Source: Actinomycetes bacterium
GTDB lineage: Bacteria; Actinomycetota; Thermoleophilia; BMS3ABIN01
Assembly (NCBI GenBank): GCA_021790115.1
Contig: JAJYIM010000013.1
Coordinates: 1-46,310 of the forward strand
DNA: 46,310 nt
Reading direction: 5' to 3'
The notes under the pieces: model-generated
What the model was told of the DNA's origin: nothing
Seen by the model: the letters and a program-made list of their open reading frames with translations, nothing else
Database searches by the model: none
In this document: positions 1-46,310 of the stretch, in pieces
Layout of the letters: each line of letters starts with the position of its first letter
How positions within the stretch are numbered: position 1 is the stretch's first letter
Position numbers and translations under genes: made by a program

Positions 1-351
1 ATCAGGATTGATGAGGATAAAATGAATCAGGTATTTGTCAATCTGCTTGGCAATGCCCTCAGGTATACCGATTCAGGAGGGCAGGTATCATTAAGAGCCG
101 CGGGCAGCAATGGCGGCGTGCAAATCCGTGTAACCGATACCGGCGGCGGCATTGCTGCCGGGGATCTTCCCCATGTTTTTGAGCGGTTTTACCGGGCCGA
201 CAAGTCACGTTCCCGGAAGAGGGGCGGCAGCGGTATTGGCCTTTCGATTGCGAAGCGGTACGTTGAGCTGCAGGGCGGCGAAATTTCCGCGCAGAGCAAG
301 CCGGGGCAAGGGACCACGTTCAGGCTGACATTACCAGCCGCGAAGCCTTAA
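1..351 (+). CDS. Sensor histidine kinase, C-terminal ATPase part (5' end outside window)
   Basis: The reading frame is open from the first base and codes for 116 residues of the catalytic ATP-binding (HATPase_c) domain of a two-component sensor kinase. Visible motifs are the N box around NLLGNALRYT (residues 14-23), the G1 box DTGGGI (46-51), the F box FERFYR (60-65) and the G2 box GGSGIGLSIAK (75-85). This order and spacing is typical of HPK1-type kinases that pair with OmpR/PhoB-family regulators. The sensor, transmembrane and His-phosphoacceptor parts lie outside the window, so the stimulus is unknown. The stop codon touches a 55-bp hairpin repeat, and about 70 bp further on lies an 11-bp-periodic TTCA array that could be the target of the partner regulator. 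Confidence 0.93.
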   Translation: MRIDEDKMNQVFVNLLGNALRYTDSGGQVSLRAAGSNGGVQIRVTDTGGGIAAGDLPHVFERFYRADKSRSRKRGGSGIGLSIAKRYVELQGGEISAQSKPGQGTTFRLTLPAAKP

Positions 352-405
352 GAATCTATCTCAAAAAGCATATTCTGCTGCGAACAGCCTTTTGAGATAG
401 ATTCT
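351..405 (+). repeat. 55-bp hairpin repeat, copy 1
   Basis: A perfect 16-bp inverted repeat (arm AGAATCTATCTCAAAA, 351-366, and its complement 390-405) encloses a 23-base loop. The first base overlaps the kinase stop codon. A second copy with the same length and orientation lies at 37343-37397 and matches at 51 of 55 positions. There is no T-tract after the right arm, so it is not a canonical Rho-independent terminator, although the RNA would fold strongly. It may be a small REP/MITE-like palindromic element. Confidence 0.85.
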
Positions 406-421
406 AATAGCAAGTTCATTT

Positions 422-465
422 CTTCACAAATTCTTCATATCCGGTTCATCCCTCCTTCATTAGCA
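422..465 (+). promoter_or_regulatory. Operator array: four TTCA boxes at exact 11-bp spacing
   Basis: TTCA occurs at 423, 434, 445 and 456, one helical turn apart each time, as 11-mers beginning CTTCA, CTTCA, GTTCA and CTTCA. A fifth TTCA at 415 is out of register. Direct repeats with an 11-bp period are the usual binding pattern of PhoB/PhoP/OmpR-family regulators; E. coli Pho boxes and Streptomyces GTTCA-type PHO boxes have this period. A weak -10-like CAGAAT follows at 471-476, so the array replaces the -35 region. It most likely controls the exported Gly/Met-rich gene starting at 512. Confidence 0.6.
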
Positions 466-511
466 ACGGGCAGAATTAAGGCAGGACAAAACCCGAAATG
501 GAGGATTACCA

Positions 512-919
512 ATGTCGATTGTAAAACTGGCTTTGATTGCAGGCGTAGCGGCCGTGGTTGTAATTTTAAGCGGCACCGTGGTTCTGGCTGAGACCGGATA
601 TGTGTCCTTTGGCAAGGGGCGGGCGACCGTTGGACCGGCGCCGGCGCGTTTCACGCAGGGTTATAACAATCAAAGCGCGCCAGGCCCGGGAAATGGAAAT
701 GGATATTATGGTCCGATGGGGCCGGCGGGAGGAGGGTACGGCCCGGGCATGATGGGCGGTTACGGCTACGGAGCCGGGATGATGGGCTCCGGCTCGTACG
801 GCGCCGGCGGGGCGCTGTGGGATCAGATGTGGAGCGCGATGAGAAGCGGGAATTGGAATGGCATGTATCAGGCATGCCTGGGCATTTTTAACGGTAGTAA
901 CTATCCGCCTGGCTCTTGA
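512..919 (+). CDS. Small exported Gly/Met/Tyr-rich protein
   Basis: A 135-residue protein of unrecognised family. Residues 5-26 form a hydrophobic signal peptide or anchor ending VVLAE. Residues about 56-100 are low-complexity and rich in Gly, Tyr, Met and Pro, with repeated GMMGGYG and GMMGSG units. The C-terminus is Trp-rich (LWDQMWSAMRSGNW) with a single Cys. A GGAGG ribosome-binding site at 500-504 supports this start. The gene lies directly behind a histidine kinase gene and a regulator-type operator array and is closed by a strong terminator, so it is probably a regulated single-gene unit. Paired methionines in an exported protein can bind copper(I) or silver(I), but no experimentally typical motif is present. 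A structural envelope role is equally possible. Confidence 0.75.
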   Translation: MSIVKLALIAGVAAVVVILSGTVVLAETGYVSFGKGRATVGPAPARFTQGYNNQSAPGPGNGNGYYGPMGPAGGGYGPGMMGGYGYGAGMMGSGSYGAGGALWDQMWSAMRSGNWNGMYQACLGIFNGSNYPPGS

Positions 920-972
920 GCGCGGGTACGGGCTGGTAAGCGCCGCTTTCGTTGCAGCCAAAAACAGGCATT

Positions 973-1005
973 AAAAAGAGGAGGAAATTTATTCCTCCTC
1001 TTTTT
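973..1005. terminator. Bidirectional Rho-independent terminator
   Basis: A perfect 14-bp inverted repeat (AAAAAGAGGAGGAA at 973-986, complement at 992-1005) with a 5-base loop. It has an A-tract on the left and a T-tract on the right, so it works in both directions. It sits between the convergent genes ending at 919 (+) and 1043 (-) and can end both transcripts. Confidence 0.92.
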
Positions 1006-1042
1006 ATAATTCAGGTTGATAATAAGCTAACAAGCTAACGTG

Positions 1043-1504
1043 TCAAGCCTGATTCCGGCGGCCTTTCCGGAGAAGCTGCGCGGCGCCGCCGACGCCAATT
1101 ATCCCCGAGCCGGCCAGGAGCGCTATCGCTATGCCGGTGCTGGGAAGCGCCCCTCTGGAAGAAGAAGTTGAGGCAAGGCGGGTGCCGCAGCCCAGATTAT
1201 TGTAGACGGTGTTGTAATCGGTAAGCACTGACTCGTATGACGAGAGGCTGCTTAGCACCCCACATGAAGCAGCAAGCTGCGTGGAGTTATAACCGGCCAA
1301 GCTGCCGCCCGATGCGGCGGTATTATAGATGTTGATGAAATCCTGGGTGGAGATGCCGGCTTGTGCGGCCGCCCCCACAAGGGCGTTGTTGACGGCTGAA
1401 TATTGGCTGCTGCTGGTGCCGCTGGGGAAGGCCGCCAGCGCTGTCGCGGCAAGAAGCATCGTTATCGCCAAAACCAAAAAGAAGATGATTGCCATGCGCC
1501 GCAT
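1043..1504 (-). CDS. LPxTG-type (LPSTG) surface protein, probable sortase substrate
   Basis: A 153-residue exported protein. It has an N-terminal signal peptide (residues 1-25, basic MRRM then a hydrophobic core ending LAA) and a Ser/Ala/Asn-rich middle with two cysteines (81 and 106) that could form a disulfide. The C-terminus is a classical cell-wall sorting signal: LPSTG at 120-124, a hydrophobic stretch, then the basic tail RKGRR. Sortases cleave between T and G and attach the protein to the envelope. A sortase gene lies at 20359-21027, but its catalytic His is altered, so whether it handles this protein is open. The start is supported by a purine-rich site (AAAGGGTGG) just upstream. The function of the middle domain is unrecognised. 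Confidence 0.85.
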   Translation of the reverse strand: MRRMAIIFFLVLAITMLLAATALAAFPSGTSSSQYSAVNNALVGAAAQAGISTQDFINIYNTAASGGSLAGYNSTQLAASCGVLSSLSSYESVLTDYNTVYNNLGCGTRLASTSSSRGALPSTGIAIALLAGSGIIGVGGAAQLLRKGRRNQA

Positions 1505-1792
1505 ATAACCACCCTTTCAATGTCTTAAATTATGCAATGCATCTTTAAAAACCCCACCACTAACCGTTAATCGTTGTAATACTTACGGCTTTTTCTACGG
1601 CAAACTTTAATATCCTTCCCAAATTATCGAAAATTTATACCTTTCCGGAGGCAAAGTCAAGGGCAGAAAATGAAATAGGTTTCGACTGGTTCGTAATTGT
1701 TCATTTGGCAGATATAAAATGAAAGGTAGCATTGCCTGAAATGGTCCAGTCGCTAATGTTAAGATCAGGCTGGCTTTTAACAAATTATATTT
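1505..1792. other. Divergent intergenic region
   Basis: This AT-rich 288-bp spacer separates the LPSTG gene (-) and the TPR-like gene (+) and must hold both promoters. A minus-strand -10-like CATAAT lies at 1529-1534, overlapping a short palindrome ATGCAATGCAT (1532-1542). A plus-strand TATAAA lies at 1713-1718. No good -35 boxes accompany either. No RNA gene or coding sequence is recognisable. Confidence 0.4.
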
Positions 1793-1795
1793 GTG

Positions 1796-2281
1796 ATGAA
1801 CAATTTTAAAGCACATGGTCAAGAAGCGACTGTTGGTTTTAAGACAGTTAAATATTTCCGGGCTTCATTTCTGCTGGTGGCAATAGTGGCGATTGTACTG
1901 GCGTTCTTGCCTTGGTATTCATCTTATTTACGAAATAAATCATTGGAGCAAGCAGGGCAGGGATATCAAATAACAGCGCTTCATACAGCTGAGAGTGCAA
2001 GTTCGTGGGATCCCCTTTCAGTTGAAGGGTTGTTCGTGTTGGCTGGAGCTGAGCAACGGGTCGGCTATGCCAACGATGCTAGAAAGACATTAATGGATGC
2101 AACAAAAATGCAGCCACTTAACTATGCAACCTGGGAGCAGCTTGCGATCTATGAGCGCGATTATTGGAAAATGCCCGGCCGGTCGCGTCGAGATTTTGCC
2201 AAAGCGTTTAAATTAAATCCATTCGACGAAAGGCTTCGCCAAGAAGTAGGATTGCCCCCTTTGGCGCAGGCCCATCGATAA
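1796..2281 (+). CDS. Small membrane-anchored TPR-like protein
   Basis: About 161 residues. A single membrane segment (about residues 24-42) is followed by an alpha-helical region (50-140) with tetratricopeptide-like alternation of Ala, Leu and aromatic residues, for example the stretches around WDPLSVEGLFVLAGAEQ and MQPLNYATWEQLAIYERD. Similar short TPR tails occur at the C-termini of O-antigen ligase/polymerase-type proteins. Here the module is a separate gene at the end of a polysaccharide locus, so a scaffolding role for one of the ligase-like proteins is possible but unproven. GTG at 1793 directly precedes the chosen ATG; neither has a clear ribosome-binding site. The gene is convergent with the dehydratase, only 10 bp apart, with no terminator visible. 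Confidence 0.7.
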   Translation: MNNFKAHGQEATVGFKTVKYFRASFLLVAIVAIVLAFLPWYSSYLRNKSLEQAGQGYQITALHTAESASSWDPLSVEGLFVLAGAEQRVGYANDARKTLMDATKMQPLNYATWEQLAIYERDYWKMPGRSRRDFAKAFKLNPFDERLRQEVGLPPLAQAHR

Positions 2282-2291
2282 AAATTAATTC

Positions 2292-4217
2292 TTACTGTTT
2301 GTCGGTTACGCCGGCAGTATATATCGCGCTGGACAGGCTGCTGACGTTGCCAGCAGACCTTGATATTTTCATTTGACTGGAGCCGGCAGGGACATACGAT
2401 GAAATCCGTTCTCGAAGGATACTCTTCACCCCTTCGCAATCACCAAGACTTGCACTCGCGAAGAGAGGGTCAAGATTGGGAAGCACAGGAGCTGCAGACG
2501 GGACGGCGCGCGTGACGCGGCTGATCATGGGATGAGATGTAATTTCATGTGATTCATCTTTGGCAATCAAGTGCTCATGTAGCTTTTCGCCAGGCCGCAG
2601 GCCAGTGAAAATTATCTCTATCTGACTCTTTTTGCCCAACATGCCAACCATCTGGTTTGCCAGGTCGATAATCCTCACCGGCTTTCCCATATCCAGCACG
2701 TAAACAGCGTTGCCGTCCGGAAAGGCAGCCGCCTGCAGCACCAAATCCACAGCCTCGGAGACAAGCATGAAATAACGGGTAATTTCCGGGTGAGTTATGG
2801 TTACCGGACCTCCTTCACTTATCTGCTGCCTGAAAATAGGCAACACACTGCCGCGGCTGCCGAGAACGTTCCCGAATCGCACTGAGCAGTATCTTGTTGA
2901 TGGATAAACTTTTTCCAGTTCTGAAACAATACGCTCTCCCAGGTATTTTGTTGCCCCCATGACATTTACCGGCTCGACCGCTTTATCAGTGGAGATATTG
3001 ACAAAACACCGGGCACCGTATATTCCAGCCATCTTGGAAAGGATCAGCGTACCGCGCACATTGTTGAGTACCGCTATATCCGGCTGCAGTTCCATCAAAG
3101 GCACATGTTTATAAGCTGCGGCATGGAAAATCAGCTGTGGCCGGTGTTGCCGGAACAGCGCCTCTATCCTTGTCTCAGAACGGATATCAGCAACACATAA
3201 ACGATGTTTATCAAAAAAACTCTGATTTAACTGTTTATGAAGACGGTATAGGGATGATTCATCCTGATCGACGAGAATAATGCCCGCGGGATTATGGCAG
3301 CTAATTTGCCTGACCAGTTCTGAGCCGATAGAGCCTCCCGCGCCAGAAACAAGCACAGTCTGATCTTTGATAAAGTCTCTGATCTGGGTGTAATCGGTTT
3401 GCACTGGTTGGCGCCCGAGCAGGTCTTCGATCTCAACATTGCTTATATTGTCGATGCCAACTTTCCCCAGGTGAATGCTCTGCAGCGGCCTTAGCGTCTT
3501 AACTGTTTTTCCGGTGCGCTGCGCCAGTTCCACAATCCGATGGAATGCGGCCATGGAGGCGCTGGGCATCGCGATCAGGATCTCATCAACGTCATGTTTT
3601 TCGACAACCTCAGCCATCCGGTCTGTAGGACCGAAGATGGGGACGCCGTGGATTTCCATTCCCTGCAAATCAGGATTGTCATCAACCATGACTACGGCCT
3701 CGAATACCGTATTTGGATCTTTTTGGATGCTGCGAATAATCATTTCGCCGGCTGCGCCGGCGCCAATGACGAGAAGGCGCAGCCGCGGTTTGACCTCCCG
3801 AAGCGATCGCTCGTAGAAAACACGCGGATAAAAACGGACAACCGACATCAAAATAAACGAGACGGCACTGCCGATTGGAACCATTACAATCACACGTAAT
3901 GGTGAAGAATGCATAATCACAAGGCCGATAAGCAGCAAGGCCGGCATTGTTACTGCCGCCGACCAAACTATTTTCAGGGCATGATTAAGCCCGGCGTAAC
4001 GTCCGACGACGCGGTAAAGGCCGAATTTCAGATTCAGGCCGCATTGAACGGCAACGGCAAAGGGTATAAACAGAAGCAGCTCGTTGTAATAATCAAGGGG
4101 CGCCCAGCGGGCAAACAGGACTAGCGACGCCAGCGTATAGGCATTGACTACGATACAGGCGTCGACCAGCATGGCCAGCGATTGACGCTTTAATTGTTTC
4201 AGTAAAGGCAGTCCCAA
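2292..4217 (-). CDS. Membrane-bound nucleotide-sugar 4,6-dehydratase (CapD/PglF family)
   Basis: 641 residues, the usual length for this family. Four membrane helices (about 14-32, 44-64, 85-103, 108-127) are followed by a nucleotide-binding fold with GAGAAG (152-157) and then a short-chain-dehydrogenase domain with GAGGSIG (292-298), AAAYKHVP (366-373) and STDKA (409-413). In place of the usual Tyr-x3-Lys the protein has M420-G-A-T-K424. That Met is the family hallmark of PglF/FlaA1-type enzymes that convert UDP-GlcNAc to a 4-keto-6-deoxy sugar, the first step towards bacillosamine or other amino-deoxy sugars. A TTG start is chosen because GGGAG lies about 6 bases upstream. It is the last gene of the polysaccharide cluster and matches the aminotransferase and phosphoglycosyl transferase encoded upstream. 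The exact substrate is inferred. Confidence 0.93.
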   Translation of the reverse strand: MGLPLLKQLKRQSLAMLVDACIVVNAYTLASLVLFARWAPLDYYNELLLFIPFAVAVQCGLNLKFGLYRVVGRYAGLNHALKIVWSAAVTMPALLLIGLVIMHSSPLRVIVMVPIGSAVSFILMSVVRFYPRVFYERSLREVKPRLRLLVIGAGAAGEMIIRSIQKDPNTVFEAVVMVDDNPDLQGMEIHGVPIFGPTDRMAEVVEKHDVDEILIAMPSASMAAFHRIVELAQRTGKTVKTLRPLQSIHLGKVGIDNISNVEIEDLLGRQPVQTDYTQIRDFIKDQTVLVSGAGGSIGSELVRQISCHNPAGIILVDQDESSLYRLHKQLNQSFFDKHRLCVADIRSETRIEALFRQHRPQLIFHAAAYKHVPLMELQPDIAVLNNVRGTLILSKMAGIYGARCFVNISTDKAVEPVNVMGATKYLGERIVSELEKVYPSTRYCSVRFGNVLGSRGSVLPIFRQQISEGGPVTITHPEITRYFMLVSEAVDLVLQAAAFPDGNAVYVLDMGKPVRIIDLANQMVGMLGKKSQIEIIFTGLRPGEKLHEHLIAKDESHEITSHPMISRVTRAVPSAAPVLPNLDPLFASASLGDCEGVKSILRERISSYVPAGSSQMKISRSAGNVSSLSSAIYTAGVTDKQ

Positions 4218-4250
4218 ACAGGCTCCCGAATGCCAAAGATCAGTTTATGA

Positions 4251-5567
4251 CTAATTTGCGTTCTTTACAATTGGGTAACTAATGTTTTCCCGGGAAGGTG
4301 TGCTCAGCCCGTAAAGGACACCAGCTATCAACCAGAAACAGATAAACATTGACCACCAGGCGAGCGCGTCAAATGTTAAGGCGTCCAGGCAAATGGCTGC
4401 AAGGGCTGCAAAAACAGGTATCAGCAACTGCCGCTGGTGGCCCGGCTTTAGCAGGGCCGCAGATCCCCGGTAAAATAACAGGATTAGAAATAAGACGAAA
4501 GGAAGAAATCCGGCTAAGCCTTCCTCGAGAAGAAAGTCAAGATAGTAATTATCCACAGCTGATGGACCGGCCTGCTTCTGGTTGTAAATCTGCAGGACTT
4601 TGCTCATGTTGACCAACGACGACGCCCCGTTTCCCTGACCAACGCCGAAAACCTGGTTTTGCTCGAAGCCGCGCCAAGCGTAGCGCCACATATATGTCCG
4701 GGAGTTGACGCTGGTTTTGATTCTGATCATTGTCTGTTGGGAAACCGGTTGCCAAAGGATTGCCAGCGGCAGCAAGATTACGGCCGCCAAAGTAGCGATA
4801 AATAACAATTTCATCAGGTCCAGGTTTCTAACTAACAATAATGAAAAAACCGCGCCCATTAGCACTGCAATCAGCCAGCTTCCCTTTGCAAAAGTAAATA
4901 AAATAGCCAATATACAAAGTGCAGTTGACACCAGACCAAAAATTCTTACTTTCCGGGTGCCGCTGGCGAAATAAATGTAACCACAAATTGGCAAGGCCAT
5001 GACGAGGAACGCTCCAAACACAACCGGATGAAGAAGAGTCGAGCCAATACGGGGGAAAACGGTACGAGGATCAGTGTAAGTAATGCCAAATAAAGAGGCG
5101 AGATTGTTCTTGAAAATAGCGAGCTCTAATAAGGCCAGGAGTGAGGAAATTGACGCCAAACCGGCAAAAGCCATGATGACGTAAGTGAAATAGCGCCGCC
5201 GCTGCACTAACTGGGAAGATAAATAGAAAATGCTAATGCCAAAGAAGGCGTTAGTGACTGTATGAACTTTTATATCCCTGATTATGAAATATGCAAACGA
5301 AGATAACAGGACAAAATCAATTATACCAGGTCTTATACGAGACCATTTTTGCCTAAATATGGCAGCGTCGGCCCAGAGAAGCAGCGGCAGGGTTAATAAG
5401 AGAGGCGATAACAGCCTTGATTTTGTCTGAAACAGATCAGGCATGCCAAGAACGGCGATAACGAGCGTAAACAAGATTGCGACAACCGCGAGAGAATAAG
5501 GTTGGGCGAAGAAGCGGCTACCAGCCTGTTGATAAAAAGTTGTTTTCCCTACTGGAGCGCGTTTCAA
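4251..5567 (-). CDS. O-antigen ligase/polymerase-type membrane protein (Wzy/WaaL superfamily)
   Basis: 438 residues with about ten to twelve membrane helices and one larger outer loop. The loop contains RTYMWRYAWRGF followed by GVGQGN, and a later DNYYLDFLLEEGLAGF. These are the characteristic landmarks of Wzy_C-family proteins that polymerise repeat units or transfer a finished glycan to an acceptor. No other start than TTG (5567) is evident, and its ribosome-binding site is poor, so the N-terminus is uncertain. It is one of three such proteins in this window (also 12940-14418 and 17696-19315). At least one is probably the polymerase and another a ligase or wall transferase; sequence alone does not say which. 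Confidence 0.85.
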   Translation of the reverse strand: MKRAPVGKTTFYQQAGSRFFAQPYSLAVVAILFTLVIAVLGMPDLFQTKSRLLSPLLLTLPLLLWADAAIFRQKWSRIRPGIIDFVLLSSFAYFIIRDIKVHTVTNAFFGISIFYLSSQLVQRRRYFTYVIMAFAGLASISSLLALLELAIFKNNLASLFGITYTDPRTVFPRIGSTLLHPVVFGAFLVMALPICGYIYFASGTRKVRIFGLVSTALCILAILFTFAKGSWLIAVLMGAVFSLLLVRNLDLMKLLFIATLAAVILLPLAILWQPVSQQTMIRIKTSVNSRTYMWRYAWRGFEQNQVFGVGQGNGASSLVNMSKVLQIYNQKQAGPSAVDNYYLDFLLEEGLAGFLPFVLFLILLFYRGSAALLKPGHQRQLLIPVFAALAAICLDALTFDALAWWSMFICFWLIAGVLYGLSTPSRENISYPIVKNAN

Positions 5568-5646
5568 TATATTGCTGGATTGTAGTTTTAAATAAAGAAG
5601 AATGCCGGGAAGAAATCTTCGGAGAAATTTGCGGTCATGCAGACAG

Positions 5647-6282
5647 TCATAACCCTTCTCTAATTGCCGCTGGATTTTTGAAAATCAAGGCCAGCGTTTT
5701 CGCAATTATTGCAAAGTCATTGATCAATGATGCATGCGCCAGATATTCATGGGCAAGCTTGATCTTTTCCGGAAGAATGTGCCTGACATATTCATCCTCC
5801 GGGTCGTTGTGACGCGCCAGAAACTCTGATTCATTTCTGAAACGGATCGAAGCCAAATCGGTAATGCCGGGACGAATAGTCAATATTTTTTTAAAGTCAG
5901 CAGGAAACATGGCAACATATTTTCTGATTTCGGGACGCGGCCCGACGAGGCTCATCTCACCACGAAGCACATTGTACAACTGAGGCAGCTCATCGAGCTT
6001 GAAGCGGCGCAAATAGGCACCGGCGCTGGTAATTCGCGCATCGCCCGCTACAGTCAGGCCTGCCTCCATCTTGGTTGCACCTGCATCCATTGTCCTCAAC
6101 TTTAAAATGTTAAAGGGGCGGCCATCACGGCCCATGCGCTCTCCCTTGAAAAAAACCGGTCCTTCTGAATCCCGCTTGATCCAGATGGATACAACTACAA
6201 AAAACGGTATCAACAAAATTAGTGCCGACAAGGCCACTATAAAGTCGATGATTCTCTTTGTAACGGCTTGATAGCCTACCAT
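5647..6282 (-). CDS. Polyprenyl-phosphate phosphoglycosyl transferase (PglC/WcaJ-type sugar transferase)
   Basis: 211 residues, the size of the minimal, PglC-like catalytic form. A single membrane-associated hydrophobic segment (about 10-32) is followed by the conserved family motifs KLRTM (60-64), DELPQLYNVLRGEMSLVGPRPE and RPGITDLASIRF. These enzymes move a sugar-1-phosphate from an NDP-sugar to undecaprenyl phosphate at the inner face of the membrane, starting the repeat unit. The gene starts 7 bp after the aminotransferase stop, implying co-transcription. With the PglF-like dehydratase and the aminotransferase it suggests an amino-deoxy sugar as first residue. Confidence 0.95.
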   Translation of the reverse strand: MVGYQAVTKRIIDFIVALSALILLIPFFVVVSIWIKRDSEGPVFFKGERMGRDGRPFNILKLRTMDAGATKMEAGLTVAGDARITSAGAYLRRFKLDELPQLYNVLRGEMSLVGPRPEIRKYVAMFPADFKKILTIRPGITDLASIRFRNESEFLARHNDPEDEYVRHILPEKIKLAHEYLAHASLINDFAIIAKTLALIFKNPAAIREGL

Positions 6283-6289
6283 GTATGTA

Positions 6290-7468
6290 TTACAGAGAGT
6301 GGCAATAGAGAACGTGCTTTAAGGCAGCAACAATGTAATCCACATCTTCATCCGTCAAACCAGGATGGAGCGGCAGCGTAATCAGCCTTTTAAAGTTGGC
6401 AGTTGCAACCGGGTAATCATCTTTTGAATAACCGTATTTATTTTGAAAGTGCGAGTGCAAATGCAAAGGGATAAAATGCACGCTTGTGCCCACGTTCATA
6501 TTTCGCAGTTCCTCAATAAATTGATCACGATCTATATGGATTGTATCCAGATTTAAGCGTATAACATAAAGGTGCCATGCAGAGGAGACTTCATCCCGTT
6601 CGGTTGGAAGCTGAAGCTGCGTTGAACCGGAAAGTGCAGAATTATAACGCTGGACAATTTCACGCCGCCGCGCCTGGAAAGCCGGCAACTTGCGCAGTTG
6701 GTGCAGGCCTATCGCCGCCTGGATGTCAGTCATGTTATTTTTAAAGCCGGAAAGGATGACGTCATAATTCCAAGTGCTTTCAGTGCTGTAGCGGCGGTGG
6801 GCATCGTCGCTCATGCCATGCATACTCCAAACCCTTGCTTGTTTGATGAAATCAATTCCGCCGGTAAGCATGCCCCCTTCGCCAGTAGTTATGTTCTTTG
6901 TAGCGTAAAAGCTGAATGCCGCGGTTGAGCCATTACCCCCGATTTTTTGTCCTTTATAGGTTGCCGGCAGGGCATGGGCTGCGTCCTCAATCAGTTTCAA
7001 ATTATACGTGGTGGAAATATTACGAAGCTGGTCCATGTCACATGGATGACCATAGAGGTGCACCGGCAAGATGGCGCGGGTCTTTTCAGTGATTGCGGCT
7101 TTTACAAGCTTCATATCAAAGTTGAGAGTATCGGGCTCAACATCAACCAGAACTGGCAAAGCGCCAGCTTGTTCAATGACATGAGCGGTTGAACAAAAAG
7201 TCATGTCCGTGGTAATGACTTCATCCCCGGCGCCAATTTCGTTTACGGCAAGAGAAATAGCCAAGGCGCTTGTCGCTGAATTTAGAGCCAGCGCCGCCGG
7301 CGCGCCGATGAATTCTGCGAAAGCAGCCTCAAACTGCGCTGTTTTCGGACCCGTTGTCACCCACCCGGATCTTAACGTGTCAGCAACTTCCTCGATTTCT
7401 TCTTCGCCAATAGAGGGAGGGTTGAACGGCAGGAAGTCTTTTCGAATTGTAAACTGACCTTCTCCCAT
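6290..7468 (-). CDS. DegT/DnrJ/EryC1-family sugar aminotransferase (PglE/ArnB-like)
   Basis: 392 residues from the chosen start. A PLP-dependent fold-type I enzyme: LNSATSALAISL (62-73) near the cofactor phosphate, EDAAHALPATYKG (161-173) and the Schiff-base lysine K191 in FYATKNITTGEGG. Such enzymes add an amino group from glutamate to a 4-keto sugar nucleotide. The longer frame begins at 7522, but ATG 7468 is preferred because it follows the methyltransferase stop by 5 bp, has AAAGGA just before it, and gives the normal family length. A PglF-like dehydratase in the same cluster could supply the keto sugar. No acetyltransferase of the PglD type is visible nearby, so the amine may stay free or be acetylated elsewhere. 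Confidence 0.93.
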   Translation of the reverse strand: MGEGQFTIRKDFLPFNPPSIGEEEIEEVADTLRSGWVTTGPKTAQFEAAFAEFIGAPAALALNSATSALAISLAVNEIGAGDEVITTDMTFCSTAHVIEQAGALPVLVDVEPDTLNFDMKLVKAAITEKTRAILPVHLYGHPCDMDQLRNISTTYNLKLIEDAAHALPATYKGQKIGGNGSTAAFSFYATKNITTGEGGMLTGGIDFIKQARVWSMHGMSDDAHRRYSTESTWNYDVILSGFKNNMTDIQAAIGLHQLRKLPAFQARRREIVQRYNSALSGSTQLQLPTERDEVSSAWHLYVIRLNLDTIHIDRDQFIEELRNMNVGTSVHFIPLHLHSHFQNKYGYSKDDYPVATANFKRLITLPLHPGLTDEDVDYIVAALKHVLYCHSL

Positions 7469-7473
7469 AATTC

Positions 7474-8271
7474 TTATCCTTTGCCCAAGTCTTCCTTTTG
7501 CAGCTTGATAACACTGAGCCAACAGTAATTTCGCAATGACGGAAACATGCGCAGCAGAAAATCATCCAGGTTATTTAAGCTGTTTACTAGCAGTTTGGCG
7601 GCTTGATGGTGTCCGGCATGTTTAATGACTGGAGCAAGCAAAACTGAAGTCAAATAAAATTCCCTATGCTTTACGCTTGGAAAGATGGTGCCCATCGCTT
7701 CAATTTTCTCTAAATCGAGCCGGTCGGCAAGCTGCTCGCGCCCGTGCACCCCGGGGAAGCGGCGACGCAGCCTAAGAAGCGGATGATTACGAAGCGATTC
7801 GTTGGAAAACAGGGCGCGTCCTCCTGGCTTCAAAACCCTCAGGCATTCCCTTAAAAACTTGTCCCGATCCAGAAAAAGTAACACTGAATTACCAATTATC
7901 AAATGAAAATAATTGTCGGGAAAACCGAGCTGATTTGCATCCATTTGGTCGAAATGGATCCTGCCGTCCAAGTTCCCCTGCTTAACTTTTTCCCGCGCCC
8001 GTTTCAATCGCACGGGGGAAATATCGATGCCCCAGACTTCATTGGAGGCCGATGCCAGCGTGATTGCATCAGTCCCGTCTCCGCAGCCTACGTCAAGTAT
8101 CCTGAGATGATCGTCCAATACTTCCAGCAGTTCGCGGCAATAAATTTCACTGGGACGAAAGAAATTTGTCGGGCTCAGGTCAAACTGCAAAAAGCTTGGA
8201 TGTTTTCGCTCCTCGGAATCAAAAAATGACTGAATTAAAAACAGTTTGCTTTTTGATAGCGCCGGATTCAA
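7474..8271 (-). CDS. Class I SAM-dependent methyltransferase
   Basis: 265 residues with a Rossmann-type methyltransferase core: ILDVGCGDGTDAI (58-70) for SAM binding, GIDISPVRL about 25 residues later, and FHLIIGNSVLLFLD and VLKPGGRALFSNE as motifs II/III. The N- and C-terminal extensions are unrecognised. Its start overlaps the stop of the upstream glycosyltransferase by 4 bp, and the aminotransferase follows 5 bp after its own stop, so translation is coupled inside the polysaccharide operon. It probably methylates a sugar hydroxyl, or caps the growing glycan as O-methylation does in some chain-length-controlled polymers. The substrate cannot be read from the sequence. Confidence 0.88.
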   Translation of the reverse strand: MNPALSKSKLFLIQSFFDSEERKHPSFLQFDLSPTNFFRPSEIYCRELLEVLDDHLRILDVGCGDGTDAITLASASNEVWGIDISPVRLKRAREKVKQGNLDGRIHFDQMDANQLGFPDNYFHLIIGNSVLLFLDRDKFLRECLRVLKPGGRALFSNESLRNHPLLRLRRRFPGVHGREQLADRLDLEKIEAMGTIFPSVKHREFYLTSVLLAPVIKHAGHHQAAKLLVNSLNNLDDFLLRMFPSLRNYCWLSVIKLQKEDLGKG

Positions 8272-9443
8272 TGATATTTGCTCCTCGGCAATTTGTCACG
8301 GATGAGCTGGTGATAAACTTCCCAAAGATCATCCTGCATTTTTTTTTCGCTGAAATAAAGTTGAAATCGTTCGGCTGCCGCCAGGCCGAACTTTTTCTGG
8401 AGATCTTCATCTGTAGCAAGATTAATAATTTTTCGCGCCAACATATTTTCGTCACGGGGAGGCACGAGCATGCCGCTCAGGCCATCGGTGATTAACTCCT
8501 TGTTGCTCGATATATTTGTTGTGATAACCGGTTTACCCAGGGCCATGGCCTCCAGGATCGAGACCGACATCCCCTCCCGCAATGTTGGCGAGACCAATAC
8601 ATCGCACGCGTGCAGAAGTGTCCCTACATCTGAGGAAAAACCCGTGAACATAACAACATTATCAAGACCCAGCCGGCGCGTTAGCTCCCTTAAAGAAGCG
8701 CCGGAGGGACCATCCCCGGCGATCACTAATTTTACTTTGGGAACTTCAGTGCGCACGGCACCCGTGGCCTGCAGCAGGTATTCGAGTCCTTTCTGCGGCG
8801 CCAACCTGCCAACTGTGGCGATTAAAAACGAGTCTTCCTCGAGGCCAAAATCTTGACGGACGTCTGCCCGCCGCCTGTTCGGAATCAGCCTGTCTGTTGA
8901 GATTCCGTTGTGAACCGTGCAGATCTTGTCTGGTGGGACTATCCCTAGTTGAATCGCCCAGCGGCGATGAAATTCGCTGACGGTGGTAATTTTGTCACAC
9001 CAGCGCGCCGCCAGCCGTTCAATTGCGGCGAACGCCCTGATTGATAAAGGAGATGAACCCTCATGAAAGGCAAAACCATGGACAGTATGAATTACGATGG
9101 GCACGTGGGCAAACCTGCCGGCGGCCCTGCCGAGAAAGCCTCCTTTGGAAGTATGCGTGTGAACTATATCAATTTCACGGTGGCGGCATAATTGCCAAAG
9201 CTTGTAGAAGGCCTTTGAATCGAGAAACGGGTTGATGCTGCGACGCATCTCATCCACGGCCACTATCTCGCACCCGATTTCCTTGTAGGCCTGGGCTACC
9301 GAATCGGCCGAAGCACAAACCAGAACTTCAAAACCCTGCGCCTGCAACATCTGGACATAGCTGAGGATAATCCAGACGGCGCCGCCAAACTCGCTGCCGC
9401 CGATTACCTGCAAAACCTTTGTATTTCTTCCTTTCATCGCCAC
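8268..9443 (-). CDS. Glycosyltransferase family 4
   Basis: 391 residues, GT-B fold. The N-terminal half has the acceptor-side GGSEFGGAVW loop (about 15-24) and DIVHTHTSKGGFLGR. The C-terminal half has TVGRLAPQKGLEYLL and the nucleotide-sugar binding E-x7-E motif in REGMSVSILEAMALGKPV. Retaining enzymes of this type add sugars to undecaprenyl-linked repeat units at the cytoplasmic face. It overlaps the neighbouring glycosyltransferase start region by 10 bp and the methyltransferase by 4 bp. The donor and acceptor sugars are unknown. Confidence 0.93.
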   Translation of the reverse strand: MAMKGRNTKVLQVIGGSEFGGAVWIILSYVQMLQAQGFEVLVCASADSVAQAYKEIGCEIVAVDEMRRSINPFLDSKAFYKLWQLCRHREIDIVHTHTSKGGFLGRAAGRFAHVPIVIHTVHGFAFHEGSSPLSIRAFAAIERLAARWCDKITTVSEFHRRWAIQLGIVPPDKICTVHNGISTDRLIPNRRRADVRQDFGLEEDSFLIATVGRLAPQKGLEYLLQATGAVRTEVPKVKLVIAGDGPSGASLRELTRRLGLDNVVMFTGFSSDVGTLLHACDVLVSPTLREGMSVSILEAMALGKPVITTNISSNKELITDGLSGMLVPPRDENMLARKIINLATDEDLQKKFGLAAAERFQLYFSEKKMQDDLWEVYHQLIRDKLPRSKYH

Positions 9444-10687
9444 CTTACGGCATCTGAAAGAATGTCGCTAATTATCTGGGCGTTCATTTCCCACAAGTAA
9501 TTTTCGGATATAAACTGTCTGGAGGCGGCGGATAACCCGGCCGCCAGAGCCAGATTGGTTGACAGCGAGCCGATGGCATCTAAATATTCTGTTGCCGAAT
9601 CGGCGACAAGCAGTTGCCGGCCTGCTTTTGCCCGAACCGCTTCTCCTGTCATGCGTGTAGCAATGACAGGCAGGCCGACGGCCATTGCTTCCAATACCTT
9701 GTATTGAGAGCCTGTCGCGACGGTAAGAGGCGCAATCATCGCATTGGCAGCAAGGTATTCGTCAATCAGGTTATCGACATAACCGGTGAATGTCACGCCG
9801 TCGGCGACGTGAAATTTGCGCGGAATTCTCTTGTCGCCGGAACCAATTACCTTCAAGCTGATGTTTGGAATTTTTTTTCGGAGTAATGGGAATGTCGAAT
9901 CAAGAAAGCGCACAACTGCTTCTCGATTCGGTTGATAATTAAGGTTGCCCACAAACAACAGAGATGGTGAATGCGTCGTACGCGGCAGCCATTCAAATTG
10001 CGTTAGTTGACTGGAAACGCAGTTGGGCAGCAGGATGGCTTTTTTATCAGCGCCGAAATTTTTTTGCACGTATTCGCAGTCCTGAACAGAGCTAAGCAGC
10101 AGCTTTTCGCAATTTCTAACTGCATCGCCCTCGAATTTGTCAATGCGCCAGTTAAGTAAATGTACTACTTTTGCGCCAACGGGCAGGTATTTGTCCGCCA
10201 GCGCCACTGTGGCTTGCCTGGAGGGGCTATCAACTAAATCCAGCACCCGATAAATTGCTGGCGATGAGCGCAGAAAAGGAGATGCTGAAATCTGATAGCC
10301 CCAGAAAATGTCAGGCTGATAATCATCTATCTGCCTAGTCACAAAATTGCGAACGCTGGTAATATCATACCGAAAAGCCAGATACGGGCGGTGGCGGATC
10401 ATGGCCTTGAAACCGGCGCTTAAAACGGCGTTCCGCTTGACGGGAAAAGAATCACCATGGAAATTCACGTTACGTCCTTTGCCCCTGAATTGGGAGTCCC
10501 AGTCGCGGTCAAGAAATGCAAGCCTGACATCCGCCTGTTCACTCAATAGCTCCAGAACGTGATAAAGGCGATTTTTGTCGCCCCGATCGATCGGCGTCGG
10601 TGACAAGGTTGCAAAGACTAAAACCTTGTTTCTCCGGCGCCTGCTTTTTTCTATTCGGGGTTTATTTTTATACTCATTTCCGGTCAT
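9434..10687 (-). CDS. Glycosyltransferase family 4, Stp1/exosortase-EPS-like subtype
   Basis: 417 residues of GT-B type. After a basic N-terminus (KSRRRRNK) come VLVFATLSPTPIDRGDKNR and a long Rossmann domain. The donor domain has LLFVGNLNYQPNREAV and TGSQYKVLEAMAVGLPVIAT. The opening P-x-DRGDKNR and the YKVLEAMA form resemble glycosyltransferases found with exopolysaccharide export systems. The E-x7-E motif is degenerate (Gly-Ser-Gln in place of the first Glu region), as is common in that subgroup. The gene overlaps the next one by 10 bp. No donor sugar can be assigned. Confidence 0.9.
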   Translation of the reverse strand: MTGNEYKNKPRIEKSRRRRNKVLVFATLSPTPIDRGDKNRLYHVLELLSEQADVRLAFLDRDWDSQFRGKGRNVNFHGDSFPVKRNAVLSAGFKAMIRHRPYLAFRYDITSVRNFVTRQIDDYQPDIFWGYQISASPFLRSSPAIYRVLDLVDSPSRQATVALADKYLPVGAKVVHLLNWRIDKFEGDAVRNCEKLLLSSVQDCEYVQKNFGADKKAILLPNCVSSQLTQFEWLPRTTHSPSLLFVGNLNYQPNREAVVRFLDSTFPLLRKKIPNISLKVIGSGDKRIPRKFHVADGVTFTGYVDNLIDEYLAANAMIAPLTVATGSQYKVLEAMAVGLPVIATRMTGEAVRAKAGRQLLVADSATEYLDAIGSLSTNLALAAGLSAASRQFISENYLWEMNAQIISDILSDAVRWR

Positions 10688-10779
10688 TGTAATGACGTGC
10701 AGGCTTCGCGGCCATGGTCGGGTGCATTCATCTTAATCGAGGACAGCAGTCTTATATTTTAGGATGCGCACGGGTTGGT

Positions 10780-11919
10780 TCACGCCGCCTTCCCCAGCAA
10801 ACGGCGGTAAAATGACAGATGGCTCCGGGCACATTTTTCCCACGTAAAATCGGCAGCTCTTTGAATCCCGGCCTGGGATAAATTATCAGCCAGACTTTTG
10901 TCAGCCAGAATGCGGCTAAGGCCGTTCGCCATTCCTTTAGTGTCAAGCGGACTGACCAAAAGACCCGCTTCGCCAACTATCTCCGGCAATGATGCGGCAT
11001 CGGAAGCCAGCACTGGCGCTCCGCAAGCCATCGCCTCCAGTACCGGCAAACCGAAGCCTTCATAAAGCGAAGGAAAAGCGAAAAGCCGGCAATCGCTGTA
11101 CAGCAAGGGCAGATCTTCTTCTGATATTGAGTCAAGAAAAATAACTTGATTTTCCAGATGACTGTCAGTCACAAATTGCCTGACTTGGTTTCGGTATCGA
11201 TCAGCCGCCCCGGCAATGACAAGACAAACGTCTGGGAAATCAGAACTGATCCGGGAAAACGCCAATATCAGTCTTTCCAGGTTCTTGTGCGGCATCGTGT
11301 TGCCCACATAGAGAATGTAATCGTCAGGCAATACGAACCGGCGGCGCAAATCTCGCAATTGCCGATCGTCGACAACAGGTCGGAAGCATTCGTCAACGCC
11401 AAAATAAATAACCTGGATCCGGCGCCGTTCTATGCCAATTATTTCAACAAGATCGGTGGCTGTTTTCCCGGAAATTGTGATTATATTTTTTAAAGACCGC
11501 AGGCGTTTGCTGAAAAACTTGTAATACAAGACAATTTTTCGAGCGAATAAATGGGGAGTTACCAGCGGTTCGATGTCGTGGCAGGTGACAACGGCCTGCG
11601 ACAGCCTGACAATCGGAAGGTCAAAACATGGATAGTGATAAACGTCTCTGGGAACCTTGTTTAGTTTTAGCGGCATCACTAGATGTTGCCTGACCGTATT
11701 TGGCCTGGCGCCGGAATAGAAGCCGCCAAGAATCTGAGCCTCAATGCCTGCGGGTGGATTATCTTCCGGGAGGCAAAGCAAGCGTAGGGCGAAATCATCA
11801 GGCTGCAGGGCGGCAATGCCGCTCACCAGGCCGGATACATATTTGCCCACGCCGCTGCGGCGGCCGGCCAAGCCTCTGGCATCGAGCAAAAGGCGGTATT
11901 TTTCTGCGGCCGGGGTCAT
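10780..11919 (-). CDS. Glycosyltransferase family 4 (RfaB/mannosyltransferase-like)
   Basis: 379 residues from the chosen ATG. The N-terminal glycine loop [15 protein letters not shown] is typical of the WbaZ/MtfB-like GT4 group. The donor side has [15 protein letters not shown] and E-x7-E in [17 protein letters not shown] followed by [10 protein letters not shown]. The open frame continues upstream to 12192, but that 91-residue extension is Cys/Ser-rich, resembles no protein and overlaps the coding sequence of the GT2 gene, so it is rejected. The start lies 28 bp after the GT2 stop. A gap of 92 bp follows before the next glycosyltransferase, with nothing recognisable in it. Confidence 0.92.
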
Positions 11920-11947
11920 GACTTGCAGGCAGTTGACGGGCCAATAT

Positions 11948-12922
11948 TCATTTAACCAAGTTGGACAAGAGCATTCGTGCAGCCCTGTATTGCTCGTCGG
12001 CTTTGTCGCGGTTACCGGACCTAAAAACCCTGACCGTAAATAATCCAGCCAGGCGCAGCAGCCCGAAGATGATGAATTCAGCTTTGATAAATTGAGCAGC
12101 TTTCGGTCCATGCCATTTTGACAGGTATAACAGGAGGCTGCGCTGCTGTTCCAGTCGCATCTTGACATAATCCTGCGCCGTTGATTGAGCACCGTAATGT
12201 GTTACAACCAGGCCAGGCAGGAAATAGACGCCAGCGCCTAATTCCTGCAGCGATCGAAACAAGTCAACTTCTTCATAGTGCATGAAATACCTCTCATCGA
12301 AGCCGCCGGCTTTTTCAAATAATTGCCGCGGGATGATAAAGCAAGCGCCGAGGACCGTATCGACCATTCGCGGCGTCAGGCCATGAAAAGGACATACAAT
12401 CTTATGACCCCGCAGCGAGAGTTTCTCATAATACATTTGAAATTTTTCACCCCGAAGAAGAACGTCCAGCCGGGAAAATAAGGAAAAAATACGCAGCGGC
12501 GTGGGAAAACGTGAACAGGAAAGTTGAAGGGATCCATCACCGTTTCGCAGACGGCAGCCAACGACACGATCGTCTTCGCAATCCTCGAGGTAGTCCAGCA
12601 TCTTGTCTATTGTCGCGGGCACGACGACTGTATCCGGGTTCAGGATCATCAAGTAGCGTCCGCCAGCTTGGCGAACGGCCCTGTTGACGGCCGCGCCAAA
12701 TCCCAGATTGCTGCCATTCTGGATTAAAATAACGCCGGGAAAATCTTTTTTTACGGCCGCTGCCGTGCCATCGTGCGAATCATTATCTGCGACGATGATT
12801 TCAAATGGATGTTCAGGTTCTGCGGAATTAAGATTTTTCAGGCAACCCAGCAGCAAAGCGCGGGTATTATAGCTGATAATGATTATTGATAATGAAGCTT
12901 TTTGTGACGAATTGTTGATCAC
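11948..12922 (-). CDS. Glycosyltransferase family 2 (rhamnosyltransferase/WbbL-like)
   Basis: 324 residues, inverting GT-A fold. Typical landmarks are SIIIISYNTRALLLGCL (12-28), VADNDSHDGTAA, NLGFGAAVNRA, the metal-binding region LNPDTVV, and the acceptor-side FDERYFMHYEEVDLFRSL followed by HYGAQST. This pattern is common in rhamnosyl- and galactofuranosyl-type transferases of actinobacteria and other EPS loci. A C-terminal hydrophobic stretch around FIIFGLLRLAGLF may associate with the membrane. The donor is inferred only from family resemblance. Confidence 0.93.
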   Translation of the reverse strand: MINNSSQKASLSIIIISYNTRALLLGCLKNLNSAEPEHPFEIIVADNDSHDGTAAAVKKDFPGVILIQNGSNLGFGAAVNRAVRQAGGRYLMILNPDTVVVPATIDKMLDYLEDCEDDRVVGCRLRNGDGSLQLSCSRFPTPLRIFSLFSRLDVLLRGEKFQMYYEKLSLRGHKIVCPFHGLTPRMVDTVLGACFIIPRQLFEKAGGFDERYFMHYEEVDLFRSLQELGAGVYFLPGLVVTHYGAQSTAQDYVKMRLEQQRSLLLYLSKWHGPKAAQFIKAEFIIFGLLRLAGLFTVRVFRSGNRDKADEQYRAARMLLSNLVK

Positions 12923-12939
12923 GATGCAGGCTCATTAAG

Positions 12940-14418
12940 TCAATTGGCAGAGTTGATGATGTCGCGGTTGCGGACGCTGGCCGCAAGCACGGCAATGATA
13001 GGGACGGTCGCCGGGTTTGTCAGCTCGGGTGAAGTTAGTGATACAACCGCAAAACCGGCAATAACGGCCAGGAAAGTAAATTCAAATATTTCAACAACGC
13101 CAATTTTGACCCGGGCACGGATATTCTGAATCGTGTGCCTGATAAGCAGTGTAAAGAAGGAAGCAATAAGAAGAAACCCCAGCAGGCCCATGGTTTCCAG
13201 CACCCAGATATACTCATTATGTGCAAAGCCGTCGCTAATTTGAAAACCAACCAGCACCGGGGAGCCGAATCCCATGCCAAATGCCGGTGACTTAATAAAC
13301 ATTGCCAAATAAGCCATAAATTCATCGATCCGGTAACCGGCGCTCTGGGGATCACCCCCGGTGAACAGCACTAATATTCGGTCAAAGGATGCATTTATCA
13401 GATTGACATGAAGCCAGCTGGAGGCGGCCCATTGAATGATCAGAATGCTGGCAACAACCAGGCCGACGATGCCAAAAACCCCCCTCAGCCTTATTTTTCT
13501 TTCTTTAAACAGCAGCGCCAGCAAGGCAATGAGCGCCGCGAGCAGGCCCAACCAGAAACCGCGTGTTACTGAAAACATCAGCAGGGCGCTGTTCAGAAGC
13601 AATCCAGCCATCACTAGGCCCTTGCCAATAAGGGAGCGCGGACGCATATACATAAAAAGGATAATTAGGAAGATGATATTTGGAATAGCCAGGGCGGGCT
13701 CAGCAAAGAAATTGGGCCGGGTCAAAACACCACCAACCAAACCGACTGTCAGGTTTGGAAAATATTTGGTTAGATAGCCGGCGGAGCCCAGAATGCCGGC
13801 AATCCCGACTACAGGACTTGTAACTAACAGAAAATTTTTCAGCTCATGCAAACGGCGCCGGGACTGAATTTCATAAACCGCGGCAAAATAGAGGACAAAC
13901 ATAAGCGGTCCGCGCGCCGAACGAAAAGCCGCGCCGTATCCGGATAATAAACCATAGCCGAGGCTAACGAGTGACGTCATTATCAAACCTATGCAAACAA
14001 AATCCACCGCAGTGAAGCGGGGGAACTTTTTTGTAAGCAGTATTTTCAGCGCGACGCCGGCGCAGGTAGCGAATGTGAGAAAATCGATTATTGAGAAGCC
14101 TAACGATGTTAGGCCCAATTGAGCTGTTGAGTAATAATTGCTAATAACGTAAAAAAATGGGCTCAGCGCCAGAATGGAATAAAGTGCAAACCGCGGCCGC
14201 GATATAAACAACAATGTTAAGGAAAAAACGGCAATTAAAACTGCCATACTCCTGAACGAAACGAGGCCAACAAGAAGCCCAAGGCAGATGGCGGCCACTG
14301 TCACAATCAAGCCTGCTTTTACTTCACGACTACCGCCGAGGCTTTGGAACCAGCCGTCAGGGCTCCTTGTTTTTGCAATATCCAGGCTGTTTGCCATTGA
14401 TGATTTCAAAATGTTCAA
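12940..14418 (-). CDS. O-antigen polymerase/ligase-type membrane protein (second of three)
   Basis: 492 residues with about twelve membrane helices. The N-terminal 30 residues are soluble, then alternating helices follow. The large outer loop carries RIDEFMAYLAMFIKSPAFG-MGFGSPV and then DGFAHNEYIWVLETMGLLGF, which fits the Wzy_C/O-antigen ligase pattern (Gly-x-Gly and an H-N-x-y-L-x2-E-x-G element). It lies between the flippase (6 bp) and the GT2 gene (17 bp). That central position favours this member as the repeat-unit polymerase of the cluster. Confidence 0.87.
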   Translation of the reverse strand: MNILKSSMANSLDIAKTRSPDGWFQSLGGSREVKAGLIVTVAAICLGLLVGLVSFRSMAVLIAVFSLTLLFISRPRFALYSILALSPFFYVISNYYSTAQLGLTSLGFSIIDFLTFATCAGVALKILLTKKFPRFTAVDFVCIGLIMTSLVSLGYGLLSGYGAAFRSARGPLMFVLYFAAVYEIQSRRRLHELKNFLLVTSPVVGIAGILGSAGYLTKYFPNLTVGLVGGVLTRPNFFAEPALAIPNIIFLIILFMYMRPRSLIGKGLVMAGLLLNSALLMFSVTRGFWLGLLAALIALLALLFKERKIRLRGVFGIVGLVVASILIIQWAASSWLHVNLINASFDRILVLFTGGDPQSAGYRIDEFMAYLAMFIKSPAFGMGFGSPVLVGFQISDGFAHNEYIWVLETMGLLGFLLIASFFTLLIRHTIQNIRARVKIGVVEIFEFTFLAVIAGFAVVSLTSPELTNPATVPIIAVLAASVRNRDIINSAN

Positions 14419-14424
14419 AAATAT

Positions 14425-15984
14425 TTAGGCGTTATCGGGTTTGCCAGCCAAAACGGCCGCGCGGACATCGGAGAGTAAGCGTGCCGGGCCTCCTTTGCCG
14501 GCATGGTGTGACCACAGCCCAATCGTGATCATATAAATTGCAATCAGGAGGCCGCCCATCATTATGATTGATAAAAGCGGCGCTAAATATGATTGCAGCA
14601 TAAGCTTAGACGGAATAACCAACAGCAAGGCCGGAATTAAAAAACCCAGCGGCGGAATAATGGCGCGTTTGATAAATAGCCGCAACGTTACTTTTATTAC
14701 ATGAGAGAAAATATACAGAAAATAGACAGATCCCATCGCACAAGCAATTGCAATGCCTAAGGGAATGCCATCAAACCCAAATATTTTTATCAGAATATAG
14801 ACAAACGCTACATACATAAACAGCGTCAGCAGCTGATATTTCATTTCTGCATTTGGTTTCGCGATGCCGCGGCCAATGAACGTGCCGACGCCGGTTAACA
14901 GGTGCAGGATATTGGCAAGCGCCAGGCATATCAGCACAAATGCTATTTCTTCGTGGCCCCCACCGAGCCAAATCTTGAGGAAGTCCTTCGAGAAGAGGGT
15001 TAGACAGGCTGCCAGTGGCAGAGCGATTGCCAGCAGCCATTTTGATCCTTGAATATAAAGATTCTGCAATCTGGCGATTTCACCGCGTGAGTTGGCCTCA
15101 GATGCAGTTGGGATGATTACCGGCAGAAAAGCGACTGGCAAGACCCAGCCGGCATTTGCCAATCTGTTGCCAAGGTCATAGACGCCAGCGGCTGCCGGTC
15201 CAAAAAAAACACCTGCCAGGAGTTTCGGCGCCTGTGTCTTAAAAATATCACTTAAACTGCTTACCTGCAGCCGGGAGCCAAAATTGATTAGATATGACCA
15301 AGCTTTTTTAGAAAAACATAACCGCAGCGACGGCCTCATCTGGGGGCAGAGCCGGGCGATAATTGCCACGCCGAAAATAATCTGCAACACAAACATAATA
15401 CAGAAGGCCAGAATGAGGCCGGTTAAACCAAAACCTGCTGCCAAAAATAAAACTCCCAGCACAGCAAAAACAAGGTACGTGCTAGTGAAAATATAGGAGT
15501 TAATATCAAAACGGCTGAGGCCTTGAATTGTTGCGCTTGTAATTCCCGCGAAGCTAGACGCAGAAAGAAGCAGGGCAGCAAGAACAAAGACCTTTTTGAG
15601 TTCCTCTGGACCGGCTGAGCCGGTATTAAAAAGCGCCGCCAGCAAGGGAGCGAATAAGAGCGCGGCAACAACCGCAATAATTGAGAACAATAAGTAGAAA
15701 AAAAGAACCGCAGTTGCAAGTGTGGCCAAAGATTCGTAATCCTTCTTGTTTTTCAGCTCGGGAATGGCGCGAATTAAACCGACACTCATACCCATATCCA
15801 GACCGCCGGCTGTGCTGCTGAAGGCCAACGCCAGCGCCCAGTAACCATAGCCCACCGCGCCGAGATAACTAAAAAAAATTGGAGTAGCAACCAGGTTCAC
15901 CAAGAGAAGTATTAGTTGCCCAGATACATTAAATGTGGCATTACGAAAAAAGCTTAACCGTGTACCTGTTGCCGATGAAGACAT
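14425..15984 (-). CDS. Polysaccharide flippase (Wzx-like, MOP superfamily)
   Basis: 519 residues with about fourteen membrane helices and no soluble domain. The first helix region (SFFRNATFNVSGQLILLLVN), the GYWALALAFSSTAGGLDMG segment and GLIRAIPELK are typical of Wzx/RfbX-type transporters. These flip undecaprenyl-linked repeat units from the inner to the outer face of the membrane. It sits between the Wzz-kinase gene (39 bp) and the polymerase-like gene (6 bp), the usual Wzx/Wzy arrangement. Confidence 0.93.
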   Translation of the reverse strand: MSSSATGTRLSFFRNATFNVSGQLILLLVNLVATPIFFSYLGAVGYGYWALALAFSSTAGGLDMGMSVGLIRAIPELKNKKDYESLATLATAVLFFYLLFSIIAVVAALLFAPLLAALFNTGSAGPEELKKVFVLAALLLSASSFAGITSATIQGLSRFDINSYIFTSTYLVFAVLGVLFLAAGFGLTGLILAFCIMFVLQIIFGVAIIARLCPQMRPSLRLCFSKKAWSYLINFGSRLQVSSLSDIFKTQAPKLLAGVFFGPAAAGVYDLGNRLANAGWVLPVAFLPVIIPTASEANSRGEIARLQNLYIQGSKWLLAIALPLAACLTLFSKDFLKIWLGGGHEEIAFVLICLALANILHLLTGVGTFIGRGIAKPNAEMKYQLLTLFMYVAFVYILIKIFGFDGIPLGIAIACAMGSVYFLYIFSHVIKVTLRLFIKRAIIPPLGFLIPALLLVIPSKLMLQSYLAPLLSIIMMGGLLIAIYMITIGLWSHHAGKGGPARLLSDVRAAVLAGKPDNA

Positions 15985-16023
15985 TGTTGGAAAGGTACAA
16001 AACCTCAGCCATCATCGATGGCT

Positions 16024-17595
16024 TTAGGCGTCATAGTAACCATAATTCTTTTTGTATGAATTGAAACCGGGCGCATTTGTAACTACAAGGCCGAGGACTT
16101 TACAGGGAACCGTTGCAATAAAGTCATTGATAGCTCCCAATGATTTTTTGGCGGTAGCGTCTAGCTTCACCACAAGTATCGCCGCATCAACCCGTGCAGC
16201 AATACTGGTAGCATCGGCAGCCGCGATTAGCGGCGGTGCATCGACCAATACCAAATCCGCATATTTGGCGGCATCGGCGATTATTGTTGACATTTTTTCT
16301 GAGGCAACAATTTCCCCCGGATTGGGGGGAAGGGGCCCAGAGGTGACGCAGTAAATCGGCTTGGTGCCATTTAGCCCTCCAAATAATTGATTGGTTTCAA
16401 CACTATCATTTATTAAATTTTGATTGGATAGCTCTTGCGCTTCGATTATTTGCAATGATTCCCTCAGGTTAGAATTGCCAGAAATGATATTGGTGATGCC
16501 AGAGGAATTGTTGAGATCCAGATAATCTGCAAGGACAGGCCGGCGAAGGTCGCCTTCAATAACAATAATTTTTTTACCGCCGCGAGCAAGCGTGATTGCC
16601 AGGTTTGCGACTGTAGTTGATTTACCATCGTTCGGTTCTGCGCTGCTGATCATTATTGACTTAATTTCACTGTCCGGCTCCATATAGCTGAGATTTGTCT
16701 TCAAAACACGAAATGCTTCAGAACCGGGCCCGGCAGGATTCAAGAGCGTTTCAAGCTGCCCATCCCGCGCCCGGTAAGCTGGAATCGATGCCAGGATCGG
16801 CTTTTCGACGCGCGTTGTTATTTCGTTCGACTGGCGGATCCGTTTATCAGTGACCTCGACTGTAAACACAGCTCCAAATGCAAATACCAGGCTGGAAAAA
16901 AAGGCGAGCAGTCCAGTTCGCACCGGCTTTGGCGAGGAAGGGCTGGTGGCGGGTACTGCCTGATTGACAATCTCCAGATTTCCGGTTTGGATTGACTGCA
17001 GCATTTTTAGTGACTGCAGTTTATCGTTGAGGGTGTTGTAAGCTGAGCCTGGCGTTTGATCAGGTGTCATATTGGCCAATTGCGCCTGGATGGGCACCTC
17101 GGCCTGTTTCAGAATGGCGCCGTCACTTTGCCTCCGCCAGGCTATATAGTTGTTTGCGTAACTATTGGCAATATCGGCGGCGAGCTTAGGATCGTGGTCT
17201 GTGGCGGTGATTTTTAAAATATCCGCCTGGCTTACAACGCTCACGCTCACTAACGAAGAAGGATTCTTGCCTCCTAGCTGGCTGCCCAAGTCCTTTGAAA
17301 CGGCTGCATTAACATTTGGCGAGACCACAAGCTCTGCCGCCGTGTCCAAGTAACGCTCAGGCTGATCGCCAGGGTTCTGGAAAATTGACGAACCGATCAG
17401 GGCACGATCGATGCCGGAATCTTGTTGTAGAATTTCAGTCGAGGACTGATACTGGGTGGTGCTGAAGATCATCGTGGCGCCGGTTGCAACGGTTGTGATT
17501 ATGAATACGGATAGAATTACCAGCCATTTGTGACGCCAGATCACACCAATCTGTTCACGAAACTCTTTTACTCCTCTCGAAGGAGTGATGTCCAT
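16024..17595 (-). CDS. Chain-length determinant fused to tyrosine autokinase (Wzz-BY-kinase)
   Basis: 523 residues. Membrane helix 1 (about 24-46), an outer loop (47-227) and helix 2 (228-247) form the Wzz/CpsC part. The cytoplasmic part is a bacterial tyrosine kinase: Walker A SSAEPNDGKSTT (317-328), Walker A' VIEGDLRRP (345-353), Walker B LVLVDAPPL. The short C-terminal tail SYKKNYGYYDA holds four tyrosines, the expected autophosphorylation cluster. Fusion in one chain is usual in proteobacteria and actinobacteria, whereas Firmicutes split the two parts. A TGAGG site lies about 10 bases upstream of the ATG. As first gene of the minus-strand cluster it likely controls polymer length. The PHP phosphatase at 21144 is its expected antagonist. 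Confidence 0.96.
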   Translation of the reverse strand: MDITPSRGVKEFREQIGVIWRHKWLVILSVFIITTVATGATMIFSTTQYQSSTEILQQDSGIDRALIGSSIFQNPGDQPERYLDTAAELVVSPNVNAAVSKDLGSQLGGKNPSSLVSVSVVSQADILKITATDHDPKLAADIANSYANNYIAWRRQSDGAILKQAEVPIQAQLANMTPDQTPGSAYNTLNDKLQSLKMLQSIQTGNLEIVNQAVPATSPSSPKPVRTGLLAFFSSLVFAFGAVFTVEVTDKRIRQSNEITTRVEKPILASIPAYRARDGQLETLLNPAGPGSEAFRVLKTNLSYMEPDSEIKSIMISSAEPNDGKSTTVANLAITLARGGKKIIVIEGDLRRPVLADYLDLNNSSGITNIISGNSNLRESLQIIEAQELSNQNLINDSVETNQLFGGLNGTKPIYCVTSGPLPPNPGEIVASEKMSTIIADAAKYADLVLVDAPPLIAAADATSIAARVDAAILVVKLDATAKKSLGAINDFIATVPCKVLGLVVTNAPGFNSYKKNYGYYDA

Positions 17596-17695
17596 GTTAA
17601 AAAAACCTCATAAATAGAACAGATTCAAACAAACCCAACGGCTTGATTTTATATATTATTGGTAAATCTTGCAAAATGGAATTACAACATCCTCG
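17596..17695. promoter_or_regulatory. AT-rich divergent promoter region of the polysaccharide locus
   Basis: This 100-bp spacer separates the two divergently transcribed polysaccharide units. It contains an AT-rich TATATATTATT run (about 17650-17658), a plausible -10 for the plus-strand ligase-like gene, and pyrimidine/AT-rich sequence upstream of the Wzz-kinase. No convincing -35 boxes can be picked out, so only the region, not the exact promoters, is claimed. Confidence 0.4.
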
Positions 17696-19315
17696 ATGAC
17701 TGCGCTGCCCGTTCGCTCCTTCCTTGATAAGCCTGCCGTGCCAATTACCGTTGCCACCGTGCTGCTTTTTTTACTGGAGGCATTCTCAATTTTCGCCAAT
17801 GGCGCATATTTTTTAGGGCCCATGACGCTGGACGTTATCGCTGCCTGGTTTTTATTGGCTGCCGTGGCATGGCTTGGACCCAACAGCGTCATCCAGCCCG
17901 GCTGGCCGATGATATCTTTGGGATTGCTGTTTTCTCTTTGGCTATGGAGCGGTGTTTCCATGCTTTGGACAATCTCTGCTGATCTGACCTGGGATGGTTT
18001 CAACCGCACCGGCGGATATGTTGCCATCTTTGCCCTGGGACTCTTTGCCGGAACAGACAAGCGCGCCAGGAATATTGCAGCTTGGATTTTTTTGGCCGCT
18101 TCTTTCGCCGCTGGCCTTTATTCTTTAGGGGTCAAACTGTTGCCTGCTGAGATAACAGATCCTAATGGACTTGGCCGGACTTCTATTCCGTTGGGATACA
18201 CAAACGCCCTTGGTTTGTTAATGGCGATGGCTTTTATAGTCGCCCTTTATCTTGCAGCCCGCCCGCAGGCTTTCTGGATAATGAGGATGATTGCCGCTGC
18301 AGCTGCGCTAATTTTTCTCCTCGGCCTGTTTTTTACCCTTTCCAGGGGTGCATTCCTGGCCTTATTTGCTGGCACGGCAACCTATTTTGCCTTGGTCCCA
18401 TTGCGATTGCGCAGCCTTACTATCCTGTCAATAGCGGGGGTCCCCGCATTATTAATCTGCTGGTGGAGCAATGCGCAGGTTGGCCTTATGAATCCAAGCG
18501 CTACGCTCACATTAAAATACCAAGCCGCATCAACATTGCGCCTCTATCTGCTGCTGGCGCTAGTTTTTGTAGGCCTGGTTTTCATTTTTGTATATCTGGC
18601 TGAATCTAAGCTGCATATTTCCAGTCGCAAAAAAACCATTGCCGGGGCTATTCTGATCGGGACGATTACGGTTGCATGTTTGACGTACGCCACTTTTTTT
18701 GCTACTTCCAAACCATCACTGCCTGCCTGGGTGGCCCAGGAATGGCACGCTTTTGCTGCATCGAAGCCAACAACTAATGGAGCCGACCGACTGCTCGAAA
18801 TAAGCTCGACGGTCCGGTGGCAATTATGGAAAGAGGCAATTACAAGCTGGAAAGAACATCCAGTTATCGGCCTCGGTGCGCAAACGTTCCCCTTGATTCA
18901 CTTGATGCAAAGGCAAAGGGGAGTCGCATTTGCTAAACAAGCGCACGGTGCTGAGTTTGATATCTTAAGTGAGCTGGGTTTGGTTGGCATTATTCTTGCC
19001 GGATCTTTTTTGTGCTTAACCATGGTTTTAGCGCTAAATAATTTTAGAAAGAATAAAGAAAACTCGCAGAGGGGACTGGCCGGCGCCCTGTTTTCAATGG
19101 CGATTATTTATTTAATACATTCTTCGTATGATTGGGACTGGAACATGTTTGCCCTGACTCTCCCTTTTTTCTTTTTTACCGGGGTTCTGGTGGGTTGGCA
19201 GCCGGTGACAGGCAGGGCGGCTTTGGGCGGCATACGGCATCAGCGGCTGGATGAACTAGACATAACTGGGCAAGGGCCGTTAAAGGGAAATAAAAACACC
19301 ACTTCGAAACATTGA
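17696..19315 (+). CDS. O-antigen ligase-type membrane protein (third of three)
   Basis: About 539 residues and ten to twelve membrane helices. FTLSRGAFLALFAGT lies in the helix preceding the outer loop, and the loop has STVRWQLWKEAITSWKEHPVIGLGAQTFP followed by AHGAEFDILSELGLVGIILAG, the Wzy_C signature region. The frame also allows TTG at 17669, nine codons earlier; ATG 17696 is preferred but neither has a clear ribosome-binding site. The C-terminal 45 residues are soluble and basic. It is divergent from the main cluster and followed by an epimerase gene. Being outside the Wzx/Wzy block, it may be the ligase that transfers the polymer to a cell-wall or lipid acceptor. Confidence 0.86.
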   Translation: MTALPVRSFLDKPAVPITVATVLLFLLEAFSIFANGAYFLGPMTLDVIAAWFLLAAVAWLGPNSVIQPGWPMISLGLLFSLWLWSGVSMLWTISADLTWDGFNRTGGYVAIFALGLFAGTDKRARNIAAWIFLAASFAAGLYSLGVKLLPAEITDPNGLGRTSIPLGYTNALGLLMAMAFIVALYLAARPQAFWIMRMIAAAAALIFLLGLFFTLSRGAFLALFAGTATYFALVPLRLRSLTILSIAGVPALLICWWSNAQVGLMNPSATLTLKYQAASTLRLYLLLALVFVGLVFIFVYLAESKLHISSRKKTIAGAILIGTITVACLTYATFFATSKPSLPAWVAQEWHAFAASKPTTNGADRLLEISSTVRWQLWKEAITSWKEHPVIGLGAQTFPLIHLMQRQRGVAFAKQAHGAEFDILSELGLVGIILAGSFLCLTMVLALNNFRKNKENSQRGLAGALFSMAIIYLIHSSYDWDWNMFALTLPFFFFTGVLVGWQPVTGRAALGGIRHQRLDELDITGQGPLKGNKNTTSKH

Positions 19316-19418
19316 ACCTGTAGACGACACTTAAGGCAATTCGGCTCTGGTATTGCTGTGCGGCAATAATTGTTAGTTGACAGGTGGAATTCGTTATTAC
19401 AAGAAATAATTGATATCA

Positions 19419-20336
19419 ATGAATATTTTGATTACAGGCGGTGCCGGATTTATCGGTTCTCATACATGCGAGCGATTTATCAATGCCGGGCACCGGGTTA
19501 CAATTGCAGATAACCTTTCCAGTGGAAACCTGGCCAATCTCGGCGCTGTCGCAAACGAAATAAACTTCTTGGAACTTGACGTCAGCGACTATGAGAGGAT
19601 TAACGATGCGTGCCGTAATACGCAGGCGGTGCTGCACTTGGCTGCCGTCTCCTCGGTCGTTAGGTCGATCGATAGGCCAATTGAAACAAACCGAGTCAAT
19701 ATCGGCGGCACAATCAACGTGATCGAAGCCTGCCGGCGGCAGGCGGTGCGCCGGTTGATTTTGGCAAGCTCTGCCGCTGTCTACGGCGACTCGCAGCAGT
19801 TGCCGTTTAGCGAGGACTCCCAAACCAGGCCCTTTTCGCCTTATGGCTGGCAAAAGCTGACGGGCGAATACTACGGCAGCTTTTACAGCATGTTGTCCGG
19901 GACCGAGTTTCTGGCGCTGAGGTACTTTAACGCTTATGGCCCCCGGCAGGATCCCGCCTCTCCCTACTCTGGCGTTCTATCAATTTTTGCCCACCGCGCA
20001 AAAAAGAAGCAGCCGCTGACTGTTTATGGCGACGGCGGCCAGACGCGCGATTTTATCCATGTTTCAGATATTGCAGAGGTTAATCTGAAAGCGGCCGAGG
20101 CCGCCTGGCCGCTGCCCGGAATAATCAATGTTGCCACCGGCAGTGAGACAAGCATCAATGAGGCCGCCAGCATCATCCAGCAACATGCCGGGAGCAGCGC
20201 CGGCTTGATCCACAAAAACAGACGCGCGGGTGATATCTACCGATCGTTCTCCTCCACCGGCAGGCTTCGCAACGCCCTTGGTTATGTGCCTCAAGTTTTG
20301 ATTGAGGATGGTCTTAAGGATTTACTGGAAGAATAA
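19419..20336 (+). CDS. NAD-dependent nucleotide-sugar epimerase/dehydratase
   Basis: 305 residues of the extended short-chain dehydrogenase family. NILITGGAGFIGSHT holds the Gly-x2-Gly-x2-Gly dinucleotide site, LHLAAVSSV and SSAAVYGDS carry the catalytic Ser region, and YGWQK gives the Tyr-x3-Lys pair. LRYFNAYGPRQ and YGDGGQTRDFIHV are substrate-binding elements shared with UDP-GlcNAc/UDP-glucuronate 4-epimerases (WbpP/GalE-like). An upstream TTG (19410) is possible but ATG 19419 starts just before the beta strand as usual. It probably supplies a C4-epimerised sugar for the neighbouring cluster. A separate GalE lies at 45083. It converges on the sortase gene with 22 bp between and no terminator seen. 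Confidence 0.92.
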   Translation: MNILITGGAGFIGSHTCERFINAGHRVTIADNLSSGNLANLGAVANEINFLELDVSDYERINDACRNTQAVLHLAAVSSVVRSIDRPIETNRVNIGGTINVIEACRRQAVRRLILASSAAVYGDSQQLPFSEDSQTRPFSPYGWQKLTGEYYGSFYSMLSGTEFLALRYFNAYGPRQDPASPYSGVLSIFAHRAKKKQPLTVYGDGGQTRDFIHVSDIAEVNLKAAEAAWPLPGIINVATGSETSINEAASIIQQHAGSSAGLIHKNRRAGDIYRSFSSTGRLRNALGYVPQVLIEDGLKDLLEE

Positions 20337-20358
20337 TAGGCTGGAGGCCGGAAACCCT

Positions 20359-21027
20359 TCAGGACTGGCGCAGGCTGGCGAAGGCCAGATTTGCCTGAAT
20401 AATCAGGCGGTGGGTGGTGTTCCAGATCGGATCGCAGGTGATCAGAGTAATTTCTTCGCTGCCGTCAGAATTTAGCACCGAGGTGTCCTCAGGTTGCGTG
20501 ATATGCTGATTTGTCACCGTGTAGTTAAAGTTACCGTAAGGAGTATGGAAAATAATCTCATCGCCTTTGTTGACATCATTTAGGTGCAGGAAGGGGGCGC
20601 CGTAAAGCACGCGGTCTCCGGCTATAGCAAAATTGCCGCCCATGCCGGGCAGCGGCGTTTCCTCCAGGTGCCCGGGGCCTTTGTGGAGGGCGTTGTCGTC
20701 AGAGCCTTCCACGACGATTACGTCAAGGCCAATTTTTGGAATTTCCAGGTCCCCGATTGTCTGCTCGCTGGTAAGCCGTGTTTTGTAGGCAAGCGCCAAT
20801 GCTCTGAGCTTGTCCTGGTTGGCGGCGCCCTGCAGCTTGGCCAGCACTGACTGGTTCAAAGCCAGGGAATCGGCCGACTGTTGGGCGTAATCACCGCGCA
20901 GGCTGCGCTGCTCGAAATAGCCGATAACCCACGTGGCCGGGATGTAAAGAATAAATCCCAACCCCACCAGGATTAACAGGAGACCAGCAATTTTATACTT
21001 ATTAAATTTCTTTATCTTGCCAAGCAT
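20359..21027 (-). CDS. Sortase family protein with Asp in place of the catalytic His
   Basis: 222 residues: basic N-terminus, one membrane helix (about 13-36), linker, then the sortase beta-barrel. The catalytic Cys is C198 in LITCDP and the transition-state Arg is R207 in TTHRLII. The segment that normally reads A-G-H-R-x3-G-A-P-F reads AGDRVLYGAPF here. The residue at the catalytic His position (138) is Asp, coded GAC where His would be CAC. All other class D/E-like features (LEIPKIGLDVIV, GPGHLEETPLPGMGGNFAI) are intact. The protein would be expected to anchor LPxTG proteins such as the one at 1043. The change may abolish activity, mark an unusual variant, or be a sequencing error. It diverges from the phosphatase gene at 21144. 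Confidence 0.9.
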   Translation of the reverse strand: MLGKIKKFNKYKIAGLLLILVGLGFILYIPATWVIGYFEQRSLRGDYAQQSADSLALNQSVLAKLQGAANQDKLRALALAYKTRLTSEQTIGDLEIPKIGLDVIVVEGSDDNALHKGPGHLEETPLPGMGGNFAIAGDRVLYGAPFLHLNDVNKGDEIIFHTPYGNFNYTVTNQHITQPEDTSVLNSDGSEEITLITCDPIWNTTHRLIIQANLAFASLRQS

Positions 21028-21143
21028 GCCAGCTATTGTTTCTTGCTATTTCAGCATAGTGTACAATATTTGTTTTCTCAAGCTGAATTCGTGTCCAGAC
21101 AGGTTCTTGGCTGCTTAATAAAGCACTCGCGCACTGGCGGCGC

Positions 21144-21920
21144 ATGCAATTTATCGATACCCATTGTCATATTATACCCGGTGTCGACGACGGTCCGGGT
21201 AACGCAGACGTCAGCCTGGAAATGGCGCGCCTGGCCGTGGCTGATGGTATCGGCACGGTTGTCGCCACTCCGCACGTGGTCGAAGGCTATTATCTGGGCG
21301 AAGACAGGGAGCTGCAGCTGCGCCGGCTGCGCAGCCTGTTTACAAGGGAAAATCTTGATTTGAATCTGGTTGCCGGCGCCGAAGTGCCGATGAGCCTCTG
21401 CGCATCAGGAGACGAAAATCTTCTCAAAAGGCTTTCCATTGGCGGCCGCTACCTGCTGATGGAACCATCGGAAACATCCATGGAGCAATTGGCAAAGTCA
21501 ATCTATCAGGTCAGGCTGTGCGGTCTTTATCCGGTGCTGGCTCATCCGGAGCGTTACAGCTTCGCTCATAATCAAATTTCCGCACTTGCGCAATTGCTGG
21601 GAGGCAATGATGTTTATATTCAGGTCACTGTCGCCGCCATTGAAGGCTTGTTTGGCAAAAGGGCGCAAAGGGCGTGGGAGCAGCTGGCGGCGGCCGGCAT
21701 TGTCCATTTGATTGGCACTGACGCCCATTCTGCGCGCTTGCGGGCGCCGCTGTTATCCGCCAGCTATGAAAAATTAAGCCGTCTGGCCGGCGATGAAGCA
21801 GCACGTGTCATCATGCTGGAGAATCCCGTCCGGATGCTTGCCGGTGAAAGACTTGCCTGGGCAAAGCCGTCCCCAAAAAGGGGATTTTGGCCGGGTCACT
21901 TTGCAAGGAGAAAAAGATGA
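21144..21920 (+). CDS. cpsB: PHP-type protein-tyrosine phosphatase (CpsB/YwqE-like)
   Basis: 258 residues of the polymerase-and-histidinol-phosphatase (PHP) fold. Metal-binding motifs are DTHCHIIPGVDDGP at the N-terminus, VATPHVVEGYY, LAHPERYSF, and GTDAHSARLR near the end. This combination and length match CpsB/Wzb-like phosphatases that dephosphorylate capsule BY-kinases in Gram-positive bacteria. The likely substrate is the Wzz-BY-kinase at 16024, about 4 kb away. A TACAAT box at 21062-21067 could be the -10 element, giving a leader of about 70 bases. A short alternating palindrome TTTTTTGATTCAAAAAA (21954-21970) follows the gene. The basic tail FARRKR is unusual but uninformative. Confidence 0.93.
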   Translation: MQFIDTHCHIIPGVDDGPGNADVSLEMARLAVADGIGTVVATPHVVEGYYLGEDRELQLRRLRSLFTRENLDLNLVAGAEVPMSLCASGDENLLKRLSIGGRYLLMEPSETSMEQLAKSIYQVRLCGLYPVLAHPERYSFAHNQISALAQLLGGNDVYIQVTVAAIEGLFGKRAQRAWEQLAAAGIVHLIGTDAHSARLRAPLLSASYEKLSRLAGDEAARVIMLENPVRMLAGERLAWAKPSPKRGFWPGHFARRKR

Positions 21921-22024
21921 AACAGCAGGCCGCTGACGCAAGCAGGGATTCATTTTTTTGATTCAAAAAACCGATAAATGGTGCGGGATTTGACTCGGCC
22001 GGTGCGTTTGGCCGACTTTGAAAA

Positions 22025-23005
22025 ATGAATGATCTCAGAAAATATAAGCTTAGCGAGGTGAACTTCCAGCGTTTTCGTGAGCTTGCGGGCCAGGCCGGCG
22101 GCATTGCCATAACACACGCCAAAAAAGAATTCCTCAGGCGGGCTTTGGCGGCAAGGGCCGGTGCTGTCGGCGCAGCGACGCTGGAAGATTATTACCACCT
22201 AATCACGACTGATGTCAACAGGGAGGATGAGCTAAGACAACTGTTGAGCAAATTGTCTGTTCCGGATACCGGTTTCTTTCGCAATCTTTCCCAGTTTAGC
22301 GTTTTGCGGAAATACATTATCCCGGAATTGGCGCGGCGCAAGGCGGACGAGCACCGCGTTTTGCGCTTCTGGTGCGCCGGCTGCTCGACCGGAGAGGAGC
22401 CCTACTCTGTCGCCATGTCCGTGCTGGAGTCACTGCCTGACCCCGGCACCTGGAAAATCGAGATTCTGGGCACCGACTTAAGCGAGCAGGCGCTCGCGCA
22501 GGCCCGCCGCGGCTGGTACCCGCAAGGCAGGCTTGCCAAAGTGGACAGGTCGCAGCGTCAGAAATATTTTCGCCGCCAGGATGGAGGCTATCAAATTGCC
22601 GAGCCGGCTGGGAGCCTGGTGACTTTTCTTCAGCACAACCTGGTCAATGATCCCCTGCCTATTGAGGTCTTTGGCACTTGTGACGTAATTTTTTGCCGTA
22701 ATGTCGTCATATACTTTACCCACACGACGGCCAGATGCGTAATTGAGCATTTTTTCGATATCCTCAACCCTGGCGGCTATCTGTTTTTGGGGCATTCTGA
22801 AACTCTTTGGAAGCTGTCGGCCAAGTATGCGCTCGTGGAGATGGGTGACGCTTTCATCTTTCGCAAGCAGCTGCCTACCTCGCTGGCGGGCAGGCGCTTC
22901 ATTCCGGAACGGCGCCTGCGCGAAGCGGGCCTGCCGGCCGGGATTGACCGTGACAGGCGTGTTGCCGGTTCGGACCGGCGGACCAAGCAGCGAACCACGA
23001 CATGA
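22025..23005 (+). CDS. cheR: CheR-type protein-glutamate methyltransferase
   Basis: 326 residues. An N-terminal helical domain (about 1-80) precedes a SAM-binding Rossmann domain with FWCAGCSTGEEPYSVAM, ILGTDLS, and the CheR signature FCRNVVIYF, then LNPGGYLFLGHSE. CheR methylates glutamates of chemoreceptors. The usual N-E-T/S-x-F-F-R element reads VPDTGFFRN, a departure from most CheRs. After about residue 288 there is a basic low-complexity tail rich in Arg and Asp (DRRVAGSDRR) not found in the minimal enzyme. No receptor, CheA, CheB or flagellar gene lies in the window, so it may serve a distant chemosensory system. The ATG has no strong ribosome-binding site. Confidence 0.92.
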   Translation: MNDLRKYKLSEVNFQRFRELAGQAGGIAITHAKKEFLRRALAARAGAVGAATLEDYYHLITTDVNREDELRQLLSKLSVPDTGFFRNLSQFSVLRKYIIPELARRKADEHRVLRFWCAGCSTGEEPYSVAMSVLESLPDPGTWKIEILGTDLSEQALAQARRGWYPQGRLAKVDRSQRQKYFRRQDGGYQIAEPAGSLVTFLQHNLVNDPLPIEVFGTCDVIFCRNVVIYFTHTTARCVIEHFFDILNPGGYLFLGHSETLWKLSAKYALVEMGDAFIFRKQLPTSLAGRRFIPERRLREAGLPAGIDRDRRVAGSDRRTKQRTTT

Positions 23006-23145
23006 GAACCTGTTTCGAATAAGTTCGAAGGCGCCGGGCAGCGTTCCGCTTTCAGGCGCCGGCCCAATCAAATCCTCTTTGCTTGTGATAACATTTCGCC
23101 GGTGTGGAATAACTTCAGACACTAATACGCAGAGGAGGTTGCTTG

Positions 23146-23442
23146 TTGATTTCCCACGATGAAGTCAGGTACGTGGCCAAGCTTGCCCGGCTCAAGCTTG
23201 AGTCAGGGGAGCTGGACCGCTACGCCGGCCAGCTGTCCGGCATCATTAATCACATCAACAAGATCTCCGAGCTTGAGCTTAAGCATGTTGAGCTGACGTC
23301 GCATGTCATCGAATTGGCAAATGTCTTTCGTGAAGATCAAGCAAGGCAGTCTGTATCACGGGAGCTTGCCTTGGCCAACGGCCCCGAAGTTGAAGCGGGC
23401 GCTTTCCGGGTGCCGCAGATCCTGGAAGCGGAAGAGCAGTGA
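23146..23442 (+). CDS. gatC: Asp/Glu-tRNA amidotransferase subunit C
   Basis: About 98 residues, the normal size. Helical GatC protein with ISHDEVRYVAKLARLKL at the N-terminus, a central FxELDRYAGQL-like helix and the C-terminal FREDQAR segment that wraps between GatA and GatB. TTG at 23146 is favoured because AGGAGG (23133-23138) then lies 7 bases upstream; another TTG at 23143 would be only 4 bases away. GatC stabilises GatA and links it to GatB. The stop overlaps the GTG start of gatA. A promoter must lie in the 137-bp spacer after cheR, which also contains two copies of GGCGCCGG. Confidence 0.95.
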   Translation: MISHDEVRYVAKLARLKLESGELDRYAGQLSGIINHINKISELELKHVELTSHVIELANVFREDQARQSVSRELALANGPEVEAGAFRVPQILEAEEQ

Positions 23443-24923
23443 CCGCGGCCGGCGGGAAAGGCAACCTGCTGCGGCTGAGCGCGATTGAGGCTCTCGGCCT
23501 GATCGGCAGGCAGGAGCTGACTGCTTCAGCCCTGACCGGCGCCTACCTAGCACAAATCAATCAACATGATAATGATGTATCAGCCTATCTGAGGTTGACT
23601 GCAACGGAAGCGCAACTGGAGGCCGCCGCCTTTGAGGCAGCCGCCGGTGAAGGCGCGCCGCCGCTGGCGGGACTGCCAACGGCAATCAAGGACGTGCTTG
23701 TAACTGAAGGCGTCATCACCACCTGCGCCTCCAGAATGCTGGAAAATTACAATCCTATTTATACGGCAACCAGCGTGCTGAAGCTGCGGCAGGCAGGCAT
23801 CGTCATGCTGGGCAAGACAAATATGGATGAATTCGCCATGGGCTCATCCACGGAAAATTCTGCTTTTGGGCCTACGCGAAATCCATGGGACCTGGGGCGC
23901 GTGCCCGGCGGCTCCAGTGGCGGCTCCGCCGCAGCTGTAGCGGCCGGCGAGGCAATCTGGGCGCTGGGCTCCGATACCGGCGGCTCTATCCGCCAGCCGG
24001 CGGCCCTGTGCGGCGTGGTCGGGCTAAAACCCACCTATGGCAGCGTCTCCCGCTATGGACTGGTTGCATTCGCATCTTCATTTGACCAGGTGGGGCCAAT
24101 CACAAAGACAGTCCGCGATGCGGCGTTAATGCTTAAATATCTGGTCGGCAAGGATGCCAATGACTCGACTTCGGTGGAACACCCGGACGAGATAGCCCTG
24201 CCTGAGGACCGGGATCTGGCCGGTGTACGCATCGGCATCGTGCGCGAGCTTGTCGGTAAAGGAATCGACGCCGAAGTAATGTCAGTTTTCAATCAGGCGA
24301 TAAAAAAAATGGAGGCGGCGGGGGCTCTTGTCAGCGAGGCCGGCCTGCCTCATGTTGAATATGCCCTGCCGGCTTATTACATCCTGGCGCCGGCCGAGGC
24401 CAGCGCCAATCTGGCCCGTTTCGATGGCGTCCGTTACGGCCTTCGGGCCGGCGGCGCGCATGCAGATGTCACGGAGATGTACGAGGAGACGCGCAGCCAG
24501 GGGTTTGGCGATGAGGTCAAGCGGCGGATAATGTTAGGAACTTACGCCCTTTCTTCCGGCTATTACGAGGCTTATTACGGGCAGGCGCAGAAAGTGCGCA
24601 CTTTAGTTGTGCAGGATTTTGCCGCCGCTTTTGCTGATGCCGACTTGCTTGTTTTGCCAACCGCGCCAACAACCGCTTTTAAGCTGGGAGAGAAAACAGG
24701 CGATCCCCTTACCATGTACAAATCAGACATCTGCACCATACCGGTTAACCTGGCAGGCCTGCCGGCGATTTCGATTCCTGCCGGGCTGGCGGGCGGCCTG
24801 CCGGTGGGATTGCAGTTGATCGGGCCGGCTTTTTCCGAGAACCTGCTTTTGCAAGCCGCCCATAGCGCCGAGTCCGTCATCGGCTTTGACAAGGTGTCGC
24901 CGTTGGTTAAACAGGCAGATTGA
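23439..24923 (+). CDS. gatA: Asp/Glu-tRNA amidotransferase subunit A (amidase)
   Basis: 494 residues, GTG start overlapping the gatC stop. An amidase-signature enzyme: catalytic Lys84 in TAIKDVL, cis-Ser159 in VPGGSSGGSAAAVAAG and nucleophile Ser183 in SDTGGSIRQPAALCGVVG, with the 24-residue Ser-Ser spacing seen in characterised GatA. It hydrolyses glutamine and passes ammonia to GatB for amidation of Glu-tRNA(Gln) and/or Asp-tRNA(Asn). The presence of the complete GatCAB set indicates that this organism makes at least one of these aminoacyl-tRNAs indirectly. Confidence 0.97.
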   Translation: MTAAGGKGNLLRLSAIEALGLIGRQELTASALTGAYLAQINQHDNDVSAYLRLTATEAQLEAAAFEAAAGEGAPPLAGLPTAIKDVLVTEGVITTCASRMLENYNPIYTATSVLKLRQAGIVMLGKTNMDEFAMGSSTENSAFGPTRNPWDLGRVPGGSSGGSAAAVAAGEAIWALGSDTGGSIRQPAALCGVVGLKPTYGSVSRYGLVAFASSFDQVGPITKTVRDAALMLKYLVGKDANDSTSVEHPDEIALPEDRDLAGVRIGIVRELVGKGIDAEVMSVFNQAIKKMEAAGALVSEAGLPHVEYALPAYYILAPAEASANLARFDGVRYGLRAGGAHADVTEMYEETRSQGFGDEVKRRIMLGTYALSSGYYEAYYGQAQKVRTLVVQDFAAAFADADLLVLPTAPTTAFKLGEKTGDPLTMYKSDICTIPVNLAGLPAISIPAGLAGGLPVGLQLIGPAFSENLLLQAAHSAESVIGFDKVSPLVKQAD

Positions 24924-25029
24924 ACGCGGGCATTCAGGCTTGTGCGCAGGCCCGAAAGACGCATGGCCTCAACCCCGCCAAAACATACATACAAATAAAA
25001 ACACCTAGGTCAAAACAAAGGAATATTTA

Positions 25030-26478
25030 GTGGAATTTGAACCGGTCATCGGTCTTGAGATTCACGTGGAGCTATCCACTGAGAGCAAGATGTTTTGTGG
25101 CTGCCGGGCAGAGTTTGGCGGCGAGCCCAACACCCGCTGCTGCCCGGTCTGCATGGCTCATCCAGGAGCGCTGCCGGTCGCCAACAAGAAGGCAATTGAA
25201 TATCTGGCCAGAATCAGCCTGGCGCTGAATTGTAATATCCCCGGGCGCAGCATTTTTCACCGCAAAAACTATTTTTACCCCGACCTGCCCAAAGGCTATC
25301 AGATTTCCCAGTATGACCAGCCGTTTGCAGTTAACGGCCAGCTTGGCATTATTTTTGATGACGAGCATATCAGTGTTGGCATCGAGCGCGTGCACATGGA
25401 GGAAGACACGGCCAAGAATATTCACGCCGGCAAGAGCGGCCGCATAGCGGGCGCCCTCTATTCACTGATTGATTTCAACCGCTCGGGCACGCCGCTGGTT
25501 GAGATTGTCACAAGGCCCGAGATCCACTCGCCGCAGGCGGCCCGGATATTTCTTAACAAACTCAAAAATTTGCTCAAGTATTTGGATGTCTCCGACTGCA
25601 ATATGGAGGAGGGATCGTTGCGCTGCGACGCCAATGTCTCTGTGCGCCCGGCCGGCTCCGGCACGTTGGGAGTCAAGACAGAGCTTAAGAACATGAACAG
25701 CTTTAAGCATTTGGAGAAAGGGCTGGCAAAGGAAATCGAGCGGCAGGTGGCCGTGCTTGAGTTTGGCGGGCAGGTGGTGCAGCAAACGGTTCATTTTGAT
25801 TTTGCCTCCGGCGAGGTGACGCCGATGCGCTCCAAGGAGTTTGCTCATGATTATCGTTACTTCCCGGAGCCGGACCTGGTGCCCCTGGCCGCCAGCAGCA
25901 GCTTTGTGCAAAAGATCACGGCGGACATGCCCGAGTTGCCCGACGAAAGAGCAAAGCGGTACATGGCTGATTTTAACTTGCCTGCCTACAATGCCGAAGT
26001 CCTGACATCCAGCCGCGAGCTTTCAGACTATTTTGAAGCGACACTTGCTTATTTCAACGACTCCAGGATTGTAAGCAACTGGCTTATGGGCGAACTGCTT
26101 GGTTACTTGAATGCCTCCGGCACAGAGCTGGCCGGCTGCCTGGTGACTCCAGCCGGCCTGGGAGGGCTCCTGAAGATGATCAGTTCCGGCGAGGTCAGTA
26201 ACGCCGTTGGCAAGGAAATCTTTATGGAGATGTGCAAGACGGGCGGTGCGGCGGAAAATATCGTCGCGGCCCGGGGGCTTACCCAGATTTCAGATGCGGC
26301 CGAGCTCGCCGCCATTGCCGAGCGGGTAATCGCCGCCAATCCGGCTCAGGCTGAGCAGTTTCGCGCCGGCAAGGACAAGGTTCTTGGCTTCTTTGTTGGG
26401 CAGATTATGAAAGAAACCGGCGGCAGGGCCAATCCCCAGGTAACCAGCAGAGTTTTAAGAGATAAACTGGCGGGCTGA
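25030..26478 (+). CDS. gatB: Asp/Glu-tRNA amidotransferase subunit B
   Basis: 482 residues with GTG start and AAAGGA about 8 bases upstream. N-terminal kinase-like cradle with PVIGLEIHVEL and the cysteine knob FCGCRAEFG...CCPVC (zinc site), VDFNRSGTPLVEI-type sequence, LRCDANVSVRP, and the family signature DYRYFPEPDL. The C-terminal YqeY-like helical domain contacts tRNA. It activates the misacylated amino acid with ATP and accepts ammonia from GatA. The next gene, a PEP carboxylase, starts only 3 bp after its stop, so the amidotransferase and carbon-metabolism genes are probably read as one transcript. Confidence 0.97.
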   Translation: MEFEPVIGLEIHVELSTESKMFCGCRAEFGGEPNTRCCPVCMAHPGALPVANKKAIEYLARISLALNCNIPGRSIFHRKNYFYPDLPKGYQISQYDQPFAVNGQLGIIFDDEHISVGIERVHMEEDTAKNIHAGKSGRIAGALYSLIDFNRSGTPLVEIVTRPEIHSPQAARIFLNKLKNLLKYLDVSDCNMEEGSLRCDANVSVRPAGSGTLGVKTELKNMNSFKHLEKGLAKEIERQVAVLEFGGQVVQQTVHFDFASGEVTPMRSKEFAHDYRYFPEPDLVPLAASSSFVQKITADMPELPDERAKRYMADFNLPAYNAEVLTSSRELSDYFEATLAYFNDSRIVSNWLMGELLGYLNASGTELAGCLVTPAGLGGLLKMISSGEVSNAVGKEIFMEMCKTGGAAENIVAARGLTQISDAAELAAIAERVIAANPAQAEQFRAGKDKVLGFFVGQIMKETGGRANPQVTSRVLRDKLAG

Positions 26479-26481
26479 GTC

Positions 26482-28092
26482 ATGGCCGCCGAACTTTTCA
26501 TCCCGACTACGATGATGACGCAGCATCCCGACAGCGCTTCGCGCTACGTGCCTGTGCGGGATGAGCCCAAGGAAGCCATCGACGCCCTTACTCCCCAGCC
26601 GATTGGGCTGGGACTGGAAGAGGTGATGGTTGATTATGAGGGCAAGCTTACCCCTTATCATCAGACTGCAGAGATTGCCCTGGGTCTGCTGGAGCGCGGC
26701 CAGGTGCCCGGCCGGGACGTGCTGGTTACACCCCGGGTGCCAAGCGCCACCAAGGAAACAGCCTTTCATCAGCTGATGGCGCTCATGAGCGTGATCGAGT
26801 CCAACTATCAAATGTCCCTCTTTGGCAGCGGCGCCATTCGCGAGGTGATCGTCCCCATGGTTGAAACCGCCGGCGAGCTGCTGGACGTGCGCCGGCGCAT
26901 ACAGGATGTCATCGAACTGGGCCACAAGGAGTTTGGCACTTCCCGCGACGCCGGCGCCGTGCAGGTTATCCCCCTGATTGAAGAGGTGCCCGAGCTGCTT
27001 GGAGCCAGCCGCATGCTCAGCCAGTATCTTGACAGGGCCGCAGAAGGGGGATACAAGGTTGACAGGTTGCGCATAATGTTGGGCCGCAGCGACTCCGCCA
27101 TGGCCTATGGCCTGGTGCCCTCGGTTTTGGCGGTGAAGGCCGCCATTTCGGATTGTTATGCCCTGGGGCATGAAAAAGGCATTGATGTATGTCCAATCTA
27201 TGGTGGTGGCGCGCTTCCATTCCGGGGCCACGTCAGCCTGGATAATTTTGAGAATCTTAAGCGTGACTACGCCGGCATCCGCACGGTGACGGTCCAGTCC
27301 GGGATCCGGTACGATATGGGCGGCGAGTCCGCCCGGCAGATAGCAATCAAGGCCCGCGAGCAGCTCAAGGCCGGCAAGCAGCTCAAGTTTAGCGCCGGGG
27401 AGCGCGGCGTCATTACTGCCATCATTGGCATTTTTACGGCTTCCTATCTGGAGAGCTTTGCCTCGCTGCTGCCCGTGGTTATTGCCATCTCGGATGTGAT
27501 TCCGCCGCAGCGGGACCGGCTGGCCAGGAAAAGCACCGTTGGCTACGCCCGCGCCGCTGCTGAGCCGCGAAAACTGGCGGCCGAGATTGCCGATGCGGAA
27601 ATATCAAGCCGGGTTAAAAAGGTCAGGCCGCATAAGGCCGCCAATCTTCCCCGCGCCATCAGCTATACGGGCGCGCTTTACACCATCGGTCTGCCGCCGG
27701 AATTTATCGGCACCGGCAGGGGGCTTCTGGCTGTGGGGGGTCGTTTCGGCGCCGGCGGCCTGGATATGCTGCTTGAATTCTACCCCGGCATGCGCGCCGA
27801 CCTGGCTTGGGCGGCCCGCTACGCCAACTTAAAAACAGCCTCTCAGCATTTACCGGAGGCGCTCCTGGCGCAGCTTTCCACGGATCTGGAAGAAGTTGCT
27901 CTTAAGCTCGGTATTGAGATAGGACCCGTGACGCAAGACGATCATCGCTATCATGTGCTGCTGGAGACCGTCCAGCCAATGTTGAAGCAACTGGTGTCTG
28001 CTGACCAGGAATGGACCAGCGACGTCGCCGACCGCAAGTTGGTGACGGAATGGATTTGCCGGCTGGGAAGGCTCCGGGGAAGCCTGGGGTAA
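26482..28092 (+). CDS. ppcA: Phosphoenolpyruvate carboxylase, archaeal type
   Basis: 536 residues, close to the roughly 500-residue archaeal-type enzyme and far shorter than the 850-950 residue bacterial/plant type. Recognisable elements are the N-terminal PTTMMTQHPDSA, MVDYEGKLTPYHQT, DVLVTPRVPSATKET, VIPLIEEVPEL, LGRSDSAM, YGGGALPFRGH and the C-terminal PPEFIGTGRGLLAV. It carboxylates PEP with bicarbonate to oxaloacetate. Archaeal-type PEPC is sporadic in bacteria. The gene follows gatB by 3 bp and precedes a citrate/homocitrate-synthase-family gene by 106 bp, which suggests that its oxaloacetate feeds that enzyme. It is not the GTP-dependent PEP carboxykinase, whose motifs are absent. Confidence 0.94.
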   Translation: MAAELFIPTTMMTQHPDSASRYVPVRDEPKEAIDALTPQPIGLGLEEVMVDYEGKLTPYHQTAEIALGLLERGQVPGRDVLVTPRVPSATKETAFHQLMALMSVIESNYQMSLFGSGAIREVIVPMVETAGELLDVRRRIQDVIELGHKEFGTSRDAGAVQVIPLIEEVPELLGASRMLSQYLDRAAEGGYKVDRLRIMLGRSDSAMAYGLVPSVLAVKAAISDCYALGHEKGIDVCPIYGGGALPFRGHVSLDNFENLKRDYAGIRTVTVQSGIRYDMGGESARQIAIKAREQLKAGKQLKFSAGERGVITAIIGIFTASYLESFASLLPVVIAISDVIPPQRDRLARKSTVGYARAAAEPRKLAAEIADAEISSRVKKVRPHKAANLPRAISYTGALYTIGLPPEFIGTGRGLLAVGGRFGAGGLDMLLEFYPGMRADLAWAARYANLKTASQHLPEALLAQLSTDLEEVALKLGIEIGPVTQDDHRYHVLLETVQPMLKQLVSADQEWTSDVADRKLVTEWICRLGRLRGSLG

Positions 28093-28114
28093 AGCCTGTC
28101 GAGGCAGATTCCGG

Positions 28115-28161
28115 TTGCTCCATCAGCACTGCTTAAGTTATATTAATTAAGTAGTTTAAGC
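28115..28161 (+). promoter_or_regulatory. Possible promoter/operator before the citrate-type operon
   Basis: TTGCTC (28115-28120) and TATATT (28139-28144) are separated by 18 bp and form a moderate sigma-70-like promoter. An inverted repeat GCTTAA (28131-28136) / TTAAGC (28156-28161) straddles the -10 box, with the palindrome TTAATTAA inside it, so a repressor could bind here. It would give the synthase operon its own start in addition to read-through from gatCAB-ppcA. Confidence 0.35.
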
Positions 28162-28198
28162 CCGCTAAATTTATTCGATTCCCGCCAAGGCGCATTCA

Positions 28199-29410
28199 AT
28201 GGATTCTGCAAAAAAAGAAAAGCTGGATAGCTTCAATCTCGAAGGCGCCGCGCCTTCGCTAAAGAAGAAGATCAAGATTGATGATACGACCCTGCGTGAT
28301 GGTGAGCAGACTGCCGGTGTCGTTTTCGCAAACGAGGAAAAAGTGCGGATTGCCAAGCTGCTGGATGAAGTGGGCGTGCATCAGATTGAAGTTGGCATTC
28401 CGGCAATGGGCGGCGACGAGAAAGAGACAATCAAGCACATAGCCGGGCTGGGGCTCGGCGCCAGCATCATCGCCTGGAACCGGGCCGTAATCGATGATAT
28501 ACGCCATTCGCTGGATTGCGGCGTGGGCGCCGTGGCCATTTCCATGTCGGCCTCCGACATTCACATTGAGCACAAATTGAAGAAGTCGCGCTCCTGGGTG
28601 CTGGAGCGGATTAAGGAGTCCGTTGACTTTGCCAAGCAGCACGATCTTTACGTTTCTGTCAATGCCGAGGACGCTTCCCGGGCAGACCTGGAATTCCTGG
28701 TTCGTTTCACGAAGGCAGCCGAGCAGCAAGGCGCCGACCGCATCCGTTTTTGCGACACGGTTGGCATCCTCGACCCTTTTGACACTTACAATGTCATCGC
28801 GTTCCTGCACCGTGAGATTGGCATAGCCATCGAGATGCATACCCATAACGACTTTGGCATGGCCACAGCCAATGCGCTGGCCGGCATCAAGGCGGGCGCC
28901 ACATACGTCAATACCACTGTCAACGGGCTGGGGGAGAGGGCCGGCAACGCCGCCCTGGAGGAAGTTGTGATGGCGCTTAAATATATTGCCAAGGCTGACC
29001 TTGGTTGTAAAACCAAGCTTTTTCGGGAGCTGTCGGAGTACGTGGCGGAGGCTTCAGCCCGCACCATCCCTGTGTGGAAGCCAATTGTGGGCGCAAACGT
29101 GTTTTCACATGAGTCGGGCATTCATGCCGACGGCGTCATCAAAAATCCGCTTAATTACGAGGTGTTTAGTCCCGAAGAGGTTGGCCTGGAGCGGCAGCTC
29201 GTGATCGGCAAGCATACGGGCAGCAAGGCAGTCAAGATGAAATTTCTGGAGTTCGCAATTGAGCTGGATGATGTGGAAAGCAAGGAGATTCTGCGCCTGG
29301 CCCGCAAGCTGTCGGTGGAGCTCAAACGCGGCCTTTTTGAGAAAGAACTCATGTATATTTACAAGGATTTCAAGACTCAGCAGGCCGGCGGCGAGGAGCG
29401 GGTTGGCTAG
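28199..29410 (+). CDS. Citrate/homocitrate synthase family enzyme, candidate Re-citrate synthase
   Basis: 403 residues of the DRE-TIM metallolyase family (isopropylmalate, homocitrate, citramalate and Re-citrate synthases). The N-terminal DDTTLRDGEQTAGVVF (28-43) supplies metal and substrate ligands. VGIPAMGGDE, AEDASRADLEF, the metal-binding H-T-H at 214-216 in IEMHTHNDFG, and NGLGERAGNAALEEV follow. The C-terminus is short, with HESGIHADG and GKHTGSKAVK and no leucine-sensing regulatory domain. By sequence alone it would be called NifV-like homocitrate synthase. Context favours citrate formation from oxaloacetate and acetyl-CoA: PEP carboxylase lies just upstream and isocitrate-type dehydratase and dehydrogenase downstream. 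Re-citrate synthases of Clostridium kluyveri and Dehalococcoides belong to this same family. AAGG lies about 9 bases before the ATG. Confidence 0.88.
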   Translation: MDSAKKEKLDSFNLEGAAPSLKKKIKIDDTTLRDGEQTAGVVFANEEKVRIAKLLDEVGVHQIEVGIPAMGGDEKETIKHIAGLGLGASIIAWNRAVIDDIRHSLDCGVGAVAISMSASDIHIEHKLKKSRSWVLERIKESVDFAKQHDLYVSVNAEDASRADLEFLVRFTKAAEQQGADRIRFCDTVGILDPFDTYNVIAFLHREIGIAIEMHTHNDFGMATANALAGIKAGATYVNTTVNGLGERAGNAALEEVVMALKYIAKADLGCKTKLFRELSEYVAEASARTIPVWKPIVGANVFSHESGIHADGVIKNPLNYEVFSPEEVGLERQLVIGKHTGSKAVKMKFLEFAIELDDVESKEILRLARKLSVELKRGLFEKELMYIYKDFKTQQAGGEERVG

Positions 29411-30656
29411 CACCCTGGCGGAGAAGATAATCGCCTCTCATGTGGGCCGGGAAGTCAGGCCGGGCGAGATCGTCATCACCGGCGTTGACGTGGCCGCGCT
29501 GCAGGACGGCACCGGGCCGCTGGCGCTGCTGCAGCTTGAGGAGCTGGGCCTTGTCAAGGCGCACAATCCGGCCGGGACTGTTCTTTTCATCGATCACGCC
29601 GCTCCCAGCCCCCGCAAGGAGCTTTCCAACGCGCACATTTCGCTGCGCAACTTCGCCCGGGAGACCGGCGCCGTTCTTTCCGAGATCAACGAGGGAGTCT
29701 GCCATCAACGGCTGGTGGAAAGCTTTGCCAAGCCCGGTGATATTCTCATTGGCGCCGACTCTCATTCCTGCACTTCCGGCGCCCTGGCTGCTTTTGCCAC
29801 CGGCATGGGCTCCACCGATGTCGCCATTGGCATCGCCACGGGCAGGACCTGGCTGAAAGTTCCGGAGACATTTCGGATTGTCATGAAGGGCGGGTTCAAG
29901 CCCGGCGTCTTTGCCAAGGATTTGATGCTTCGCTTGATTGGTGATATTGGCGCTGATGGAGCAACATATATGGCGCTGGAGTTTACCGGCTCGCTGGCAG
30001 CGGCCATGACAATGGCCGAGCGGTTCACGCTGGCCAACATGGCGGTGGAGGCGGGGGCCAAGACAGGCTTGTTTGCGGCCGATGAGACAACGCGGAAGTT
30101 CCTGGCAGGGCAGGACAGGGAAGAAGATTTCAAGCCGCTGGCGGCAGACGAGGGAGCGGCGTACGCCCGCACCGTCGAGATTGACGCTTCATCCCTGGAG
30201 CCGCTTGTATCGGCGCCGCATACTGTGGACAACACCCAAACAGTGGCCGAGGCGGCCGGCAGGAAAGTGGACCAGGTTTTTATTGGCACCTGCACCAACG
30301 GCCGCATCGAGGATCTACGCGTGGCGGCGGCAGCGCTGAAAGGCAGGCGGCGCCATCCGCGCACGCGCCTGATAATTACGCCGGCATCGAGGACTGTTTA
30401 TCTGCAGGCTGCGGTGGAAGGCCTGCTGAAAATATTTGTGGAAGCAGGCGCAACTGTGACAGGGCCGGGCTGCGGGGCCTGCGTGGGGGTGCACGGCGGC
30501 ATCCTGGGCGACGGTGAGGTTTGTGTCGCCACCCAGAACCGCAACTTCCAGGGGCGGATGGGGAATGCAAAGTCGTTTATTTACCTGGCTTCGCCGGCAA
30601 CAGCGGCGGCAACCGCAGTTAAAGGCGAGATTGCCGATCCGAGGGAACTAATATAG
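29403..30656 (+). CDS. Aconitase-family hydro-lyase, large subunit (LeuC/homoaconitase-like)
   Basis: 417 residues from TTG 29403, the usual length of the two-subunit LeuC2/homoaconitase large chain. This start is chosen because it puts TLAEKIIASHVG at the N-terminus as in homologues; the frame opens upstream at 29259 only in a shadow of the synthase gene. The 4Fe-4S ligands are C297 in GTCTNGR and C357/C360 in GPGCGACVG. IDHAAPSP, GADSHSCTSGALAAFATGMGS and TQNRNFQGRMG are other active-site parts. It overlaps the synthase stop by 8 bp with GAGGAG just upstream. It isomerises a hydroxy-tricarboxylate via the alkene; citrate/isocitrate is proposed here, with homocitrate or isopropylmalate as alternatives. 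Confidence 0.93.
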   Translation: MASTLAEKIIASHVGREVRPGEIVITGVDVAALQDGTGPLALLQLEELGLVKAHNPAGTVLFIDHAAPSPRKELSNAHISLRNFARETGAVLSEINEGVCHQRLVESFAKPGDILIGADSHSCTSGALAAFATGMGSTDVAIGIATGRTWLKVPETFRIVMKGGFKPGVFAKDLMLRLIGDIGADGATYMALEFTGSLAAAMTMAERFTLANMAVEAGAKTGLFAADETTRKFLAGQDREEDFKPLAADEGAAYARTVEIDASSLEPLVSAPHTVDNTQTVAEAAGRKVDQVFIGTCTNGRIEDLRVAAAALKGRRRHPRTRLIITPASRTVYLQAAVEGLLKIFVEAGATVTGPGCGACVGVHGGILGDGEVCVATQNRNFQGRMGNAKSFIYLASPATAAATAVKGEIADPRELI

Positions 30657-30658
30657 CC

Positions 30659-31159
30659 ATGATTTTAAAAGGCAAAGCCTGGAAATTTGGCGACGACATT
30701 TCCACCGACCACATCGCGCCGGGAAGATATTTTCATCTGCGCACGAATCTGCCCGAGTTGGCCAAGCATGTGCTGGAGGATGCCATGCCGGAATTTGCCT
30801 CCCAAATGCGGCCGGGTGATTTCGTCGTCGGCGGGCGCAATTTTGGGCTGGGCTCAAGCCGGGAGCACGCTCCCAGGATTATCAAGCTCGCCGGCGCAAG
30901 CGCCGTGCTGGCCCAGTCATTTGCCCGCATCTTCTTCCGCAACGCCATCAACGTGGGACTGCCGGTGCTGGAGATCGACACCGCGGCAATCAAGCAGGGC
31001 GATGAACTGGAAGTGGACCTGGAGGCGGGCACTGTGCGCAACATCACCCGCGGCCAGACGCTCACCTTCGCGCCGCTGCCGCCGGTAATGGTTAAGATCC
31101 TGGGGGATGGCGGATTGGTGGAGCACTTCAAGAAATACGGGGATTTTAATCTGGAATAA
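30659..31159 (+). CDS. Aconitase-family hydro-lyase, small subunit (LeuD/homoaconitase-like)
   Basis: 166 residues forming the swivel domain. [28 protein letters not shown] and [15 protein letters not shown] are the family landmarks. The substrate loop after GRYF reads HLRT (26-29). In the methanogen homoaconitase small subunit the corresponding loop reads YLRT and its Arg accepts an extra carboxylate, whereas isopropylmalate isomerases carry YLVY-like loops. The Arg therefore argues for a tricarboxylate such as cis-aconitate or homoaconitate rather than isopropylmalate. The start is 2 bp after the large-subunit stop, so the two chains are made together. Confidence 0.93.
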
Positions 31160-31214
31160 CTGGTCGGCCCGGTGGTCGGCACATCATCCCAGTCAACAAG
31201 ATTGCGAGAAAATA

Positions 31215-32231
31215 ATGGCGGATTTTTATCAGGTTACTTTAATTCCCGGCGACGGCATTGGTCCCGAGATCACCATGGCCGCCTGCCGCGTTATTGATGC
31301 CGCCGGCGTATCAATCGACTGGCAGGAAGTGGTGGCAGGCTCGGAAGCGCTGGCGGAATATGGCACCCCCCTGCCCGACCATGTGCTTGAGTCGATCAGG
31401 AAAACCGGCGTTGCGCTCAAAGGCCCTGTGACCACGCCGGTAGGCAGCGGCTTTCGCAGCGTCAACGTATCCCTCAGGCAGTTGCTTGACCTTTATGTCA
31501 ACCTAAGGCCGGCAGTTTCCATCCCGGGCGTTAGATCGCTTTACAAGGATATTGACCTGGTCATTGTCCGTGAGAATACCGAAGACCTTTATGCCGGAAT
31601 TGAGCATATGGTGGGCCCGGACGCCGCCGAGAGCATTAAGATCATCACCCGCCGCGCTTCAGAGCGGGTGGTAAAATTCGCCTTTGATTACGCCCGCCGC
31701 GAAGGCAGGAAAAAGGTCACCGCCGTGCACAAGGCAAACATCATGAAACTTAGCGACGGCCTTTTTCTGGAAACGGCGCGCGCTGTGGCAGCCGCACACG
31801 GCGACATAGAGTTCGAAGACAGGATTGTAGACAACATGTGCATGCAGCTTGTGCAAAAACCAGAACTCTACGACGTCCTTGTCATGCCTAACCTTTACGG
31901 CGATATTGTCTCAGACCTGTGCGCCGGGCTTGTGGGGGGCCTTGGAGTTGCCCCGGGAGCAAATATAGGCGATGAAATAGCCGTGTTCGAGCCTGTCCAC
32001 GGCAGCGCCCCCAAATATGCCGGCAAGAACAAGGCCAACCCTACCGCCACCATTCTTTCCGCCGTGCTGATGCTGCGCCATTTGGGGGAAACGAGCGCCG
32101 CCGGCCGGATTCTCAGCGCGGTCAGAACCGTGATTGGGGAAGGCCGGCAGGTAACTTACGATCTGGGCGGCGGAGCCGGCACCGCAGAGATGACAGATGC
32201 AATCATTAAAGCGATGGTGAATGAACAATGA
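31215..32231 (+). CDS. Isocitrate dehydrogenase-type beta-decarboxylating dehydrogenase
   Basis: 338 residues from ATG 31215; the frame is open from 31107 but the first 36 residues are out of family. The substrate site reads S82-V-N84-x3-R88, R98 in LRP, R119 in VREN and Y126 in DLYAG. These match the isocitrate-binding Ser113, Asn115, Arg119, Arg129, Arg153 and Tyr160 of E. coli isocitrate dehydrogenase. Homoisocitrate and isopropylmalate dehydrogenases lack the S-x-N pair. The cofactor loop [15 protein letters not shown] has K266-Y267, the pair that contacts the 2'-phosphate in NADP-dependent enzymes; NAD-type homologues usually have D-I there. It would complete citrate-to-2-oxoglutarate conversion with the preceding genes. 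55 bp separate it from the small subunit. Confidence 0.92.
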
Positions 32232-32290
32232 CGAATCCCGAATCAGACTTTTGCAGTGGATTTATCATCCGGCGTTCGTGATTCGCAATT

Positions 32291-33016
32291 TCAACTGCCT
32301 ACATCAGATAATGGTTTCAGGCCGGCAAGAACTCCCCTGATCGTGCTCCAGTCCCAGCCGGTCCAGATGCCGGTAGTCATGCTGTAATACAAGTCGTGGG
32401 TCTGCCCGGCGGCGTCTTTGTACTGACCCTGCCAGACAACGATGAAGGTCTCCGGCTTGACTATATTTGTTGTCCTTACCGGGGCGCCGTTTTCCGGCAG
32501 GTAGTCTCTTGTTCTGTGCCAGTAAACCTGGTAATCAACTCCGTTTACATTTTCTTCGGTCAGGTAGTAGTCGGCCAGCGGCTGGCTGTTGGAGCTGCTC
32601 TGGTTAAAAGTCAGGGTGCGTTTGTCGCTGCCGGGCTCGGCATACTTGAAGCTATAAAATCCTGCCGGGTCGCCGGCAACACTGCCGGAGTCCATCAAAC
32701 TGGTGTCAAGCTTGAGGTCGCCGGGAAGCTCAGTTGGCACAATGATCGGGTAGGGGACTTTTTTCTGAAGACTGATAAGCGCAGCCATTTCGTCCGGCGC
32801 AGGAATCCCGGTTATGCTTCGTAAGTTGGGATCAAGGGAGATGCCGGCGGGCGGCGCCGCGGGCGGCTTTGCCGGCGTTGTCAGCACAGCCGTTTGTGTG
32901 TGAACGGTGCGGACAGTCTTTTCAGGACTGCCACAGCCTGCGATGAATGTTAACGCGGTTATGCATATTGTCAAAGCCGCGGCAGTTGCAATCGCCGTTT
33001 TTTGTGAAAATGCCAT
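32291..33016 (-). CDS. Predicted lipoprotein of unknown function
   Basis: About 241 residues from the in-frame ATG 33016; the frame opens at 33058, but the later start gives a normal lipoprotein signal. Residues 1-27 form a hydrophobic signal ending FIAGC, a usable lipobox with Cys at the cleavage site. A Pro/Thr/Ala-rich linker follows, then a globular part with VPYPIIVPTELPGDLKL and YSFKYAEPGSDKRTLTFNQSS. This 'P-x-x-LP' plus beta-rich layout resembles extracytoplasmic domains seen in DUF4367-type proteins, but the match is only by eye. It ends GIWTGWDWSTIRGVLAGL. It is a single gene convergent with the dehydrogenase gene. Confidence 0.82.
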   Translation of the reverse strand: MAFSQKTAIATAAALTICITALTFIAGCGSPEKTVRTVHTQTAVLTTPAKPPAAPPAGISLDPNLRSITGIPAPDEMAALISLQKKVPYPIIVPTELPGDLKLDTSLMDSGSVAGDPAGFYSFKYAEPGSDKRTLTFNQSSSNSQPLADYYLTEENVNGVDYQVYWHRTRDYLPENGAPVRTTNIVKPETFIVVWQGQYKDAAGQTHDLYYSMTTGIWTGWDWSTIRGVLAGLKPLSDVGS

Positions 33017-33342
33017 ATGATTTAATGCGGCATTTGCGGGACAAACAGACGCTGCCAAAACCGCAAAGCTTCAGCCCTGCCTCCAGATCCATGCCGGTCA
33101 GATTTTCTATGCACATAATAGCAGAGGGAGGGCCATAGCTATAATGCCTACCGCTTTTTTACCGGCCTTGCTGCAGGTAGCCTTTTGAGACAGATTCCAA
33201 ATCTGTTTACAAATATGGCAACGAGTAAATTTCCAGCAATTTGCAAGAACTAAATCGGCCCCGCTTATTGAAAGAAACCGCCGGCGCCGGTAATATTCAA
33301 TTCCCACTACTTACCGGAGAAGGAGGAAAAACGCCCCCACGG
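33017..33342. other. Intergenic region with a partial hairpin-repeat relic
   Basis: A 326-bp spacer upstream of the lipoprotein gene (-) and the small Cys-rich ORF (+). At about 33170-33197 it contains TTGCTGCAGGTAGCC followed by TTTTGAGACAGATTC, which resembles the right half of the 55-bp hairpin repeat. The left arm is missing, but CAGATT/AATCTG can form a small hairpin of its own. AGAAGGAGGAA at 33319-33329 is a strong ribosome-binding-like sequence. No RNA gene is seen. Confidence 0.45.
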
Positions 33343-33561
33343 ATGGGCACACCCAGCGCCCAGGCTGAGCCCGTAACCAGTCCGGGAAAAGTGGCTGTTA
33401 CCGAGATTTCTTGCCGGACCTGCTTTTTTGGTCAAAGCGATCTTTGCTCCTTGCCCAAAGGTGAGGCCTGTCCTACATTTCGGGCGGTTTATCTACCTGA
33501 GCATGAAGTGTGCCCGGGCACCGACAAGCCCGTCCATTTTGTTCCGGGCCGCCGCGCTTAG
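33343..33561 (+). CDS. Small cysteine-rich protein, possible metal binder
   Basis: 72 residues from ATG 33343; the frame is open further upstream to 33241. Five cysteines occur: C24 and C27 (CRTC), C35, C43 and C57, in the pattern C-x2-C-x7-C-x7-C, with ISCRTCFFGQSDLCSLPKG and EACPTFRAVYLPE. Such spacing suits a small zinc or iron-sulfur site. The purine-rich AGAAGGAGGAA lies about 13 bases before the ATG, slightly far but strong. It does not shadow a larger gene. The family is not recognised; a spurious ORF remains possible. Confidence 0.45.
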   Translation: MGTPSAQAEPVTSPGKVAVTEISCRTCFFGQSDLCSLPKGEACPTFRAVYLPEHEVCPGTDKPVHFVPGRRA

Positions 33562-33634
33562 CGACGATTCTGCCAGGTTGTGCGGAGTGGGGGCGAAGAG
33601 GAGTTGGGCGAACAAGCTTTGGGAAGAACGCTTG

Positions 33635-34075
33635 CTAGGCCTGGCTTTTAATCACCAGCACCGGGCAGGTGGCGTGCTGCACCACCTTGTTGCTGACGCT
33701 TCCCAGGAGCATCCCCTTAAAGCCGCTTAATCCGCGGCTTCCCAAGATAATCAGATCAGGTTTTTCCCGCTTGGCCACGTCCAGAATGGCAGTGCCGATT
33801 GATTCAGGGGGATAGTCAATCTCTATCAGGGTGCGCACCGGTGTGCCGCCTGCCCGGAACTGCGTTGCCTCCTCGGCAACTAACTGCTCGGCAGCTTCAC
33901 GGTGGGTGTCTTTGACATCAATATCGGCCGTGCAGCCAGGGCAGACGTGAATCAGGAGCGCCTCCTTCGCGCCCACTTGTGCCACCAGCTCTGCCGCATA
34001 GGCAACAGCCGTCTCCGCATTCGGGGAGCCATCTGTTGCCAACATGATTTTATCAAACAAGCTAGCCCGGTTCAT
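33635..34075 (-). CDS. Universal stress protein, UspA family
   Basis: 146 residues forming one Usp domain. KIMLATDGSPNAETAVAYA starts the fold, and the ATP-binding motif G-x2-G-x9-G-S is present as GSRGLSGFKGMLLGSVSNKV, followed by CPVLVIK. Such proteins bind ATP and accumulate in starvation or stress; targets vary. It lies downstream of ileS on the same strand with 82 bp between them. That spacer holds GCCGGATT/AATCCGGC (34094-34110), a short inverted repeat without a T-tract. Confidence 0.94.
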   Translation of the reverse strand: MNRASLFDKIMLATDGSPNAETAVAYAAELVAQVGAKEALLIHVCPGCTADIDVKDTHREAAEQLVAEEATQFRAGGTPVRTLIEIDYPPESIGTAILDVAKREKPDLIILGSRGLSGFKGMLLGSVSNKVVQHATCPVLVIKSQA

Positions 34076-34157
34076 TGATGCTGGATACTGGATGCCGGAT
34101 TAAATCCGGCTGACAATTTTGAGATTGCGCGTATATATGCCCGATATTTGAGCAGAT

Positions 34158-37100
34158 TTAACTTACCCGCGCAATTAATATATTCAGCGACTCGTCATCG
34201 ACTGTAATCGTAGCTACTTGTGGTCCGGCAACTGGCTCGAAACTGAGCTCGCGGCAGAGCGTTTCCGCTTTGAAAAATTCGGTGAATTCGCGGACAATAC
34301 CGGCGAGCAGGCCTTCACCGAAAATGGTGGCGGAAATGTTGTCGTCAATTTCAAAACCGGCCAGTTTGCGCAGATTTTGCACTTTATGCACCAGCTCTCG
34401 AGCCAGCCCCTCGCGGATCAGCCCATCAGTAACTTGTGTATTAATGCCAACGGCGCGGTTGCCGCTTTGCTCGATGGCGTAACCGTCTTTTCCCGCTTTC
34501 TCAATAAGCAGATCAGCGGCAGAAAGCTGTTCTTCGCTGCCACCGACAGAGATGCCAATGCTCCCGTTCGTTTCCAGCTGCATCACGGCGCGCTGAGCGT
34601 CCAGTGCGGCAATAGCGGCATCAACCTGTGGACGGCGAGGGCCAAAGCGGGGCCCCAATTTTTGCAGGTTGGGTTTCAGCACGACGGAAAACAAGCAGGC
34701 GTCGTCGGTTGCGTATTTGATTTTTTTGACATTTAGCTCATCCGTAATCAAATGTGCCAGGCCCCGCAACTGATCCTGCTCCTCGGCCCCTGCGACCACT
34801 ACCGCTTCAGAGAGGGGCTGTCTTGTCTTCACAAGAGCCTTGTTCCTGGCGGCGCGGCCCAGGTTGACAATATGGCGGACAAGCTGCATCCGGTTGGCAA
34901 GGTCGCTGGTTCTGATGGCAGATGCCGGGAATCTGCACAGGTGCACGCTTGCCGGCGCATCGCCATCGATACTGACGACCAGGTTGCGGTAGATTTCTTC
35001 CGAGACAAATGGCACGTAAGGAGCGAGCAGTTTTGCCGTGGTAACCAGGCACTCGTGCAGCGTCAGGTAAGCGCTGATTTTGTCGCTGTCCTCTTCGCTT
35101 TTCCAGAAACGCCTGCGGCTGCGGCGAACGTACCAGTTGGACAGATCATCGACAAAAGCCTGGATCTTCCGGCCGCTGGCGGTGGCGTCATAGTTGTCAA
35201 GCCCATCCCTGACTTCAGCAACTAAAACCTGAAGGCTTTCGATAATCCAGCGGTCCATCAGAGGCCGGTCTGGCACTGGAATGTCATGCTCCAGCGGATT
35301 AAAAGCATCGATGTTGGCATAAACCACAAAAAAAGAATAAGTATTCCATAGTGTCAATAAAAACTTGCGCACTGTTTCCGCGATCGCCTCCAGGAAAAAA
35401 CGGCGCGGGAACCAGGGCGAGCTGACTGTAAACAGGTACCAGCGAAAAGCGTCGGCGCCCTGATTGTCGAGCACCTGCCAGGGTTCGACGACATTGCCGC
35501 GGGATTTGCTCATCTTCTGGCCTTCGCGGTCAAGAATGTGTCCCAGGCAGACAACGTTCCTGTAGCTGGAGGAGCCAAACAGGAGCGTGCTTACCGCCAT
35601 CAGGCTGTAAAACCAGCCGCGGGTCTGGTCTATGGCTTCGCAAATGAAGTCTGCCGGGAAACGCTCATTGAACAGCTCTTTGTTTTCAAAAGGATAATGC
35701 CACTGGGCCACCGGCATGCTGCCGGAGTCAAACCAGGCGTCGATAACCTCCGGCTCCCTGGCCATCTCCTGGCCGCACTGTGGGCATTTGAGCTTCACCT
35801 CATCAATGAAGGGACGGTGCAGGTCAAGATTCTCTCCCGGATCGGATACGGCCATCTTTCTCATCTCGGCAATGCTGCCAATGCAAATCTGGTGGCCTTC
35901 CCGGCAGCGCCAGATGGGCAGCGGCGTGCCCCAGTAGCGCTCACGCGAAAGCGCCCAGTCGATGTTGTTTTCCAGCCAGTTACCGAAGCGGCCGTGTTTG
36001 ATGTGCTCCGGGTGCCAGGTGACCGTCTCATTGGCCTTAAGCAACTCCTCCTTGATCGCGGTCGTTTTGACATACCAGCTGGCCTTGGCGTAATAAATCA
36101 GCGCCGTGTCGCAGCGCCAGCAATGAGGATAGGAGTGCTCGTAGGGAACATGCGCCAGCAACAGGTGGCGCTGCTTAAGTTCCAGCACTATCTCTTCATT
36201 GGCGTCCCGGACGAACTGGCCCGCCCACGGCCTGACCGTCTCGGTAAAGCGGCCTTCCTCATCAACGGGATTAATTACCGGCAGCTCATGCCGGCGCGCC
36301 ACCAGCATGTCGTCGGCGCCGAAAGCAGGTGCGATATGAACGATGCCACTGCCCTCGTCGGCTGAGACAAACTCCGCTTCCACGATGTAATGCGCCTTTT
36401 TATCCGGCTTGATGAAATCATAGGGAGGAATGTAAGACAGCCCTGACAGCTCGTCAGCAGGGATCTCGCGGATGAGCCTGGCTTCGTCCTGAAAAAGTTT
36501 CTCAGCAAGATTCCTGGCCATGATTAGTCGGTTTTCTCGATATTTGATCTCGGCGTATGTAATGGCGGGGCTGATAGCGGCGGCGACGTTGCTGATCAGT
36601 GTCCAGGGGGTCGTTGTCCATACCAGCAGCGACAGCTCCGGCTCGTCGGCAAGAGGAAAACGCACATAAATGGAGGGGTCTTCAATAGTTTTGTATCCCT
36701 GATCTACTTCGTGACTGGAGAGCGTGGTGCCGCAACGGGCGCAATAAGGCACCACCTTGTAATCATAGTAAAGCAGGCCCCTGTCCCAGATTTGCCGCAG
36801 GATCCACCAGACGCTTTCAATATAATCGTTGGTGAGCGTGTAGTAAGCGTCCTTTGTGTCGATCCAGAAGCCAATGCGCTCTGTGAGCTTTTCCCAGTCT
36901 CCCAGGTAGCGGTAGATGCTCTCGCGGCAGAGGCGGTTGAACTCGGCGATGCCCGCCTGTTCGATATCACGCTTGCCGCTAATTCCGAGCTGCCTTTCCA
37001 CCTCCAGCTCCACCGGCAGGCCATGCGTGTCCCAGCCGGCCTTGCGGGGCACGTGGTAACCGCACATCGTGCGGTAGCGGGGAAAAATGTCCTTGAAAAT

Positions 37101-37331
37101 ACGGGAAAGGACATGGTGGGAGCCCGGCTTGCCATTGGCCGTTGGCGGACCTTCATAAAAGACGAACTCGCCTTTCTCTGAAGGCAGGTTCAGACTCTTC
37201 TCAAAAATCTTGTTGTCACGCCAGAAGGTGAGGATCTCAGTTTCCATTTCCGGGAAACGGACCTGAGGCGAAACTTTTCGGTAAATCTGTTTTTTCTGTT
37301 TACTGGAACTGCTCAAGGAACTTCCGGTCAA
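34158..37331 (-). CDS. ileS: Isoleucyl-tRNA synthetase, type 2, with G-S-H-H in place of the HIGH motif
   Basis: 1057 residues, the length of eukaryote-like IleRS2. The N-terminal EGPPTANGKPGSHHVLSR contains the class I signature position, but where H-x-G-H is expected it reads G70-S-H-H73. KMSKS is intact at K606 (QKMSKSRGNVVEPW). The editing (CP1) domain has DEGSGIVHIAPAFGADD, zinc-type cysteine pairs occur at YCARCG and KCPQCG, and WFDSGSMP marks the catalytic core. Swapped G-x-H-H motifs have been described in some IleRS2 enzymes that resist the antibiotic mupirocin very strongly. It charges tRNA(Ile) and edits valine. No T-box leader is seen upstream; instead copy 2 of the hairpin repeat begins 12 bp before the start. 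Confidence 0.97.
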   Translation of the reverse strand: MTGSSLSSSSKQKKQIYRKVSPQVRFPEMETEILTFWRDNKIFEKSLNLPSEKGEFVFYEGPPTANGKPGSHHVLSRIFKDIFPRYRTMCGYHVPRKAGWDTHGLPVELEVERQLGISGKRDIEQAGIAEFNRLCRESIYRYLGDWEKLTERIGFWIDTKDAYYTLTNDYIESVWWILRQIWDRGLLYYDYKVVPYCARCGTTLSSHEVDQGYKTIEDPSIYVRFPLADEPELSLLVWTTTPWTLISNVAAAISPAITYAEIKYRENRLIMARNLAEKLFQDEARLIREIPADELSGLSYIPPYDFIKPDKKAHYIVEAEFVSADEGSGIVHIAPAFGADDMLVARRHELPVINPVDEEGRFTETVRPWAGQFVRDANEEIVLELKQRHLLLAHVPYEHSYPHCWRCDTALIYYAKASWYVKTTAIKEELLKANETVTWHPEHIKHGRFGNWLENNIDWALSRERYWGTPLPIWRCREGHQICIGSIAEMRKMAVSDPGENLDLHRPFIDEVKLKCPQCGQEMAREPEVIDAWFDSGSMPVAQWHYPFENKELFNERFPADFICEAIDQTRGWFYSLMAVSTLLFGSSSYRNVVCLGHILDREGQKMSKSRGNVVEPWQVLDNQGADAFRWYLFTVSSPWFPRRFFLEAIAETVRKFLLTLWNTYSFFVVYANIDAFNPLEHDIPVPDRPLMDRWIIESLQVLVAEVRDGLDNYDATASGRKIQAFVDDLSNWYVRRSRRRFWKSEEDSDKISAYLTLHECLVTTAKLLAPYVPFVSEEIYRNLVVSIDGDAPASVHLCRFPASAIRTSDLANRMQLVRHIVNLGRAARNKALVKTRQPLSEAVVVAGAEEQDQLRGLAHLITDELNVKKIKYATDDACLFSVVLKPNLQKLGPRFGPRRPQVDAAIAALDAQRAVMQLETNGSIGISVGGSEEQLSAADLLIEKAGKDGYAIEQSGNRAVGINTQVTDGLIREGLARELVHKVQNLRKLAGFEIDDNISATIFGEGLLAGIVREFTEFFKAETLCRELSFEPVAGPQVATITVDDESLNILIARVS

Positions 37332-37342
37332 GGGACTATCTT

Positions 37343-37397
37343 AGAATCTATCTCAAGAGGCATATTCTGCTGCGAACTACCTTTTGAGATAGATTCT
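37343..37397 (+). repeat. 55-bp hairpin repeat, copy 2
   Basis: Same length and orientation as the copy at 351-405 and identical at 51 of 55 positions. The four differences lie at element positions 15, 17, 36 and 37, near the stem base and loop; the outer arms (AGAATCTATCTCAA and complement) are unchanged. One difference leaves a G-T wobble rather than a break in the stem, as expected if the RNA fold is kept. It sits between ileS (-) and the divergent gene at 37534. Confidence 0.85.
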
Positions 37398-37496
37398 TAG
37401 TACCTGTTCTGCCGCGGCCGGCCAACGCGGCGGCCGCTGGCGCCCGCCTTTGTCAAGACACTACAATATATGTAGTCTGCCATCCATTTGGCAACT

Positions 37497-37525
37497 TTGG
37501 CAATATTTTCTCAAAGGTATATGAT
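37497..37525 (+). promoter_or_regulatory. Strong sigma-70-type promoter, probably leaderless transcript
   Basis: TTGGCA (37497-37502) and TATGAT (37520-37525) are separated by exactly 17 bp, close to the sigma-70 consensus. Transcription would start around 37532-37534, at the ATG of the next gene (37534), so the mRNA would have almost no 5' leader and no ribosome-binding site. Leaderless messages are common in actinobacteria. Confidence 0.65.
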
Positions 37526-37533
37526 AGCGGCCA

Positions 37534-37992
37534 ATGAACACCGTCAGCACCCGCAAAAAACACAGCATCCTGTTGGCGCTGATTTTGATCATGGCTGTGG
37601 CCCTTTTGCTTGCCGTCCGCACATATCATGGAGCTGGTGGCAGCAAAGAAGGGCCGCCAACAACTCCGGGGCACTCAATGGCCGATGTCTCACAGGCGAA
37701 ATTCTTAAGCATCTTCATCTACGACGGCAACGGCGGCGTTTCGTCTTTCATGGTTGGCGGCAGCACAGCGGAATTCTCTTCTCTTGCCAACGGGATCGAG
37801 GAAGCAAAACCTGCCGGTGGGCAGGTTGACGCTTCTTTTTCCGATCTGATCGTATTTTCATATGCCGGGAACCAGACCGTTGAGTTTCCGTATTCAAGCG
37901 CCCGCAACCAGTTCGCCATTGATGACCAGGTGTTTAACCCGCACGCCAATCTGGCGCCGCTGATTGATGCCGTGGCAAAAAGGCTGACTTGA
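37534..37992 (+). CDS. Membrane-anchored protein of unknown function
   Basis: 152 residues: a basic N-terminus (STRKKH), one membrane helix (about 11-29), and an outer domain of about 115 residues. The outer domain contains IFIYDGNGGVSSFMVGG, FSSLANGIEEAKP and DLIVFSYAGNQTVEFPY and looks like a small alpha/beta or beta fold. No family is recognised. Its stop overlaps the TTG start of the aminotransferase gene by 4 bp, and that gene overlaps the MetE-like gene likewise, so the three form a tightly coupled operon starting from the promoter at 37497. Confidence 0.75.
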   Translation: MNTVSTRKKHSILLALILIMAVALLLAVRTYHGAGGSKEGPPTTPGHSMADVSQAKFLSIFIYDGNGGVSSFMVGGSTAEFSSLANGIEEAKPAGGQVDASFSDLIVFSYAGNQTVEFPYSSARNQFAIDDQVFNPHANLAPLIDAVAKRLT

Positions 37993-39158
37993 CAGTCTAC
38001 CTTGACAATGCCGCCAGTTCTTGTCCGAAACCGGCCGCGGTAGTGGAGGCTGTCAAGGACTGTCTGGAAAATTTTTGCGCCAACCCCGGCCGGGGAGCGC
38101 ACAAGCTGGCTGTTGCTGCCGCCCGCATAATTTTTCAGGCACGGGCCAAGGCAGCCGGCCTGCTGGGCGTGGAGGACAGCGCCAACGTTATCTTTACGCA
38201 AAACGCCACCGACTCGCTTAACATTGCCCTGCACGGACTGCTGTCGCCGGGCGATCACGTTGTAACTTCAGTGGTGGAGCACAATGCTGTCTTAAGGCCG
38301 CTAATGGTGCTGGCGCGTGGGGGCGTCGGCGTCTCTTTTGCCGGCGCCGATCCGGCAGGGCGGGTCGATCCGGAAGAAGTGCTGGCCCTGCTTGGGCCCA
38401 ACACCCGTTTGGTTGTTCTGTCGCAAGCTTCAAATGTCAGTGGCGCCATTACGCCCGTGGCGGAAGTTTCCGCCGCGCTCAATGAGCGCGGCGTGCCGTT
38501 GCTGATCGATGCGGCCCAAAGCGGCGGCTCGCTGCCGCTTGATATCAAAGCGCTGCCGGCGAGCATAATTGCCTTGACGGGGCACAAGGGGCTGATGGGG
38601 CCGCAGGGAATCGGCCTGCTTTACGTTCCCCCTGATATTGAGCTGCGCTCGCTGCGCCAGGGAGGCACGGGCACCAGGTCTGAAGAGGAACAGGACGCCT
38701 TGGGCCGCCCGGACCGGTATGAGAGCGGCACCCTCAATACCCCCGGCATAGCGGGCCTGGCGGCGGGAATTGATTTTCTGGAAAGAGAAGGTCTTGAGAA
38801 AATAGCAAGGCACAAGGCCGGGCTGGTGGCGAGGCTGCACGCAGGACTTGCCGGCCTTGACAACGTATCTGTCTATGGGCCAAAGGCGGGCGAGCCGCGG
38901 GCGCCGCTGGTTGCCTTCAATGTCGGCGATATGACTGCTGCCGATGTTGCCGCCCGGCTTGACTGCGAGCATGATATCGCCAGCCGGGCCGGGCTTCATT
39001 GCGCACCCGGAGCTCACCGGGTTATGGGCACGCTTAAGCGCGGCGCCGTTCGCTTAAGCGTTGGGCCTTTTAACAGCAGCGCTGACATCGACGCCGCCAT
39101 TGAGGCGGTGGCCGGCATTGCCTCGCAGGCAGACAGGAAAGGCAGACGGGCGCAATGA
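37989..39158 (+). CDS. Class V aminotransferase, cysteine desulfurase-like
   Basis: 389 residues, PLP-dependent. YLDNAASSCPKP is the N-terminal NifS/SufS-type sequence. THE PLP lysine is K200 in LTGHKGLMGPQG, with H98 in VVEHNAVLRP and IDAAQSGG around the cofactor. C338 in AGLHCAPG sits where SufS/CsdA-type enzymes carry the persulfide cysteine. This matches the cysteine-desulfurase-like subgroup found in many anaerobes, which would release sulfur from cysteine for Fe-S clusters or thio-compounds. A TTG start overlaps the upstream stop. Next to it is a MetE-like protein, which hints at sulfur or methionine metabolism. The physiological acceptor is unknown. Confidence 0.92.
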   Translation: MTVYLDNAASSCPKPAAVVEAVKDCLENFCANPGRGAHKLAVAAARIIFQARAKAAGLLGVEDSANVIFTQNATDSLNIALHGLLSPGDHVVTSVVEHNAVLRPLMVLARGGVGVSFAGADPAGRVDPEEVLALLGPNTRLVVLSQASNVSGAITPVAEVSAALNERGVPLLIDAAQSGGSLPLDIKALPASIIALTGHKGLMGPQGIGLLYVPPDIELRSLRQGGTGTRSEEEQDALGRPDRYESGTLNTPGIAGLAAGIDFLEREGLEKIARHKAGLVARLHAGLAGLDNVSVYGPKAGEPRAPLVAFNVGDMTAADVAARLDCEHDIASRAGLHCAPGAHRVMGTLKRGAVRLSVGPFNSSADIDAAIEAVAGIASQADRKGRRAQ

Positions 39159-40243
39159 CGGCCTCGCAGCCAAGCTCAAACAATTCAGATCCAGGCCGGC
39201 CCCTGCCCAAGTGCGCCGCCCTTGCCATTGGCAGCCTGCCGCACACCAGCGTTTCTGCCGCCGTTGACTTGATGATAGAGTTTAATCCCGAGTGCCCGGC
39301 GTGGCCACAGCTTCCCCGCATTGATTTTCGTGAAGATATGTACGTTCAGTTTAGCGAATGCATGCCCGCCGCCATGCTGGATATGGGACGGCAGCGACTT
39401 TGGTTTGATATGGAAAAAGCTCCAGGGGAAATGGCTGATTTTTATGAGCGTTACCTGGCGCAGGAACCCGGCCTTTGCCACATCTCAAATGATTACGCCC
39501 GCGGCCTGGAGCCCTTTCTCGAGCGCCTGCCGGCGCCCGGGGCGCGTTTCGTCAAAGGCCAGGTGACCGGTCCTGCCACTTTTGGTCTTTCGGTCAAAGA
39601 CGGAGAAAACCGGCCCGTGCTTTACCAGGAGCACCTTTTTGAAGCTGTGGTTAAGGCGCTGCAGTTGAAAGGAAGCTGGCAGGCGGAAAGGTTTCTTGAT
39701 GCGGCGCCGGGGCTCACCCCTGTCATATTTTTTGATGAGCCATATCTGACCCAAGTCGGCTCAGCAATCATCAGCCTGCCTCCAGAACTTGTCATCGCCA
39801 GCCTGAATGAATGCTTCGCGCCGCTCGCGGCAATGGGAGGTTATACGGGCACCCACGTCTGCGGCGCCACCGACTGGGGTCTGCTGGCCCAGACCAATGT
39901 TGACATTCTTCACTTTGACGCCGCCGACCACGCTCAGGAGTTCTTCATTTACGAGGCTGAGATTGCCGCTTTTCTGGAAAGGGGCGGGATGCTTGCCTGG
40001 GGGATGATCCCCACTGATGAGCGCTCGCTAGAGCTTAGCGGCCGCCGGATTGCGCAGCAGGTGATGCTGGCGGCGGAAAGGGCGGCCGGCTTTACGCCTG
40101 CGAGCGCTGATGCACTGGAAATTTTGCGCCGCTCGTTTGTGTCCCAGTCTTGCGGCCTGGGCTCGCGCAGCACTGCGTTGGCTGAGCGCTGCCTGGCGCT
40201 GGCGGCGGAGGCGGCGGCAGTTTTGCAGGCGGAGCTGGACTAG
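39155..40243 (+). CDS. UroD/MetE-like barrel protein (cobalamin-independent methionine synthase-like)
   Basis: 362 residues with the TIM-barrel of the UroD/MetE superfamily. AIGSLPHTSVSAAVDLM and PECPAWPQLPRIDFREDMYVQF form the N-terminus, KGQVTGPATFG a barrel loop, IFFDEPYL another. Zinc-type ligands appear as H234-x-C236 (GTHVCG) and C333 (SQSCGLGSRST), as in the catalytic half of MetE. The folate-binding N-terminal barrel of full MetE is absent. It may be a folate-independent methyltransferase related to core methionine synthases, but substrates cannot be inferred. Its start overlaps the stop of the aminotransferase gene (ATGA). Confidence 0.87.
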   Translation: MTASQPSSNNSDPGRPLPKCAALAIGSLPHTSVSAAVDLMIEFNPECPAWPQLPRIDFREDMYVQFSECMPAAMLDMGRQRLWFDMEKAPGEMADFYERYLAQEPGLCHISNDYARGLEPFLERLPAPGARFVKGQVTGPATFGLSVKDGENRPVLYQEHLFEAVVKALQLKGSWQAERFLDAAPGLTPVIFFDEPYLTQVGSAIISLPPELVIASLNECFAPLAAMGGYTGTHVCGATDWGLLAQTNVDILHFDAADHAQEFFIYEAEIAAFLERGGMLAWGMIPTDERSLELSGRRIAQQVMLAAERAAGFTPASADALEILRRSFVSQSCGLGSRSTALAERCLALAAEAAAVLQAELD

Positions 40244-40349
40244 CAACCACCTGCCCGGCGGCATATTTCTGTTAAAATAAAAATCAGGCTTGGCGCTCAG
40301 CTCTAAAAGCATTTGCGAATGGTTTGTGGCAGGGGCGACAAATAATTAG

Positions 40350-40757
40350 ATGCAAGTGAATCAACTGCAACGCAGGCTTTCACAATTCGGCAAATATTGC
40401 GTCGTTGGCATTGTTGGCGTATTTGTCAACTTAGGCATTTATACGGCGTTGGTAAATTTTGCCCGGCTTAATTACATGGCCGGCGCAACCGTCTCTTTTG
40501 CCGTGGCTGTGACGAACAATTTTTTGCTGAATAAATACTGGACATTTGGCAACCCGGAAGGAAGCGGTTTTACACAGGCCGGCCGCTTTCTTGTCGTCAG
40601 CCTGCTGAGTCTGTTGCTTAACCTGCTTGTCCTGCGCCTGCTGGTCGAGGACGCCGGCGTCGGCAACCTGCCCGCGCAAATGATTGCTATCAGCGTGGTT
40701 ACAGTGCTCAACTATCTGGGAAACAAAAAATGGAGTTTTCGGCAAACTCCTGCTTGA
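40350..40757 (+). CDS. GtrA-family membrane protein
   Basis: 135 residues with four membrane helices. The FGKYCVVGIVGVFVNLGIYTAL opening, NNFLLNKYWTF after helix 2, and the final NYLGNKKWSF are the conserved marks of GtrA/DPMS-type proteins. These are thought to help move polyprenyl-linked sugars across the membrane for glycosylation of outer polymers. It stands directly before two GT-C-like membrane proteins that could use such sugars. A 106-bp spacer upstream contains a TAAAAT box (40273-40278) without a good -35. Confidence 0.92.
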   Translation: MQVNQLQRRLSQFGKYCVVGIVGVFVNLGIYTALVNFARLNYMAGATVSFAVAVTNNFLLNKYWTFGNPEGSGFTQAGRFLVVSLLSLLLNLLVLRLLVEDAGVGNLPAQMIAISVVTVLNYLGNKKWSFRQTPA

Positions 40758-40781
40758 CCAAGTGCTGAATTGTAGGCATTT

Positions 40782-42914
40782 GTGACTTTTCCCGTAAAGT
40801 CGCGCCGAGTCCTTTTGCATCGCTTTTTTGCCATCGGCCCAGGTTTTCGTCGATCCCTGAAATTACGGCGCCTGTTGTTTACGGCTGGGCTGGCCGTGCT
40901 TATCCTGGCCCTGCCGGCCGGCAGCGCCCAAAGTCACGTACCTGCCACAGAATCTGCGGCTGCCGCTCCCATGATTCCTTACCCCGGCACGGGGGCAACC
41001 GGGGTTCCACCAGCTCACTTTGCTTCGGCGCCCCGGCTGAGCGAGGATCGGGTAGACCAAATTGCAGCGGCAAACGCCGGCATTGTGATGGTAGTGGCCA
41101 GGCACCCGGAGCTTGTCCGTCACGCATCTTTTGACAGCCTGACCCGCGTCTGGAGCGTAATCTGGTCAGATCCGGCCAGCGGCCGGGAGTTCATTATCGT
41201 CCGTGTGAATGATGATACCGGCGCCGTAATTTCCAGCGACATTAAACCGGATGCCTACCAGGACGTCCTGCCGTCCATGACCGAGACCCAAGCTATCAAA
41301 ACCGCACAAAGCCAACAAAAGGTGAAGGACGAGCTTGTGGGTCATCCGGCAGCGAAGCCGAGCGCCAGCCAGGGCCTCGATTCTGTCTGGACCGTTAGCT
41401 TTTATGACGGCAGCGACGAGGTCGCCAGGGTGCTGATCGATGATCACACGGGCTCAGTTAAGGAGGCGATGACCGGTCCCCAGGTGGCCTGGCAAATGGC
41501 TCGGGGTTATGATGGCGCTTTCGGTCGTATTATCAACAAGCCGTACATCTGGCTGCCTCTTTGCTTTCTTTTTCTGGCGCCCTTTGTCGATTTCCGCCGG
41601 CCGTTTAAACTGCTTCACCTCGACTTGTTGGTGCTGCTTTCTTTTTCTATCTCGCACTACTATTTCAACCAGGGGGAAATATTCAAATCCGTTCCTCTCG
41701 CGTACCCGCCGCTGGTTTACCTGTTTCTCCGCCTCGGCTGGATTGCAGTAAGGAAAGTGCCCCGTCTTTCTGCCCGGCGGCCGGGCCTGTGGCAATTGCA
41801 TCCCGGCTTTAGCCGGCTGAACAGCGGCGCCTGCCCCTTAAACAGCGCTGTTGCTCCGCCGGAGCTCCTTTCCAGGGCCGAAAGCGACAAGGAAGCCGCG
41901 GGCCGCCTCCATCTTAATTTCCCGCCCAGGATTCTTTTTGTGGCTCTGATTGCCTTGATCGTCTTTCGCATCGTCCTGAACGTCGCCGACTCCAACGTCG
42001 TCGATGTTGGTTACTCAGGGGTGATCGGCGCCTACCGTATTTTGCACGGCCAGGCGCCCTACGGCCACATGAGTTCTGATGACCAGAACGGTGACACATA
42101 TGGCCCGTTCAACTATCTTGTTTACGTTCCGTTTGTACGGCTATTGGGCTGGTCGGGTTCATGGGATGACCTGCCCGCCGCGCACGCCGCGGCTATCTTT
42201 TTTGACTTGGCAACTATCGCCGGGCTATACGTGGCCGGGCGCAGGTTGACCCGCGAAGGCAGCGCCGGCAACCGCCTTGGCTTGGCGCTTGCTTTTGGCT
42301 GGGCTGCATTCCCTTACACTACATTTGTGCAAAATTGCAATGTCAACGACGCAATCGTGGCCGCCTTTCTGGTTTGGGGGTTTGTTTTCTTAAAGAAAAT
42401 GCTGGTTTCGGGTTTCTTCCTTGGCCTGGCAACGCAAATCAAGTTCTTTCCTGCTATTCTGGGCCCCTGGTGGGTTTCTTTCCCCCGGGCGTTCAGAGAC
42501 TGGCGGAAAAAGACGCTATTTGTGCTTGGATTTGCGGTAGCGGTGGGTGCGGTCATGCCTATCGTCTTTCTCGGTGGCGGCACCATGCAAACTTTTCTGG
42601 ACAGGTCAATCAGGTGGCAGCTCGGGCGGGCGTCCCCCTTCAGTATATGGGGACAGTATCCAAACAGGCTTGCCACGGTGCAGCATATAGGGCAATATGT
42701 CCTGATTGGTCTTGCTTTTTTATCATATTTCTGGCCGCGCCGCAAAAACGCCACACAGGTGGCGGCAGGGTCGGCTGCCTTGATTATCGGATTTCAGATC
42801 TTGCTCACCCACTGGTTTTATCTGTATATTCCGTGGTTTTTCCCGCTGGCGCTGGTTGCGCTGTTTGTCGCATCCGGAAGGAGCAAGACAATAGAAATTG
42901 CCGCTGATCATTGA
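40782..42914 (+). CDS. PepSY-like modules fused to a GT-C/GT87-like membrane protein
   Basis: 710 residues. The GTG start is followed by an N-terminal signal/anchor (about 30-50, RRLLFTAGLAVLILALPAGS). Two tandem outer modules resemble PepSY domains: about 88-155 (VWSVIWSDPASGREFIIVRV-NDDTGAV) and 166-230 (VWTVSFYDGSDEVARVLIDDHTGSV). After residue 250 come about ten membrane helices with GYSGVIGAYRILHGQAPYGH and DQNGDTYGPFNYLVYVPF, the DUF2029/GT87 polyprenol-phosphate-mannose-dependent transferase layout. It is probably an outer-face glycosyltransferase. The PepSY-like part, usually an inhibitor or binding domain, is a rare companion. It overlaps the next gene by 17 bp. Confidence 0.85.
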   Translation: MTFPVKSRRVLLHRFFAIGPGFRRSLKLRRLLFTAGLAVLILALPAGSAQSHVPATESAAAAPMIPYPGTGATGVPPAHFASAPRLSEDRVDQIAAANAGIVMVVARHPELVRHASFDSLTRVWSVIWSDPASGREFIIVRVNDDTGAVISSDIKPDAYQDVLPSMTETQAIKTAQSQQKVKDELVGHPAAKPSASQGLDSVWTVSFYDGSDEVARVLIDDHTGSVKEAMTGPQVAWQMARGYDGAFGRIINKPYIWLPLCFLFLAPFVDFRRPFKLLHLDLLVLLSFSISHYYFNQGEIFKSVPLAYPPLVYLFLRLGWIAVRKVPRLSARRPGLWQLHPGFSRLNSGACPLNSAVAPPELLSRAESDKEAAGRLHLNFPPRILFVALIALIVFRIVLNVADSNVVDVGYSGVIGAYRILHGQAPYGHMSSDDQNGDTYGPFNYLVYVPFVRLLGWSGSWDDLPAAHAAAIFFDLATIAGLYVAGRRLTREGSAGNRLGLALAFGWAAFPYTTFVQNCNVNDAIVAAFLVWGFVFLKKMLVSGFFLGLATQIKFFPAILGPWWVSFPRAFRDWRKKTLFVLGFAVAVGAVMPIVFLGGGTMQTFLDRSIRWQLGRASPFSIWGQYPNRLATVQHIGQYVLIGLAFLSYFWPRRKNATQVAAGSAALIIGFQILLTHWFYLYIPWFFPLALVALFVASGRSKTIEIAADH

Positions 42915-44151
42915 AAAAATCAAGGCGCTTTCCCCAGGAAAGCAGCGCTGGCTGATAGCCGGCGCTTTTATGCTGGCGCAGGCTTTTATCTGGCTGGTGT
43001 TGTTTCGCACTCCTTTGTTCGGGGACAAGTCAATAACTGATGTTCCCATTTATTATTCCTATGCCAGCCGCATAGCCCGCGGGATGCTGCCCTACCGCGA
43101 CTTTGCCTGCGAGTACCCCCCGGTGGCGATGCTGCTTTTCTCGCTGCCGCGGATTTATTCCGGTCCCGGCTACCCCGCATTTGCATCATTGTTCGAGACC
43201 GAGATGCTTTTGTTCAGCTGTGGCAATGTTGCCTTGCTGACGATTGCCGCCTGGAAACAATGGGGCAGCCTTCGCAAGCTGGCCGGCACGCTTGGCGCTT
43301 ACACCTTGTTTATCTTGGCAATAGGCTCCATTGTCGAATCAAGATTTGACCTGGCGGCGGCCTTCGTCATTCTGGCAAGTCTTGTGTGTTTTATTACCGA
43401 CAAATACGTTTGGGCGTGGCTCCTGCTGGGAGTTGGATTGATGACGAAAGTGGTGCCGGTATTGCTGGCGCCTTTTTATTTTGCTGTTCACCTGCGGCGG
43501 CGGCAACTCGCTGAGCTTTGGATGGGTCCTGCCGCCCTGCTGTTTGCCGTCGCCATCATAGCCATCCCGTTCCTGTTGTCAGCTCCGGCGGGCCTGGCCG
43601 GCGCATTTCTGTACCATTTTGAAAGACCGTTACAGCTCGAAAGCAGCTGGTCGTCACCGCTGCTTTTGGCGGCGCGCTTTAGCAATTATCCGGTGCAGAT
43701 CCTTAGCTCCTACGGCTCTCATAACGTTTTTTCGTCCTTGTCAAAGGCATTTGCCACGCTGACGATGCCTGTGACGTTTTTTTTCCTGGCCCTGGTTTAC
43801 CTGTTTTTTCTGCGCCGCAGCAGCGATGATCCCCAGGCGGGCGCAGAGCAGCTTTTCCGCTTTGCATTTGTCGCCATTGGCCTGTTTATTTTCACCGGCA
43901 AGGTTTTTTCGCCGCAATTCCTCATCTGGCTGTTGCCGCTTGTGGTGCTCGTGAAGGGGCCGGACAGGCGGCTGGTGCTGTTATTTTTTGCCGCTGTGCT
44001 CTTGCTGACGCAAATTGAGTTTCCCTACAATTACTGGCGCCTCTACTCGCTTAACGGCATCATTATCATTGAGGTAGTGCTGAGGAATGCACTGCTGGGA
44101 GCATTGCTGCTGTTTACAATGATCCGCAGCCCCAAAAGACTGCCGCCATAG
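42898..44151 (+). CDS. GT87/DUF2029-like membrane glycosyltransferase
   Basis: 417 residues with about ten membrane helices. The first outer loop has SITDVPIYYSYASRIARGM followed by LPYRDFACEYPPVAMLLF, a typical Asp and E-Y-P-P pattern of polyprenyl-phosphate-sugar-dependent (GT-C) transferases such as the actinobacterial mannosyltransferases. GLMTKVVPVLLAPFY and VFSPQFLIWLLPLVVLV are also typical. The TTG start overlaps the preceding gene, with GGAAGGAG about 15 bases upstream; a somewhat later start is possible. It is likely co-expressed with its neighbour and may add sugars to the same glycan. It ends 27 bp before the convergent ymdB gene. Confidence 0.88.
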   Translation: MPLIIEKIKALSPGKQRWLIAGAFMLAQAFIWLVLFRTPLFGDKSITDVPIYYSYASRIARGMLPYRDFACEYPPVAMLLFSLPRIYSGPGYPAFASLFETEMLLFSCGNVALLTIAAWKQWGSLRKLAGTLGAYTLFILAIGSIVESRFDLAAAFVILASLVCFITDKYVWAWLLLGVGLMTKVVPVLLAPFYFAVHLRRRQLAELWMGPAALLFAVAIIAIPFLLSAPAGLAGAFLYHFERPLQLESSWSSPLLLAARFSNYPVQILSSYGSHNVFSSLSKAFATLTMPVTFFFLALVYLFFLRRSSDDPQAGAEQLFRFAFVAIGLFIFTGKVFSPQFLIWLLPLVVLVKGPDRRLVLLFFAAVLLLTQIEFPYNYWRLYSLNGIIIIEVVLRNALLGALLLFTMIRSPKRLPP

Positions 44152-44178
44152 GAACCGCGGATAAATAAGGCAAGACAG

Positions 44179-44952
44179 TCAAGCAGAAGTCTGCAATCTG
44201 CTGATAGTCTTCGCCTTACCGCCGGCGCCGGCTTCGATCAAAGCGCCTTCAATCCAGACGTCATCATCTGCGACTTCGAATCTGACAGGCATCTGTGTCA
44301 GGAAATGCCTGATAATGATTTCTTTGTCAACGCCAATGACAGAGTTGTGGGGGCCGGTCATGCCGGCGTCAGTGATATAGGCAGTACCGCCCGGCAGAAT
44401 CTTTTCGTCTGCAGTCTGCACATGTGTGTGCGTGCCGACAACGGCAGTAACGCGCCCGTCCAGGTAATGGCCCAACGCAACCTTCTCGCTTGTTGCTTCA
44501 GCATGCATGTCAACCAGTATGATTTTGATATCCTTCGGTATCTTTGCCAATGTGTGATCGATTACCTGGAAAGCGCCCCGGGGAGCGCCGATATAGAGGT
44601 TGCCGGAGAGGTTGACGACGGCCAGCCTCTCTCCCTGGGCGGCGGCAACGGTCCAGCCGCGGCCGGGATTGGCAGGCAGATAATTGGCGGGGCGGATGAT
44701 CCTGTCGGACTTGTCCAGGAAAGGAATGATGTCCTTTTGCCGCCAGATGTGATTGCCGGAAGTGATCACGTCAACGCCGCCGGCCAGCATTTTTTCCGCA
44801 ATATTGGTGGTAATGCCGGCGCCGCTGGCTGCATTCTCGCCGTTGGCGACGACAAAGTCGGCGCCCAGCTCTTCCCGCAAGGACGGCAGTTTTGACAAAA
44901 CGGCGTTTCGCCCCGGTTTGCCAAAGATATCTGCAATAAACAGGATCTTCAT
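44179..44952 (-). CDS. ymdB: YmdB-family metallophosphoesterase
   Basis: 257 residues from ATG 44952, the normal family length. The frame extends upstream to 45186, but that part translates low-complexity intergenic repeats and is rejected. Metal-binding motifs are MKILFIADIFGKPGR, NGENAASGAGI, GNHIWR, HAEATSEK and GTHTHVQT. In Bacillus YmdB is a cyclic-nucleotide phosphodiesterase affecting RNA and biofilm behaviour. It is divergent from galE with 130 bp between; that spacer has a stretch of repeated CCAGAA/CCCAAAA-like words. Confidence 0.95.
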   Translation of the reverse strand: MKILFIADIFGKPGRNAVLSKLPSLREELGADFVVANGENAASGAGITTNIAEKMLAGGVDVITSGNHIWRQKDIIPFLDKSDRIIRPANYLPANPGRGWTVAAAQGERLAVVNLSGNLYIGAPRGAFQVIDHTLAKIPKDIKIILVDMHAEATSEKVALGHYLDGRVTAVVGTHTHVQTADEKILPGGTAYITDAGMTGPHNSVIGVDKEIIIRHFLTQMPVRFEVADDDVWIEGALIEAGAGGKAKTISRLQTSA

Positions 44953-45065
44953 GAAGGCCAGTATACCAAAACCCGGATATTGGACACTGGATGAAACCAG
45001 AAACCCAAAATCCCAGAACCAAAAGGCCGGTGCCAGAAACCTTTCTTTTGGACGCAGATATCCTG

Positions 45066-45071
45066 TATGAT
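45066..45071 (+). promoter_or_regulatory. Probable -10 box of galE
   Basis: TATGAT, preceded directly by TG, lies 11 bp before the galE ATG. The likely start point is about 4-5 bases before the ATG, so the leader would be very short. The expected -35 position (45043-45048, TTCTTT) matches poorly. The same TATGAT box appears in the promoter at 37520. Confidence 0.4.
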
Positions 45072-45082
45072 TTCGTTTTGAT

Positions 45083-46060
45083 ATGAAAGTTTTAGTCGCA
45101 GGCGGCGCCGGATACATCGGCAGCGTGCTGACGGAAACCTGCCTTAAGGCCGGCCATGATGTGGTCGTATACGATAATCTCAGCACCGGACACCGGCAGT
45201 CGGTTCATCCCGACGCGCGGCTCGTAGTTGGCGATGTTGGCGATCGCGGGCTGGTTCTGCAGACACTCAGGCAGTCGGGTTCGGAAGCTGTCGTGCACAT
45301 GGCCGGTTTCATCGAAGCCGGCGAGTCAATGACCGACCCCGGCAAGTATTTTCGCAATAATGCTTGCCGGCCGCTGGAGCTGCTGGACGCCATGGCAAGC
45401 GCCGGCGTGGGCAAGATCCTTTTTTCTTCAACGGCGGCCATCTACGGCAATCCCGAAAGTGATTATTTAAGCGAAGAGCATCCGCAGCGGCCGGCTAATT
45501 GCTATGGCCAGTCAAAGCTTTTTTTCGAGCAGATGCTTGACTGGTATGATGCTATTTACAATGTCAAGCATGTGGCGCTGAGGTACTTCAATGCTGCCGG
45601 GGCTTCGCCCGAGCGCGGCGAAGACCACAATCCCGAAAGTCATCTAATCCCCTTGATTTTGCAGGCCGCGATGGGGCAGCGTCAGTATGTGGAAATCTAC
45701 GGCTGTGATTATCCCACTCCCGATGGAACCTGCATCCGGGACTACATTCACGTCCTTGACCTGGTTCAGGCACATTTACTGGCGCTTGCCAGTCTGAAGG
45801 ATGAAAGCTTGCATTACAATCTGGGTAACGGCAGAGGCTACTCGGTGCGCGAAGTGATTGAGACTGCGCGCCGGGTCACCGGCAGCGATTTTGAGACAAG
45901 GGAGTCCGGCCGGAGGACTGGCGATCCGGCCCGGCTGGTGGCCAGCTCGGATAAAATCTCGGCAGAGCTTGGCTGGCGCCCAAAGCACCCGGACCTGGAG
46001 GACATCATTACCAGCGCCTGGCAGTGGCGCCGCTCTCATCCCGGCGGGTACAAATCATAA
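45083..46060 (+). CDS. galE: UDP-glucose 4-epimerase
   Basis: 325 residues, extended short-chain dehydrogenase. VLVAGGAGYIGSVLTE holds the NAD site, DNLSTGH, SSTAAIYGNP carries the catalytic Ser/Thr region, and Y-G-Q-S-K is the Tyr-x3-Lys pair. RYFNAAGASPERGEDH and the final IRDYIHVLDLVQAH are GalE-specific landmarks. It interconverts UDP-glucose and UDP-galactose, giving precursors for glycans made by the neighbouring genes. The convergent TPR gene ends only 6 bp beyond its stop, without a visible terminator. Confidence 0.96.
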   Translation: MKVLVAGGAGYIGSVLTETCLKAGHDVVVYDNLSTGHRQSVHPDARLVVGDVGDRGLVLQTLRQSGSEAVVHMAGFIEAGESMTDPGKYFRNNACRPLELLDAMASAGVGKILFSSTAAIYGNPESDYLSEEHPQRPANCYGQSKLFFEQMLDWYDAIYNVKHVALRYFNAAGASPERGEDHNPESHLIPLILQAAMGQRQYVEIYGCDYPTPDGTCIRDYIHVLDLVQAHLLALASLKDESLHYNLGNGRGYSVREVIETARRVTGSDFETRESGRRTGDPARLVASSDKISAELGWRPKHPDLEDIITSAWQWRRSHPGGYKS

Positions 46061-46066
46061 AATCCT

Positions 46067-46310
46067 TTAAGGCAGATTCTTAAAGCCCATCGCACTTGCC
46101 AAGCGGAAATGTTTCCGGGAAAGAAGATCGTCGTCCAGCTTTTCGGCGCACCGGCCGAGGCAATAGTGAGCATAGCTGTTTGTGGGATACAGGCTGATGA
46201 CAACCTTAAATTGCTCGGCGGCGCGGCCGAAGCGGCCGCTGTTAAAGTAGGCCCGCCCCAGCGCCTCCCTGATCGAGCTCCGGCGCGGCTCCTGGCGGCG
46301 GGCGCTCTCC
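46067..46310 (-). CDS. TPR-repeat protein, C-terminal part (5' end outside window)
   Basis: The minus-strand frame is open from the right edge to a TAA at 46067-46069 and codes for 80 residues. The sequence IREALGRAYFNSGRFGRAAE, then FKVVISLYPTNSYAHYCLGRC and KHFRLASAMGF, matches about two tetratricopeptide repeats. The start lies outside the window. TPR proteins act as scaffolds; the partner is unknown. It converges on galE at 6 bp. Confidence 0.82.
   Translation of the reverse strand, partial: ESARRQEPRRSSIREALGRAYFNSGRFGRAAEQFKVVISLYPTNSYAHYCLGRCAEKLDDDLLSRKHFRLASAMGFKNLP

Follow-up and report, generated by a model that had tools for sequence, protein, structure and literature searches.

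A family of uncultured actinobacteria carries sortases with aspartate at the catalytic histidine position

The DNA analyzed here, referred to as the window, is a stretch of 46,310 nucleotides from an Actinomycetes bacterium (assembly GCA_021790115.1, contig JAJYIM010000013.1). It carries a sortase gene within a polysaccharide cluster and, in another part of the window, a gene for a predicted sortase substrate (Table 1). The substrate gene is adjoined by a gene encoding a small secreted Gly/Tyr/Met-rich protein at 512-919.

Table 1. Features of the window discussed in the text, with position, strand and the evidence for each.
Feature	Position	Strand	Evidence
Predicted sortase substrate, 153 aa (signal peptide, C-terminal LPSTG, hydrophobic segment, RKGRR tail)	1043..1504	-	Sequence; orthologues
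O-antigen ligase-like membrane protein (Wzy_C), polysaccharide cluster	17669..19315	+	PF04932, 49 bits; near several group (i) sortases
Asp-type sortase gene, 222 aa	20359..21027	-	ORF list; PF04203, 112 bits; TIGR01076, 91 bits
Codon CGC, Arg207, catalytic arginine	20407..20409	-	Kept in 31/31 Asp-type sortases
Codon TGC, Cys198, catalytic cysteine of TLITC motif	20434..20436	-	Kept in 30/31 Asp-type sortases
Codon GAC, Asp138, catalytic-His position (AGDR, not AGHR)	20614..20616	-	Profile alignment; family census
Codon CAC, His120, sole invariant His of the Asp clade	20668..20670	-	Alignment; topology from PMC5148588
CpsB/CapC-type phosphatase, conserved divergent neighbor of group (i) sortase	21144..21920	+	PF19567, 155 bits

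The encoded sortase consists of an N-terminal membrane helix followed by a sortase domain at residues 94-214. The domain matched PF04203 with 112.2 bits (cut-off 26.6, E 1.7e-32), and the general sortase model TIGR01076 was matched with 91.2 bits (cut-off 39.35). Sortases are described as requiring a His-Cys-Arg triad (PMC5148588), and in SrtE1 of Streptomyces coelicolor the His of the AGHR/SGHR motif is the catalytic His251 (PMC5148588). Alignment of the window protein to solved sortases placed Asp138 on the His of this motif, and in the profile alignment all sortases sampled from beyond the host's family have His in the same column. The catalytic His expected after strand beta-4 is thus absent from the window protein, and Asp is found instead. 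A sequence-only reading of the window had claimed this substitution, along with intact Cys198 and Arg207; the former was borne out by both alignments and the latter by alignment and codon check. The site had been placed at 20612-20617, which is the right place, with a range that straddles the Asp codon itself. By homology, the window protein is a sortase but not a canonical His-Cys-Arg sortase.

Comparison with class-specific models indicated that the window sortase is outside classes C, D and E, as it scored below the cut-off of the class C model NF033745 (95.8 vs 160 bits), the class D models NF033746 (88.8 vs 165 bits) and NF058671 (102.2 vs 140 bits) and the class E model NF033747 (117 vs 160 bits). 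Class E, represented by SrtE1 (PDB 5CUW, 5GO5), gave the best-scoring of these models and shares with the window sortase the motif order GxGH, AGxR, TLxTC and R; class E-like His sortases from the same class of Actinomycetota are also the closest relatives in the tree described below. The window clade differs from class E in having Asp at the equivalent of His251, Ile, Leu or Met at the equivalent of Tyr229, and [LM]PxTG as the associated signals. The best PDB match was the class C/D structure 8T28 (E 2.4e-19; also 4D70). The sortase fold as judged by sequence, the TLxTC motif, LPxTG-type signals and, in one group of loci, an adjoining substrate gene are common to class C/D and the Asp clade, whereas the catalytic His is Asp in the latter and the scores lie under both the NF033745 and NF033746 cut-offs. 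An AlphaFold model of the window sortase, built with four sequences, reached a mean pLDDT of 44.9, which is too poor for any distance to be read.

The residue at the catalytic-His column was then counted in 31 sortases of the host's family (19 genomes in 7 genera, with no more than three paralogues in any one genome) and in 93 sortases that belong to other families of the same class and to many families across the phylum. Asp was found in all 31 family sortases, encoded by GAC in 29 and GAT in 2, and His in all 93 outside sortases. Homologues from the same genus, with 44-90% identity, all carry Asp, and the same residue is present in independently assembled relatives at 90, 86, 74 and 65% identity. 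The sequence-only reading had proposed a search for Asp in related genomes and had regarded His in all close relatives as evidence against its claim; the opposite was observed, all 31 family members having Asp. A DNA pattern for GDRxxYGxPF gave matches confined to the host's family among 396 phylum genomes sampled, whereas the His-type motif pattern had no match in any of the 19 family genomes. Profile search scores also separated the Asp type (at least 236 bits) from other sortases (at most 170 bits, all His among those read). Viral contigs searched with the pattern yielded no Asp sortase, and the matches obtained there were non-sortases. The host lineage is an uncultured actinobacterial family in which only Asp-type sortases were found.

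A fourth, divergent Asp-type paralogue was observed at locus L044 (G043:C16, about 24500-26300). It has Thr in place of the Cys (ITLITTDPSGR), and the AGDRVLYG motif is partly lost, as are other motif positions. It probably represents a copy that is decaying or truly dead, and offers a useful contrast to the conserved paralogues.

In a careful tree of 124 sortase sequences with 200 bootstrap trees, the Asp sortases formed one clade (support 100/98), with a single change in all 200 bootstrap trees and His-type sortases from another family of the same class as sister. The two closest pairs had dN/dS ratios (NG86) of 0.073 and 0.085, and ratios of 0.04-0.17 were obtained for pairs further apart, where dS is near saturation. 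In these sequences, Asp at position 138 is fixed, ancient for the host's family and under purifying selection. Eight further residues are fixed or nearly so together with Asp138, namely F133, V140, L141, L147, T194, T197, D199 and W202, positions occupied in the class's His-type relatives mostly by V, T, T, R, V, A, H and Y, respectively; F133, V140, L141, T194, T197, D199 and W202 are invariants that distinguish the clade. The alignment shows that the active-site neighborhood of the Asp clade has changed as a block with Asp138.

Among the histidines, His120 is invariant in the Asp clade (31/31) and falls at the end of strand beta-3 in the alignment, adjoining the class E Tyr position; its equivalent in SrtE1, H228, lies at the beta-3 end beside Tyr229 in the S3 subsite (PMC5148588). 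His120 is, however, also common in His-type sortases, indicating that it is no new compensating residue. The possibility of a variant enzyme using another base such as H148 or H175 had been raised in the sequence-only reading; a variant is the favored interpretation below, but these two candidates were rejected, as each is conserved in only 6/31 members. The neighboring residue 121, equivalent to the class E Tyr that serves LAXTG recognition (PMC5148588), is Ile, Leu or Met in all Asp-type members, as expected for enzymes reading LPxTG.

The gene neighborhoods divide the Asp clade into three main groups. Group (i), which includes the window gene, is located in polysaccharide clusters, with a CpsB/CapC phosphatase adjoining in all but one locus read and an O-antigen ligase-like protein often nearby. 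In group (ii) (L207, L208, L209, L210, L211 and L212), an ECF sigma factor with a fused zf-HC2 anti-sigma domain precedes the sortase in 6/6 loci, and an LPxTG gene follows the sortase in 4/6, a gene order that suggests stress-regulated surface display. An apparent sigma-sortase fusion in L212 was discarded, since a scaffold gap of N accounts for it. In group (iii) (L214, L215 and L216), the sortase is directly followed by another O-antigen ligase-like (Wzy_C) gene, and some of these sortases have a lipobox-like N-terminus (e.g. AGCGG) in place of a plain membrane anchor.

Typical substrates are retained in the family. The LPSTG of the window substrate is kept in its orthologues in most family genomes, and 40 distinct [LM]PxTG C-termini, each with motif, hydrophobic segment and basic tail, were collected across these genomes by a search model and filter that favor [LM]PxTG, a count that leaves room for other motifs. 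The same model applied at a stricter E-value to the sister family with His sortases gave few matches, and the filter retained none of them. The possibility that a hidden His-type sortase or an exosortase does the work was rejected, as the 19 family genomes yielded no His-type sortase and no exosortase above the cut-off; no alternative enzyme for LPxTG proteins is thus known there. Of the matches to the window substrate, L124 (G099:C83) has an in-frame TGA and L125 (G088:C13) an in-frame TAG, possibly close to the match end.

Since the sole sortases of these genomes are of the Asp type and typical substrates are kept, altered catalytic chemistry is more probable than a dead enzyme. The window protein is probably a functional LPxTG sortase belonging to a family-wide clade in which His was changed to Asp once, and at least three paralogue types that arose by duplication have since retained the change. 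We also lean, with somewhat less assurance, towards a working Asp-Cys-Arg (or Cys-Asp-His) site that replaces the His-Cys-Arg triad across the family and still anchors LPxTG proteins. The activity of the Asp-type sortases and the role of Asp138 are what we infer here from comparative data. Cys198 would still attack the sorting signal at its Thr-Gly bond, with the intermediate still stabilized by Arg207. Asp138 would take the part of the His imidazole, both in taking up the proton of the thiol and in protonating the Gly amine as it leaves. Support for Asp138 may come from the invariant His120, in an arrangement resembling that of microbial transglutaminase, whose Cys-Asp-His site is the nearest precedent. 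In the enzyme of Streptomyces mobaraensis, Cys64 is accompanied by adjacent Asp255 and His274 (PMC6265872). That enzyme is likewise an acyl-transferring Cys enzyme, but it reacts with Gln side chains and was not matched by sequence in this analysis, and the likeness is one of working principle only. An open-access literature search found no paper on a natural Asp-type sortase or on H120D. Against an active Asp site speaks the mechanism of Staphylococcus aureus SrtA, in which the Thr-Gly bond is attacked by the Cys thiolate and the leaving Gly amine receives its proton from the His120 imidazolium (PMC5578623). The triad is described as required (PMC5148588), and a carboxylate in place of the imidazolium would need a raised pKa for this role.

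The enzyme could also be active with Asp138 serving a structural or electrostatic role instead of acid/base catalysis, Cys198 being activated by His120, Asp199, water or the loop environment. The invariance of His120 and the new fixation of D199 in the Asp clade fit this explanation, which nevertheless appears unlikely, because His120 is present in most His-type sortases and so did not arise as compensation, and because an Asp138 that was merely tolerated should vary among members, whereas Asp occupies the position in every member over three paralogue types.

Alternatively, these proteins might have the sortase fold but no catalytic activity, and serve as chaperones, sensors or regulators by binding LPxTG signals or lipid-linked precursors, which we consider improbable. 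A residue regarded as required is indeed lost (PMC5148588, PMC5578623), and the ECF sigma factor with its anti-sigma zinc finger before the group (ii) genes could suit a sensor. A dead fold, however, would have no need of Cys198 and Arg207, yet both are kept in 30/31, and no sortase would be left to process the many LPxTG proteins. The lone Cys-less paralogue, L044, has lost further motif positions too, as expected of a decaying copy. The regulatory pseudo-enzyme suggested by the sequence-only reading is therefore graded unlikely, as these genomes have no other sortase but many LPxTG substrates.

It is more doubtful still, and hardly to be expected, that Cys-dependent cleavage of the signal was kept while efficient transpeptidation was lost, which would leave a protein-releasing signal protease or a slow hydrolase. 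A carboxylate could conceivably act as the base in acylation and yet manage deacylation by an amine poorly, but no sequence feature indicates hydrolysis, and the sortase-substrate neighborhood of group (ii) resembles ordinary anchoring operons.

A recent inactivating mutation or a sequencing error limited to the window gene, both offered in the sequence-only reading and conceivable as GAC and CAC are one base apart, is refuted almost beyond doubt by the identical Asp in all family genomes, separately assembled MAGs included, by the use of both Asp codons and by the purifying selection acting on the 31 family sortases.

The usual view that sortases rely on a Cys-His ion pair with reverse protonation underlies sortase mechanism, inhibitor design and protein-ligation engineering. 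The analysis corrects the annotation of genes that otherwise pass as ordinary sortases or are dismissed as pseudogenes, and Asp-type sortases may be a source of ligases whose pH profile differs. A clade that is without the His but retains the Cys, the Arg and the substrates makes the role of the sortase His directly testable. If the proposed reading is true, the imidazole of sortase has been exchanged for a carboxylate in nature across a whole bacterial family.

Follow-up and report, generated by a model that had tools for sequence, protein, structure and literature searches.

The ileS locus and its class I signature

The window, the whole stretch of 46,310 nucleotides that was analysed, carries an open reading frame of 1057 codons (1057 amino acids when counted from an upstream TTG, the true start being uncertain) that has been assigned to ileS (Table 1). 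With 954 bits against a cut-off of 621.4, the equivalog model TIGR00392 places the product among the isoleucyl-tRNA synthetases (IleRS), and class I catalytic, anticodon-binding and C-terminal DUF5915 domains have been recognized in it. The neighbouring genes, which encode Usp, a class-V aminotransferase, YmdB and an isocitrate/isopropylmalate dehydrogenase, form a housekeeping context.

Table 1. Positions of ileS, its signature motifs and leader elements in the window.
Feature	Position	Strand	Remarks
ileS, type 2 isoleucyl-tRNA synthetase	34158..37331	-	TIGR00392, 954 bits; PF00133, PF08264, PF19302 (DUF5915); best PDB matches P. megaterium IleRS2 8c8u/v/w
KMSKS, canonical	35502..35516	-	residues 606-610; coordinates computed from residue numbers
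GSHH, swapped HxGH class I signature	37113..37124	-	codons GGC TCC CAC CAT
Short MITE-like hairpin	37343..37397		between conserved box and ileS start; absent there in 5/5 congeners examined
TATATTGTAGTGTC box, probably part of promoter	37457..37470	-	related sequence precedes ileS in most family members shown; single copy in genome

Class I synthetases usually carry HxGH at the signature position. In the window enzyme, Gly-Ser-His-His follows directly after GPPTANGKP (residues 70-73 when the TTG at 37331 is taken as start), and the four minus-strand codons, which run from 37124 to 37113 and thus fall inside the interval 37095-37130 given by an earlier note on this DNA, confirm the reading proposed there. 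The same note had described KMSKS and the editing motifs as intact, which agrees with the canonical KMSKS and, by inspection, with the presence of WTTTPWTL and of GSGIVHIAPAFGADD including the conserved Asp.

Regarding the type of the enzyme, the window protein has been found far nearer to IleRS2 of known structure (992-1005 bits for Priestia megaterium IleRS2 and 967 for that of Thermus) than to IleRS1 (361 bits for Staphylococcus aureus, 343-351 for P. megaterium), and these comparisons assign it to type 2. Among solved structures, those of P. megaterium IleRS2 and its GVHH mutant (PDB 8c8u, 8c8v, 8c8w, 8c9d) come closest and align over nearly the full length, although the wild type there has a canonical HVGH and that organism also possesses an IleRS1. 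A CxxC zinc motif has not been found in the C-terminal domain, as CxxC occurs only at residues 197, 404 and 516, with none after 519; this fits the expectation for type 2 enzymes, in which SD3 is without the zinc motif (Brkic et al., 2023; PMC10485003).

The gene is chromosomal and is the sole ileS found in the 97.6%-complete genome. A search for a second copy, which the earlier note had recommended, has left only weaker matches, namely a 903-residue ValRS-like protein with HMGH and RMSKS and other class I enzymes. One may nevertheless consider that the window gene is an accessory, horizontally acquired IleRS of the MupA kind and that the housekeeping ileS has been missed by the assembly. The plasmid-borne staphylococcal MupA and MupB are likewise type 2 IleRS, and their models match the window protein over nearly the full length, as they would match any IleRS2. 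The resulting scores of 910 and 900 bits, however, stay far below the cut-off of 1900 of NF000257 and NF000258, no other ileS has been found in a genome of this completeness, every family member sampled for the gene has an orthologue with 68-81% identity, and the housekeeping context argues in the same direction. MupA and MupB are resistance genes of the acquired, accessory kind; the window gene, in contrast, is the sole ileS on the chromosome, and the accessory reading is considered very improbable.

Distribution and age of the swapped signature

The motif has been compared among 69 IleRS genes out of 67 genomes of the same class, in which G/AxHH has been observed in all 69 and HxGH in none (39 GSHH, 18 GVHH, 8 GAHH, 2 AAHH, 1 GIHH and 1 ASHH). 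Within the window's own family, all 16 distinct IleRS carry GSHH, with the 68-81% identity to the window enzyme given above. The recurrence of the same residues in independent assemblies of many species excludes that the motif reflects an error of sequencing or assembly, the probability of which is negligible.

A wider comparison, based on the best 80 matches in a species-level genome collection, has shown G/AxHH also in Actinomycetota, Chloroflexota (Anaerolineae, Dehalococcoidia and Thermoflexus), Cloacimonadota, Poribacteria, Armatimonadota and some Pseudomonadota. HIGH or HVGH prevails in the Clostridia-type sequences among these matches. In a 151-row tree, built on a sample partly of our own choosing and with a deep root that is unreliable owing to long branches, 2-3 motif changes have been counted, and the window sequence is nested well within groups that are entirely GxHH. 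On this distribution the swap is older than the window's family, whatever the root, and by the same comparison it is an ancient motif that has been passed on vertically and is fixed across the class members sampled.

These observations bear directly on the possibility that the swap was acquired recently in this lineage as an adaptation to inhibitors of the mupirocin type encountered in its habitat. Such a scenario could draw on the mechanistic link between the swap and resistance, and on the suggestion that the swap originated under antibiotic pressure (Brkic et al., 2023). Nonetheless, a recent event in the window's lineage is refuted by the presence of G/AxHH in all sampled class members, across several families, and by the tree, which places the change far deeper than genus or family; the carriers in Chloroflexota and other phyla count against it as well, so that recent acquisition is rated as highly unlikely. 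Since the motif is ancient and vertically transmitted, it provides no evidence of recent mupirocin selection.

Some IleRS of other families in the class are divergent, with ∼35-37% identity to the window enzyme and GPITANxxxGVHH or AAHH at the signature; in these the KMSKS is changed to [E/P/A]MH[K/R/G]S, so that both class I signatures are altered in one enzyme. Two genomes of the class have been seen to hold two ileS each, one with GVHH and one divergent copy with GSHH.

Expected response to mupirocin

The G/AxHH form has been described in 86 of 163 prokaryotic IleRS2 and in no IleRS1, and it shifts the Ki for mupirocin from the μM to the mM range (Brkic et al., 2023). Values in the mM range have been published for the enzymes of Deinococcus radiodurans (DrIleRS2) and Streptomyces griseus (SgIleRS2); for the naturally ALHH-bearing DrIleRS2 the Ki amounts to 6.6 mM and falls 823-fold upon change to HVGH. 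Conversely, GVHH placed into the IleRS2 of Thermus or P. megaterium has raised the Ki ∼200-fold or more at a loss in kcat of at most about tenfold. According to the structures, the tip of the signature helix is shifted in IleRS2, and the third His replaces the first without displacing the adenine and clashes with mupirocin (Brkic et al., 2023).

The window GSHH has the Gly or Ala at position 1 and the His at positions 3 and 4 that characterize this form. As in the G/AxHH IleRS2 of S. griseus and D. radiodurans, positions 1 and 3 of HxGH are exchanged in a type 2 architecture with KMSKS kept, and, as published for the IleRS2 of some bacteria, it is the only IleRS found in its genome (Brkic et al., 2023). 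The connection drawn in the earlier note to mupirocin hyper-resistant GxHH enzymes is right. We consider, with a probability of about 0.93 for the explanation as a whole, that the gene encodes the housekeeping and sole IleRS of an uncultured actinobacterium, a type 2 enzyme with the known G/AxHH signature. Judging from the structures of the P. megaterium GVHH mutant, the third-position His would stand in for the first in catalysis, and its side chain would fill the space needed by mupirocin; charging of tRNA(Ile) is accordingly expected to be normal and the Ki for mupirocin to lie near the mM range. Because the window enzyme shows every sequence feature of G/AxHH IleRS2, natural insensitivity to mupirocin is the likely phenotype and the reading to be preferred.

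Natural hyper-resistance in an uncultured lineage, as the earlier note had put it, thus stands as the expected phenotype, whereas its implied restriction to this gene or lineage does not, G/AxHH being the rule in the sampled class. Nor can a chromosomal, sole GxHH IleRS be regarded as a special finding, since IleRS2 as the only housekeeping IleRS of some bacteria and GxHH have both been documented (Brkic et al., 2023) and the trait is ancestral here; the window GSHH is an ordinary inherited trait and a further example of a published form. It leaves the known mechanism unchanged. What it contributes is a class-wide example of a swapped HIGH motif in the only IleRS of the cell, which supports the published view that the swap was anciently fixed without a lethal catalytic cost, and implies that whole uncultured lineages may be intrinsically insensitive to mupirocin.

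A difference from the published forms concerns position x, which is Ser in the window enzyme, as against a hydrophobic residue in described HxGH and ALHH or GVHH in the assayed enzymes (Brkic et al., 2023). Ser is more polar than the Val and Leu of the latter and is common at x in the sampled class (39 GSHH and 1 ASHH among 69). A paper mentioning GSHH together with IleRS, or a Ki for a GSHH enzyme, has not been found in the literature searched. That GSHH constitutes a kinetically distinct sub-variant, widespread in one class of Actinomycetota and tuning ATP binding or resistance otherwise than GVHH and ALHH, seems unlikely.

The ileS leader and a dispersed palindromic repeat

Upstream of ileS, most family members shown share the pattern TATATTGTA[G/T]TGTC, often with AAGTTGCAAAA ∼20-25 bases before it, and from this conservation the box in the window is possibly an ileS-specific promoter or operator. 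The 109-nt stretch around the 55-bp leader hairpin has a predicted RNA fold of -38.2 kcal/mol (z -4.6). A T-box leader has been rejected, as no Rfam match was obtained at gathering level; the permissive matches, to microRNA families, are caused by the hairpin, which is itself a copy of a dispersed repeat.

Two copies of this palindromic repeat lie in the window, at 351-405 and 37343-37397, and about 100 occur in the genome. Its arms give 223 matches (≤2 mismatches) in the 1.8-Mb genome vs 2 for a reversed control. For the arm pair of 1 kb on contig C1 a mobilising transposase has not been found. Matching inverted repeats are missing from two DDE_3 transposases at other places of the genome, and an autonomous partner was not found. 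The inverted arm AGAATCTATCTCAAAA is common to a long (∼180 bp) and a short (∼55 bp) form, of which the long one folds with about -97 to -100 kcal/mol. Copies are often flanked by T/A-rich dinucleotides, and the repeat looks like a MITE family. The copy in the leader could affect ileS expression. The repeat is rarer in congeners, and 51 arm matches have been counted in a genome of one other genus of the family.
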